The notes below the pieces were generated by a model. The model did no database searches, had not been told where the DNA came from, and was given only the letters and a program-made list of their open reading frames with translations. DNA of 64,000 nucleotides from Neoarius graeffei (lineage: Eukaryota; Chordata; Actinopteri; Siluriformes; Ariidae), in NCBI RefSeq assembly GCF_027579695.1, contig NC_083583.1:17696257-17760256 (forward strand). Direction: 5' to 3'. How positions within the stretch are numbered: position 1 is the first letter of the stretch; every line of letters begins with the position of its first letter. This document shows, one piece after another, positions 1 through 64,000 of this stretch. The position numbers and the translations under genes were made by a program.

Positions 1-290
1 GTTTTAGCGGCGCCTGGCGGCGGCTTCGGGGTCTACTGCCAACTACTACGAATAAATCGTATTTATTACGATTTGTCGTTTTGATTACAAAAATACGAAT
101 TTACTACAATAAAATACGATTTTGCCAATTTTCATGGGTCATTTTCAAAGTCTATCACCGGTGGGATTCGTATTTGAACCCGTTGTCTTTCAAACTGTCT
201 CTGTGCGTATAGGCCAACGCTCTGACCAATCAGCGCAACAGTGACTGTGACGTAGTCAGAGCGACAGAAAGCAGTGGGGGAGGATAAACC
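1..290. other. Unassigned sequence with a tRNA-like fragment
   Basis: No gene is visible. On the minus strand at about 160-232 an A-box-like TGGTCAGAGCG and a B-box-like GGTTCAAAT occur 40-50 bp apart, suggesting a decayed tRNA-derived element. An AT-rich part at 45-130 repeats TACGA units. Confidence 0.3.
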
Positions 291-1199
291 ATAGACGCCG
301 CATTCTGCGTAGAATCATACGTCATCCTTGCCGCCATATTGGACGTGGCAAAGTGGAGATTCTTCTAGACAGTAGCCGAGAATAAAGATGCCTCATTCAT
401 GTACTGCGTTTAACTGTACCAACAGGTTTACCGTCCAAACAAGATCACATGGGATTACCTTTCACAGGTGAGACTGGAAAAATACTTTTCAATACTGTTC
501 CTTCAGTCTTCAGTCTCCCAGCTCATCTCCACCGGGTAGGTGTATAGTTATAAGCAGTGAGAATTAGATAATACAGTGCCACACTATGATGAACGTTTTT
601 GAACGTATGATGAATGTTTTTAACCTTTCTGAATGTGAAGGAATCAGTGATGTATTTTGTTTTGGTATGACGTTAGAACCTGGCCGAACTCAGTTTGGCG
701 GTCATTCAGCTCACTTTATTCAACGAGAGTAGGTCTGTGTGGTGACTCAATAAATAAAACAGTAAATTTTTATTTTCATTCACTATTTCCAGTTTTTCCA
801 CTATTTCCATCATTTATCATATTCAGTCTTGTAGGTTGGTTATTGTGGCCTCAGGTTTTGGTAGCTTGCTACGGTATGCTGACTGATTAGCTTACCTGAG
901 CTATCTATCGCGTATCTGTCGCTAGTTTGCAGTGTACAGGGTATTTTGCACACTATTTATAACCATCACATTAAAAGTTATGTGTTGTTTTGATGCCTGT
1001 TTGTTTCCCAAATATATACGTGTGTGTCTTAATGGGTGAATAAAAGGCATCGAGTTAAATATTATTGTAGAAAGGGGCTTTATGAAGTTCAGTCCATTTA
1101 CTTGCATTGGTTTACGGGGAAGATTTGCCACATCCAATATGGCGGACACTCTGACGTATCCCAGCAACGGGGCCACCAGCTCAATGCGGCGTCTATGTT
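291..1199 (+). mobile_element. DNA transposon carrying a THAP first exon, copy 1
   Basis: Imperfect terminal inverted repeats starting CATAGACGCCGCATT lie at both ends, each followed by an inner block CCGCCATATTGGA. Inside is a THAP-type exon (388-467). Copy 2 begins TTAAAGACGCCGCC, hinting at a TTAA target, but this copy no longer shows it. No transposase core is visible, so the element is non-autonomous. Confidence 0.6.
388..467 (+). CDS. THAP zinc-finger first exon in transposon
   Basis: The ATG opens [20 protein letters not shown] and continues to HGITFHR before a consensus donor GTGAGA. The spacing C-x4-C and the end ITFHR are typical of the N-terminal half of a THAP (C2CH) DNA-binding domain. 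The second half would be on a downstream exon, which I cannot find. The frame is open here but stopped in copy 2. Confidence 0.55.
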
Positions 1200-1821
1200 T
1201 ATATGTCTATGGGGTAAACAAACAGCATGTGGAGAGGGACACCATTGGAGCGTCGAGTGTTTTGGTGAAGATTCAGCGATCATGGAATGAGCGGAGAGCC
1301 TCTTCCTGCTCATGTTTCGACGAAAACTCCTAATTCTTCTAAAACTGATTCCAAAGCGGAGTCAAACGAGTGCTGTTCAATAGCGCTTTCTCCAGCGTCG
1401 CGCAGCCTTGTCGTCACTCCTGCAAAAGCCCGCCCAAAGAATCCAAACAAAAACCTTGCGTTTTGATTGGCGGGCACGATTTGATGCCCGGGGTGTGTTG
1501 TTGATTCTGTTCTGATTTGTAGTCATGTGAAGAAGCAAGTTGAAATTGACACTTTTTTTTTTTAGCTGTTTCACTTTGTGCCAAGCATGTTTTGAGACAT
1601 TTTTATGTTTGGTGTTGATTACAAGAGGTTCCTTTTATGTTTGATCTGTGCCAAATTGCTTTGATGATATATGTATTCTAGTTCCAGGTAAATTTGTTTC
1701 CATTGTTGAAAAGAACTTTGCAAATTAATGTAAGATGATAGTTTAGTTTGTAGAATAAATTGTCAAACTATTTTGTTTTGGTGTGATTTTTCAGGGTAGT
1801 TTTGCTAGAAAGCTTTGGCGG

Positions 1822-1859
<38 letters not shown>

Positions 1860-2040
1860 CGACCCCTCACCAAGACTCAGTACCCAACCTTGTATTACTA
1901 TTTACAATTTCGGAATGTTGGCAGCTATGGTATTATACATAGAGGATATTATACAGTTGCACAAAGATATGAAGTTTATATTCGAGTGGTGAAAGTATAT
2001 TTCACGAGTGAGACAAGCTTTATATAAAACATCTCACACA
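1200..2040. other. Unassigned stretch with a 37-G run
   Basis: No supported gene. It holds an uninterrupted run of G at 1823-1859, a T-run near 1551-1563, and AT-rich sequence. Open frames through the G-run are poly-Gly artefacts. Confidence 0.5.
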
Positions 2041-3560
2041 CACACACACACACACACACCAAAAAAGTTGAGACAGTATGGAAAATACAAATTAAAAAAA
2101 AAAAAAGATTTCTAAATTTAGTTTGACTTGCATTTCATTGCAGACAGTATGAACCCAAAATATTTCATATTTTGTCTGGTCGACTTAGTCATTTGTTAAT
2201 ACACATCTATTCCTGCATTTCAGGCCTGAAACACATTTCAAAAATAGTTGGGATGGGGCAATTTAAGGCTAGTAATGAGGTAAAACAATTAAATAAATGT
2301 GATTTTTTTTTTTAATCAGGTGATGTTAACAGGTGATCGTAATCATGATTTGATACAAACTCCGTATCCAGGAAAGGCCTAGCCTTTGATGACTAAGCTG
2401 GGCCAAGGATCTCCAGTTTGTCAACAAATGCGTGAGAAAATGATCAAAATGTTTAAAAACAATGTTCCTCAAAGAAAGATAGAAAGGGATTTGGATATTT
2501 CATCTTCTACAGTGCATATCATTATGGAACAATTCAAGGAATCTGGAGGAATTTCGGTGCATATAGGGCAAGGGCACAAGCCTAAGCTGGACACCTGTGA
2601 CCTCTTATCCCTCAGACGGCACTGCATCAAGAACCGTCATTCATCTATAGCTGATATAACCACATGGGCTCGGGATTACTTTGGCAAACCTTTAATGTGC
2701 AAAAAAGAAGCCTTATGTTAACAGTGTCCAGAAGTGCTGTCAACTTCTCTGGGCTCTGAGGCATCGGGAATGGACCATCACACAGTGAAACCATGTATTG
2801 TGGTCAGATGAATCAGTATTCCATGTCTTTATTGGAAGAAAGACACTGTGTGATCCAGACCAAAGACAAAAAAAAAAAAGGACCATCCAGACTGTTAGCA
2901 TGTCTGTCATGGTATGGGGTTGTGTCAGTGCTCTTGGCAAAGGTAACTTACACATCTGTGACAGCAGCATTAACACAGAAAATAAATAAATAAATAAATA
3001 AATAAATACAGATTTTGGAACAACATGTTGCCTTCAAGACGACATCTTTTCAAGGGAGATTTCAACAAGACAATGCAAAACCACATTCTGCACACATTCT
3101 AAAGGCATGGCTGTGGAAGAAGAGGGTGACTGTCCACTCTGTCTAAAATAGTGGGACAGAGTGTGGCAAATTTTGAAATGAAAAATATGACATGATGATG
3201 ACACGACCCTGTACTGTCACACATCTTAAGACCTGTTTGCAGGAAGAATGGAACAAAACACCTTCACTTGGTGTCTTTAGTCCCTAAACATCTTAAGTGT
3301 TGAGAAGGACTGACATTATAAAGCAGTAAATTCCTTTTTGTCCCAGCTTTTTTTCCCCCAGGGTGTTGCAAGAATCAAAAGTGAAAGTTTTGTTTTTTTA
3401 ATAATGAGCTCAACCATCAGATAAATAATGTGCTGTTGTATTGTTTTGAGTGCAATACAGGTCAAAGATTATTTACAAATCATTGTTTTCAGTTATAATT
3501 TCAATATACCATTCCAAATTTTTTTCTGATTTGGGGTTGTGTGTGTATATATAAAGTTAA
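2041..3560 (+). mobile_element. Decayed Tc1/mariner element
   Basis: The start, AAAAAAGTTGAGACAGTATG after a CA microsatellite, and an end with TGATTTGGGGTTGTG are degenerate versions of the termini of the Tc1 at 8515-10117. A transposase N-terminal part (from 2386) has the helix-turn-helix stretch QRKIERDLDISSSTVHIIME. Later parts are in other frames with A-rich and (AAAT)n insertions. Certainly inactive. Confidence 0.75.
2386..2721 (+). pseudogene. Tc1 transposase fragment, DNA-binding part
   Basis: 111 codons opening MTKLGQGSPVCQQMREKMIK. It shares SSSTVHIIM...FKESGGISV and LRRHCIKNRH with the transposase at 8821-9897. The frame is lost after about 2700, before the first catalytic Asp, so only the paired HTH region remains. 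Confidence 0.7.
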
Positions 3561-3585
3561 AGGTGCACTTTAGTGTCTAGTTCTC

Positions 3586-3705
3586 ACCCACTTGTCCAGG
3601 GTGTACCCCACCTCTCGCCTATAATCAGCTGGGATTGGATCCAGCTTGCCTGTGATCCTGTAGGACAGGATAAAGCGGCTAGAGATAACAGATGGATGGA
3701 TAACA
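3586..3705 (+). repeat. SINE family 1, 3' fragment
   Basis: Only the 3' part (TTGTCCAGGGTGTACCCC through GATAACAGATGGATGGAT) is present, at the junction of two tandem Tc1-tail copies. Confidence 0.75.
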
Positions 3706-4147
3706 CCATCACTTGGTGCCTTCAGTCCCTAAACATCTTAAGTGTTGAGAAGGACTGACATTATAAAGCGGTAAAATACTTCCTTTCCCAGCTTTTTTCT
3801 CCCCAGGGTGTTGCAAGAATCAAAACTGAAATTAGTGTTTTTTTTGTTTGTTTTTAAATAATGAACTCAACCATCAGATAAATAATGTGCTGTTGTATTG
3901 TTTTGAGTGCAATACAGGTCAAAGATTATTTACAAATCATTGTTTTCAGTTATAATTTCAATATACCATTCCAATTTTTTTTCTAATTTGGGGTTGTGTG
4001 TATATAAAGTTAAAGGTGCACTTTAGTGTCTGGTCAGTTTGATAAAAACACTGAGATCAGTGAGAAAGTTGACCTGGACAGCCTGCTCAGGACGCATATT
4101 TGGAAATTGTGCAAGCGTGAAATGCTAAAGAAATGCTGTGTGTTTAT

Positions 4148-4508
4148 CTCATCTCATTATCTCTAGCTGCTTTATCCTGTCCTACAGGGTCGCAGGCAAG
4201 CTGGAGCCTATCCCAGCTGACTACGGGCGAAAGGCGGGGTATACCCTGGACAAGTCGCCAGGTCATCACAGGGCTGACACATAGACACAGACAACCATTC
4301 ACACCCACGGTCAATTTAGAGTCACCAGTTAACCTAACCTGCATGTCTTTGGACTGTGGGGGAAACTGGAGCACCCGGAGGAAACCTACGCGGACACAGG
4401 GAGAACATGCAAACTCCACACAGAAAGGCCCTCGCCGGCCATGGGGCTCGAACCCGGACCTTCTTGCTGTGAGGCGGCAGCTCTAACCACTACACCACCG
4501 TGCCGCCC
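4148..4508 (-). repeat. SINE family 1, full copy
   Basis: On the minus strand it begins GGCGGCACGGTGGTGTAGTG with a pol III A box, then a B box (GGGTTCGAGCC), and ends with GATAATGAGATGAGA-type tail. The head resembles a tRNA, so this is a tRNA-derived SINE. It splits the second Tc1-tail copy. Confidence 0.85.
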
Positions 4509-5216
4509 GCTGTGTGTTTATAGCATAACTAATCAATTAAGCCTAAATTAGTCTCAGGTAGAGGGTGACTGTCCCCTCGGTCTAAAATAGTGGGACAAAG
4601 TGTGGCAAATTTTGAAATGAAAAACGACATGATGATGATGACACAACCCTGTACTGTCGCACACCTTAAGACCTGTTTGCAGGAAGAATGGAACAAAATA
4701 ACACCATCACTTGGCGTCTTCAGTCCCTAAACATCTTAAGTGTTGAGAAGGACTGACAACATTATAAAGCAGTAAATTCCTTCCTTTCCCAGCTTTTTCC
4801 CCCCCAGCATATTGCAAGAATCGAAACTGAAATTAGTGGGGTTTTTTAATAATGAGCTCAACCATCAGATAAATACTGTGCTGTTGTATTGCTTTGAGTG
4901 CAATACAGGTAAAAAATTATTTACAAATCATTGTTTTCAGTTATAATTTCAATATACCATCCCAACTTTTTTCTGATTTAGGGTTGTGCGTGTATGTATA
5001 TATACAAGTTAAAGGTGCACTTTAGTGTCTGGTCAGTTTGATAAAAAACACTGAGATCAGGAAAGGAAAGTTAACCTGGACAGCCTGCTCAGGAACAGGC
5101 TGAGACACGTATTTGGAAATTGTGCAAGCGTGAAATGTTAAAGAAATGCTGTGTGTTTATAGCATAACTAAGCCTAAATTCGCTTCAGGTAGTCAATTCA
5201 AATCAAACGCACTTAC

Positions 5217-5370
5217 GTTCTTCAACATGGACCAAATCCCTGCTGGATGAATAAAGGAGTCGACTCGTCCCTTTCGAATCCGACTGGGAGTCAGATTGGG
5301 AGTCATGTCGAGAGCTGGACTCTACCGAATCCCGCTTTCTGCTTTCCGATAACAGCGGTTCGGTTTCCAT
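5217..5370 (-). CDS. First coding exon of an unrecognised gene running off the left edge
   Basis: On the minus strand an acceptor (TTTTTCAG, with a NAGNAG choice) is followed by a short leader and an ATG at 5370. It opens 51 codons beginning METEPLLSESRKRDSVESSS, rich in Ser/Asp/Arg, and ends at a consensus GTAAGT donor (5211-5216), phase 1. Residues 2-7 (ETEPLL) fit the acidic dileucine consensus [DE]xxxL[LI], which in many membrane proteins directs sorting to endosomes or lysosomes. The exon is unique in the window. I do not recognise the family. A lysosomal channel or transporter is possible but unproven; remaining exons must lie left of position 1 or in the transposon-filled 1-5200 region, where I found none. 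Confidence 0.6.
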
Positions 5371-5511
5371 CCGGTTCTGCTGAAAAAGTTCGAAATAATA
5401 AAAACAATCACGTCATCTAACATTAACAGAAGATATCCCTGTGTGTATAGATATATAAACTGTGAAACACCGTGAATAAAATACCCGAGGTTACCTCAGG
5501 ACCGTCCTCAC

Positions 5512-5580
5512 CTCAGAAGTTTCCCTCTCTAACCCCCCGGTAACTGCTCTGCTTTCCGCTCATGACAGCACGAAGGCGGG
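5512..5580 (-). other. Probable 5' UTR exon of the same unrecognised gene
   Basis: The minus strand reads TTCTGAG|GTGAGG at 5506-5512, a good splice donor about 130 bp upstream of the first coding exon. There is no open frame into it. An alternative donor GAG|GTAACC lies near 5490. The 5' end is approximate. Confidence 0.45.
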
Positions 5581-5640
5581 TGTTTTTAAGATTCCCCGCC
5601 CATGTCTTCGTCTTTTGTGTCAGTGTTTTCTCTGCGTTTG
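5575..5640 (-). promoter_or_regulatory. Probable promoter of the unrecognised gene
   Basis: This stretch has GC-box-like GGCGGG/CCCCGCCC motifs directly upstream of the putative 5' UTR exon and stands out from AT-rich flanks. It is inferred from position and composition only. Confidence 0.35.
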
Positions 5641-6340
5641 TTTTAAACCTACTACTAGTGTTTTTTTAGCAGCCTGAGTGCTTTATTTTTTCGCGAACAC
5701 CTCAGGAAACCTGTCAGGTTCTCCTTTCAACACATCATCAACGTCTTGTGACTGAATGTCAGTTGCGCGAGCTTTTTATATTATACAACCAACATACTAG
5801 CGCGTGAGTTATTGAGAGTAATATCGCGATAACAAACGTGAACTGAAACTAAAAGAAATTTAGCCCAGACCTTGTGGTTTAAGCAGGATTAAAGTGCGTC
5901 ATTGTAAATATGATTATTTTAAAGTACCAGTTCGGCTTAAATAAACATGTCTTTCGAACAACATTTTTAAAAACGTTTATTTGTATTTTTTTCTTTAAAT
6001 ATCTCCTATAGATTACAGTAAACAAAATACATTTAAGGTAGCAGCAAATGCTGTGTGTGCTGTGCAGAAAATTTAAGGGACAAAAAAAAAATGCAGTAGA
6101 GCTAAAGAGAACTATAAAAATAATGAAATTGAATGTTTCTACATTTAAAGAAACGCTATAAAGAGCAGTAAACAGGAATAAATGAAGCAAAGTCAATATT
6201 TGGTGTGACAACCTTTTAATTTTGTGCTGGAAAACTAACCTTTAGAAATCTGTAACGTTTTTATACTGACTTGCTAATGTACAAGTGATCAAATAAAAAT
6301 CTATAACAAAAAAAAAAAATTGGGGTGCTTAAGACTTTTT
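5641..6340. other. AT-rich stretch without a gene
   Basis: No coding signal with support. The last part (6305-6340) looks like the terminus of yet another Tc1-type element (GGGGTGCTTAAGACTTTT). Confidence 0.4.
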
Positions 6341-6506
6341 GCAGTGGTGCTTGAAAGTTTGTGAACCCTTTAGAATTTTCGATATTTCTGCATAAATATG
6401 ACCTAAAACATCATCAGATTTTCACACAAGTCCTAAAAGTAGATAAAGAGAACCCAGTTAAACAAATGAGACAAATAAAAATAATTTGAATGATAAAATC
6501 ATTAGC

Positions 6507-6884
6507 GGGCGGCACGGTGGTGTAGTGGTTAGCGCTGTCGCCTCACAGCAAGAAGGTCCGGGTTCGAGCCCCGTGGCCGGCGAGGGCCTTTCTGTGCGGA
6601 GTTTGCATGTTCTCCCCGTGTCCGTGTGGGTTTCCTCCGGGTGCTCCGGTTTCCCCCACAGTCCAAAGACATGCAGGTTAGGTTAACTGGTGACTCTAAA
6701 TTGACCGTAGGTGTGAATGTGAGTGTGAATGGTTGTCTGTCTATGTGTCAGCCCTGTGATGACCTGGCGACTTGTCCAGGGTGTACCCCGCCTTTCGCCC
6801 GTAGTCAGCTGGAATAGGCTCCAGCTTGCCTGCGACCCTGTAGAACAGGATAAAGCAGGTACAGATAATGAAATGAGATGAGAG
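6507..6884 (+). repeat. SINE family 1, full copy
   Basis: Full head-to-tail copy with A and B boxes. It is preceded and followed by AAATCATTAG, the probable target duplication, and is directly followed by another copy. Confidence 0.88.
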
Positions 6885-6894
6885 AAATCATTAG

Positions 6895-7249
6895 CGGGGG
6901 GCGCGGTGGTGTAGTGGTTAGCGCTGTCGCCTCACAGCAAGAAGGTCCGGGTTCGAGCCCCGTGGCCGGCGAGGGCCTTTCTGTGCGGAGTTTGCATGTT
7001 GTCCGCATGGGTTTCCTCCGGGTGCTCTGGTTTCCCCCACAGTCCGAAGACATGCAGGTTAGGTTAACTGGTGACTTTAAATTGACCGTGAGTGTGAATG
7101 GTTGTCTGTGTCTATGTGTCAGCCCTGTGATGACCTGGCGACTTGTCCAGGGTGTACCCCGCCTTTCGCCCGTAGTCAGCTGGGATAGGCTCCAGCTTGC
7201 CTGCAACCCTGTCGAACAGGATAAAGCGGCTAGAGATAATGAGATGAGA
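6895..7249 (+). repeat. SINE family 1, full copy (tandem neighbour)
   Basis: Second copy in the same orientation, with a short deletion in the body. It is flanked by AAATCATTAG and AAATCATTGG, nearly the same target sequence as the previous copy. Confidence 0.88.
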
Positions 7250-7256
7250 AAATCAT

Positions 7257-7312
7257 TGGCCATGGCCTAATGGTTAGAGAAACAGCTTGGGGACCAAAAG
7301 GTTGCTGGTTTG
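7257..7312 (+). repeat. SINE family 2, 5' fragment
   Basis: GGCCATGGCCTAATGGTTAG through GGTTGCTGGTTTGATG: the tRNA-like head of the family seen complete at 15553-15752. It is cut off by the repeat that follows. Confidence 0.7.
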
Positions 7313-8406
7313 ATGTTAGCTATCATTTAATTCAACCCCAGTAGGCCTACCTTATTGTAATGCCAAGAATGAGGTCAAGTCTGCTCTGATGATATTTATT
7401 GATTCCCTGTTGTGATTTGAAGAACTTGTTTTCTCTGGTCTTTGCCCGTTTTCTGGACAGTAACATGGGAAATCAGTGTATGGGGAAGGAATAGTAGAAA
7501 GGAAAGCAATGGAGAGAGATGGATGTTATTCCTGGTGGATTGTGAAGGAAAGGGGGATAAACGTTATGAAGTGGTAGAAATTGTGGTGGCACCAATGTAA
7601 GAAGGAGTTGTATCTATAAATCTATTTGTTATACTAATCTGTAAATGTTACTGTAGTACCACCATTGCATGTAGGTTGACAAAACTGCACTTGTTCATTG
7701 TGTGACGTTCTCTTTTATGTGTCGTTGCTTGACACAGTGTAATTTTGTGTTATGAAGAGCACATGATGCCATGTCATTTTTGTGTTCCGATGAGTATCAC
7801 TAAATCGGAAAAAAGTAAAATGCACCCACTAAAGTCACTGTTGGTGGTTAACAAAATTCCACCTGTTCATTGTGTGAAGTTATTTTTTTATGTTTCACCG
7901 TTGCTTGACACAGTGTGATTTTGTGTTATGAAGTTTGCATGATGCCATGTCATGCCTGTTCATTGTGTGAAATTATGAATATTCTTATTTTTAAACATAC
8001 AGTTGAGTGTCACTATTGCTTGGCCCAGTGGCATGTTGTGTTACATCTAAAACAAAATTAAAAAAAGAAACACAAAATAAAAAGTAAAATGCACCCATAA
8101 AGTCATTGTTGGTGATAAAGTGTCACATTCTTCTCATTATCTTAGGCATAGCAGTGGGTTTAAAAACAGGCTGATGAATAATATGGACTAGTTGAATGAG
8201 GACTTATTGTTGAGTCTCTAAAATAGTCATTGAATTAAGTGACTTTTGTAGGTAAAATTAGGTGTTTAACAACCTGTTAAAAATACACCAGAATGCAGGA
8301 AATCGCATCTAATTAATTAAAAATTTTCTGGGGCAGGACCCCCCAGACCCCCCACAGTGTCCCCCCCACACACACACACACATTAAAAATGCTTCTGACA
8401 CCCCTG
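7313..8406 (-). repeat. Interspersed repeat A, copy 1
   Basis: On the minus strand it begins CAGGGGTGTCAGAAGCATTT. It aligns along most of its length with the inverted copy at 58723-60330. Its far end is truncated against the SINE fragment. The CAGGGG terminus suggests a hAT-type DNA transposon, but no transposase is seen. Confidence 0.65.
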
Positions 8407-8514
8407 CTTCACAAGGGGGTCACACCAGATCCTGAAAGCAAAGGTTCACATACTTTTCCCACTCACAAATGTGTAATATTGGATAATTTTCCTCAATAAA
8501 TAAATGACCAAGTA

Positions 8515-10117
8515 CAACCCCGATTCCAAAAAAGTTGGGACAAAGTACAAATTGTAAATAAAAACATTGCAATAATTTACAAATCTCAAAAACTGATATT
8601 GTATTCACAATAGAACATAGACAACATATCAAATGTCGAAAGTGAGACATTTTGAAATTTCATGCCAAATATTGGCTCATTTGAAATTTCATGACAGCAA
8701 CACATCTCAAAAAAGTTGGGACAGGGGCAATAAGAGGCTGGAAAAGTTAAAGGTACAAAAAAGGAACAGCTGGAGGACCAAATTGCAACTCATTAGGTCA
8801 ATTGGCAATAGGTCATTAACATGACTGGGTATAAAAAGAGCATCTTGGAGTGGCAGCGGCTCTCAGAAGTAAAGATGGGAAGAGGATCACCAATCCCCCT
8901 AATTCTGTGCCGACAAATAGTGGAGCAATATCAGAAAGGAGTTCGACAGTTTAAAATTGCAAAGAGTTTGAACATATCATCATCTACAGTGCATAATATC
9001 ATCAAAAGATTCAGAGAACCTGGAAGAATCTCTGTGCGTAAGGGTCAAGGCCGGAAAACCATACTGGGTGCCCGTGATCTTCGGGCCCTTAGACGGCACT
9101 GCATCACATAGAGGCATGCTTCTGTCTTGGAAATCACAAAATGGGCTCAGGAATATTTCCAGAGAACATTATCTGTGAACACAATTCACCATGCCGTCTG
9201 CCGTTGCCAGCTAAAACTCTATAGTTCAAAGATGAAGCCATATCTAAACATGATCCAGAAGCGCAGACGTCTTCTCTGGGCAAAGGCTCATTTAAAATGG
9301 ACTGTGGCAAAGTGGAAAACTGTTCTGTGGTCAGACGACTCAAAATTTGAAGTTCTTTATGGAAATCAGGGACGCCGTGTCATTCGGACTAAAGAGGAGA
9401 AGGACGACCCAAGTTGTTATCAGCGCTCAGTTCAGAAGCCTGCATCTCTGATGGTATGGGGTTGCATTAGTGCGTGTGGCATGGGCAGCTTACACATCTG
9501 GAAAGACACCATCAATGCTGAAAGGTATATCTAGGTTCTAGAGCAACATATGCTCCCATCCAGACGACGTCTCTTTCAGGGAAGACCTTGCATTTTCCAA
9601 CATGACAATGCCAAACCACATACTGCATCAATTACAGCATCATGGCTGCGTAGAAGAAGGGTCTGGGTACTGAACTGGCCAGCCTGCAGTCCAGATCTTT
9701 CACCCATAGAAAACATTTGGCGCATCATAAAACGGAAGATACGACAAAAAAGACCTAAGACAGTTGAGCAACTAGAATCCTACATTAGACAAGAATGGGT
9801 TAACATTCCTATCCCTAAACTTGAGCAACTTGTCTCCTCAGTCCCCAGATGTTTACAGACTGTTGTAAAGAGAAAAGGGGATGTCTCACAGTGGTAAACA
9901 TGGCTTTGTCCCAACTTTTTTGAGATGTGTTGTTGTCATGAAATTTAAAATCACCTAATTTTTCTCTTTAAATGATACATTTTCTCAGTTTAAACATTTG
10001 ATATGTCATCTATGTTCTATTCTGAATAAAATATGGAATTTTGAAACTTCCACATCATTGCATTCTGTTTTTATTTACAATTTGTACTTTGTCCCAACTT
10101 TTTTGGAATCAGGGTTG
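8515..10117 (+). mobile_element. Tc1/mariner element, nearly full length
   Basis: 1603 bp flanked by TA on both sides (8513-8514 and 10118-10119). Inverted termini (CAACCCCGATTCCAAAAAAG and complement, about 50 bp) match closely. It is inserted in the right arm of the older Tc1 shell. One transposase frame spans 8821-9897. Confidence 0.92.
8821..9897 (+). pseudogene. Tc1 transposase with two in-frame TAG stops
   Basis: A single frame of about 358 codons is interrupted only by TAG at 9109-9111 and TAG at 9532-9534. Visible parts: HTH (FKIAKSLNISSSTVHNIIKR), first catalytic Asp region ([14 protein letters not shown]), second Asp (FQHDNAKPHTA) and the Glu region (CSPDLSPIENIW). The DDE set is therefore present in the frame, but no full protein can be made without readthrough. 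Recent inactivation is inferred from the absence of frameshifts. Confidence 0.88.
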
Positions 10118-10503
10118 TATAATATTTTTGTCTCATTTGTTTAACTGGGTTCTCTTTATCTACTTTTAAGACTTGTGTGAAAATCTGATGATGTTTTAGG
10201 TCATATTTATGCATAAATATAGAAAATTCTAAAGGGTTCACAAACTTTCAAGCACCACTGTACTAATATAAACTGTACTGTTAGAGTAAATTAATCAACC
10301 AATTGGATTTGAGACTTGAGAATTCAAAGCAAAATGTTAACTGTAGATGTGAAGCATAGCAGTCCAACACTGTTAAGCTGCTTTTTCACAGGCAGCGGGA
10401 ATAAGTTATGCCCACTCTCAAACACAAGTGTGCATGTGCAAATCAGTGATCAGAAGCAAAAATTTTTAAGCTTGTTTTTACCTTGCTTTATTGTCCTCTC
10501 GCT

Positions 10504-10669
10504 ACTTGTTTCTGTTTAAACGTTCAGTGATGTGACGGTAAATCGGCTCATTGTGACCCAGTTTCTCCATATTCAACTGCATATCTGCATCTCCCCACAA
10601 CTGGATGAGGGTAAGAACTTCTTTAGTCCAGTTATCACTGTGATTGGCTTGAGAATCACTAGACTCCAT
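10504..10669 (-). pseudogene. Myb/SANT-like domain exon fragment
   Basis: ATG at 10669 opens MESSDSQANHSDNWTKEVLT and continues LIQLWGDADMQL, NEPIYRHITERL before a stop. The Trp/Leu spacing fits the Myb/SANT-like DNA-binding domain found in Harbinger-associated and ZSCAN29-like proteins. It may be the first exon of such a transposon gene. A donor is not clear. It could alternatively be an exon of a host gene. Confidence 0.4.
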
Positions 10670-10763
10670 CGTTTAAAAGGCAAAGAAGTTTACCTACTGA
10701 ATCAGTAACATCACAGGAACTTCAAAGTAGACTCATGGATGTGTGTGTGTGTGCGCGTATGTA

Positions 10764-11650
10764 CACTCACCAGCCACTTTAATAGGAACTTGATTCTAAG
10801 GTTTCTGTTTTGGGCTGGCAGGCGTGGAACCCAATGGTTGTAAAGAGTTGCTATGAGTTGTTATGGTGGTGTAGTGGTTAGCACGGTCGCCTCACAGCAA
10901 GAAGGTTCCGGGTTCGAACCCAGCGGCTGGCGAGGACCTTTCTGTGTGGAGTTTGCATGTTCTCCCTGTGTCTGTGTGGGTTTCCTCTGGGTACTCTGGT
11001 TTCCCCCACAATCCAAAGACATGCAGTTAGGTTAATGTGGGGTGGCCTTGGGCTGAGGTGCCCTTGAGCAAGGTACCAAACCCCTGACTGCTCCCCGGGC
11101 GCTCTGGTGTGGCTGCCCACTGCTCTGAGTGGGTGTGCGTGCGTGTGTTCACTGCTTCAGATGGGTTAAATGCAAAGGATGAATTTCACTGTGCTTGAAG
11201 TGTGCATGTGACAAATAAAGGTTTCTTCGTCTTTCTTCTTTTCTTCTATATCCTTTCTGGCAAAAAAGCTCAACCCAATCTGGCCATTTTCCTCTGACCT
11301 CTCATCAACAAGACGTTTCCACCCACAGAACTGTTGCTCACTCAATGTTTTTTGCACCATTCGGTGTAAACTCTAGAGACTGTTGTGTGTGAAAACCCCA
11401 GGAGATCAGCAGTTTCTGAAATACTCAAACCAGTCCGTCTGGCTCAAACCAACACCCATGCCACAGTGAAAGTCGCACTTTGAGATCACAAATTTTTCCC
11501 ATTCTGATGTTTAAAGTGAACATGAACTGAAGCTCTTGATTTTTATCTGCATGATTTTATGCACTGTGCTGCTGCCAAGGGATTGGCTGATTAGATAACT
11601 GCATCAAACAGCAGGTGGATGGGTGTTCCTAATAAAGTGGCTAGTGATTG
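10764..11650. mobile_element. TA-flanked non-autonomous element (mariner-type), copy 1
   Basis: Ends CACTCACCAGCCACTTTAAT and the complementary AATAAAGTGGCTAGTG are inverted repeats, preceded by TA. The same family is at 33496-35398. A SINE is nested at about 10860-11240. Confidence 0.7.
10860..11240 (+). repeat. SINE family 1 head with a different 3' body
   Basis: The head GGTGGTGTAGTGGTTAGCAC and B box GGGTTCGAACCC match family 1. After the TTAGGTTAA block the body switches to CCTTGAGCAAGGTACC... and ends ACAAATAAAGGTTTCTTCGT. The same body is at 20496-20650. Confidence 0.75.
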
Positions 11651-11772
11651 TGTTTTTCCATGTACAACTTTGTACTGTTATTATACTGTACCCAACTGTA
11701 ATTCAAAGCAGCCTTGAGTGTGAGGAAAGATGCTTTATAAATTATTATTTCCTAAATATATTGTTCGGGGAG

Positions 11773-12146
11773 GGCGGCACGGTGGTGTAGTGGTTAGCGC
11801 TGTTTCCTCACAGCAAGAAGGTCCGGGTTCGAGCCCCGTGGCCGGCGAGGGCCTTTCTGTGTGGAGTTTGCATGTTCTCCCCGTGTCCGCGTGGGTTTCC
11901 TCCGGGTGCTCCGGTTTCCCCCACAGTCCAAAGACATGCAGGTTAGGTTAACTGGTGACTCTAAATTGACCGTAGGTGTGAATGTGAATGGTTGTCTGTG
12001 TCTATGTGTCGGCCCTGTGATGACCTGGCGACTTGTCCAGGGTGTACCCCGCCTTTCGCCCGTAGTCAGCTGGGATAGGCTCCAGCTTGCCTGCGACCCT
12101 GTAGAACAGGATAAAGCGGCTAGAGATAATGAGATGAGATGAGATA
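11773..12146 (+). repeat. SINE family 1, full copy
   Basis: Complete copy with A and B boxes and a GATAATGAGATGAGATGAGA tail. Confidence 0.9.
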
Positions 12147-12197
12147 TCGTTTGGACTTTTAACATTTAACCAATTTACCAATTTTTTTTTATTTATG

Positions 12198-12445
12198 GGT
12201 GGCATGGTGGTTAGCGCAATTGCCTCACAGCAAGAAGGTTCCAGGTTTGAACCCCATGGCCAACAGGTGCCTTTCTTCGTGGAGTGTGCATGTTCTCTCA
12301 TAGTGTGGTTTCCCTCATAGGGCATACTTAGCGCCGGTCCCAAGCCCGGATAGACTGGGGAGGGCATCCGATGCAAAACCTATGCCAAATCAAATATGCA
12401 GAACAGATCCACAGGAGCAGCTGGAAGAAGACCAATTTCTTTCCA
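12198..12445 (+). repeat. SINE family 1-like head with a third 3' body
   Basis: A diverged head (GGGTGGCATGGTGGTTAGCG) is joined to a body with CCCGGATAGACTGGGGAGGG and CATCCGATGCAAAACC. The same body appears at 31629-31898. Confidence 0.65.
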
Positions 12446-14413
12446 AAGTATTGAATCATGTTTAAATTAAATTCTGACAAGCAACTACTATACAACCTAT
12501 TACTTGCTTGTATTAAAAAAAAGCACCACTGAGTTAGCAGAGTAACTATTTCATACAGTACATGCTTAAAAATAAAGTCTCAAGTATATTTTGTTACACT
12601 CTAGTGGAAAACTTTATTATATAAATATTATAAAACTACACAGGTATTACTAATGAAACACCCAGTAAGGAATCACATTTGAACTAAACTTTTATTGTTT
12701 GGAATCAGTTACATTAGCTGTAGAATTTTGAGTCAGATAATTCAGTGAACAAATTATAAATATTTACATCATGAAATGAATACATGCATTGCACTGAGGT
12801 TAGCAGACTTTTTTTTTTTAACCAGGCTACATGGGGCTATAGAATATGCTATATGCTGGAGCATGCGCAAAAGACAAACACTTGACTATATTAATGTGTG
12901 ATACACGTCAAAGCGTATGCTTTGACACAGATGAGACTCCTGAATCAATGTTTCTGTATGTGTAATGGGAACAGGACTATGTGACATGGGAAAGACAACT
13001 CAGCTCCGGAACGAAAAACTTCCTATGCAGTCACCGGCCTTTTTCCCTCAGGAAAGGATAAGGCAGTCACACATGTGGACTGATGGGCTGCCACATGCTG
13101 TCTGCAGTACAGTCGAACACTGAGCTATACAATAAAGTAGTTAAAAATTAAAGGAAGGATTTTTTTTCCCATACATACAGTACATGCCCAAATTTTCATA
13201 GCCTTGCTTCAAATTTAGATAATATTCTTAAATTATTCATTTCTAAACTGCAGTTAATTGGTTCATTACTTACAAGTGGAACTAAAGTAAGGAATAAAAC
13301 ATGACCAGGTACGCTGTTATTGGGGGGGGGGGGGAATCAACTGGGTGATGTGATGTAACCAGACACAAAGCTGTAGATGATTGTTAATTATTTTATTAAC
13401 AGCAAGTCCCAAAATGTTTTATTCCTCTCGTACCAGAGTAATTTGCCAGTGATTATATTTTTTTCTGAATTAACCCTTCTCACAGTACACTGGAGATTTC
13501 TAAACCCTCATGTCGACTTGTTAGACACTTTCAATCAGAATTATTTTACTGCCACAAGTCTCTTATAAGAGTAGTCCGGAGACTGTAGGGTTTCTGTGTG
13601 TAGAGTACCGTGACTCTGTGTTTCGCTGCTGATGAGCAGGATGAAGTGGTTTCATAAAATGGATGTTTCTTTTCTTTTGTGTAATTAATTGATTACTGGA
13701 TATGGTATATGAAGTTAATTGTTAATGAGATGTTGATACGACATGCTGGTTTTTCTCTCTCCCTTAGTATGTTTTGAATCGAAGTAATTATAACCAGATG
13801 TGATTCGGGGTACCTTTCACACACACTCCTTTGTCTAGGAGCAGGCTCCTGAGATGCCTTGGGTTCCTGCAGAACCTCTGCATCCATACACACTTATTTG
13901 TGTGAATGCTTGGTTACATGGGCAGTAAATGTAGGAGTACTTTCCCCCCCCAAAAAAGGTAAAAAGTTGGATCTAAAGGATTGGATTGTTCATGGCTGTA
14001 AGATGAACTTGACAATCAATCAATAAAGGTCTTACAAAAGAACCATCCAGCGAACATCTCCAAGAAGATCTTCCCAGGTGTATCTGTCTTGTTTTGTGAG
14101 CTAAGAGTACTCCATTTTGTATTTTGAATAAATGGCTTGTCGTTTATATGATTGAAAGAATTTCAGTCAACTATTATCAAAGAAAGAAATTGCTTGGAGA
14201 TTTTTTTTTCGTATCTTTTATGAAACAGCACTTCACAATAGAACCCATCCTAAGAGAGATTTTTCCAAAGATTTACCAAACAAGGGTTATGGGAAAGGGG
14301 AGGGGTTTGAGTCCTCTCCACAATAACATTGGTACAGGAGATAAAAACAGACAGCAGAACTAAAGCTTTTTGATAGTAAAAAAAAAAAAAAAAAAACAAG
14401 AAAATTATAATAT
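12446..14413. other. Non-coding stretch with old repeat fragments
   Basis: No gene found. Parts (12650-13450) resemble a diffuse family also seen near 22190, 27280, 37010 and 50960 (GTGATGTGATG..., TTTTATTCC). A 13-G run lies at 13322-13334. Confidence 0.4.
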
Positions 14414-15216
14414 TTAAAAGGTAGACTGCCTTTCATATTTTTCAGGTTTAGGTCATAAAAAGAATCTTCCCTGACACACAATTATTTTTGTTTAGTGGAC
14501 TGAAAGCTACTTAATTCAAATCAAAGACTTCCAATTTAATGAATTCTTTTTTAAAATGGAACAATTAATGAATTTAGGGCCAGGTGACCCTAAATTCTAC
14601 GCCATTTTTTCCTGCTTCACCATGACCCAATTCAAGATACTACGTCATGCATCACGTGGTGGGCTTTCCTCGTTCGCACAAGGCATTGTGGGATACAAAT
14701 TTGAAACAGGAGAGGAAAATCGAGAATACGAATGAAACGTGGAAGACTGACTACAGTAATGGAAAACAGGAAGAAAAGACGTTGTGTTGCAAAGGAAAGG
14801 CAACACAGGACCAAACTAATAAATATTCGACAGTCAGCGAACACCCTGGTGTGATCAGCTGTTCGTTTAGCAACAGAATGATGTAACTGTCAGTGCACGG
14901 TCAAAGGTAAACTTGTAAATTGCAGTAATGCACCACTGGATGCCAGCTGCTGTAAAACCCAAAAGGAGAAGGAAAAGAAGAAGAATCAGGTAAACCTGCG
15001 CATGCGCACACGGACTTCCTCTGTCCACTTGACTGCGCGAAGTGAGCGATTTCATGCACATTATTTGCTCAGGAATCCTCTCAAATTAAATAACTTCCCA
15101 GCTACAGAATGGTCTGTTTTTGACATATTACAGAAATAAACATATCACAATGACCCAATTTCAGAGGGAACTAAATTTCATCGATTTTATGAAATCGAAA
15201 GGCCGTCTCACTTTAA
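14414..15216 (+). mobile_element. TTAA-flanked DNA transposon B, copy 1
   Basis: TTAA at both ends and inverted termini AAAAGGTAGACTGCCTTTC / GAAAGGCCGTCTCACTTT. About 800 bp, with no transposase. An inverted copy is at 57340-58094. Confidence 0.7.
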
Positions 15217-15552
15217 ACCTTGTAGGCGAGGGTAAATTTAAAAAAAAAAGAAACACATATGAAAAACTGCAAATTGAGTGCTCTTAGTGACTACTTTCGT
15301 ATGAGCCATTCAACATTACTATGAAGTGTGACATCACAAATAAATTTAATGGTCACTCTCAGAACAGATGGAAATTCTGGGTAAAAGAGTTAAAGAATGA
15401 CGTGATACATTTCATCGTTACATTTAAAGGAAAACATTGGAATTTTTAAACCTGGGCCCCATTTCTTTGAGTCCAAATATTTACTAGGGACAAATATGAT
15501 TGAAATCGGTCCAGTATTTGAGTTAGAACATTATAACTGGCAACCGTGAACC

Positions 15553-15752
15553 ATGGGGAAGCCATGGCCTAATGGTTAGAGAAGCAGCTTTGGGACCAAA
15601 AGGTCAGCAGTTCAATTGCCTAGACCAGCAGGAATGGCTGAAGTGCCCTTGAGCAAGGCACCTAACTCCAACTGCTCCCCAGGCTGTTCTGGGTATGTTG
15701 CACGTCGCTCTGGATAAGAGTTTCTGCTAAATGCCATTAATGTAATGTAAAA
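15553..15752 (+). repeat. SINE family 2, full copy
   Basis: Head AAGCCATGGCCTAATGGTTA, B-box-like GTTCAATTGCC, body TGCCCTTGAGCAAGGCACCT, and tail GATAAGAGTTTCTGCTAAAT followed by TAATGTAATGTAA. The tail resembles that of fish HpaI-type SINEs. Confidence 0.8.
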
Positions 15753-15969
15753 CGGCTATACAATGTAAATCATCTGCGTCAAAGTAAACCACTTCTTTCT
15801 GAAATATTTAGTGTTTTTCCCTTTTTGCTAGAACACATCCAATAATTGGAGGTAATGGTACAGTAATATATGAGTAAACTCCAACATTAAGTGGCACTAA
15901 TGAACAGCTAATACATGGTGCATTCAACAGGATATTATTTGACATAGCAATAGAAATAAAATCAGAATC

Positions 15970-16320
15970 TTAAAATAATTGTGAAGAACACAAGGACCTC
16001 ATATGCATTCTGCATATCCAGCCTCCATTAAGGAAATCTGTAAGAGAGAGATTGTGGCTTAGAGGACCAAAATACTGTACAATCTTTATACCAAGCATAA
16101 AGGGGACAAAAAAAAAAGGAAACAAATCACTTGCAAGCCAAACCTCATCATCAATGCAGCGGAACTGCCAAGTCCAGCGTGTGTTGTAGAGGAAGGGACG
16201 GAGGTCAAAGCGGTTGTCGTCTGGGCTGTAGTTCTCAGCGTGGTACGATGGGGTCATTGTAGTCATCTTGTGCCTGTTGGCTGAATACATCCGGAAGAAA
16301 TGCTTCACTTTTGTAGCCAC
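15970..16320 (-). CDS. nadsyn1: nadsyn1 last exon (exon 20)
   Basis: Encodes [39 protein letters not shown] and [12 protein letters not shown], matching the human C-terminus. After that the frame stays open for about 50 hydrophobic, unconserved residues to a TAA at 15970-15972. Either the tail is longer than in mammals, or the weak donor at GAG|GTTTGG is used and a small further exon exists. I see no clear poly-A signal nearby. Confidence 0.85.
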
Positions 16321-19300
16321 CTAATTAGCCAGAGATGGAAGATAAGAACAGACTCATCATTGGCAACATTACCCAAATGTAAGTTTAATGACAATACATT
16401 CAATGGCTTAAAAAATCTTGTTTCATCATAATGGGAAGTTGTCTGGCTGATCATTAGCTAAGCAAGCCAGCTAGCTTTTTTTTTGCAAAAAGTAGCAAGC
16501 TATTGCCACCCTTGGAAAAAAAAAAAAATCCACCTGTTGGTGAAGTAGCTTCATCTCACACTGAAACAAGAGCGCTCCGAGAGCACACTATCCCCCTGCT
16601 ACAATATATTGCAAACGAAATTGGAATATGCATATTACTGTCCTATAACAAAGTTATAACTTCTGCCAAGTTTCGTGAAATTCCTCCAAAAATTGTGAGA
16701 GGAGTTGATTTCAGAAGGTGAGTACCCTTTCCTGGGACAGAACTTCCACCATATTTTACAGTTGGGATCGGGTTCTTTTCATTATAGCCATCCTTCTTTT
16801 GACATCAAACCCACCCTGAGTGTTTATTGCCACAAAACCTCCATTTTTGTTCCATCAGACCATTGAACATGGTTCCAATCAAAGCTGTAGTAGCGTTTCG
16901 AAAACTTCAGGTGCTTACGTTTGTGGCGAACTGAGAGAAAAGACTTTGTTTCTGGCAAACCTTCCAAATCATCTGTTGGTATGGAAGTGGCGTCTGATGG
17001 TGGTTTTGGAGATTTTTTTTTTTTGCCTCTTACCCTCCTCTTCACTGTACATGGGAGCAAAATAAATTTCCTCTTCCAGGCAAGTTTGTAACAGTTCCAG
17101 TTGGGGTCCACTTTTTTTTTATTATTATTGCCCTAACAGTAGAAATTGACATTTTCAGGTAAGTAGCTATTTTTTTTAATAACCATTCCCTGACTTATGA
17201 AGGTCAACACACTTCTTCATTTAGTTTGTGTGTTCTCTTTTCTTTCCCATGTTGATAGATGACTAAAGAAATCTGGGCTTTGGGTCACCTCATAATTGTA
17301 TCCCAGTTAATCAGGAAGACATGGATTACAGTTTGAAAGTTCCTACACACTCCAATCAATTAAAATATGTACAATTTAAATGGGAAACATGCTTCAGTTA
17401 CATTGAGTTCACAATAAATTTCCAGGAGTGCCAATAACAGTGACGTGTTTTTGTGTTGAAAATAATTTTCTTGATGAGGGATTTGTTTTTCTGATCAAAT
17501 TTATTTCAATTAAAGGTTGCATTTTTCTCATTTTTTCAGTGTGAGATGAAACAACTTCACCAAAAGGTGGATTTTTTTCTAACCCTTTATACTAAACTTT
17601 ACAAGGGGCACAAATAATCGTGAAGGGTTCAGTGTATATATAAACCTGCCATTCAGAAAGAGTTAAATGTTTAAACAAGACATTCTTGACACCTGTGAAG
17701 GGGAACAGCTTTCTTTCCATGAGTGAATGAGCTTGCAGAACATGCTGTATGGGCCGCACTTGGACAGCTTTCGAAGTTTTCCGATCACTGATAGCTCTGA
17801 ATAGGTCATCTCCATATCGGCCTGAGAGACACAGAGAGAAACTGTGTTCAATGAGGAACGTTACGTTATATTATTAGCTCACCAAAACCACACACAGGTA
17901 GGGGAAAAAAAAAAAAAAAAAAAAAAAACACAGGAAGTGACACGGTGATGTGGTAAAGACAAAAGAGAAGGAGTTAATAAATGGAGATGCCACTGTATAA
18001 GTATGATGTACTGGCAGACTGGAGGACTGTCGGAGAACCATAAACGGAATTCAATCCAATACCTAGAAAATTAATTTTAAAATTTCACATGATCTGCCTA
18101 ATTTCCATATTTAAGAACACACAACTGGCTCTAGAATTATTGGCACCCTTTCAGAGAACAGGCAAAAATGATGCATGTATAATATAAACACAGTATATTA
18201 CACATAATACATTTCATCTGACTTGAGAAACTACTGAAGTAATAAAACCCATTCACTTATTCAACCGTCTTAAAAAAAAAAAAAACAAAACACTGAAAAC
18301 ATATGTAGCAAAATTATTGGCACCCTTAAATGTATTTCAACTGAACCCAAATTCCATGCTTGAAACTAAAACCTATTTTTCATTGCCCTCTGTTGCCAGG
18401 AACTCCATTATTGCTTCTGAGCACTTTCTGTTTCTCCATGCTATAAATATAAATGTCACATGCATGTAAAATCTGTCATCACTTTTTGGGAGGGCTCTGA
18501 CCTGCACAAGATTTGTGATAAATATAAAAATTAATATGCAATCAATAATATCATTAAAACGTAATTAGAAAAAAAAAAGCTCTAAAAGTCTAAATCCATC
18601 AGAACAATGGTAAAGGAGGCAAAAAAGACTTCTAAATGATTACTTTGGAAACATCTTTGAGGAAATATTCAGTTAAAGTAATACTATACATGCATCACCG
18701 TATGCGCATTCGTTTTCATGAAGGGTGCCAATAATTCTGGACCTCACTCCATTTCTCCCAGGCTAAAGTAATTGCATGTAACCTCTCTCCCTTTCTCTCT
18801 GAGTGACTCATCCGTACCTCATCGGTCTGAGACACCTGGCCGTCGGTCAAGGGTTCGAGCTCTGCAGTGGGAGGAGCAGCCAAGATGCTGCAGGACAGAG
18901 GAACAGGAAAAATCTGTTTAACTGAGAAATCATAAAAATACTGTAGCTTTGACTCTCAAAAACAAAGCATGACCCTCAGATGATCTAGTCTACAGCACTA
19001 ATTTATGATTCAAATCCCCAGGGATCCTACACCTGCATATTTATGAACCTGGTTTGCTCTAAAACACCCGGTTCAACTGGTTCAAGCAGACAGACGGGAG
19101 GGGGAAGAAGAAAAAAAAAATATATTACAAAACTGTGTTACACTAGATGCTTGATGCATTGTTCTCTCCCCCCAACCCCCAGGTTCCTCTATTTTAGCAT
19201 TTTTGTCATGCTAAAAGGTTTCAAAAAACATTCATACAAAATGTAGCATAAGGCAATAAGAACATGAGGAAACATACTGAAGGTAAAAGGTTGTGCCTTT

Positions 19301-22300
19301 GTGGGCAGCATGGTGGTGTAGTGGTTAGCACAGTCACCTCACAGCAAGAATGTTCTGGGTTCAAGCCCAGTGGCCAACAACTGGAGTTTCTGTGTGGAGT
19401 TTGCATGTTCTCCCTGTGTCTGTGTGGGTTTCCTCTGGGTGCTCCGATTTCCCCCACAGTCCAAAAACATGTGGTTAGGTTAACATAGGGGGCAGCCATG
19501 GCCAGAAGGTTGGGCTGAAGTGCTTGAGCAAGGCACCTATCCCCCAACTAGAGGTCTGCGCGGGACAGAATTTTCAGTCCCGCTCCCGCATTGTGCAGTC
19601 CCGCTCCCGCAAAGAATTATGATTTTCAGTCCCGCTCCCGCCCGCAAATCCCGCATGATGCAGACGTTCGCGTTATTTCTCACGAAAGTTCTTGTCATTG
19701 GCTTGGGGAATTAAACATGCTGAGCTTAGCTGAGCTCTCCACTGACCGATCCTTCATTTATTGTAAGTTTATTGTTTAGACTCTGACATTCTGCTGACAC
19801 ATTCCAAGTTGAGCGCTGCATGCGCTCATGATTGACAGCTCTGGCTTTGACTGACAGCTCTCGCTTTGCGCACTCGCACTCCCACTTCCGAGTCTGTGGC
19901 GTTATGATTCCAACCGCGATTCCATTCTCCTCTCATATGAAGTGCTGCGCAACCACAACCAGCTCCTCAGATTATACACTGTCTATTTCTAGCTTTAAAC
20001 TGAACAATCTGTGCAATACACAGTCCTTTTTAACACTAGTTAATACTTTTTTTAAATACTTTTTAATACTTAGGACTAATACTCTTGACTTTTTAATGGT
20101 AAATGTACCTCTTTTTAAAGCAGCACTTACTTCTGAAGCACTGTGAGCTTCACTAGAGGAGCTCTGCTCTTCTGCCATGATCGGAGATCTCAAACACGGA
20201 AGAGCGGAAAGGAATCGGAAACGTACGCGAGATTAGACCATAGGCATCTTAAAATGTTATTAATGCCAAATAAAATATCCAGCACAAATTATATACAATA
20301 GACATAAATTAATAATTTATAAATTTTATTTTAAACACGTTTTTAGTTAGCGGGACTGCAGCTTATCGCCTCTCCCTCCTGCATTGTGCACTCCCCCTCC
20401 CGCCCGCAATGAGCTTTCAAAATTTGTCCCGCGCCGCACTGCTTTGCGGCGGGTCCCACGGGACTCCCGCGGGAGTGCAGGGCTCTACCCCCAACTGCTC
20501 CCTGGGCACTGTAGCACAGCTGCCGACTGCTCTGGGTATGTATGTGTGCTCATTGCTCACTTGTGTGTGTTTTCACTGTTTCAGATGGGTTAAATGCAGA
20601 GAAAACATTTCACTGTGCTCGAGTATAAATAAAAGGCTTCTTGTTCTTGTTCGCTCAAGGGCACTTCAGCCATTCCTGCTGATCCAGGGAATCGAACCAC
20701 CAACCTTTGGTCCCAAAGCTTTCTGTTTTCTCTAACCATTAGGTCATTGTCTTCCCCTAACAGCAACAAGTCCAACCAAACATTTATGATAACTGGAGAT
20801 CAGGCTTTCACATGGCTATGGAAGAATTTTGACCCACTCTTTTCTTTGCAGAATTATTTTATTTCAGCTGCACTGGCAGCCTTTCAAGGATAAACTGCCC
20901 ATTTAAGGTCATGCCACTGCATCTCAATGGGATCCATGCGAGGACATGGACCAGGCCACTCCAAAACCTTAATTTTGTTTCTTCTGAGTCATTCAGATGT
21001 GGAACCACTTGTATTTCGGGTCATTATCCTGCTGCATAAACTGACTGCGCTTAAGCTTCAGCTCACGGACTGATGACCAGACATTGTCCTTCAGAAAGAA
21101 AGCAAAATTCAGAGTCTGTCAATTATGGGAAGCCACTCAGCCCCAGGCCCTGAAGCAGCAGCACATCACGCAGCCCCACATCATCATACTACCACCACCA
21201 TGTTTGACTGCTGGTATGAAGTTCTTATTGTGGAATGCTTGGTTGGCTTTACACCAGAACCCATGTCTTTGAAAAAACTCCACGTTTGACTCATCAGTCA
21301 ATAGAACATTATCCCAAATGGCTTAGTTGTCATCGAGACTTATTTTTGGAAAATGTGAGATGAACCGTTTTCTTGGTTACCAGTGGTGTTCGCCTTGCAG
21401 CTCTTCCATGGATACCATTTCTACACATTCTCTTTCTAATGGTGGTATCATAAATGCTAGCCTCATCTGATGTGAGCGAGGCCTGTAGGTACTAATATGT
21501 TCATCTGGGTTCTTTTCCGACTTCCTGGATGCGTCATCAGTGCTCTTTTGGAGGAATTTTTGTAGGTCGTCTACTTACGGGACGATTCACACTTGGTTCA
21601 GCATTTAGAGATAATGGCACCCCAAAGCCTTAAACTTTGTCTTGGATAGCGTTTTTGCTTAAATAAATAAACGATCGTTTAAAAACTATCAAATTTTGTT
21701 TGAATTTGAGGATATGAAATAATTGTCTCTGGTGAATATACAAAAATAGAAGAGTTCAGGAAGGAGCTATACGGAACTGTATCCATTGCATTGGACATTC
21801 ACACACCTTTTAAGAGCTGAGAACTGAAAGTGCTCAGAACAGTAAAGCAGGAAGTTCTTCAGATCCATCTTACTAACACCTCCGATGGGATTTATATCGG
21901 CACTGGAGCAGTCGTATTTAGTGAAGTAGCCAGTCAAACTATGGGAACAGAAAACATTTCATGAAGCCATGAGTCAATGCGTGTGAAAATGCGAGTTTGC
22001 AGCTTATACGAGTCAAACCTCTCATCCATGTTGGCTGAGCCAAGCATGAGCAGACCTCCAGGTTTCCCTTGAGCCCACAGATACAGCTGGGCAAAGAGGT
22101 AAGCCAAAACCATCCTGACACGAGCCTGGAAGTTCAAAAACATGTTTTTAGTTTAAGTACTCAAATATGAGTAAAGAATGAAACATGATGGTGTGACGTG
22201 ATGCCAAAGTTACCACTTGATTCATGGAAAAGCTGATTATTTTCCAATAACAGCATCTCCAGAAGTGTTTTATTCCCCTTATACAACACCAATGCTAAGA

Positions 22301-22589
22301 ATTTACATTTTACAGAATGACAGCTCATGTATTTTCTGTTTACAGTTTCATTTATTGTTAGTAAAGTCAGTTCTTGATATCACTTCCATTATCAGAGCTA
22401 TAAACTGTCGTTCCCTCATCAGCCTCTTTTTTTTTTACTCTGCTGAAGTTAATAAGACAAAAAAAAAGCAGCTTGTCATGTTACAAAGCTCAACATCATA
22501 AACTTCCTGGAGTGGAAAAATTAAGAGCTTTATCTCTGACTGTTTCTTCTGCTCCAAGTATCATCGCCAGCGCTGGTGTTAACTATTAC

Positions 22590-22621
<32 letters not shown>

Positions 22622-24035
22622 CAGAACACTTTTTCCAAGGAATAAAAACACGTGTTCTATTCCCTTCTAATGGGTTTCATTCATTTGGTTTGATAGCAAG
22701 CAATATTGTGAACATATCGCTTATACTACATGTATTATGTCACTCCACCCAGTGGAGAATGAGTGCTGAATATGGTTTATGATATTGCATGGTTGTCAAG
22801 ACAACATGACGTCACACGTCAGAGCTGATGCGAAGATTCAATGTGAGAGTTTTCTGTTGCGCATACGCAGAAGCATTTCTTTGTTTGCCAACGGAGCCCA
22901 CAGTAAACTGTCGCAGTGAACTGAAAATGCCACAAGATACGAATTACACGTAAAATTTCCATGCTAGCGAGTGATGGTGACAATTTGTAAACAAATCTAT
23001 AATTTTTCCATCAAATGTGCATAATAATAATAAGAATAATAATGGCTTTTTTCATGGTATATCAGACATGTTCCATTCAGTTAGCATGACACTGAACTCG
23101 TCTTCGACTCCTTCAATGTCATGCTCGCTGAATGGAATACATCTCCTATACCACTCAACACCAGCCAATATTATTTAATTATTATTATTACTACTACATT
23201 ACAGGCATTCTTATCCAGAGCGACGTATAACAGGACCCTGACATACCCACTGCTGTGGGTAGCCCGGGGAGCAATCAGGGGTTAGGTGCCTTGCTTAAAG
23301 GAACTTCAGCCATTCCTGCTGGTCCTAGGAATCGAACCAGCGATCTTTTGGTCCCAAACCTGCTTCTCTAACCTTTAGGACATGGCTTCCCCTATTATTA
23401 TCATCATCATCATTTCAATCAGTTACTGGAAAATAATTGTTTCATTGCACCAAAACACACATGCAAACACAGTCTTGTACATTTATTTAAAAATCAATTA
23501 TCTCATCTCATTCATCTCATTATCTCTAGCCGCTTTATCCTGTTCTACAGGGTCGCAGGCAAGCTGGAGCCTATCCCAGCTGACTACGGGCGAAAGGCGG
23601 GGTACACCCTGGACAAGTCGCCAGGTCATCACAGGGCTGACACATAGACACAGACAACCATTCACACTCACATTCACACCTACGGTCAATTTAGGCCCTG
23701 TCCACACGGCAACGGATTCAGGTGAATCCGATACAATTGTTTATCGTTTCGGCCTGGCGTCCACACGGCACCGGCGTTTTGGGTGCCCCAAAACGCAATC
23801 TTTTGAGAACGGGTTCCAGAGTGGAAAGATCTGGCAACGATGCCGTTGCGAAGTCGTCTGGATGAGTAGAACGGATTTGTTTACGATGACATCACAACCA
23901 CATGACTGTCAGTGCTTCACGCCGGGTAGAAGTGTAACGAACTCGATGCGAGTTGTCAACAAATCCTATAACTTGGTTCATGAAACGCGCTTACAAAATA
24001 TTTTCACTGTGAATATTTATTGTGTAATGGTGCAA

Positions 24036-24076
<41 letters not shown>

Positions 24077-27000
24077 CTGCCCTTAGGGCAGAGTCAATCC
24101 CGCCAGCAAAAATAGGGAAAAAAAAGGAGCGATCTCACCTCTTCAGATGTTGGTTTAAGTCCTACAATACATTCCTCAAAAAGGGCGTAGAACAACAAAT
24201 TAATCCATCAACGTGTAGCATTCAATTTATTCCGAACCATTAAAGACGCCGCCTTCCGCGTAGAATCATACGTCATCCTCGCCGCCATATTGGATAGGTC
24301 AAAGCGGAGAATAAAGATGCCTCATTCATGTGCTGCGTTTAACTGTACCAACAGGTTTACCGTCTAAACGAGATCACATGGGATTACCGTTCACAGGTGA
24401 GACTGGAAAAATACTTTTCATTGTATTTGATCATTATAATGTAATTTTACGAACAGATTTTTCTGACTTTGTGGCTAATATGAAGTCTCGCGCATAATAG
24501 TTTATGCGCATGCGTCCTTACTTCTTCTATTGTTCTGGTGTCTCCGAAGGGACCATCGTACAGCGCCCCTAGAGGTGTGGCATGTGTATTGCATCGTTTT
24601 CAGCAAGCGTTGCGTTGCCATATGGACCTGATATTTTACTGATCGTTGCCCATTTGGACGCGATATTTTTTTAAATAACATCTCGTTGCCGTTGTCTTGT
24701 GGATGTAGCCTTAGAGTCACCAGTTAACCTAACCTGCATGTCTTTGGACTGTGGGGGAAACCGGAGCACCCGGAGGAAACCCACACGGACACGGGGAGAA
24801 CATGCAAATTCCGCACAGAAAGGCCCTTGCTGGCCACAGGGCTCGAACCCGGACCTTCTTGCTGTGAGGCGACAGCGCTAACCACTACACCACCGTGCTG
24901 CCCCTAAAATCAGTTGTTATTATTATTATTATTATTTTTAATTAAACAACAAGACAACACTGTGTGAACAACTACACAAAATGTTCGTCCACAAAACAAG
25001 TTTCGGTTATGAATTACCGTACATTGTCGCAGCTCGGCAATAAACTATTGTTTGCTCACCAGCCTCTCTTTTCTTTCTCTCTCTTGAAGTTAATAAGACC
25101 AAAATAGACAATTTGTCATGTTACTAAGAATCCAGAAAGCGCAAAGTCTCCTGTCTGTCACTACAAAGTGCTGACACTGCAGACTCCTTTCAAATACAGT
25201 ACCAGTCAAAAAAGTTTGGACACACTTCTAATTCAATTGTTTATTTTTATTAATTAAAAGACGCTTCATGTCTTAAAGTAAAGTAATGACGGATGTCATT
25301 TCTCTTTACCTACTTGAGCAATTCTTGACATAATATGGATTACTACAGTTGTGGAATAGGGCTAGTTACTGTATGTTTATTATTTACTATTTATTGTTTG
25401 ATCTCAGAGTGGCACGGTGGTGTAGTGGTTAGCACTGTCGCCTCACATCAAGAAGGTTCTGGGTTTGAGCTCAGTGGTCGACAGGGGCCTTTCTGTGTGG
25501 AGTTTGCATGTTCTCCCAGTGTCTGCGTGGGTTTCCTCCGGGTGCTCCGGTTTCCCCCACAGTCCAAAGACATGCAGGTTAGGTTAACTGGTGACTCTAA
25601 ATTGAGCGTAGGTGTGAATGTATGTGAATGGTTGTTTGTCTCTGTGTCGGCCCTGTGATGACCTGGCGACTTGTCCAGGGTGTACCCCGCCTCTCGCCCA
25701 TAGTCAGCTGGGATAGGCTCCAGCTTGACTACGACCCTGTACAGGATAAGCGGTTACAGATAATGGATGGATGTTTGATCTCAAACACACATTAAGAAGT
25801 CAAGAAACTCCTCCACTAATTAACTTTTGACAAGGCACAGCTGTTAATTGAAAAGCATTCCAGGTGACTACGACATGAAGCTGGTTAAGCCAACGCAGAT
25901 AGTGTGCAAAGCGTCATCAAGGTAAAGGCTGGCTGCTTTGAAGAATCAAAAATATCAAACATTTAACACTTTTTTTGTTTTCTACCTAATTCCATATATT
26001 GCTATTTAATAGTTTTGATGTTTTCAGTTTTGTTCTATAATGTAGAAAATAATCAAAATACAGAAAAACCTATGAATGAGTAGGGGTGTTAAACTTTTCT
26101 TCTCACTGTAAAACTTTTTAGCAGCATATCAACAACGACACACATTTTAATATCTCTACATGACGTGTCTACCATACAAGTCCCTGGGAACTGGCTATTA
26201 CTAGAGATGGATTGTATCGGTGGATTGGCTATTGGAGAAAACATATCGTATACCTGTAACAAATGCCAAAGACTAGAAGTGGATTTGGAAAAGAACTGTA
26301 TATTTTGGAAGTGGAAATATTTGCATGTAAAAACATTTGACTCTTCTTTTTGTTAGGATTGACTTTATTATACTTACATTTTATTATATTTCCAACATAA
26401 GTGATTTTTGTGTGAAAGCGTTTAACTGTGAAGTGCTTCAGTTACATTTTTTTTTAAAGCTTAATAGTTTTTATCAGATGTCTATCGATATCGGCTGATA
26501 CTCAAGGTTTCAGTACCAGTATCGGAAAAGAAAGTGATACCGTGCCGTCTCTAGCTAGTAGAAACAATACTATAGAAACAGAATGAGTGCATTAATATAA
26601 ACCTACTGTCAGCATTAGTGTCAGAGCTGCTGTTGTCAAAAAGTAATCAATTTTTTTTTACCAATCAGATTTGAGAATTCAGCAGCGCTGTGCTATAAAT
26701 GACCAATATTATCAATGTTCCTGTAATCACTCAGGAATGATTACCATTAAAATGAAACATATACTGTACACAAGCACAGTCTTGTACGTTTATTAGAAAG
26801 GAAAAAGGGAAGTAGACAGATGGCACACACGTTAGTCGTGTATGTTGTTGCACAAAATGTGCTGTGTTTTCACAAATGAAGACACTCTGCTTGTACACCC
26901 AAATTAAGGAGGTGAATAGTGTCAAACGGTCCAGCATGGGCGTGAACATTGTGGTAAAGCTGTGTTACACTGCAAGCAAACTTCTTCAGTAGAAACAAGC

Positions 27001-30000
27001 AATCAGCACAGTTTGCCCGGGCTTTTCTAATGGGTTAAGGTTTAAAACAGTCAAAGCACATTCCTGTACAGTCAGCATGCAAGCAAATACAATGCAATTA
27101 AGCTTACTGAAGAAGAACTGAAACTCTTTTGAAGCTAGAATACGAGCTGATTCTGATCTAACAGAGTATTGCTTTGTAGTAGGCCCAGTTTCCCAACACC
27201 ATCATAATATTTAAGTAAGAAGTAAAATATTATAGGGTGTGTTTTCACAGGAAAATAAATCAATCAATAACATTTTGGTGTAATGCAGCCAGACACAAAA
27301 CTGAGATACTGCTACCATCCCAAAGTTAATTATTTTTCCTACAACACGATGCCCTGAAGTGTTTTAGTCTTCTTAAACCTTAGAAATCTGCCAATTTCAA
27401 TGTAAATTTCCTAAAGTAGAACACATATGTTTTATCGATTCACAGCTACATTAATGTTGTAGAACATCTGTGAAAAATTGCAAAAACACTGACACTGGAG
27501 CCTCTTTCATCAATAATGTCTCTTTCCAGAAACCTTCACCATACCAACGAGTACATCTAGTTCTTGGTTAAATGCCAACGTTTTAAAATCTGTTTATTAA
27601 TGCCAAGCAACATTCTGCATATTACAACAGCATAGCTTCATAGTAAAAGAGTGCAGGTGCTAAACTGGCCTGCCTGTTTCCCACTAAAAACGTGACAACG
27701 GAGACCCTGGACTGCTGAGCAAATGAAGACATAGATCAAGCAAGAATGGGAAAGAATTTCACATTCAAAACTTAGTGTTCTCAGTTCCCAAAAACTTTCC
27801 AAGTGTTGTTAAAAGAAAATGTGATGTAACGTAGTGGGAAACATACCCAGTCCCATTTTTTTTTTTGGAATGTGTTGCAGACATCAAATTCAGAAAGAGT
27901 CTATGCTTACAAAAAACAATGAAATTTATCAGTTTGTAAGTCTCTCATCATCTCTAGCCGCTTTATCCTGTTCTACAGGGTCGCAGGCAAGCTGGAGCCT
28001 ATCCCAGCTGACTACGGGCAAAAGGCGGGGTACACCCTGGACAAGTCACCAGGTCATCACAGGGCTGACACATAGACACAGACAACCATTCACACTCACA
28101 TTCACACCTACGGTCAATTTAGAGTCACCAGTTAACCTAACCTGCATGTCTCTGGACTGTGGGGGAAACCGGAGCACCCGGAGGAAACCCATGCGGACTC
28201 GGGGAGAACATGCAAACTCCGCACAGAAAGGCCCTCGCCAGCCACGGGGCTCGAACCCAGACCTTCTTGCTGTGAGGCGACAGCGCTAACCACTACATCA
28301 CCATGCTGCCCCAGTTTGTAAGTAAGTATATAAATTTTTTAAATTTGTTTATTATTACACTTAAATTATATGAAGCATCTACCATACAGGTCTTTGAGAA
28401 TTAGCTATTGAAAACATAAGAAATATCTACATTAATATTAAACTTGAATGTTCCTTGAAGCCAGAATTTGGCTTTGTCAAGTTTTTTTTTTGACTTTACT
28501 ATCTACACGAGGTAAAAAAAAAAAATCTTCACGTCATAAAATTTGCTTGGTTATACTCACTCTATACCATCTTATCCCCATTTTTGAAACTGGCAAATCT
28601 GAACAAAGACCTAATCCATACTGAACGGGTCCTAAAATCAAACTGAACCGAACAGTTTCAGCCTAATCAAACTTTTTTTGACACTCAGATTTACTTAAGC
28701 TTCTTTTTAGTGCAGTTTTTAGCAATCCCTTGTCCACTTCCCCTCAACAATTCCCCTTAGGGGAACCCCTCATAATCATATTAACATTTGTGGTTGATCA
28801 CTTGCAAAGCCACAGGCATCACAAGAGTTCTAGTAAATGCTATACTTCAAGGTAAAGGTACAGTTTTAAGATGTTATCTAGTCATAAGAGTTTACTAAAA
28901 CAGATACCGAAGTGGTGATTTTGCATTAAAATAAATGGTCTCCACCTGTACATTCTGCAGAGCCAGGTTCTCTCTGCTGCTCCCTCCATTTGCCCGAAAA
29001 TTAGGCCACTTGCCCATCACCATGGAGAAGATTCCCAGCAAGCCTTTCACTGCCGTGTCAATGTTGATGTTGAGATGATTGCTATAAGAATGAAGAAATT
29101 CATAATATTACCTACTCACCATATACAAAAATAAAAAAAATCATAATTAGTCAATTGTAGAAACATTAGTACACTTAATGAACATGCTGAAACCTTTCCA
29201 AATGTTTGGAAAATCATTATGTGATTTGAAGATATTGCACTGTCAAGATCTGACCCCTCTCTCTCACACTTTTTTTTTTTTTAAACTTTTAATTATATTT
29301 TAACATTAATGCTAATGTTAAACTTCTCACATATAATGATCTAATGAATGGGATCAATTTAAAAGGCAATAAATGAAGTAAATCCATGCAACAATAATAA
29401 ATCAATTATTATCAAAAAATGACAAACGCCTAGTGTGTACAACCATTTAAATTTTTTAAACTGACGTGTAAATAATTTAATAAGCTAACAAGCTGACTTA
29501 CCCATAACTCTTAAAATAATATTATGAAAGACTTTCTTTAAGTTGGTCACATATCGATTGAAGGCTATTCAAATCGTATCGTATCAGATTCAGTGGTATC
29601 GTCAAATATCAAATCAATGCCCCAAGACTCATAATTGCATCATTTCATGTGATACACTCCTAAGATACTGTATATTCATGTTAGAATAGGCAAGTTTGAG
29701 CATATGCCAATGTAGTAGAGATTTTTTTTCAACAAACTATATTTGTGCAAAATTATTGGCACCCCTACAATTAATACATACTTCATGAAGCCTCCCCTGA
29801 AGAGAATAAGAGCACCAAGTCTCTTCCTGTACAAACCCTTGCAGAACATTTCATCTTTATTTTAGACTACAGAGTTAAATCTGGACTGAAATGGCCTCTG
29901 CAAACACTGATTTCATATTCTGTTATCTATTTCTGTATTGTTTTGTCTTTTAGAGGTATGTTTAAGGTTATCATTTTGTCAAAAGATCAACTTATGGTCA

Positions 30001-33000
30001 AGTAATAACTGCTTGGCAGAAACAACCAGGTTTTAGACTTAAAAAAACAAACAAAAAAAAACGCTAATATTTAATCCGTTATATGGAATTGCAAGCATGC
30101 AAAGGATTTGTGTACATTTTACAACCGTCTTGTCTGAAAAACAACAAAAGCCGACCTGCCGATTTGAGCAGCCAACTCTTTCGCTCGGTTGTTAGTGTCC
30201 TCTGAAGAATTTTCACTTCCCATGTAACAGGTGGTGAAGAGGCGTCCACACAACTCTCGAGGGTCTTCAGGCCTGTAGGAGGCAGACCTCACCACCTGCT
30301 GGACATCTTCCAACACCCGAGCATCTGGAAGAAAAGCATGACTAAGACTAAGGCCCTGTCCACACGGCAACGGATTCAGGTGAATCCGATAATTTTTTAT
30401 TGTTTCGGCCTGGCGTCCACACGGCACCGGCGTTTTGGGTGCCCCAAAACGATATTTTTTGAGAACGGTTTCCAGAGTGGAAAAATCTGGCAACGGCGCC
30501 GTTGCGAAGTCATCTGGATGAGTAGAACGGATTTGTTTACGATGACATCACAACCACATGACTAGAACAAGCAGCACTCACTCATTCACGCCGGGTAGAA
30601 GAAGGGGTTTATGCGCATGCGTCCTCCTTCTTCTATTGTTCTGGTGTCTCCGATGGGACCGTCTTACAGCGCACGTAGAGGTGTGGCATGTGTATTGCAT
30701 CGTTTTCAGCAAGCGTTGCGTTGCCATATGTACCTGATATTTTACTGATCCGTTGCCCATGTGGACGCGATATTTTTTTTACCTGCTAAAAAAAAAAAAA
30801 AAAAAAAAATCTCGTTGCTGTTGTCGTGTGGATGTAGCCTAATAGAACTCGTTCTAGTGCACGTTTTCCAAATTAATTACTTCTCTTCTGTGAGCAGGGT
30901 GTGTCTGAGCGTGTAAAGCTTTTCCCCCTTTTGTGAAAACTGTTAAAAAATGGTTAATTCATTAAACATGGTTTGGAATTGCAGTGCAAAAAAAAAAAAA
31001 AGTTTGCATACCCTCCCCTCAGGATACAATGGTAAATCCTGACTAATCTTTGTCCAGTTTCCACACTTTATAAGACTTCCCAAAGTTATATACTACCTGC
31101 TTTCGATAAAACCACATTTTAGTCTTTTTTTTTTTAAAGAATAAATTTGTCGATTTTGCTTTATGTCTCAAATGGTTGGCAGGATACACCCATGTTTCAT
31201 TTTTAATTTATTGGATATGTTTCTTGTGGAAAAATAAAATTGTAAAATACAGGAGTGTTTTCCATTCTTCCACCCAGAAACCATGGGGGATGCAAACTTT
31301 TGTACTCAATTGTAAATTTAACTGGGGTGATGGAAGCATTACAGTATCTCCTCACGGCTCCAGGATCCCCAGTTCAATCCTGACTGTACGGAGTGTTACA
31401 TGCTCTCCACATGTCCTTGTGGGTTTCTTCAAGGTTCTCTGGTTTCCTTCCACTACCCAAAAAAAAAAAAAAATATTGGTAGATGAATTGGCTCTGAATT
31501 AGACAGAGAGACTATATCGCAATAACTTTAAACAGGAGTGGTGAAACCTCGGGGGGGACACTAGCAATCTCGGCACATTTTCTGTCACTATAATTGAAAT
31601 TACAAGGAACTGGTTTGAAAAATTTGGGCGGCACGTGGTTCCGAGTTCGAACCTCATGGCCAATGGGGGCCTTTCTGCATGGGTTTCCTCTGGGTGCTCT
31701 GGTTAAAGACATGCAGATGAGGTAAAATACCCCACCACTGGGGTTGCACAAGACAGTGCATACTTAGCCAAGTCCGGATAGATTGGGGAGGGTTGCATCA
31801 GGAAGGGCATCCAGTAGAACTATGAAGTCCAAATCAAATATGTGGATCATGACCATGGCGACTCCTAATGGGAGCAGCCGAAAGAAGAATAAGAAGAACT
31901 GGCTATGCTAAATTGCCCAAAGCTGTGAATGCATGTGCGTGACTGGTCTGTACTTCCACCTCAAACCCAGTGTTCTGTTCCTGGGAAAGGATAAAGCGGA
32001 TACTGAAGATAAATGAATGCGTGAAATGCAACTAAGACTTATTAGCTGAAATAGAAACACTCATATTCCATTACAGAATTTACAGTAGCTGCACTAATTT
32101 GTCCTCTATTAGCATCTGCCTGTGTATAACATATGACTTACTGCCATCTTTGACTGCCTGACAGACGAGTACACACATGGAGTAGACAATGCAGGCGGAG
32201 GAGGCGCTGTCAACTCCACCACTGAGAGGAAGCAGGAAGCCAGCCTGAAACCAGAGACAACAGACTCTATAAATGGAACACCTTTTGCTGAGGTATTTGT
32301 ACGTGCACACACACACACACAATGCACAAACAGCAAAAGATTCTCACCTGACCACTCCTCCTTAAATAGTCCCATAGCCAGCATGCAGGACCAAGACTGA
32401 GGGGGGAATAATAATAAAATGAAGATTCAAACATAAAGGAGGAGAATGGTAGCGACTAACTATCATTATTACTATGTAATATATAGCTGTGCATGAAAGT
32501 TTACACCCCCCCGATTTCATAATGGGAAAGGAAATTAATTCTGTAACAAGACAATCCTAAAATTAAAAAAATAATAAAAATAGCCTTAATGAGGCTGTAG
32601 CTCATACCGGCCACTGTTGTGTGCGAGTTTGAAATCCGATCAATCCTGTGGGAGGAGTAGCAATTTTTGTGAAACTGCATATGACTCCTCTGTAGCCTCA
32701 TCCATGGCAGGTGGCGCCACCTGGTGAACAATTCTTGCTGGAACGTGTCTTTAGAGTTTTCTGGGTGAGTTTCAGTGAAAACGTCCCAGCAGTTTACGAA
32801 CGGTAGTGTTTGGTGTGACGAACCACCCAAAAATTTCAGACGCCCATAAAATCATAAATATGATAGGTGGCGCCACCGTCTTGACAACTTTTATGCACAC
32901 CCACCTGGGGAATATTGTATGCGAGTTTGATCAAAATACGATCAATCCTATAGGAAGAGTAGTGATTTTTGTCAATTGTGGGCAGACGATGTGCATAAAC

Positions 33001-36000
33001 TCATCTGGCCTGGCCTACAGCCGGATGAGCTAAACATGAGAAATGAACCATCCAGAAAAGTGGTTTGTACAGAACTAAAAGTGAGTTAACGATCTGCAAT
33101 GATCCTTACAGCCTCCAGACCTAATCTGAAACGATCCGAAAGCTGCTCAAAGATTTCGAGAAGCTTGGGGCATTTAAAAGCAAAAGGTGGGTGAAGTTAC
33201 GAGAAGATATTCTACACATTCAGAAAAGGAGACACAAACTTTTCAAATTGTATCATTTCCCTTTTTTTGGCCATTATTTCTGATAATGAAAGAGCATCTG
33301 TGGAATCTAAATGTGGTCCGAGGGGTGTGTAAACTTTTGCACTCCACTGTATGAGCAAGAAGGGGAAGCTTTCATTAATGGCTGAAGTTCTGCATCTAAA
33401 GGAATGTCATACACTATATTAAAAATCTTTCACGTATGCTTATTCTTGCCAAATGGTGTCTGGGTAAATATTCTGCTGTAATCATACTACTTCTACACTC
33501 ACTGGCCACTTTAATAGGAATCTTGATTCTAAGATTCCTGTTCTTGGCTGGCAGGACTGGAACCCAATGTGTTCTTCTGCTGGTCTTTCTGCTCACCACG
33601 GTTGTATAGAGTGATTATATGGAGTTACTATATACTTCCTGGCAGCTCAAACCAATCTGGCCATTTTCCTCGGACCTCTCCTATCAATGAGGGGTTTCCA
33701 CCCACAGAACTGTCACTCACGCAATGTTTTTTTGTTTTTCGCACCATTCTGTGTAAACTCTAGAGCAGTGGTTTTCAAAGTGGGGGCCGCGGCCCCCTGG
33801 GGGGCCGCCAGGGGGCGCTAGGGGGGCCTCAGAAAGTTGGAGGGACGATAAGAAAAAAAAATTGCGAAAAAAATACTTTAAAATAATTATTATTAAATAT
33901 AAGTAATTAGTTTTTTAATCATTATTATAAAATATAATTATTAATAATAAATCATATCGAAACGTTGTTTGCCATGCTCATCTCTCCGATTGCCTGTGAT
34001 GTTACGGTTTGCGCCATTTATCAAGCTGCTTTGCTCCTCAAGCTAGTGTATTGCTAGCGCAAAATGGACAGGTTTTTGAAGAAGAGACCGAAGGAACAAA
34101 CCAACAGCCCTGCTGTGGAGGACACTGCTGCGAAAAAAACTAAGAAGTCCTGGCCAACTAAAATCCGAAAATATGAGGCAGCATACATTAAGTATGGCTT
34201 TACAGCCATACAGAAAAATGGCCATGATTGCCCCGAAATGCGTCCTCTGTCTGGAGACCTTGTCAAACGAGTGCTTAAAACCTTCGAAACTTCAGCGTCA
34301 CTTGGTACAAAAACATCCGACAGATGCCGAAAAAACAGTAGATTTCTTCAGACGCAAAGAAGAGCATTTGGTCAGGCAATCTGCTGCATTCACCCAGCAA
34401 GCTACTGTCCCCGAGCGGGCCCTGAAGGCATCATTTTTAGCCTCGTACCACATTGCTCGTGCTAAAAAACCTCACTCAATTGGAGAAGATTTGATTTTAC
34501 CAGCCACCAAAGACATTGTCCGAGAATTGCTTGGTAAGGATGCTGTCAAAAAAAAAAAAATTGATGCTGTCCCACTCTCTGATAACACCGTGAGCCGACA
34601 GATTGGTGACATGGCTCAAGACGTATCTGCTCAGCTGTTGGAGCAGGTGAGAGCCAGCGAACACTTCGCACTTCAGCTGGATGAGAGCACAGATTTATCC
34701 AATGAGGCCCAACTGCTTGTGTACATCAGATTTATTTCACAGGAAAGATTTGTGGAGGAAATACTATTTTGTAAAGCACTTGAAAGAAGAACTACTGGGA
34801 AAGACATTTTTCAAGTTTTAGATGATTACATCGAGTCTAATGGATTGGACTGGACCCGTTGTGTGGGGGTGTGTTCGGACGGAGCAGCGGCAATGACCGG
34901 GAAGATCAGTGGAGTGACCGCTCTCATTAAGCAGAAGGCCCCGCATGTAGTGGCCACACACTGCATGCTCCATCGCGAGGCACTGGTCGCAAAAAGGATG
35001 GATAACGAGTTGAATCAGGTACTACAGGAGGTTATACAGTTTATTGTTCAGTGCGAAAATATTTGTGTTGAAAACATGTTAGTTAATAATATTCTTATGC
35101 TAAACAAATGTAACAATTATTGAATATTGAATAAAAGAGAAAACATTCTAAAAGTTGATGTTTCTTTACATATTTTGTAGCATTGTCTGTGGGTTTGCAA
35201 AGGGGGTCCCCGGCCAGAAGCTAATGCCGTTTGGGGGGCCCTGGCATGGAAAAGTTTGGGAACCCCTGCTCTAGAGACTGTTGTGTGTGAAAACCCCAGG
35301 AGATCAGCCATTTCTGAAATACTCAAACCAGATTGGCTGATTAGATAACTGCATAAAACAGCAGATGTATGGGTGTTCCTAATAAAGTGGCCAGTGAGTA
35401 TTTGTTCTTCTTGAAGCAGGACTCTTTTTTTATTTTAATGATTCGATGTTACATTTTGGAAGAGTGTTTCAGCAACTCTAACGCACCTAATCTCCTCCTC
35501 AGGAGTGTGAAAGATCCAGTCGACAGGCTGGTGAGTGGGCAAGAAGGTGTCTCCGCTGTCAGACAATGAAAATTCTACCTTGATCCTTTCGTATGGTTTG
35601 TGCTCGTAATCCTGCAGAGGGAAAAAAGAAAAGAACACAGCAATATCTCTAACATAAGTGTTTGGTAGTGAAGCATGGACTTTTCAACAGTATCTCCAAG
35701 AGCATCTTACGACGTGCGGGTGACATCTCTCTCCTCTGTAGCTGCGTACATCCTCGAGGTCGAGAGTGGCTGTGAGAACTTCCTGTAATGTGTAAAAAAA
35801 AAAAAAAAAAGGAGATGAAGAAAACAGCCATGTTCTGTATTAACATAAGGAAGTAACACATTATATCCCTCCATGAAGTAGTAGTACTTCGAATAATGAA
35901 CATGGCTCCAGAATGAACACCTAAAAGAGCAGTTTGTAATGTTTAGTGCCCCCTGGTGCCTGGTTTGAGAACTACAATTGGAATTTCGGGGGGGGGGCAA

Positions 36001-39000
36001 GCCTTTAACTATCTCCCAAATTACCCCAAAGCTTAGGTGGTGTTTACATCAGACCGTATCCGTCTCGTTTTCGTCGCGGATGCACTGTCTGTTCACATTA
36101 AAATGCCGGGAAACGACTCCACAGGCGGAACAACTTGAATCCGCCAGTGCCCACGTATTCAACCCAGTACGTATCTGATCCGGTGCTGTGTAAACATTGA
36201 GGAACGAGGATACGCAGTGCTGAGCTCTAGCTGACGTCGTCATTGGACAACGTCACTGTGACATCCACCTTCCTGATTCGCTGGCGTTGTTCATGCCACG
36301 TTGGTCATGTGACGCGACTGCTGAAAAATGGCGTGGACTTTCACTTCCTGCTATTTGTCCCGAATCACTGCTCGTGCGCTTCACTCGCGCGCTCTGTGAG
36401 CTGCGCAGGGCCAGAGTGCGCACCCTCCAGAGGGCACTCGCTGTTCAGGGCGGAGTGATTTGGAGCGCAGGATGCCTGCGGAGCCGAGCGTATCCGTGTA
36501 TTGGCGTTGCTGTGTGCACGCGAATCGTGTATTGGCGTTGCTGTGTGCACGCGAATCGTTTTAAAAACGTCAATCTGATGATCCGCTGATACGGTCTAAT
36601 GTAAACACCACCTTAGCAGCTAGATTCAACATGGGGGCGGAGCCAGTAGAAGCTACCTAATCTGTTTGGTCAGAAGGTTTTGTGTGAATAACAGCAGCAC
36701 TGAATGTCAGCTGTAATTCAAATCCCAGGTTTGTATATAATGCGCTCATTCTAATATGTTATCATTTCTATAAGAACCATGGTGGGTGCGTCACATACTC
36801 TCAAAATGACTGACATACATATTAGGGGGGGGAAAATGTTATTTCATATAGTCATTGTTATGGTGATGCTTTCTGTAAGGAGACATAATAGGAATAACGA
36901 ACTAATGCAGACGTTTTGCGAATATTCTGTAAAACGTAACTACAAATGTATAAAAAATATAAAAGGAGAAAAAGAAAAAAAAACCCACACACCACACACA
37001 CACACGATTTTATTAGAAAATAATCATCTTCCAGGCAATAAAGTGTTATCACATCACCTGGTCATTGATTAGTTTCCCATAACAACACGTACCAAAATGT
37101 TTTATTCCTTACCTATGGTCGACATAGAAAATACTGTGAATCACAGAGACAAGTTTGCTCTCTAATGTATAAAAAGATCTCCAGTTTTAAATATTTGCAT
37201 CTTAATTTCTCATCTCATTATCTCTAGCTGCTTTATCCTGTTCCACAGGGTCGCAGGCAAGCTGGAGCCTATCCCAGCTGACTACGGGCGGGGTACACCC
37301 TGGACAAGTCGCCAGGTCATTACAGGGCTGACACATAGACACAGACAACCATTCACACTCACATTCACACCTACAGTCAATTTAGCCCATGTTTACATTA
37401 GACCGTATCAGCGGATCATCAGATTAACGTTTTTAAAACGATTAGTGTGCACACAGCAACACCAATACACGATTTGCGTGCACACAGCAACACCAATACA
37501 TGGATACGCTCGGCTCCGCAGGCATCCTGCGCTCCAAATCACTCCGCCCTGAACAGCGAGTGCCCTCTGGAGGGTGCGCACTCCGGCCCTGCGCAGCTCA
37601 CAGAGCGCGCGAGTGAAGTGCACAAAGTGATTCGGCACTGAGCCGCTGTGTGTGTGATCCCAGCGCACATCACTTACCACTTGCAAGTGGAAGGATGGCA
37701 AGCCTAAAGACAATCATAACTACACAATGGGCAGTATTTGCATCAGTATTTGCAGTATTTTCATACTTTTATACTCTTTAAGGAAAGGTGATACAAGGCG
37801 GAAGTCCGCGCCGTTTTTCAGCAGTCGCGTCACATGACCAACGCCAGCAAATCAGGAAGGTGGATGTCACAGTGACGTTGTCCAATGACGACACCAGCTA
37901 GAGCTCAGCACAGCGTATCCGCGTATCTCAATGTTTACACAGCACCGGAGCTGACACGATCTGGATTGAATACGTGGACGCTGGCGGATTCCCGTTTCCC
38001 GGCGTTTCCAGGCGGTTTAATGTAAACGGACAGTGCATCCGCGAAGAAAACGAGACAGATACGGTCTAATGTAAACTTGGCCTTAGAGTCACCAGTTAAC
38101 CTAACCTGCATGTCTTTGGACTGTGGGGGAAATCGGAGCACCCGGAGGAAACCCACGCGGACACGGGGAGAACATGCAAACTCCGCACAGAAAGGCCCTC
38201 GTCAGCCACGGGGCTTGAACCCGGACCTTCTTACTGTGAGGCGACAGCGCTAACCACTACACCACCGTGCCGCCCCTGCATCTTAATTTAACTAACATTA
38301 TTTATTATTGTTTAGTATGACCATTCTCAGTTCTTGCCACGATGGGTCTGTTCTAATACAAGCAAGCTGTGTGTCGAATATTGCACTGATCCCACAATTT
38401 TGTTGGTGAAATAACCCAAATGCCCAATTTCTTTCCTCAAACTTACTTAAAATAGAAGTGCATTTAACATCTTTACCAGTAAGTCATAAGGGTTGCAAAA
38501 ATTGCACTCAAATGTTCAGTGCACTACTGTGTTTCAATATGGGCCAATATTTAATAAAGCCTGACTGATAAACTGGTGTCCTGATATTATTGGCTGATAT
38601 CATAGATAAAACGGTATCGGCGTTTATAATGGCTGATAAATGACAATTTAAAAAAAAGAAACGGGGAGATGGAAGATCCTTGGATCCTTCAATCATGAGT
38701 GTGAGGAGTGTTGTCATTGTATGTTTGTCCACCAGAGGGCACACTGCAACATCACTGTGAGCAAGACTGTTGCCACAAATCACAACAATTAGCTGACCCA
38801 AGCAGCTCAAAGAAGAGTCAAGAACACCTTTTTTTTTTTTTTTATACACTTGATGGTTATTCATCAAACTTTCAATATGTTTTGTTAGTACTTTTGTTCA
38901 AAAGTATTATCTATTTATGACAATAAAAGTTTATTTTTAAAGGTCCCATGGCATGGTGGTTTGTTGATGCTTTAAACGGGCTCGTGGAGGTTTCCGGATG

Positions 39001-41984
39001 TTATATCCAAAGCCTTTCTCGAAATGAACCCTCAGCACGTAGATATAGCCTCCTGGGAGAAAGCCCCATTTCAGCGCTTTTCCCAGTGCGTCGTTTTGCT
39101 AATGAGAAGCAGGAGGCAGGGAAGGGTAGAGGGTGGGGGCGGGTCTTATCATTAATATTCATGACATGTAAACGTGTTACCTCTGATTGGCTAACAGCAC
39201 TGTGACGCTACCTCCAGTGGGTCAGAACAAGCGGATGTGGGTGTCTTACTATGGCGAGAGAGAAGGAACAAACCGCGAAGGGAAAAATACCGCGCGCTGA
39301 CGTCATTAAGGTGCAACGCGAGGAAATAAAATAAATTCAACAAATGTTTGGGTTTTTACTGAACAAACAAGCAAATAAAATGAACGAGTGACTTAAAAAA
39401 AGAATGTGGGTGTCTTTGTAAAAACTGTTTTGATTGGCTATTATAACAGAGCATGCTGCATGCTTTTTGGTTTTGTAGCGCAGAGTACCTGGCTAACTGC
39501 AGGAAGCGGTTAGCTGCACAGCTAATGTAGCCATTGCAAGGCTAACGTGGCACCGATTTTAAAACACGGCAAAACGACTTAACAGTTATACACTTACTTG
39601 TTTGGTGTTTGTGGCTGATGCAGCAGGGATGCTTGGTACGGACCCAGGCTTCAGTGACAGTTGATGTGCAAAACCTGCCCTGTACTGTCCCAAGTTGTGG
39701 AAACATTCATCAGGAAAATGCTTCCGACAAACGTACACCGTCTTAGGTAGACTCGACGGCGTATTATTGGAGTAAATAAAATTAAGCCACTGCGTCTTCA
39801 GGGGCTCTCCCGTCGGCAGTAAAAACAGACTCCTTTCTGTGTTGTCACATCCATGCACAGCGCAACTTCCATGTTTGGTGGCAACTTTTGAGCTGGGCGG
39901 GCAATCCATACAGTGGGTGGGAATCCAGAGGGGGGGCGTGGGGATCATCTCCCTTGCTGACGTAGGTAAGGGAAGAGTTTATCAACGCGGCGTTTTGATG
40001 CGCCATTCTCAAATGTTGGGCATAGTTTGGTTTACACATTATGAAATTTCTAGCCACTGGGGTGACTTAAGAAGGTCAGAGGAACTCATTTTAACGTTAA
40101 AAAACCTCAGAAAGTGAAAATTTCATGCCATGGGACCTTTAAACTGCATTACATCATGTTATCATAGTGAGGACTCTTCAATAACTACACAACACATATT
40201 AAGGAAAGGGGCCCTGTATCTGGGGGCCAGGACTGGGCAAATGAGTTGAATCTCTTTTTGAACAGATTTGACTGTGCCACCCCACCCTCCCCCACTCACC
40301 ATAGTCCTGACCTGTCTATCACTCCACCACCCTCCCTCTCCCCTCATAATACCTCTGACACCAACAGCTCCCTCCTCACACCACATCACCCCCCTTCGAT
40401 TCCTGCCAGACCAATCCACACACTCCACCCCCAACCTCCCTCTACAGGACTCACACCTCGGCTACACCCCTCGCCTCTCCATAACAGCTGATCAGGTGTT
40501 GAAGGAGCTGAGGAGGATCAAGACGAGGAAAGCTGCTGGCCCTGATGGTATCAACTCCAGACTGCTTAAGGACTGTGCAGATCAGCTCTGTGGGATTCTT
40601 CTGTACATTTTCAACCTGAGCCTCAGTCTGGAGAAAGTTCCACTTCTGTGGAAAACATCACGTGTGGTTCCAGGTCCCAAGATTACGCACCCCAGGGAGC
40701 CCAACCACTTTCGGCCAGTAGCTTTAACGTCTCACCTCATGAAGATCATGGAGAGGATTGTTCTCTCCCACCTCCGACACCTGGTGAACAGCGAGATGGA
40801 CCCCCTGCAGGTCGCATATCGACCGGGCATTGGTGTGGATGACGCTGTCATTTACCTGCTACACCGGTCACTTTTGCACCTGGAGGGCACTGGGAGCACT
40901 GTGAGAATCATGTTCTTTGACTTCTCCAGTGCTTTCAACACAATCCAGCCATCACTGCTTAGGGGGAAGCTGGAGGGAGCTGGTGTCGACTGCCACCTGG
41001 CTGCATGGATCATCGACTACCTCATTAACAGACCGCAGTATGTGAGGCTCCGCGACTGTGTGTCTGATGTGGTAGTCTGCAGCATGGGGGCTCCACAGGG
41101 TACAGTGCTCTCTCCTTTCCTCTTTACACATCTGCCTTCAGCTACAACACGGACAGCTGCCACCTCCAGAAGTTCTCTGATGATACAGCCATCGTTGGAG
41201 CCGTGTCAGAGGGGGACGATCTGGAGTACAGAGAGGTCATCACCAACTTTGTCGCCTGGTGCGAACTGAACCACATGCGCATCAACACCAGCAAGACAAA
41301 GGAGGTGGTGATCGATTTCAGAAGGACGGTTTCCCAAATTGCACCAGTGAACATCCAGGGTTTGGACACTGAGATCGTGGAGGAGTACAAATACCTGGGT
41401 GTTCACCTCAACAACAAACTGGACTGGACTAACAACACAGATGTCCTGTACAAGAAAGGCCAAAGTTGTCTCCACCTCTTGAGAAGACTGAGGTCTTTTG
41501 GTGTGTGCAGGATACTGCTTAGGAGTTTTTATGACTCTGCAGTAGCATCAGTGATTTTCTACGCTGTGGTCTGCTGGGGCTGTGGAAGTTCAGAGAGGGA
41601 CAGGAAGAAACTTAATAAACTGGTCAGAAGGGCTGGCTCAGTCTTGGACTGTCCTCTGGACTCCATTGAGGTGGTGGGTGAGAGGAGGATGTTAGCCAAG
41701 CTGACCTCAATCATGGATAACCCCTCTCACCCCCTACATGAGGCTGTGGGGGCTTTAAGCAGCTCTTTTAGTAGTAGACTGCTACACCCACGGTGTAAGA
41801 AGGAGAGATACCGCAGGTCATTCATACCGGCTGCTGTCAGACTGTATAACACCCACAACTTGTAACGTAGCACCAATAACCTGTTTGTCGTTATATTTGC
41901 ACTACTTCACCACTACTACCTCTGCCATCTCTCATCGATGCAATTATGTGCAATAATCTAGGCCTTAAACTATTTTTATGCATA

Positions 41985-42049
<65 letters not shown>

Positions 42050-45000
42050 ATATACACAGAGTCTACCTGTAATGTGCAATTTTTCCGAGCCTCTCAATAA
42101 GGCAATTTTTTTTCTATACTTTTTCACAGTAGATAATGCAAATAGCCCTCTGTATTTAATCCTTTGTTTGTCTAATTTTTATTTCAGTTTTATTTGTTAT
42201 CTGTTTGACTTTTTCTTGCTACTGTAACACGTGAATTTCCCCGATGTGGGATGAATAAAGTGAATCTAATCTAATCTAATCTAAAATCTTTTGCATCAGC
42301 AGACCAAAATTGCAAAGATGTCCAAAGGACATTTTAATTATGACACGTACCACATCATCAAGTGAAAACTGTGCCCCCTGAGCGACGATGTCTCCGTTGA
42401 TGGCAATCATAGCGCAGCCATCATAGTACAGACGATCTCCATCACAGCCTTTCTGATTAGCCATCAGATAGATCCCTCCACTCTGTAACAAACAAAAGCT
42501 GAGGAATGCATTTTCAAAATCAAATTAACGGGGCTTAAAGCACAGCGTTGTTGAATTTTCAAATCTGATTGGTCAGAAGCTGAGGATTAACTTTCTGTAA
42601 CAGCAGCTCTGACAGTTATACTGACTGTAATTCAAATCGCAGGTTTATATTAATGCATTTGTTCTACTGCTCTACTATCAACAAGTTTTCCACCACTTGG
42701 AGACTTGGCAGGTTTGACTTTTTTGGAATTTCTCTCTTATTAATGTCAAGAAAGACAAAAAAAAAAAAAAAAAAAAAAAAAAGAGGCTGATCAGGGAACA
42801 ACTGTTTTATAGCTGCTATAACACAAGTGAAAACAGGAACTAACTTGTCTCTGGGATATTCACATTACAGTGGTGCTTGAAAGTTTGTGAACCCTTTAGA
42901 ATTTTCTAGATTTCTGCATAAATATGACCTAAAACATCATCAGATTGTCACACAAGTCCTAAAAGTAGATAAAGAAAACCCAGTTAAACAAATGAGACAA
43001 AATTATAATACTCGGTCATTTATTTATTGAGGAAAATGATCCAATATTACATATCTGTGAGTGGCAAAAGTATGTGAACCTTTGCTTTCAGTATCTGGTG
43101 TTACCCCCTTGTGCAGCAATAACTGCAACTAAACATTTCCAGTAACTGTTGATCAGTCCTGCACACTGGCTTGGAGGGACTTTAGCCCATTCCTCCGTAC
43201 AGAACAGCTTCAACTCTGGGATGTTGATGGGTTTCCCCACATGAACTGCTCGCTTCAGGTCCTTCCACAACATTTCGACTGGATTAAGGTCAGGACTTTG
43301 ACTTGGCCATTCCAAAACATTAACTTTATTCTTCTTTAACCATTCTTTGGTAGAACGACTTGTGTGCTTAGGGTCGTTGTTTTGCTACATGACCCACCTT
43401 CTCTTGAGATTCAGGTGGTGTTTACATTAGACCGTATCCGTATCGTTTTCGTCACGGATGCACTGTCCATTCACATTAAAACGCCGGGAAACGACTCCAC
43501 AGGCGGAACAACTTGAATCCGCCAGGGCCCACGTATTCAACCCAGTTCGTATCTGATCCGGTGCTGTGTAAACATTGAGGAACGAGGATACGCAGTGCTG
43601 AGCTCTAGCTGACGTCGTCATTGGACAACGTCACTGTGACATCCACCTTCCTGATTCGCTGGCGTTGTTCATGCCACGTTGGTCATGTGACGCGACTGCT
43701 GAAAAACGGCGCGGACTTTCACTTCCTGCTATTGTTTCCGCCTTGTATCACCTTTTTGTTTTTCATTAAAGAGTATAAAAGTATGAATATAATGCTTTGC
43801 CATTCTTAATGTTGTTCATGGTAAGATGCAAATACTGCCCATTGTGTAGTTATGATTGTCATTAGGCTTGCCATCCTTCCACTTGCAAGTGGTGAGTGAC
43901 TTGCGCATGCCTGATATGCACTGGGATCACACACACAGCGGCTCAGTCCCGAATCACTGCTCGTGCGCTTCACTTGCGCGCTCTGTGAGCTGCGCAGGGC
44001 CGGAGTGCGCACCCTCCAGAGGGCACTCGCTGTTCAGGGCGGAGTGATTTGGAGCGCAGCCGCTGAGGAGGAAGCGCTGAGCCGCACTGACACATTTCAA
44101 CTTACGTGCCATCTAATTAGTCATGTGATTAGCGTATCCGTGTATTGGCGTTGCTGTGTGCACGCGAATCGTGTATTGGCGTTGCTGTGTGCACGCGAAT
44201 CGTTTTAAAAACGTTAATCTGATGATCCGCTGATACGGTCTAATGTAAACGCCACCTCAGTTCATGGACAGATATCCTAACATTTTCCTTTAGAATTCGC
44301 TGGTATAATTCAGAATTCATTGCTCCATCAATGATGGCAAGCTGTCCTGGCCCAGATGCAGCAAAACAGGCCCAAACTATGATACTACCACCACCATGTT
44401 TCACAGATGGGATATCCTTTCTCCAAACATCACGCTTCTCATTTAAACCAAAAAGTTCTATTTTGGTCTTCTATTTTGATCTCATCCTTCCACAAAACAT
44501 TTTTCCAATAGCCTTCTGGCTTATCCACATGATCTTTAGCAAACTGCAGATGAGCAGCAATGTTTTTTTGGAGAGCAGTGGCTTTCTCCTTGCAACCCTG
44601 CCATGCACACCATTGTTGTTCAGTGTTCTGATGGTGGACTCATGAACATTAGCCAATGTGAGAGAGACCTTCAGTTGCTTAGAACTTACCCTGGGTCCTT
44701 TGTGACCTTGCCGACTGTGGAAGCGGGGGCATGGTCAAGCGGCGGTCTGTGACAGGAGGGCAGAGTCAGGGAAGGTAAGTGGCAGAATCACTGCACCTGA
44801 TGTTGGTTAATCTGTGTTTGTGTGTCTTCCCCAGTGACCGCGCCCTATAAGGAGAGGGAGAGCAGAGGAAGGAGGCTCTCTCCCCAACCAGACAACTGGT
44901 GTGTGTGTGTGGATAGATAGAGTATCCAAAGTCTGAAAAGACATAAAATAAAGAGGTTCTTGTGGAACTTAATTCTGGCCTGCTGTCTTTTCTGTGCTCC

Positions 45001-47997
45001 ACCCCTACGAACTGCTACACCGACTATTACATGCCTTGCTCTTGGAGTAATCTTTGTTGGTTGACCACTCCTGGGGAGGGTAACAATGGTCTTGAATTTC
45101 CTCCATTTGTACACAATCTGTCTCAGTGTGGATTGGTGGAGTCCAAACTCTTTAGAGAGATGGTTTTGTAACCTTTTCCAGCCTGATGAGCATCAACAAT
45201 GCTTTTTCTAAGGCCCTCAGAAAGCTCCTTTGTTCGTGCCATGATACACTTCCACAAATGTGTTGTGAAAATCAGACTTTGATAGATCCCTGTTCTTTAA
45301 ATAAAACAGGGTGCCCACTCACAGCTGATTTTCATCCCATTGATTGAAAACACCTGACTCTAATTTCACCTTCAAATTAACTGCTAATCCTAGAGGTTCA
45401 CATACTTTTGCCACTTACAGATATGCAATATTGGATCAGTTCCCCAATAAATAAATGACCAAGTACAATACTTTTGTCTCATTTGTTTAACTGGGTTCTC
45501 TTTATCTACTTTTAGGACTTGTGTGAAAATCTGATGTTTTAGGTCATATTTATGCAGAAATATAGAAAATTCTAAAGGTTTCACAAACTTTCAAGCACCA
45601 CTGAAAATGTGACTACAAATGGATTTAAAAAAAAAAAAAAAGAGGCTGTAGCTCATACCGGCCACTGTTGTTGCATACAAGTTTGAAAGCTGATCAATCC
45701 TGTGGGAGGAGTAGCGATTTTTGTGAAATTGCATATGACCCCATGGCAGGTGGCACCACCTGGTGAACAATGCTTGTTGGAATATGTCTTTAGAGTCTTC
45801 TGGGTGAGTTTTAGTGAAAACGTCCCAGCAGTTTACAAAGGAGTACTGTTTGGTGTGACGAGTCACCCAAAATTTTCAAACGCCCATAAAATGTTAAATA
45901 TGACAGGTGGCGCCACTGTCTTGACAACTTTTATGCACATCCACCTGAGGAACCAGATGAGCTAAAAATAGCCTCAATGAGGCTGTAGCTCATACCAGCC
46001 AAGATACCCATAAAATCATAAATATGACAGGTGGTGCCACCGTCTTGACAACTTTTATACATACCAACCTGGGGAACATTCCATGAGTTTGATTAAAATC
46101 TGATCACTCCTGTCAGAGGAGGAGTGATTTTCAGGAAATTACACATGACTCCTCTGTAGCCTCATCCGTGGTAGGTGGCGCCACCTGGTGAACAACTCTT
46201 GTTGGAATATATGTTTTTAGAGTCTTCTGGGTGAGTTTCAGTGAAAACGTCCCAGCAGTTTACGAAAAGTAGCGTTTAATGTGACGAGTCACCCAAAAAT
46301 TTCAGACACCCATAAAATTGTAAATATGACAGGTGGCGCCACTATCTTGACAACTTTTATGCACACCCACTGAGGGAACATTTTATGCGAGTTTGATCAA
46401 AATCTGATCAATCCTGTAGGAGAAGTAACAATTTTTGTCAATTGTGGGGGACGACGACGATGACGGATGGACAACGCGTGATTGCATAAACTCATCTTGC
46501 CTGGCCTGCGGCCGGATGAGCTAAAAAGAACATGTCATTATTAGACAGGGTTCCCACACCTTCTTAAACATCAAATTCAAGGATGTTTCAAGGACTTTCA
46601 AGGCCCAATTCCATCAAATTCAAGGACCCAACACAACACGGTTTGAGACAAGGATTAAGGTCTTACTGTTAGAACACTAAGAATTTTTATAATGAGAACT
46701 AGCAGACTTTACAAAATCTCACAGTCAACAATTAAAAAGGGAGAGAGCTTTTAATGTGTCAAGACTTCTCAATTACACCATTACAGTCATGGCAGACTAC
46801 GTGGTCTCTTGCCTTCTCTAACACAGCACAGCAAACTAATGTGCAAGTTGAGCGATAGAGAAAGAGGCGTACGAGTTGAAGAGCTAAGCAACTGCTCATT
46901 TATTTCATTAGCACCAGCTTCACAACACAAAACACCACATTTTTCATGAATATGACCATGGCCAAATGAATAGACAAACACCACCTGCCTCAAGAAAATG
47001 CGACGGTCACTATCGTGTGTGTGTGCATGCATGAGTGACTGAAGTCGAATGATGCAGGTTAAATAGGGGCAAGAAAGCTGACGTTAAGCCAAGTTTGTGG
47101 GTATAACTCCATATTATACTTTGCTCTATAATAACTCCATATTATAGAACAGTGTTTCCTGTGACAAGAGACAGGAATGTGTGCGTAACTGACCTTTGTG
47201 GTGGCTGACTTGACCAAGTTCACCCTCTGGTCAGCTTTGCGTAGCTCATGATAGCTGGCAGACGAGTTCGTAAAGATCTCAATGCCATCCAAACCCATGT
47301 CCACATGAGGACTGAAAAATGGTAAAAAAAAATTGGTTTATATGGTTTCACAGTTGCAAATTCGTAACAAATCGCAGCGCTCTGTGCTGCATTCAAGATA
47401 ATCCACATCCTAAGGCACGGACAAGAAAATAAGTCACTGTACAGGGCTACAAAAAGTGCAATCATAGTGTACAGGACAAATCTGTTATTTGGGAATATTT
47501 GGGAATGCAGTACCTCCTGGGGTTCCACAGTTCAGCACAGACCTCACTCCCTATACACGTGTCCTTAGTGGACAGGACTGCGTCGCCAAATGGAACTGTC
47601 ACCTAAGCAGAGTGATTATTACAGAGAAATCTGATCATTTCAATACAAAATGTAGTAAAGGCATAGATTCATCTTGCAGCCCTATTTAAAAAGGAGCTGT
47701 AATTAATTAATTATTCCACAAAATTGAATCATACATGAGCTGACAGTTGGCTATAAGCCATGTACGACAAGACTGAGTGGAGTAACTGTTTTATTCTATC
47801 CACATTCACTGGATTTTGCGAAACAGAGCATTTTTATTTGTATGTTTTGCAAATTCGATAAATAAAAACTGTATACAAAATGTCTGACAAAATCATTTCC
47901 GCTTAGAATGTACAAAAAAAAAAAAAAAAAATCAGCGAAATGACAGTAGCAATTTTTGAAAAATGCTCGAATAGTAATTCTTGAAAAATAAAAACAG

Positions 47998-48039
<42 letters not shown>

Positions 48040-51000
48040 GTATATAGCGCCTTTCAAAAAACCCAAGGACGCTTTACAATTATAGACAAGGAAAGAAAAA
48101 AATAATAATAAAATAAAAATAAATATGCTCTCCACCATCAAATACTTTCATTCCATATTTTATTGCTTTCTTTTTTTGTATTTTTTGGGGTTTTGTTTTC
48201 GAGTAGAGTTTTTATTTCGTCCTCAGTTGGTTCAGAAGGACACTCCGCCATTTTGTTTTTCTCTACTCACGGTAGATGAGCTGATATCCTAAAAGTAGAG
48301 TAGCTAATCAGAGTGCGCGATTGATCATATCCAGTGAATGTGGACAGAATAACAGTCATTATACTGGAATGCTAAATACATCCAAAACTTTCATTCTGTA
48401 CATGAGGCCAAGGTGTGATAAAAACCACACAGCTTTGCATTGTGCCATAACTTGTTCTTTATTAAAACACGTCGAGGGTGGAGTGGAGTGTTTTACCTGT
48501 TCTGTCACATCCTGGATCATTCTTGGCAAAAAGTACTCTTCAACACATCTGTGAACATGAAAGGTATCACTGCTCACACTGGAGGCGTACTTAGAGGAAA
48601 AATCCACCCTGAACAAGCTTCATGATGAACATGTGATCTTCACTAGCTTCCAAATTGTACTTTGTCATGACTTCGTTCCCCACAATACAAGCGAGATTAA
48701 CCCTTACTTCATCTCTATCTAAAAAGAGCAATGCAGCGGCGCTTTAGTCCTTTAGTCTGTCCAGAACTCCCAGCTCCTCGTCTGTACACTCTGCTCAAAC
48801 AGAGCAGCTCCAAAAGCTTCCGCTTTCATCCTAATATCACCATCATACTCACTGTCTCGAAGATTTCTAACTAACCTAGCTTAAACCTAATCTAACTAAC
48901 ATATATACACACACCTGTGAGTGTTTAGTCTATGTCTATTTCTTATCTAGAGTGTTTATATTGTTTATTTCAGTTATTCTATTTTTCTTTATTGCATTGC
49001 CTGTTTGCACCGTGGGTCAGAGAGGACTGAAATTTCATCTGGGCTGTATGTCGAGCATATATAGCATATTTGACAATAAAGTTGACTTGACTAAACAAGC
49101 TGAGTCTCTGCCATAACTCGGCGCAACTGCGTCTTATAGCTGCGCTGCATTCCGGAAATCTGAGTCCGACATTTGCACCACCGTCTCCACTGTTTCATAT
49201 TTCAACATAGCTAGAAATTGATAAGTAAGAAAATAAGCTCTTGTGCTTTTTTTTTTAAGTGCTAGCAGCAAAATCTGAACATTATCCTACGGAAGTGTAT
49301 TGCTGCCACACCAGAAAAATGAAAGAAAATCAGTATCACATATTATTATGCATACAGGACACTTTTTCGATGGAATAAAAACATGTATTCTATTTCCTTC
49401 TAGCAAGTTTCATTAATTTGGTTTGATAGCATACAATATTCCTAGCATATCGCTTATCCTACGTGTATTACGTCACTCTACCCAATGGACCCCCCAGGCC
49501 TCCTTGGGTTAGTAGAGTAGCCAATCAGAACGCGCGATTGCTCATATCCAGTGAATGTGGATGTAATAAATGGAAGTATTTGATCAGGAAAGAGTGGTTT
49601 TTTTTAATATTCTTTTACAACGTGAAAAATATATTGTTACAACAATAAACTTTTCATGTTATTACGTGATACTGATTTTTTTTCTGGTGTGGCAGCAATA
49701 CACTTCCATATTATCCCGTATGTTTGAGATAACTGAATGACCCCCCATTAAATGCCATTGTAACTGCACTAGCAATAACGACGTCCCTCTGTAACACCAG
49801 AGCAGCAGATAAGCACTAACACAGGAATAATAAAAATGCCGCATCAACCAACAAAATTGCACTGGAATCACTAAGCAGATCACGTATCTTCCTTGTGGAC
49901 ATTTATTTCTGCATGTTTAATAAACAGGGTGGAGTTTTCCTTTCACAAAATGTTCCACAAATTCTGAATAATTAGTAGACAATGCTGTTCATGTACCTGG
50001 GCTTACTCCAAGGAGAAAACCAGCGAAATTCTCTGTTGTTGCCATAATTTGCCAAAAGCATTTTAGGCCGGATCAGTAAAATCTTCCTGTTAAGAAGGCG
50101 AAAGCAAATTCCATCTTTACTTGGGTCTGTACGAACATGTATCCACATGATCAAGCTAAAAGTATAAATCACATGCTGTACAAATACGACTTGTACTTAT
50201 TTGATTTGTCAATACCAAAGACTGACTTGTTCAGGAACAGGACTCTGCAATTATAGCGAACATTGTGATGCATAACAGGCCTGCAGGAGGGAAAAAAAAA
50301 AAAAAAAAAACCACACACACAAAGCAAATTAGCAATTAATTAAATATTACACGACAGAACACAACAAGTGAGCAAGTTTAACACTCACATGCCAACATCG
50401 CAGATTATATCCTGCGTCTCAGGGGACTCCAGCAGCGCCTTGAGGACTTGGAAGCAGTGCAGAAGTGTGTCGGATTCATAGAAGTGATCAGCACATCCGT
50501 AGCCACTGATTAAAAAAAAAAAAAAAAAAGCTTTTCCATGAACAGTTATTCTGGAAGTCTTTCAAAGAAGATTTATACTGGCACTGACAGCCTGAGCACT
50601 AAGGCTCAAGTTTAACCCCTTGAAACTCCTAATTATTCCATACTTACAGTTACTAGTTACTGAATGATGAATAATTGCATCTAACAAAGGGTTAATGCTT
50701 CCAGGAAAAAAAAAAAAAAATTATGTGCATTCACACACTACATCAACATAAAATCATACAAATATCACTGAACAAAATGGCAAAGCATGACACACCCACT
50801 GATTCAACCTGATCCCGAGATACGAATGTGACCTGACAAATTGTTTATTTTTAATTAATTTAACTCTCAGCCAAAGATCGGTTGTTTTATTATGCAACAT
50901 GTTCTGAGCTGTAATAAGAAAATAATCATCAACATACGATGAGGGTGAATGTACTGTACATATGATGTCACTTGATGCAAAGTGTAATCACTGTTACCAC

Positions 51001-54000
51001 TCCAACATTGATTACTTTCCACTAACAGCATGTTCTGAAGTTATTTACATTCTGGACAACACAGAAATTTGCTAATGACTGCAATTCTTCATTTCTTAAG
51101 GAATGACAAACCAGACTTTTTATCCGTTTAGAGTTACATGAATTGTTTCAGAACTTCCGCTAAGAATAAAAGTTACTTCCTGTCATCACTTACGTTACAG
51201 CAGCTGTAGACAGTCACTGCTTCACTGTTTTTTTTCTTTCAGTTTGTTTAGGTATAGGTAAAGCATAGGCGTTAACAGAGATATCAGTTTGGCATGCTTG
51301 TAACTGGTCCACGCTGGTCTGATTGCTACTTGTTTGGTGAGTTCTAGTTAAAGGAAGAGTCCACCGTACTTCCATAATGTTCTTCTCTGAATTGAGACGA
51401 GCTGATCCGTACCTCTCCGAGCTTTGCGCGACCTCCCAGTCAGTCAGACGCGCTGTCACTCCTGTTAGCAATGTAGCTAGGCTCAGCATGGCCAATGGTA
51501 TTTTTTGGGGCTGTAGTTAGATGCGACCAAACTCTTCCGCGTTTTTCCTGTTTACATAGGTTTGTATGACCAGTGACATGAAACAAAGTTCAGTTACACA
51601 AATTGAAACGTGGCGATTTTCTATGCTATGGAAAGTCCGCACTATAATAACAGGCGTACTAACACCTTCTGCGCGCTTCGACAGCGCATTGATACCTGCA
51701 CGAGTGAAGGTATCAATGCGCTGTCGAAGCGCGCAGAAGGTGTTAGTACACCTGTCATTATAGTGCGGACTTTCCATAGCATAGAAAATCGCCACGTTTC
51801 AATTTGTGTAACTGAACTTTGTTTCATGTCACTGGTCATACAAACCTATGTAAACAGGAAAAACGCGGAAGAGTTTGGTCGCATCTAACTACAGCCCCAA
51901 AAAATATCATTGGCTATGCTGAGCCTAGCTACATTGCTAACAGGAGTGACAGCGCGTCTGACTGACTGGGAGGTCGCGCAAAGCTCGGAGAGGTACGGAT
52001 CAGCTCGTCTCAATTCAGAGAAGAACATATTTCATTATGGAAGTACGGTGGACTGTTCCTTTAAATCCTTGAAACTTATGTTCACTCAAACATCTCTCTG
52101 TTTCCATAAGGTTATCCTTACTAGTGATGTAATGCTTCATCACCCATTGACGTTACTCTGTCACACACATACAACTCAACTTCTTAAAGGGCATATCACG
52201 GGTAAATTCAGGAGCAAGATGAATGTAATTCTCCTATTTTATATTAAACTTTGGTCAAATATCTGTAACATTCTGCATTCTCTGCAATTTTTTTTACCTT
52301 GCGCAATACCAGAAAAATTCAGTTGAAATCAAGCCACTTGAGGCGAATTCATCCGCCTCTGAAAAAACTTGGCATTTGGATTTCCCGGGAAACACTGCTT
52401 TTCGTGACGTCATCTGTGGGACGCCTCCCTCTGAATCCGACATCAGCGCTGGTTTGTTTATGAGAAAATGACCTGGTGGTTTTCTGCAAATTTCTTCAAC
52501 GTTATTGCGTAATTATTAAAATGGTTAACAGATGTATCATAGGAGGGTGTAGCAACACCAATCATGATGGGATTAGTACTCATCGTTTTCCAAAAGACCG
52601 GACAATGAGAGAGAAATGGGAGCGCTTGGTCTACACAGGCTGTGCACTTAAACCGTGCAAAGCTCGCACAGCCTGCTGGCGCTTCCGCAGATAACGTCAC
52701 GATTCTGGCTCCAGACTCCCTTGGGATTTTTCCAGACGTGTTTTGTTATTTTATTTTTTTCTGCTGTAGACAGACGGCCTTGTGCAAAATGACCCTTCTG
52801 GGTGAGTGTGTAAAGGGACATACTTTCATATAAAAAAAAAAACAAAAAAACACGAAATTGGTCCAGAATATGCCCTTTAAATCCCATCTCCCAATCATTC
52901 AGCTACAACACACTCTTGGATATGGATATTTATCCTATCTATATTCACTGGATATGAGCAATCGTGCGCTCTGATTGGCTACACTACTACTAGGCTATCA
53001 GCTCATATCCCGTGAGTAGAGAAAAACAAAATGGCGGCACGTGTTGCTGAACCGAGGATGAAATAAAAACTCTACTTGAAAACAAAGCCCCCAAAATTTA
53101 CATTTTTAAAAAATATGGAATAAAAAGCATTTGATGGTAAGAACATATCTTTTTTTCATCTCATCTCATTATCTGTAGCTGCTTTATCCTGTTCTACAGG
53201 GTCGCAGGCAAGCTGGAGCCTATCCCAGCTGACTACGGGCGAAAGGCGGGGTACACCCTGGACAAGTCACCAGGTCATCACAGGGCTGACACAGACACAG
53301 ACAACCATTCACACTCACATTCACACCTACGGTCAATTTAGAGTCACCAGTTAACCTAACCTGCATGTCTTTGGACTGTGGGGGAAACCGGAGCGTCCGG
53401 AGAAAACCCACGCGGACACAAGGAGAACATGTAAACTCCGCACAGAAAGGCTCTCGCCGGCCACGGGGCTCGAACCCGGACCTTCTTGCTGTGAGGCGAC
53501 AGCGCTAACCGCTACACCACCGTGCCGCCCCATATCTTTTTTTATTTTTCGATAATGATTATTATAGCATTTTTCACAAAATGCTAGTGTCATTTCGTCG
53601 GTTTGTTTACATTCTAAGTGGAAATGATTGTGTCGGACGTTTTGTATAAAAAGTTTTTATTTATCGAATTTGCAAAAACTAGAAATAAAAATGCTCAGTT
53701 TCTCAAAATCCAGTGAACGTGGATAAAATAAAGCAGTTAATCTCATTGTCCATGGCTTATAGCCATGGCTTCTAGCTGTCAGCTCATGTACGACTCGATT
53801 TCATGGAATAACTGGTCAAATACTCATGTTTGTCCTACAGTAAACTGAGTAACATGTCTGAACATCTGTATCTGCATCAGTGACTGTTGCTCCGGGATAT
53901 CTGAGGCAGAATTTCTCAGGCGGCAGAGACTGACATTCCTAGAGCATACTTTGTTAATTCAACCTCCTTTAGCACAGACAGGTCGAAACCTATCAAGTGC

Positions 54001-54492
54001 AATAAACATCTACTCGGAGAACAACACAGACAAATTCAGCAATCAGCAATTAAACACTTTTCCAATGATTTATCCAAGTATCCACAATGCAAGTGTTTGT
54101 GAATTAGTTGTTACTCTAGAAATGACAAACATATTAGAGTAAGTGCATTAATATCAACAATACAAAGAGATAATGAAGTGCAGTAATTACCAGATTTCCA
54201 GTTCTGGTCCCAGTCTGTACTTGGCACCTTTAGATTTTGCTGTCACAATACCTGTATTAAGGAGTGAAATTAAAATAAATCAGATCAGCACTCACAGCAC
54301 ACACAACACTCTGAAAATGCTTCTCTTACCAACTGCAACAAATCAGGAGACAAAAGATTTGTTTTGCAATAAATCGTCCACTTCGAAACTTGATAAATAA
54401 AACTTACTTTTTAGTATTCTTTGTAAATTGCCATCAAAATCTAAAGCCCATTGGTTCAGAGAACAAGTCGCTAATGTCACTTTCCTCCCCAT
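15970..54492 (-). CDS. nadsyn1: Glutamine-dependent NAD+ synthetase, whole gene (20 coding exons)
   Basis: The enzyme makes NAD+ from nicotinic acid adenine dinucleotide, ATP and glutamine, the last step of the de novo and Preiss-Handler pathways, in the cytosol. The joined exons give 630 codons through exon 19 plus 116 from the last exon, against about 706 residues for the human protein. An N-terminal nitrilase-type amidase domain carries Glu45 (GPELEIC), Lys114 (IRPK) and Cys175 (GSEVC). The C-terminal ATP-pyrophosphatase domain carries SGGVDS at 356-361, the [12 protein letters not shown] stretch and [14 protein letters not shown]. Every junction keeps frame and nearly every intron is GT-AG with a good donor; exons 14 (GTCGGC) and 16 (GTTTGA) have weak donors. 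The start matches the vertebrate MGRKVT N-terminus. The C-terminal tail after FRCIDDEV is unlike the human one and may instead splice to a small further exon. Introns are packed with transposons. Confidence 0.96.
16724..17130 (-). pseudogene. Decayed Tc1 transposase fragment in nadsyn1 intron 19
   Basis: The minus-strand frame includes [19 protein letters not shown], the region around the first catalytic Asp of Tc1 transposases, and a basic [11 protein letters not shown] stretch. Upstream and downstream frames are broken. Confidence 0.65.
17693..17821 (-). CDS. nadsyn1: nadsyn1 exon 19
   Basis: Encodes [20 protein letters not shown] and [13 protein letters not shown], 43 codons. Acceptor CTCAG, donor GTGTCA, phase 0. 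Confidence 0.95.
18130..18745. mobile_element. Tc1-type non-autonomous element
   Basis: Inverted termini GAATTATTGGCACCCTTT and AAGGGTGCCAATAATTCT bracket about 600 bp without a transposase frame. The terminus also occurs at 29748-29766. Confidence 0.65.
18818..18887 (-). CDS. nadsyn1: nadsyn1 exon 18
   Basis: Encodes [20 protein letters not shown] and TDE, matching human [19 protein letters not shown]. Acceptor CTGCAG, donor GTACGG. Confidence 0.95.
19302..19548 (+). repeat. SINE family 1 head, 5' part, split by a hAT MITE
   Basis: Head GGGCAGCATGGTGGTGTAGT to CTTGAGCAAGGCACC, continuing after the MITE at 20488-20650 (CAACTGCTCCCTGGGCACTG ... AATAAAAGGCTTCTTGTTC). Confidence 0.8.
19549..20487 (-). 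mobile_element. hAT-type non-autonomous transposon
   Basis: Termini TAGAGGTCTGCGCGGG and complement of CCCGCGGGAGTGCAGGGCTCTA; 8-bp target duplication CCCCCAAC at 19541-19548 and 20488-20495. Subterminal CCCGCTCCCGC repeats occur at both ends. Only a short N-terminal-like frame ([20 protein letters not shown] at about 20177, minus) is visible. Confidence 0.85.
20488..20650 (+). repeat. SINE 3' part, downstream of the hAT MITE
   Basis: Continues the split SINE; contains TTCAGATGGGTTAAATGCAG and the CTTCTTGTTCTTG tail. Confidence 0.75.
20643..20762 (-). repeat. SINE family 2 fragment
   Basis: Minus-strand GAAGACAATGACCTAATGG-like head to CTTGAGCG, abutting the previous SINE tail to tail. Confidence 0.7.
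20770..21660 (-). pseudogene. Decayed Tc1 element in nadsyn1 intron 17
   Basis: The plus strand reads as the complement of a Tc1 transposase gene: GACATGGACCAGGCCACTCC (WP-PDLNPIE region), CATCATCATACTACCACCAC (VMMWG region) and GTTTGACTCATCAGTCAATA (WSDE region). Frames are broken throughout. Confidence 0.7.
21807..21938 (-). CDS. nadsyn1: nadsyn1 exon 17
   Basis: Encodes [20 protein letters not shown] and the [16 protein letters not shown] helix. The [11 protein letters not shown] motif contacts the nicotinate dinucleotide in this family. Donor GTGTGT. Confidence 0.95.
22019..22125 (-). CDS. nadsyn1: nadsyn1 exon 16
   Basis: Encodes [20 protein letters not shown] and [11 protein letters not shown]. 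The donor GTTTGA is weak, but frame and the short 80-bp intron to exon 17 support it. Confidence 0.93.
22592..22620. repeat. (TAA)n microsatellite
   Basis: About nine perfect TAA units. Confidence 0.9.
23200..23395 (-). repeat. SINE family 2 copy
   Basis: Minus strand: head GAAGCCATGTCCTAAAGG, B-box-like GGTTCGATTCC, and tail near 23200 with CTCTGGATAAGAATGCC. Confidence 0.8.
23508..23693 (-). repeat. SINE family 1, 3' half (split by Harbinger MITE 1)
   Basis: The SINE resumes at 24711-24903. The break is at TTA within CAATTTAGAG, duplicated on both sides of the MITE. Confidence 0.88.
24037..24073. repeat. (AG)n microsatellite
   Basis: About 18 perfect GA units inside Harbinger MITE 1. Confidence 0.9.
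24242..24450 (+). mobile_element. THAP-exon transposon fragment, copy 2
   Basis: Begins TTAAAGACGCCGCC and matches 291-500, including the splice donor. The THAP exon (24317-24396) has a TAA at 24365-24367, so it is dead. The right end is missing. Confidence 0.65.
24711..24903 (-). repeat. SINE family 1, 5' half (split by Harbinger MITE 1)
   Basis: Contains the A and B boxes; continuation of 23508-23693. Confidence 0.88.
25197..26111. mobile_element. Tc1-type non-autonomous element with nested SINE
   Basis: Ends ACAGTACCAGTCAAAAAAGT and the complementary AACTTTTCTTCTCACTGTA; no transposase frame. The interior is interrupted by the SINE at 25408-25775. Confidence 0.65.
25408..25775 (+). repeat. 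SINE family 1, full copy
   Basis: Complete, with a GGATGGATG tail; TTTGATCTCA on both sides is the target duplication. Confidence 0.88.
27640..27860 (+). pseudogene. Tc1 transposase C-terminal fragment
   Basis: Aligns with the end of the 8821-9897 transposase (GTGCTAAACTGGCCTGCC ... CAAGAATGGGAAAGAATTTC ... AAATGTGATGTAACGTAGTG). Several stops; the two other thirds are missing. Confidence 0.6.
27943..28313 (-). repeat. SINE family 1, full copy
   Basis: Complete copy, flanked by AGTTTGTAAGT on both sides (target duplication). Confidence 0.88.
28946..29081 (-). CDS. nadsyn1: nadsyn1 exon 15
   Basis: Encodes [20 protein letters not shown] and ends [14 protein letters not shown], a conserved synthetase motif. 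Acceptor TATAG, donor GTGGAG. Confidence 0.95.
30156..30324 (-). CDS. nadsyn1: nadsyn1 exon 14
   Basis: Encodes [38 protein letters not shown] and the AKELAAQIG helix. The donor, GTCGGC, is weak. A Harbinger MITE ends 27 bp upstream of the acceptor. Confidence 0.92.
30352..30839. mobile_element. Harbinger-type MITE 1, copy 2
   Basis: Same termini as copy 1, with TAA target duplication at 30349-30351 and 30840-30842. It ends 27 bp from the acceptor of nadsyn1 exon 14. Confidence 0.85.
30975..31312. mobile_element. Tc1-type non-autonomous element
   Basis: Imperfect inverted ends: AAAGTTTGCATACCCTCCCC and GGGGGATGCAAACTTTTGTA. No coding capacity. Confidence 0.55.
31629..31898 (+). repeat. SINE-type repeat with third 3' body
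   Basis: Truncated head (GGCGGCACGTGGTTCCGAGT), then TCCGGATAGATTGGGGAGGG and CTAATGGGAGCAGCCGAAAG, as at 12198-12445. Confidence 0.7.
32142..32244 (-). CDS. nadsyn1: nadsyn1 exon 13 (P-loop)
   Basis: Encodes [26 protein letters not shown] at residues 356-361 is the ATP-pyrophosphatase P-loop that binds ATP. Donor GTAAGT, phase 1. Confidence 0.97.
32348..32396 (-). CDS. nadsyn1: nadsyn1 exon 12
   Basis: Encodes [16 protein letters not shown], the start of the synthetase domain, matching human [16 protein letters not shown]. Acceptor CTCAG, donor GTGAGA. Confidence 0.94.
32486..33352. mobile_element. Tc1-type element with nested repeat C
   Basis: Ends TGCATGAAAGTTTACACCCC and complement of GGGGTGTGTAAACTTTTGCA. 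A second repeat (about 32585-33035) with termini TAGCTCATACCGGCC / GGCCTACAGCCGGATGAGCT is nested inside. Confidence 0.6.
33766..35268 (+). mobile_element. hAT transposon (Buster/ZBED-like), internally deleted
   Basis: Termini CAGTGGTTTTCAAAGTGGGG / complement of AGTTTGGGAACCCCTG; 8-bp target duplication CTCTAGAG (33758-33765, 35269-35276). It carries the N-terminal two thirds of a transposase gene. Confidence 0.88.
34064..35123 (+). pseudogene. hAT transposase, frameshifted and C-terminally truncated
   Basis: The frame opens [20 protein letters not shown] and shifts near 34230 into the frame used to 35123. The second part has a BED-type finger ([11 protein letters not shown]...LQRHLVQKH), then the RNase H-like core with [20 protein letters not shown] and [10 protein letters not shown]. 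The end diverges after EVIQF, so the C-terminal dimerisation region and catalytic Glu are absent. Similar to ZBED5/SCAND3-type proteins of hAT origin. Confidence 0.85.
35487..35611 (-). CDS. nadsyn1: nadsyn1 exon 11
   Basis: Encodes [17 protein letters not shown] through the [12 protein letters not shown] linker that joins the amidase and synthetase domains. Donor GTGCGT, phase 2. Confidence 0.94.
35711..35782 (-). CDS. nadsyn1: nadsyn1 exon 10
   Basis: Encodes [18 protein letters not shown] then RCHPHV, 24 codons. Donor GTAAGA. The last six residues diverge from the human protein but keep frame into exon 11. Confidence 0.92.
36036..36612. mobile_element. Harbinger-type MITE 2, copy 1
   Basis: Termini GGTGGTGTTTACATCAGACC and complement of TCTAATGTAAACACCACC; TTA duplication at 36033-36035 and 36613-36615. 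Contains a CpG-rich core with TGTATTGGCGTTGCTGTGTG repeated twice. Confidence 0.85.
37209..37384 (-). repeat. SINE family 1, 3' half (split by Harbinger MITE 2)
   Basis: Resumes at 38083-38275. The break is at the same TTA of the SINE as in the copy at 23508-24903. Confidence 0.88.
37385..38082. mobile_element. Harbinger-type MITE 2, copy 2
   Basis: Inverted relative to copy 1; termini GCCCATGTTTACATTAGACC and complement of TCTAATGTAAACTTGGCC; TTA duplication at 37382-37384 and 38083-38085. Confidence 0.85.
38083..38275 (-). repeat. SINE family 1, 5' half (split by Harbinger MITE 2)
   Basis: Continuation of 37209-37384, with A and B boxes. Confidence 0.88.
38937..40142 (-). mobile_element. 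TTAA-flanked transposon with THAP exon (Kolobok-like)
   Basis: TTAA at 38937-38940 and 40139-40142, and perfect 17-bp inverted termini AAAGGTCCCATGGCATG. The only coding piece is a THAP exon on the minus strand. Kolobok superfamily elements use TTAA and often encode THAP domains; no transposase core is present, so it is non-autonomous. Confidence 0.82.
39598..39948 (-). CDS. THAP-type zinc-finger exon in transposon
   Basis: The frame includes [21 protein letters not shown]...FIYSNN and [12 protein letters not shown], giving a complete C-x4-C ... C-x2-H zinc site. It ends at a strong donor (AAACAA|GTAAGT at 39592-39597). The upstream Met could be at 39948 or 39909 ([14 protein letters not shown]). 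The exon is intact and could be spliced to downstream sequence. Confidence 0.7.
40268..41865 (+). pseudogene. LINE reverse transcriptase, frameshifted
   Basis: First part (to about 41133) has [41 protein letters not shown] and [14 protein letters not shown]. The second part (frame of 41203-41865) has KFSDDTAIV (the catalytic Asp pair), [28 protein letters not shown] and ends [15 protein letters not shown]. The switch lies at about 41128, consistent with a loss of about 5 nt relative to related elements. The endonuclease domain is missing. Confidence 0.88.
41986..42040. repeat. (TA)n microsatellite
   Basis: About 27 perfect AT units followed by TG repeats, in the LINE 3' UTR. Confidence 0.92.
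42351..42482 (-). CDS. nadsyn1: nadsyn1 exon 9
   Basis: Encodes [20 protein letters not shown] and ends SLDDV, 44 whole codons. Its donor GTACGT lies only about 60 bp from the 3' tail of a LINE in the following intron. Confidence 0.95.
43088..43315 (-). pseudogene. Tc1 transposase C-terminal third
   Basis: The frame reads [20 protein letters not shown] through [11 protein letters not shown] to the natural C-terminus GGNTRY. It carries the catalytic Glu region. Other transposase pieces can be followed at about 44260-44690 and 45025-45240 in broken frames. Confidence 0.82.
43414..44256. mobile_element. Harbinger-type MITE 2, copy 3
   Basis: Termini GGTGGTGTTTACATTAGACC and complement; target duplication TCA (43411-43413, 44257-44259). 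The longest copy. Confidence 0.85.
44716..45019. mobile_element. Solo LTR
   Basis: 304 bp beginning TGTGGAAGCGGGGGCATGG and ending GAACTGCTACA (TG...CA), with a perfect 5-bp target duplication CCGAC at 44711-44715 and 45020-45024. An AATAAA lies near 44946. Removing it and one CCGAC restores the Tc1 sequence. Confidence 0.8.
45640..46526. repeat. Repeat C, partial tandem array
   Basis: Two and a half head-to-tail partial copies of the unit seen at 32585-33035, each with the palindrome GGTGGCGCCACC or its variants and TAGCTCATACCGGCC / GGCCGGATGAGCTA termini. Confidence 0.65.
46540..47190. other. Intron stretch with a partial DNA-repeat terminus
   Basis: Starts CAGGGTTCCCACACCTTCTT then TCAAGGAC-type repeats, resembling a hAT-type MITE terminus; the opposite end was not found. 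Confidence 0.35.
47194..47311 (-). CDS. nadsyn1: nadsyn1 exon 8
   Basis: Encodes [19 protein letters not shown] and the [16 protein letters not shown] stretch at the end of the amidase core. Donor GTCAGT, phase 0. Confidence 0.95.
47514..47602 (-). CDS. nadsyn1: nadsyn1 exon 7 (nucleophile Cys175)
   Basis: Encodes [11 protein letters not shown] and [13 protein letters not shown]. Cys175 in GSEVC is the amidase nucleophile that hydrolyses glutamine. Acceptor CTTAG, donor GTACTG. Confidence 0.95.
47730..48350 (+). repeat. Repeat D, copy 1
   Basis: Bounded by TCTATCCACATTCACTGGAT and its complement ATCCAGTGAATGTGGACAGA; includes (ATA)n at 48000-48036. Inverted copy at 52925-53830. Confidence 0.6.
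48497..48548 (-). CDS. nadsyn1: nadsyn1 exon 6
   Basis: Encodes [17 protein letters not shown], phase 0 at its 3' end (donor GTAAAA); matches human [15 protein letters not shown]. Confidence 0.94.
48757..49092 (+). repeat. Retroposon 3' tail
   Basis: Contains GCACCGTGGGTCAGAGAGGA and ends ACAATAAAGTTGACTTGACT, a 3' end common to fish retroposons. No reverse transcriptase frame. Confidence 0.5.
49280..49715. mobile_element. Short element with about 50-bp inverted ends
   Basis: GGAAGTGTATTGCTGCCACA at 49291 and its complement at 49689-49708, extending into GATACTGATTTT on the inner side. The interior shares sequence with repeat D (ATCCAGTGAATGTGGAT). Confidence 0.6.
49997..50086 (-). CDS. nadsyn1: nadsyn1 exon 5 (catalytic Lys114)
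   Basis: Encodes [16 protein letters not shown] and the FRWFSPWSK stretch. Lys114 in RPK is the second amidase triad residue. Donor GTACAT. Confidence 0.95.
50227..50280 (-). CDS. nadsyn1: nadsyn1 exon 4
   Basis: A short exon coding [17 protein letters not shown]. Acceptor CTGCAG, donor GTCAGT. The intron to exon 3 is only 108 bp. Confidence 0.94.
50389..50505 (-). CDS. nadsyn1: nadsyn1 exon 3
   Basis: Encodes [15 protein letters not shown] and QDIICDVGM, part of the amidase domain. The acceptor follows a long pyrimidine tract (poly-A on the plus strand at 50512-50529); donor GTGAGT. Confidence 0.95.
51348..52064. mobile_element. TTAA-flanked long palindromic (foldback) element
   Basis: Arms of about 345-355 bp are inverted repeats around a loop of about 10 bp at 51698-51707. 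I count about five mismatches and one 7-bp gap. The ends read TTAAAGGAAGAGTCCACC and the complement of GGTGGACTGTTCCTTTAA. Mirrored open frames on both strands ([13 protein letters not shown]...; [13 protein letters not shown]...) come from the symmetry and are not evidence of genes. Confidence 0.88.
52194..52880 (+). mobile_element. TTAA-flanked transposon with THAP start (Kolobok-like)
   Basis: TTAA at 52194-52197 and 52877-52880; inverted termini AAAGGGCATATC / GAATATGCCCTTT. Contains a THAP start exon and no transposase. Only 129 bp from the palindromic element. Confidence 0.75.
52520..52694 (+). pseudogene. THAP domain N-terminal part in transposon
   Basis: ATG at 52520 opens [20 protein letters not shown], then [16 protein letters not shown], a standard THAP N-terminal half (C-x4-C, F-P, W). 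After that the frame runs into unrelated residues to a stop, and the C-x2-H half is missing. Confidence 0.65.
52925..53830 (-). repeat. Repeat D, copy 2, with nested SINE
   Basis: Inverted copy of 47730-48350 (AAACAAAATGGCGGC block, TATCGAATTTGCAAAAACTA block, ATGGCTTATAGCCATGG). Interrupted by the SINE at 53157-53532, with CATATCTTTTTTT on both sides as target duplication. Confidence 0.65.
53157..53532 (-). repeat. SINE family 1, full copy
   Basis: Complete copy in nadsyn1 intron 2, same strand as the gene. Confidence 0.88.
54191..54251 (-). CDS. nadsyn1: nadsyn1 exon 2 (catalytic Glu45)
   Basis: Encodes residues 29-49, ending GPELEIC; Glu45 is the general base of the amidase triad. Acceptor ACAG, donor GTAATT. 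Confidence 0.94.
54408..54492 (-). CDS. nadsyn1: nadsyn1 exon 1
   Basis: ATG at 54492 opens [19 protein letters not shown], closely matching the vertebrate N-terminus. The donor is GTAAGT at 54402-54407, phase 1. Confidence 0.95.
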
Positions 54493-54700
54493 CCTGTCAA
54501 AACAAACAACAACAGCTAGCAGTAGTATTAACTGGACGAGCAGGTCAGAGCATGAGACTTTTTGCTGTTCCTGCGACGTCAGTTCCGGTTTGAAAACCCC
54601 GCCTCCTAGTTTAGAAACGGAACTGAACTCTACATTCTCTGAAGAGAAGAGTGAAGCTATTTGGTCGCCATCTTACCACTCACATCGCGTGTATTTGGCT
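54493..54700 (-). promoter_or_regulatory. nadsyn1 promoter region
   Basis: The 200 bp upstream of the ATG have no TATA box. They hold a CRE-like CGACGTCA with an adjacent ETS-like TTCCGG (about 54571-54585) and an inverted YY1-like CGCCATCTTACC (about 54666-54677), typical of housekeeping promoters. A hAT transposon starts at 54713, so upstream sequence is foreign. Transcription start inferred, not seen. Confidence 0.5.
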
Positions 54701-54712
54701 TATGCGTTAAAC

Positions 54713-56174
54713 CAGGGGTCACCAAACTTTTTTCTCTGGGGGCCACATTGTCGTTCCTGACTGTGATGGGGGGCCGGGGTCAGGTCAGCTATATAACATA
54801 GAATTGTATGACCCAGACAAATATGACTACCAGCAGGCCTCATTATGTCGTAGAGATTACTAGCCTGGCACAGCCATCCCCACTACTATATCCATACTAC
54901 TATATCCCACACTACTATATCAACACTACTATATCAACACTTGATTCCTGGCACATATTTGTTTATCTTTACTAGTGGTTTGCAAAAGTAGTAATCGAGT
55001 CTTCACACTTTGTTTTAATTTGAAATACCACAGATATTCCATTTATTTATTTTCTAATAAAAATAACATCAAAGCTGTCAAGGTAAGAAACATCTGCCTA
55101 GTTGAGGTGATTGACACTGGCAAAGGTGAGTGGAAAATTATAAATTGTAGGTAGGCCTGTTGATATTATTAATAATATTAATAATTGTGTGCAGCACTTA
55201 ATAAAGGTCAAATAAATAGGCCTAGAAAATAAATACATTTAAAAAAAACAGTGAAATTATAATAATATGAGCAATAGATCAACTAGCCAGCTCTTATGCC
55301 TATCCATTTGAGCATGTTCAGTAAACATTTTTTAGGTCAAGGTGAAAATGAAATGAGCAGTAGGCCATTTACAGGTCAAAACTAAAGCATAATACAGAAT
55401 AATGGGAATCAAAATCAGTAGTATATGTAGGTGAGCTGGATTTGTACTTGTTGATTTGTACTTCTTGTACACACCTCCTCAGCCACAGCAAGCATGCATA
55501 CTTTAACAAAGTCCCCATCAGTAAACGGCTTTCCATGGTGAGCTACCTTATAGCTAGCTCGGACAGCAGCCTGGTTGATCTGGGTTTGGCGAAGGAATAC
55601 ATTCTGTTGTGCAGCCAGTCCGCATTTCATCCTCCGAATCCTGTCTTCTCTTGTTTGCCCTCGCAAACTAGCATACTCTTTGTGGCGGGTTTCGTAGTGA
55701 CGACGCAGATTATATTCTTTGAAAACCGACACACTTTCTTTACATACAAGACAAACTGCACGGTCCTTACACTGAACGAAAAAATAATCGGTGGTCCAGT
55801 GTTCTTTAAAAATTCTGCACTCTCTGTCAGCTTTTCGCTTACCGCTAGCCATTTTGCTGTCCTGAACACTGACAGTTCTCTGCGCATGTGCTGCCTGTCA
55901 CTGCTTGATCGCGAGCATATGACGAAAATTCGGAAAATATGAATAGTTCATTTTACAACTAAATATAAATTTTAATTGATAAAATCAACAAAATGCAAGA
56001 TGCAGACATGTTATTATTTGCCAAAAAGCAATTTAAAAAAAATAGGCCATAACCACTTTTGGGGATTGCCTCATAGGGCCGGTTCAAGTGGTGGGGGGCA
56101 GAGGGGCTGGGGGGCCGGTCAAAGGGGGGTGGCGGGCCGGAGTCAGCCCGCGGGCCGGAGTTTGGTGACCCCTG
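54713..56174 (-). mobile_element. hAT transposon upstream of nadsyn1
   Basis: Termini CAGGGGTCACCAAACTTTTT and complement of GGAGTTTGGTGACCCCTG; 8-bp target duplication CGTTAAAC (54705-54712, 56175-56182). It carries one transposase fragment on the minus strand. Confidence 0.88.
55415..55852 (-). pseudogene. hAT transposase N-terminus (GTF2IRD2/ZBED-like)
   Basis: The frame opens MASGKRKADRECRIFKEHWT and has a BED/C2H2-type finger (CLVCKESVSVFKEYNLRRHY...H), then RASYKVAHHGKPFTDGDFVK and CMLAVAEEVC, the start of the hAT domain of GTF2IRD2- and EPM2AIP1-like proteins. It then runs into unrelated residues; the catalytic core is deleted. Confidence 0.82.
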
Positions 56175-56249
56175 CGTTAAACCGTCGTATCTGATCAAAC
56201 TTGCCCCAAGAAAAGTATCTCCTGACTTTTCCCCCCCTTTAATTCCATT

Positions 56250-56577
56250 CCATCCATCCATTATCTGTAGCCACTTACGCTGTTCTACAGGGTCGCAAGC
56301 AAGCTGACTATGGGCGAGAGGCAGGGTACACCCTGGACAAGTCGCCAGGTCATCAATCAAACAACCATTCACACTCACATTCACACCTACGGTCAGTTTA
56401 GAGCCACCAATTAGCCTAACCTGCATGTCTTTGGACTGTAGGGGAAACCGGAGCACCCGGAGGAAACCCATGCTGATACGGGGAGAACATGCAAACTCCA
56501 CACAGGAAGGCCCTCACCAGCCACTGGGCTCAAACCTTCTTGCTGTGAGGCAACAGTGTTAACCACTGTGCCGCCTC
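56250..56577 (-). repeat. SINE family 1 copy, tandem duplication unit 1
   Basis: Diverged copy with several small deletions. It is followed by CTTTAATTATCTCCTCTTAT..., which is repeated after the next copy. Confidence 0.82.
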
Positions 56578-56642
56578 ACCTTTAATTATCTCCTCTTATT
56601 TTCTCAACTTTATCCACATTCTTTACATATCTTTATAGCGCT

Positions 56643-57040
56643 CCCATCCATCCATCCATCCATCCATCCATCCATCCATCATCTCTAGCCACTTATCCTG
56701 TTCTATAGGGTCGCAAGCAAGCTGGAGCCTATCCCAGCTGACTATGGGCGAGAGGCGGGGTACACCCTGGACAAGTCGCCAGGTCATCACTGGGCTGACA
56801 CAGAGACAAACAACCATTCACACTCACATTCACACCTACGGTCAATTTAGAGCCACCAATTAGCCTAACCTGCATGTCTTTGGACTGTAGGGAAACCGGA
56901 GCACCCGGAGGAAACCCATGCTGATACGGGGAGAACGTGCAAACTCCACACAGGAAGGCCCTCACCAGCCACGGGGCTCAAACCCAGAAACTTCTTGCTG
57001 TGAGGCGACAGTGCTAACCACTACACCACCGTACCGCCTC
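56643..57040 (-). repeat. SINE family 1 copy, tandem duplication unit 2
   Basis: Starts with a (CCAT)n tract at 56646-56680. The flank 57044-57108 repeats 56580-56645. Confidence 0.85.
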
Positions 57041-57339
57041 CCCTTTAATTATCTCCTCTTATTTTCTCAACTTTACCCACATTTTTTACATATCTTTATA
57101 GCGCTCCCCTTCATTGTTACTGTTTTTTCCTTTTCCAGTTCAGCCTCTGATCATATTTTTAAACACCTCTTTTACTGCTATAATTAATTTTACGGAGATT
57201 ATTTCAGTTTTTCTTTGTACAGGAAATCATATATCAGACACCGTCTGGGAAATAAGCTGTTAACCGGGAAATATGACCAACCCTGATTTAAGAGTACTTA
57301 TCAATATACTTTCACTCAGTTAAAACTAAAATCATGTAG

Positions 57340-58094
57340 TTAAAGCTAGGCAGCCTTTCGATTTCATAAAATCGGTGAAATTTAGTTAACTCTGAAATTT
57401 GATCATTGTGATATATGTTTATTTCTGTAATATCTCACAAAATATCAGGACATTCTGTGGCTGGGAATTTATTTAATTTGAGAACATTCCTGAGCAAATA
57501 ATGTGCATGAAATCGCTCGCTTCACACAGTCAAACAGACAGAGAAAGTCTATGAAAGTGTTGCATTACTGCCATCTACAGGTTTACCTTGACCATGCACT
57601 GACAGTTACATCATTCCATCATTCAGTTGTTAAAAGAGCAGCTGATCACACTGAGGTGCTCGCTGACCGCCAATATTTATTAGTTTGGTCCTGCATTTCC
57701 TTTCCTTTGCAACATAACGTCTTTTCTTCTTGCTTTTAATTACTGTAGTCAGTCTTTCACGTTTCATTCGCACACTCACGTCCTCCATTTTTCTCTCCTA
57801 TTGCAAATTTGTATCCCACAGTGCCTTGCACAAACGGGGAAAGCCCACCACGTGATGCATGACATAGTATCTTGAATTGGGTCATGGTGAAACAGGAAAA
57901 AATAGCGGAGAATTTAAGGCCATGTGGCCCTAAATTCATTAATTGTTCTATTTAAAAAAAAAAAAAGAATAAAATTGGAAGTCTGTGATTCGAATTTAGT
58001 GGCTTTCGGTCCACTAAACTAAAATAGTTGGATGTCAGGGAAAATTCTTTTAATGACTTACACTTGAAAAATCTGAAAGGCAGTCTACCTTTAA
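57340..58094 (-). mobile_element. TTAA-flanked DNA transposon B, copy 2 (inverted)
   Basis: TTAA at 57340-57343 and 58091-58094. Termini AAAGCTAGGCAGCCTTTCG and complement of GAAAGGCAGTCTACCTTT. Aligns end to end with the opposite strand of 14414-15216. Confidence 0.7.
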
Positions 58095-58645
58095 AACAGA
58101 CAATCATACCCATTTTGTTAATTTGTGCAAGTGGGTGTGATATGTGTAGATGATCTACATTGTCAGTTGTGCTTAGCCTGAGGTAAATGAAAATAACTAC
58201 TGACCAAACTAAAACAATAACATTTCTTTTTATTTGCATCCCTCACCGCCATTTCTGCCTCTGGTCCTTCTTTCATTTAGGCTACTGAGGCTAATTGACT
58301 CAGTTCATTTTTCTTTTTCAATTTGAGCCGTTGAGCTCTCACATTCAATATCAAACACGTCTAGACTTTGGCTTTGATCTAGTTTGGGGCATTTCCATTG
58401 AAAATCTGACACAGTCACAGTGTTCATCCCCAGATATCAATGTCAGATTTTCAACAAAAACAAGACGATGAGATAGATTTTCTGTTTTTTCTTTCACTCT
58501 TGCAAACCATCATAAAATGCTATAGGGGGTCTACACATGGGTTGCAGTGGTTAGCACTGTCACTTCACAGCAAGAAGGTTCATCGTGGCAAGAACTGAGA
58601 ATGGTCATACTAAATAATAACAAATAATGTTAGTTAAATTAAGCT
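58095..58645. other. Non-coding stretch
   Basis: No gene seen. A remnant SINE head (GGTTGCAGTGGTTAGCACTG to CAGCAAGAAGGTTC) lies at about 58540-58581. Confidence 0.4.
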
Positions 58646-58647
58646 GC

Positions 58648-58712
58648 AGGGGCAGCACGGTGGTGTAGTGGTTAGTGCTGTCGCCTCACAGCAAGAAGGT
58701 CCGGGTTCAAGA
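58648..58712 (+). repeat. SINE family 1, head only
   Basis: GGCAGCACGGTGGTGTAGTG to GTCCGGGTTCAAG, then cut by repeat A. Confidence 0.75.
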
Positions 58713-58713
58713 G

Positions 58714-60330
58714 CAGGGGCGTCAGAAGCATTTTTAATGTGGGGGACACACACTGGCGGGGGGTCCTCAGCCAGAAAATTTTTAATTAATTAGATGCCAT
58801 TTCCTGCATTCTGGTGTATTTTTAACAGGTTGTTAAACACCTAATTTTACCTACAAAAGTCACTTAATTCAATGACTATTTTAGAGACTCAACAATAAGT
58901 CCTCATTCAACTAGTCCATATATTCATCAGCCTGTTTTTAAACCCACCGCTACGCCTAAGATAATGAGATGAATGTGACACAATTTATCACCAACAATGA
59001 CTTTATGGGTGCATTGTACTTTTTATTTTGTGTTTTCTATTTAGTTTTAGATGTAACACAACATGCCACTGGGCCAAGCAATAGTGACACTCAACTGTAT
59101 GTTTAAAAATAAGAATATTCATAATTTCACACAATGACCAGGCATGACATGGCATCATGCAAACTTCATAACACAAAATCACACTGTGTCAAGCAACGGT
59201 GACGCATAAAAAATAACTTCACACAATGAACAGGTGCAATTTTGTTCACCACCAACAGTGACTTTAGTGGGTGCATTTTACTTTTTTCCGATTTAGTGAT
59301 ATAACAAAAATGGCATGACATCATGCAGTCTTCATAACACAAAATTACACTGGGTCAAGCAATGACACATAAAAGAGAACTTCACACAATGAACAAGTGC
59401 AGTTTTGTCAACCTACATGCAATGGTGGTACTACAGTAACATTTACAGATTAGTATAAGAAATAGATATAACTCCTTACACTGGTGCCACCACAATTTCT
59501 ACCACTTCATAACTTTTATCCCCCTTTCCTTCACAATCCACCTGGAATAACATCCATCTCTCTCCATTGCTTTCCTCTCTACTATTCCTTCCCCATACAC
59601 TGATTTCCCATCTTACTTTCCAGAAAACTGCCAAAGACCAGACAAAACAAGGAATCAATAAATATCATCAGAGCAGACTTGACCTCATTCTTGGCATTAC
59701 AGGAAGGCAGGCCTACTGGGTTTGAATTAAATGATAGCTAACGTTAAGCTAGCTGATACATCTCCTAACATTGACTAGCCAGCTAACTGCACTAACATTT
59801 CCATTGGGACAAAAAAAAACCCTGTCCTGTGGGGAAATTTTTACTGACTTTCCACTTCTTTGTAAAGAATTTCCTGATGTCCATTGTGTCTGGGGAGGGA
59901 GCAAATACTGCAAACAATTCATCATCAACCAAGAATACCCCATTAGGCTAAGCTTATTTCACTGTTTAGTTGAACATTAATTTAACGTGTCCTAGGGTTA
60001 ATTTTGAGGGCATATCACAAAAGAATAAGGTTTTAGCAAAAGCTAGACATTATGAGGTGGCAATGGGGCTGACGTCACCTCCTCCACTTTCCAGCAGCTG
60101 CACCAACATTTCTCTGCTCGCGCTGAGATTCACTTCACTCGCGCGCGGTGAGCTGTTGTAGGGAACGCCCGGAAAACCCGGGGTGGATTTTCAGTGGTCT
60201 GTGTATTCTCTTATCGATCAAGTGGAATGGATTTTTTCACGAAGCAATAGAAACGGCACTGGGTGAACTAATATTTTATGTTAAATGTGGGGGGGGTCCA
60301 AACGAAGAATTATGAAATGTGAGGGGGACA
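58714..60330 (+). repeat. Interspersed repeat A, copy 2 (long)
   Basis: Begins CAGGGGCGTCAGAAGCATTT and is collinear with the opposite strand of 7313-8406, then extends about 600 bp further to a CpG-rich end (ATGTGGGGGGGGTCC). No transposase recognised. Confidence 0.6.
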
Positions 60331-60334
60331 TATC

Positions 60335-60640
60335 AAATCAAATCAAGTTTATTTGTACAGCGCTTTTAACAAACATTGTCGCAAAGCAGCTTTACAGAAT
60401 TTGAACGACTTAAAACATGAGCTAATTTTATCCCTAATCTATCCCTCATGAGCAAGCCTGTGGCGACGGTGGCAAGGAAAAACTCCCTCAGACGACATGA
60501 GGAAGAAACCTCGAGAGGAACCAGACTCAAAAGGGAACCCATCCTCATTTGGGCAACAACAGACAGCCTGACTATAATATTAACAGTTTTAACAGGTATA
60601 ACCCTCTTCCCCTTCACATTCAATGGTGGCGACGCCCATG
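60335..60640 (+). repeat. Fish retroposon-type repeat
   Basis: Contains TTTATTTGTACAGCGCTTTT, CAAAGCAGCTTTACAGAA, GGCAAGGAAAAACTCCCT and GAAACCTCGAGAGGAACCAG, a widespread fish repeat. The end joins directly to a 5'-truncated SINE. Confidence 0.65.
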
Positions 60641-60644
60641 CTGA

Positions 60645-60944
60645 CGAGGGCCTTTCTGTGTGGAGTTTGCATGTTCTCCCTGTGTCCGCGTGGGTTTCCT
60701 CCAGGTGCTCCGGTTTCCCCCACAGTCCAAAGACATACAGGTTAGGTTAACTGGTGACTCTAAATTGACCGTAGGTGTGAATGTGAATGGTTGTCTGTGT
60801 CTATGTGTCAGCCCTGTGATGACCTGGCGACTTGTCCAGGGTGTACCCCGCCTTTCGCCCGTAGTCAGCTGGGATAGGCTCCAGCTTGCCTGCGACCCTG
60901 TAGAACAGGTAAAGCGGCTAGAGATAATGAGATGAGTATATATA
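60645..60944 (+). repeat. SINE family 1, 5'-truncated
   Basis: Starts within the body (GAGGGCCTTTCTGTGTGGAG) and keeps the 3' tail; the pol III head is absent. Confidence 0.85.
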
Positions 60945-61119
60945 GATTTGAGAACAAAGGGACAGTATGAGGGGTGTGCCGAACCCTCATCACTTGTCTG
61001 TTTCTGCAATAAACCTTCTTTCTCTTGCCAAAAGACGAGACTGGTGTTGGTGTTTGTCATTTTTCCATGACAGCGGGTAGAACATGATAATAGTGTCTAC
61101 TACAAACAGAGTACCATTA

Positions 61120-62724
61120 CAGTGGGGCAAAAAAGTATTTAGTCAGTCACCAATTGTGCAAGTTCTCCCACTTAAAAAGATGAGAGAGGCCTGTAATTTT
61201 CATCATAGGTATACCTCAACTATGAGAGACAAAATGAGGAAAAAAAATCCAGAAAATCACATTGTCTGATTTTTAAAGAATTTATTTGCAAATTATGGTG
61301 GAAAATAAGTATTTGGTCAATAACAAAAGTTCATCTCAATATTTTGTTATATACCCTTTGTTGGCAATGACAGAAATCAAACATTTTCTTTAAGTCTTCA
61401 CAAGGTTTTCACACACTGTTGCTGGTATTTTGGCCCATTCTTCCATGCAGATCTCCTCTAGAGCAGTGATGTTTTGGGGCTGTCGCTGGGCAACATGGAC
61501 TTTCAACTCCCTCCAAAGATTTTCTATGGGGTTGAGATCTGGAGACTGGCTAGGCCACTCCAGGACCTTGAAATGCTTCTTACGAAGCCACTCCTTCGTT
61601 GTCCAGGCAGTGTGTTTGGGATCATTGTCATGCTGAAAGACCCAGCCACGTTTCATCTTCAATGCCCTTGCTGATGGAAGGAGGTTTTCACTCAAAATCT
61701 CACGACACATGGCCCCATTCATTCTTTCCTTTACACGGATCAGTCGTCCTGGTCCCTTTGCAGAAAAACAGCCCCAAAGCATGATGTTTCCACCCCCATG
61801 CTTCACAGTAGGTATGGTGTTCTTTGGATGCAACTCAGCATTCTTTCTCCTCCAAACACGACAAGTTGAGTTTTTACCAAAAAGTTCTATTTTGGTTTCA
61901 TCTGACCATATGACATTCTCCCAATCCTCTTCTGGATCATCCAAATGCTCTCTAGCAAACTTCAGACTGGCCTGGACACATACTGGCTTAAGCAGGGGGA
62001 CACGTCTGGCACTGCAGGATTTGAGTCCCTGGCGGCGTAGTGTGTTACTGACGGTAGCCTTTGTTACTTTGGTCCCAGCTCTCTGCAGGTCATTCACTAG
62101 GTCCCCCAGTGTGGTTCTGGGATTTTTGCTCACCGTTCTTGTGATCATTTTGACCCCATGGGGTGAGATCTTGCGTGGAGCCCCAGATCGAGGGAGATTA
62201 TCAGTGGTCTTGTATGTCTTCCATTTTCTAATAATTGCTCCCACAGTTGATTTCTTCACACCAAGCTGCTTACCTATTGCAGATTCAGTCTTCCCAGCCT
62301 GGTGCAGGTCTACAATTTTGTTTCTGGTGTCCTTTGACAGCTCTTTGGTCTTGGCCATAGTGGAGTTTGGAGTGTGACTGTTTGAGGTTGTGGACAGGTG
62401 TCTTTTATACTGATAACGAGTTCAAACAGATGCCATTAATACAGGTAACGAGTGGAGGACAGAGGAGCCTCTTAAAGAAGTTGTTACAGGTCTGTGAGAG
62501 CCAGAAATCTTGCTTGTTTGTAGGTGACCAAACACTTATTTTACCGAGGAATTTACCAATTAATTCATTAAAAATCCTACAATGTGATTTCCTGGATTCT
62601 TTCCCCCCATTCTGTCTCTCATAGTTGAAGTGTACCTATGATGAAAATTACAGGCCTCTCTCATCTTTTTAACTGGGAGAACTTGCACAATTGGTGGCTG
62701 ACTAAATACTTTTTTGCCCCACTG
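61120..62724 (-). mobile_element. Tc1 transposon, nearly intact
   Basis: 1605 bp, the usual Tc1 length, with TA at 61118-61119 and 62725-62726. The terminal inverted repeats (CAGTGGGGCAAAAAAGTATT...) match over more than 100 bp with only a few differences. One long transposase frame on the minus strand. The best preserved element in the window. Confidence 0.95.
61390..62358 (-). CDS. Tc1 transposase, stopped about 18 codons early
   Basis: 322 residues opening [20 protein letters not shown]. Two HTH regions ([40 protein letters not shown]), a GRPR-like hook (LPRSGAPRK), and the DD34E catalytic set: [23 protein letters not shown] and [14 protein letters not shown]. The frame ends at TAA (61390-61392) after CENLVKT. 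The next codons stay in frame up to a TGA and resemble the usual C-terminus of about 340 residues, so this is probably a single nonsense change. Whether the shortened protein is active is unknown. Confidence 0.93.
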
Positions 62725-62764
62725 TATATGCTGCTTGGTCTTGTCCCTTTACAATGGTGGCTTT

Positions 62765-63361
62765 TGTAACGCGGCTGTGACAAACCAGATGCTCGCGGAT
62801 TAAGAATAAACTCAAGGCTTTAGTGAACACAGTGAGAGAAGACAATGTACAAAAGCCAGGCCAGGTCAATTCCGGGAAATCCAACATAGTAACGAGGGCT
62901 AGACAAATCATGGTTAGGAAATGGGCAATAGTCCAAAAACTTGGAATCAGAATAACACAGGCAATATGAACACAAGGGCTAGGCAAAATCGTAGTCGGAA
63001 AACAAGCAAAGATCGAGAAACTGGGAAGCGAGAGAAGCGATCAAACAAACACAAGGGCTAGGCGAAACAGGAAAAAAACAGAAGGCAAAAAGGGTCATAC
63101 ACAGGAATGCAATCAGAAATAGAAACGCTCAGTAGGCTCACAAAAATGTGGAGGCAATACTGTGCAAAGAGTAAAACAAACAGAGAGGTATAAATACAGA
63201 TATAAACAAAGAGGTACAGGTGATGATAATTAGAACTCGGGGGAGCCACTCCTAGGAAGTGGCTCCGGTTAGCTGATGGAGTGCACATGGTAGTGACAGG
63301 TGTCTGAGGGGGATTGTGGGAAGTGGAGTCCTGAGTGTTAGGTGAGCCCAGGAGCATGATA
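62765..63361 (-). mobile_element. 3' LTR of a Ty3/gypsy chromovirus
   Basis: On the minus strand it follows a G-rich polypurine tract (63363-63378) and runs from TATCATGCTCCTGGG (the expected TG start appears changed to TA) to GCGTTACA. The left border lies 40 bp from the Tc1 element. The target duplication cannot be checked because the other end is outside the window. Confidence 0.65.
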
Positions 63362-63378
63362 GTACCCCCCCCCCCAGG
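63362..63378 (-). promoter_or_regulatory. Polypurine tract of the gypsy element
   Basis: A run of 12-13 C on the plus strand (G on the minus) directly before the 3' LTR, the expected primer site for plus-strand DNA synthesis. Confidence 0.55.
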
Positions 63379-63563
63379 AGTCCAAGGAGGCTGAGGGACA
63401 AGGGCGACCACGATGATCACCACCCATGCTGCCGGGAACACTCCTGAGCGAGCCATCAGAACTGCCACAGTGCTGGACAGAGGGTCGTCACTGCGGACGA
63501 CCTCTTGGACCACTGCTGCACAGACTGCCAGGATGGCTGGACCCATGGCACCTGGGATAGCCC

Positions 63564-64000
63564 CTAGGCCGAGGCGCGGGCTTCTCTGGTTGACGCTGAT
63601 GGAACTCCTCCACCAACCCCGGATCCAGGATATCTCGTGCAGGAATCTCTATGCTCCTCGGGCCCATAGCCCTCCCAGTCCACAAGGTACTGCAGAGTCC
63701 CTCCTCTCCTTCTGGAGTCCAGCAACCGGTGGACAGCATACACTGGGGTATCTTCTACATCCACCAGAGATGGGGGCATGACATCAGGTGTGGCCTCGTC
63801 CAACGGACCTGAGACAACAGGTTTCAAGAGAGATACATGAAAAGAGTTAGAAACGCGGTAAAGCACAGGCAGATCCAATTTGTACGTAACTTCATTAATT
63901 CGCTGAATAATTTTAAACGGACCTATGTATTTGGGTAATAATTTTCTACCTCCCTCAGGAAACCTGAAGTCCCATGTTGACAGCCACACTCAGTCCCCAG
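63564..64000 (-). pseudogene. Ty3/gypsy integrase C-terminus with chromodomain, frameshifted and partial
   Basis: The frame entering from the right edge has [20 protein letters not shown] (the GPF/Y end of integrase), [14 protein letters not shown], then a chromodomain start ([20 protein letters not shown]...WEGYG). Near 63650 the frame shifts and the rest of the chromodomain continues in another frame to about 63540. Chromovirus-type integrases use this domain to target chromatin. The element extends beyond the window. Confidence 0.85.

Follow-up and report, generated by a model that had tools for sequence, protein, structure and literature searches.

Palindromic transposons and edited RNA

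Kolobok transposons generate TTAA target-site duplications and have 5'-RR and YY-3' termini, the latter setting them apart from piggyBac elements, which also duplicate TTAA (PMC9587614). The THAP motif is one of three that are usual in Kolobok transposases, and the T2-MITEs are described by the combination of TTAA and AGGRR (PMC6004289). Palindromic transposons have already been published as a source of edited double-stranded RNA in both zebrafish and Xenopus. In zebrafish 62 of the 63 adenosines in one palindrome of the ANGEL repeat are edited. The abundant editing in this species is ascribed by the authors to its many palindromic repeats, although they found no enrichment in particular repeat families (PMC8096273). 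The majority of Xenopus editing sites lie outside annotated repeats, and among those located in repeats Kolobok-T2 is reported to account for 50.2% in X. laevis and 38.7% in X. tropicalis, the Kolobok-T2 elements being capable of forming long double-stranded RNA (PMC10636886).

A palindrome in intron 2 of nadsyn1

The element described here lies within a 64-kb window, the whole stretch of Neoarius graeffei DNA that was analysed, and occupies positions 51348-52064 (717 nt), including a TTAA at each end. An inverted-repeat search of 50800-52700 returned two pairs (51377-51701 with 51704-52028, 325 nt, 98% identity, and 51348-51379 with 52033-52064, 32 nt, 97%) and no further pairs of at least 20 nt beyond these two arm blocks; gapped alignment merges the two into a single near-perfect palindrome. 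Counting the TTAA, the left arm (51348-51697, plus strand) measures 350 nt and the right arm (51708-52064, minus strand) 357 nt, and they enclose a centre or loop of 10 nt (51698-51707). The arms differ by five substitutions over 350 aligned positions (345/350 identical, 98.6%) and a single 7-nt gap, with a sixth mismatch located inside the centre. The seven bases by which the right arm is longer sit, as judged by eye, between short ATG repeats. The original prediction of a near-perfect palindrome of about 717 bp at 51348-52064 is thus correct almost to the base, and its description of arms of about 350 bp with some five mismatches, one 7-bp gap and a loop of about 10 bp agrees with the gapped alignment in every point.

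A scan of the whole window for ungapped palindromes with loops of 0-19 nt found two places above the score limit besides this one, namely a (TA)n run near 42014 and, near 23096, a weak site. When an arm was compared with the 64-kb window by blastn it matched only itself and its partner, and no second copy was found there.

The host gene was traced by tblastn with the human NADSYN1 sequence, which yields successive minus-strand exons from 54492 down to 16141 once a few low-scoring, out-of-order matches near 33.4 kb, 45.9 kb, 47.1-47.4 kb and 62.1 kb are dropped. Intron 2 extends over 50506-54190 on the minus strand, with its GT at 54190 and its AG ending at 50506, which confirms the predicted intronic location; the palindrome is situated 842 nt upstream of the acceptor of exon 3.

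Several other candidate mobile elements are discernible in the window. Upstream of nadsyn1 exon 1 a hAT-like element at 54713-56174 has inverted ends CAGGGGTCACCAAACT, an 8-bp direct repeat CGTTAAAC seen by eye on both flanks, and a 160-aa open frame on the minus strand (55415-55897). A Tc1/Sleeping Beauty-type element at 61118-62726 is bounded by inverted repeats of 210 nt that are 88% alike, and contains a 343-aa open frame (61390-62421, minus strand) in which HTH_SB, HTH_Tnp_Tc3_2 and DDE_3 score above their Pfam cut-offs. Two overlapping open frames at 40262-41865 look by eye like a non-LTR reverse transcriptase split across frames. A 347-aa open frame at 34080-35123 matches DUF4371 slightly under the Pfam cut-off (29.3 versus 32.1 bits) and is perhaps the remnant of a hAT or ZBED-type transposase.

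Terminal signature

The symmetry of the palindrome stops exactly at TTAA on both sides (51348-51351 and 52061-52064); the bases outside are not symmetric and the flanks are unrelated. The TTAA flanks that had been predicted are therefore present at both ends and coincide with the limits of symmetry. They are read as the two copies of a duplicated target site, as in Kolobok elements, a reading made from the filled site only. The ends read TTAA-AGG...CCT-TTAA, continuing after the TTAA as AGGAAGAGTCCACC and AGGAACAGTCCACC, and have the AG...CT termini that correspond to 5'-RR...YY-3'. AGGAA adjoins TTAA at both ends, in agreement with the AGGRR of T2-MITEs. With a length of 717 nt, terminal inverted repeats and no Pfam domain in the open frames scanned, the element also has the properties of a MITE; 16 open frames of at least 30 aa overlap it, and the seven of them that were scanned contain no Pfam family.

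TTAA-bounded inverted repeats were also sought throughout the window as pairs of 14-mers that match at 12 or more positions and are separated by 60-5000 nt. TTAA gave 11 pairs, among which several are dispersed repeats in inverted copies. Between 1 and 19 pairs were obtained with each of 11 other palindromic tetramers, so that a TTAA pair alone constitutes weak evidence. The case rests on three points: the palindrome boundary coincides with TTAA at either end, the termini fit, and there are neighbours with like ends. Comparisons with sequence collections and literature were negative: exact arm patterns had no match in prokaryotic and viral contigs, nor did the palindrome by blastn among plasmids and phages, collections that have little bearing on a fish element, and a literature search on the terminal letter strings found no paper.

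Neighbouring blocks with similar ends

The neighbour that most closely shares these ends is a decayed block at 48591-49945 whose inverted ends read AGGAAAA(A/C)TCCACCCTG with a TTAA altered by one change bordering each side. The motif AGGAANANTCCACC, allowing up to one mismatch, has four matches in the window, which are the four ends of this block and of the palindrome, and 40 permuted patterns gave a mean of 0.4 matches and a maximum of 2; as the motif was composed after the ends had been seen, this control demonstrates rarity and is not an independent prediction. Judging from these ends, the block is a possible older relative of the palindrome's family. Four of its 25 open frames of at least 35 aa were scanned, and the two Pfam matches obtained (E 0.047 and 0.089) fall below the curated cut-offs and were taken as chance.

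Two further blocks carry THAP sequences. The first, at 52184-52880 and thus 119 nt from the palindrome, is bounded by TTAA followed by AGGGCATAT, starts and finishes with TTAAAGGGCATAT, and includes a fragment comprising the start of a THAP domain at 52521-52691 (PF05485, E 1.7e-6, above the Pfam cut-off). Its ends were taken from blastn output; it failed the TTAA/14-mer scan, a separate local alignment picked an internal match instead of the ends, and its inner end sequence is unlike that of the palindrome. The second, at 38937-40142, has perfect inverted ends of 19 nt counting the TTAA, which is followed by AGGTCCCATGGCATG, and a THAP domain within 39586-39978 on the minus strand (PF05485, E 2.7e-11, above the Pfam cut-off); it probably represents another Kolobok-type family. 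Both match the palindrome only over TTAA-AGG and then diverge, and for this reason they are at most members of other families, their apparent link to the palindrome being circumstantial and connecting no transposase with it by sequence.

Predicted RNA structure

As RNA, positions 51340-52072 have a folding energy of -689 kcal/mol. Twenty dinucleotide shuffles averaged -203.4 kcal/mol (sd 7.3) and not one reached the stability of the real sequence, which rules out chance. The hairpin predicted for the nadsyn1 strand comprises 348 base pairs and includes unbroken helices 199 and 113 pairs long; of its 194 adenosines, 187 are paired. In silico, then, the transcript of the element forms the long hairpin that was originally proposed. 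Given the zebrafish and Xenopus precedents, editing of this intron by ADAR would be expected and unsurprising; a Dicer product from the palindrome is a guess.

Age of the element

The arms diverge by 1.4% (5/350). The ratio of observed to expected CpG is 1.01 in the palindrome versus 0.55 in the whole window, which suggests youth, although the ratio is higher still in no fewer than eight other stretches of 717 nt within the window. Taking 2.5e-9 to 1e-8 changes per site and year for each arm, and assuming that the two arms did not differ when the element inserted, the age would be roughly 0.7 to 2.9 million years; mismatches inherited from the progenitor would lower this figure and conversion between the arms would raise it. 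The near identity of the arms had been attributed to either recent origin or gene conversion. Recent origin fits both the arm divergence and the CpG ratio, and youth would be a simpler account of the likeness of the arms than conversion.

Origin and alternative explanations

The most likely explanation, held with a probability of roughly 0.8, is that the palindrome is a recent, non-coding, palindromic (fold-back) MITE, most probably of the TTAA-duplicating Kolobok superfamily, that was moved in trans. A transposase made elsewhere, presumably of Kolobok type with a THAP domain, would have acted on the two ends and placed the element into a TTAA, which was duplicated in the process. The progenitor was probably palindromic before it inserted, since neither end is truncated and each arm extends as far as its TTAA; the palindrome may have originated through a strand switch in the course of repair or replication. 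A model from work on Angel elements, set out in a review, has single-stranded copies fold on themselves before being re-incorporated (PMC12628747). The five substitutions and the 7-nt gap could have arisen since the insertion or been inherited. The transcript would fold into a hairpin of about 348 bp, which ADAR would be expected to edit and which would then be lost together with the intron; the palindrome can be explained without any host function.

An element of the same kind could also belong to a different superfamily, piggyBac or hAT, which is considered improbable. piggyBac shares the duplication of TTAA, and ANGEL, itself a palindromic zebrafish repeat, is filed under hAT; the AG...CT termini of the palindrome, however, are of the RR...YY form that separates Kolobok from piggyBac, and piggyBac was ranked lower on this ground in spite of the TTAA (PMC9587614, PMC8096273). 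For hAT the flanking bases were compared by eye, and only two of eight positions agree outside the TTAA, or three of eight when it is included. An 8-bp target-site duplication is the hallmark of hAT elements, and hAT was accordingly ranked lower as well. A decidedly more remote explanation is that the palindrome is an artefact of assembly or library preparation, such as a long read that has doubled back, or else a local inverted duplication that involved no transposon. Fold-back artefacts do yield near-perfect palindromes with short centres, but against both readings stand the limits of symmetry exactly at TTAA, the transposon-like termini and the unrelated flanks. The recurrence of the terminal motif, inverted, in the independent block at 48591-49945 and the differences between the arms (five substitutions and the 7-nt gap) likewise speak against an artefact.

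The least probable of the alternatives, and one to which hardly any credence is given, is that the hairpin is under selection within nadsyn1, in splicing control or as a source of small RNA, with selection or conversion keeping the arms alike. The 348 predicted base pairs would suit such a role, and two copies of ANGEL located in zebrafish lncRNAs are reported to have undergone compensatory changes (PMC3636048). The palindrome, on the other hand, lies 842 nt from the exon 3 acceptor, and its five arm differences are uncompensated and so provide no hint that pairing is selected, with the proviso that a change from G-C to G-U would still pair in RNA. A search of 50800-53200 against Rfam at gathering scores returned no match, which also counts against a selected hairpin.

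Building on the preferred reading of a Kolobok-like MITE, a broader and frankly speculative scenario can be sketched, although it is thought unlikely to hold. It envisages, in this fish, a lineage of fully palindromic Kolobok elements whose arms would be kept alike by repeated arm-to-arm conversion or by hairpin-templated copying during transposition, and whose intronic copies would act as long, edited, self-paired RNA that alters the output of the host gene, in this instance nadsyn1.

Comparison with known systems

Taken alone, a single copy of such an element is ordinary, and similar arms are a common feature of fish genomes, a point that is given no weight here. A near-intact copy of such size nevertheless offers a clean test case for whether the symmetry of palindromic MITEs is due to youth or to arm-to-arm conversion, and, lying in a conserved gene, it might serve as a natural reporter of editing.

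The locus had been called a foldback DNA transposon, a term that holds for its shape, as a TTAA-flanked inverted-repeat transposon that folds back, and does not hold for the classical Foldback (FB) class. FB elements, for example those of Drosophila, resemble the palindrome in their long inverted arms with little in between. The arms of FB elements consist of tandem sub-repeats, whereas the arm examined here matches only itself and its partner in the window by blastn, and the classical FB class was set aside. Zebrafish ANGEL is a high-copy DNA transposon whose long inverted repeats form a stem-loop (PMC3636048, PMC8096273, PMC12628747). Its likeness to the palindrome is one of shape and description, and it is assigned to hAT (PMC8096273). 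The end signature of the palindrome points to Kolobok instead, and the nearest described counterparts would be the Xenopus T2-MITE and Kolobok-T2 elements, which, compared by description only, share with it the TTAA target and the terminal AGGRR (PMC6004289). Kolobok-T2 is also like the palindrome in its ability to form long double-stranded RNA, which in Xenopus is reported to be edited (PMC10636886), and in the palindrome itself the arms available for such pairing span nearly the whole length of the element.
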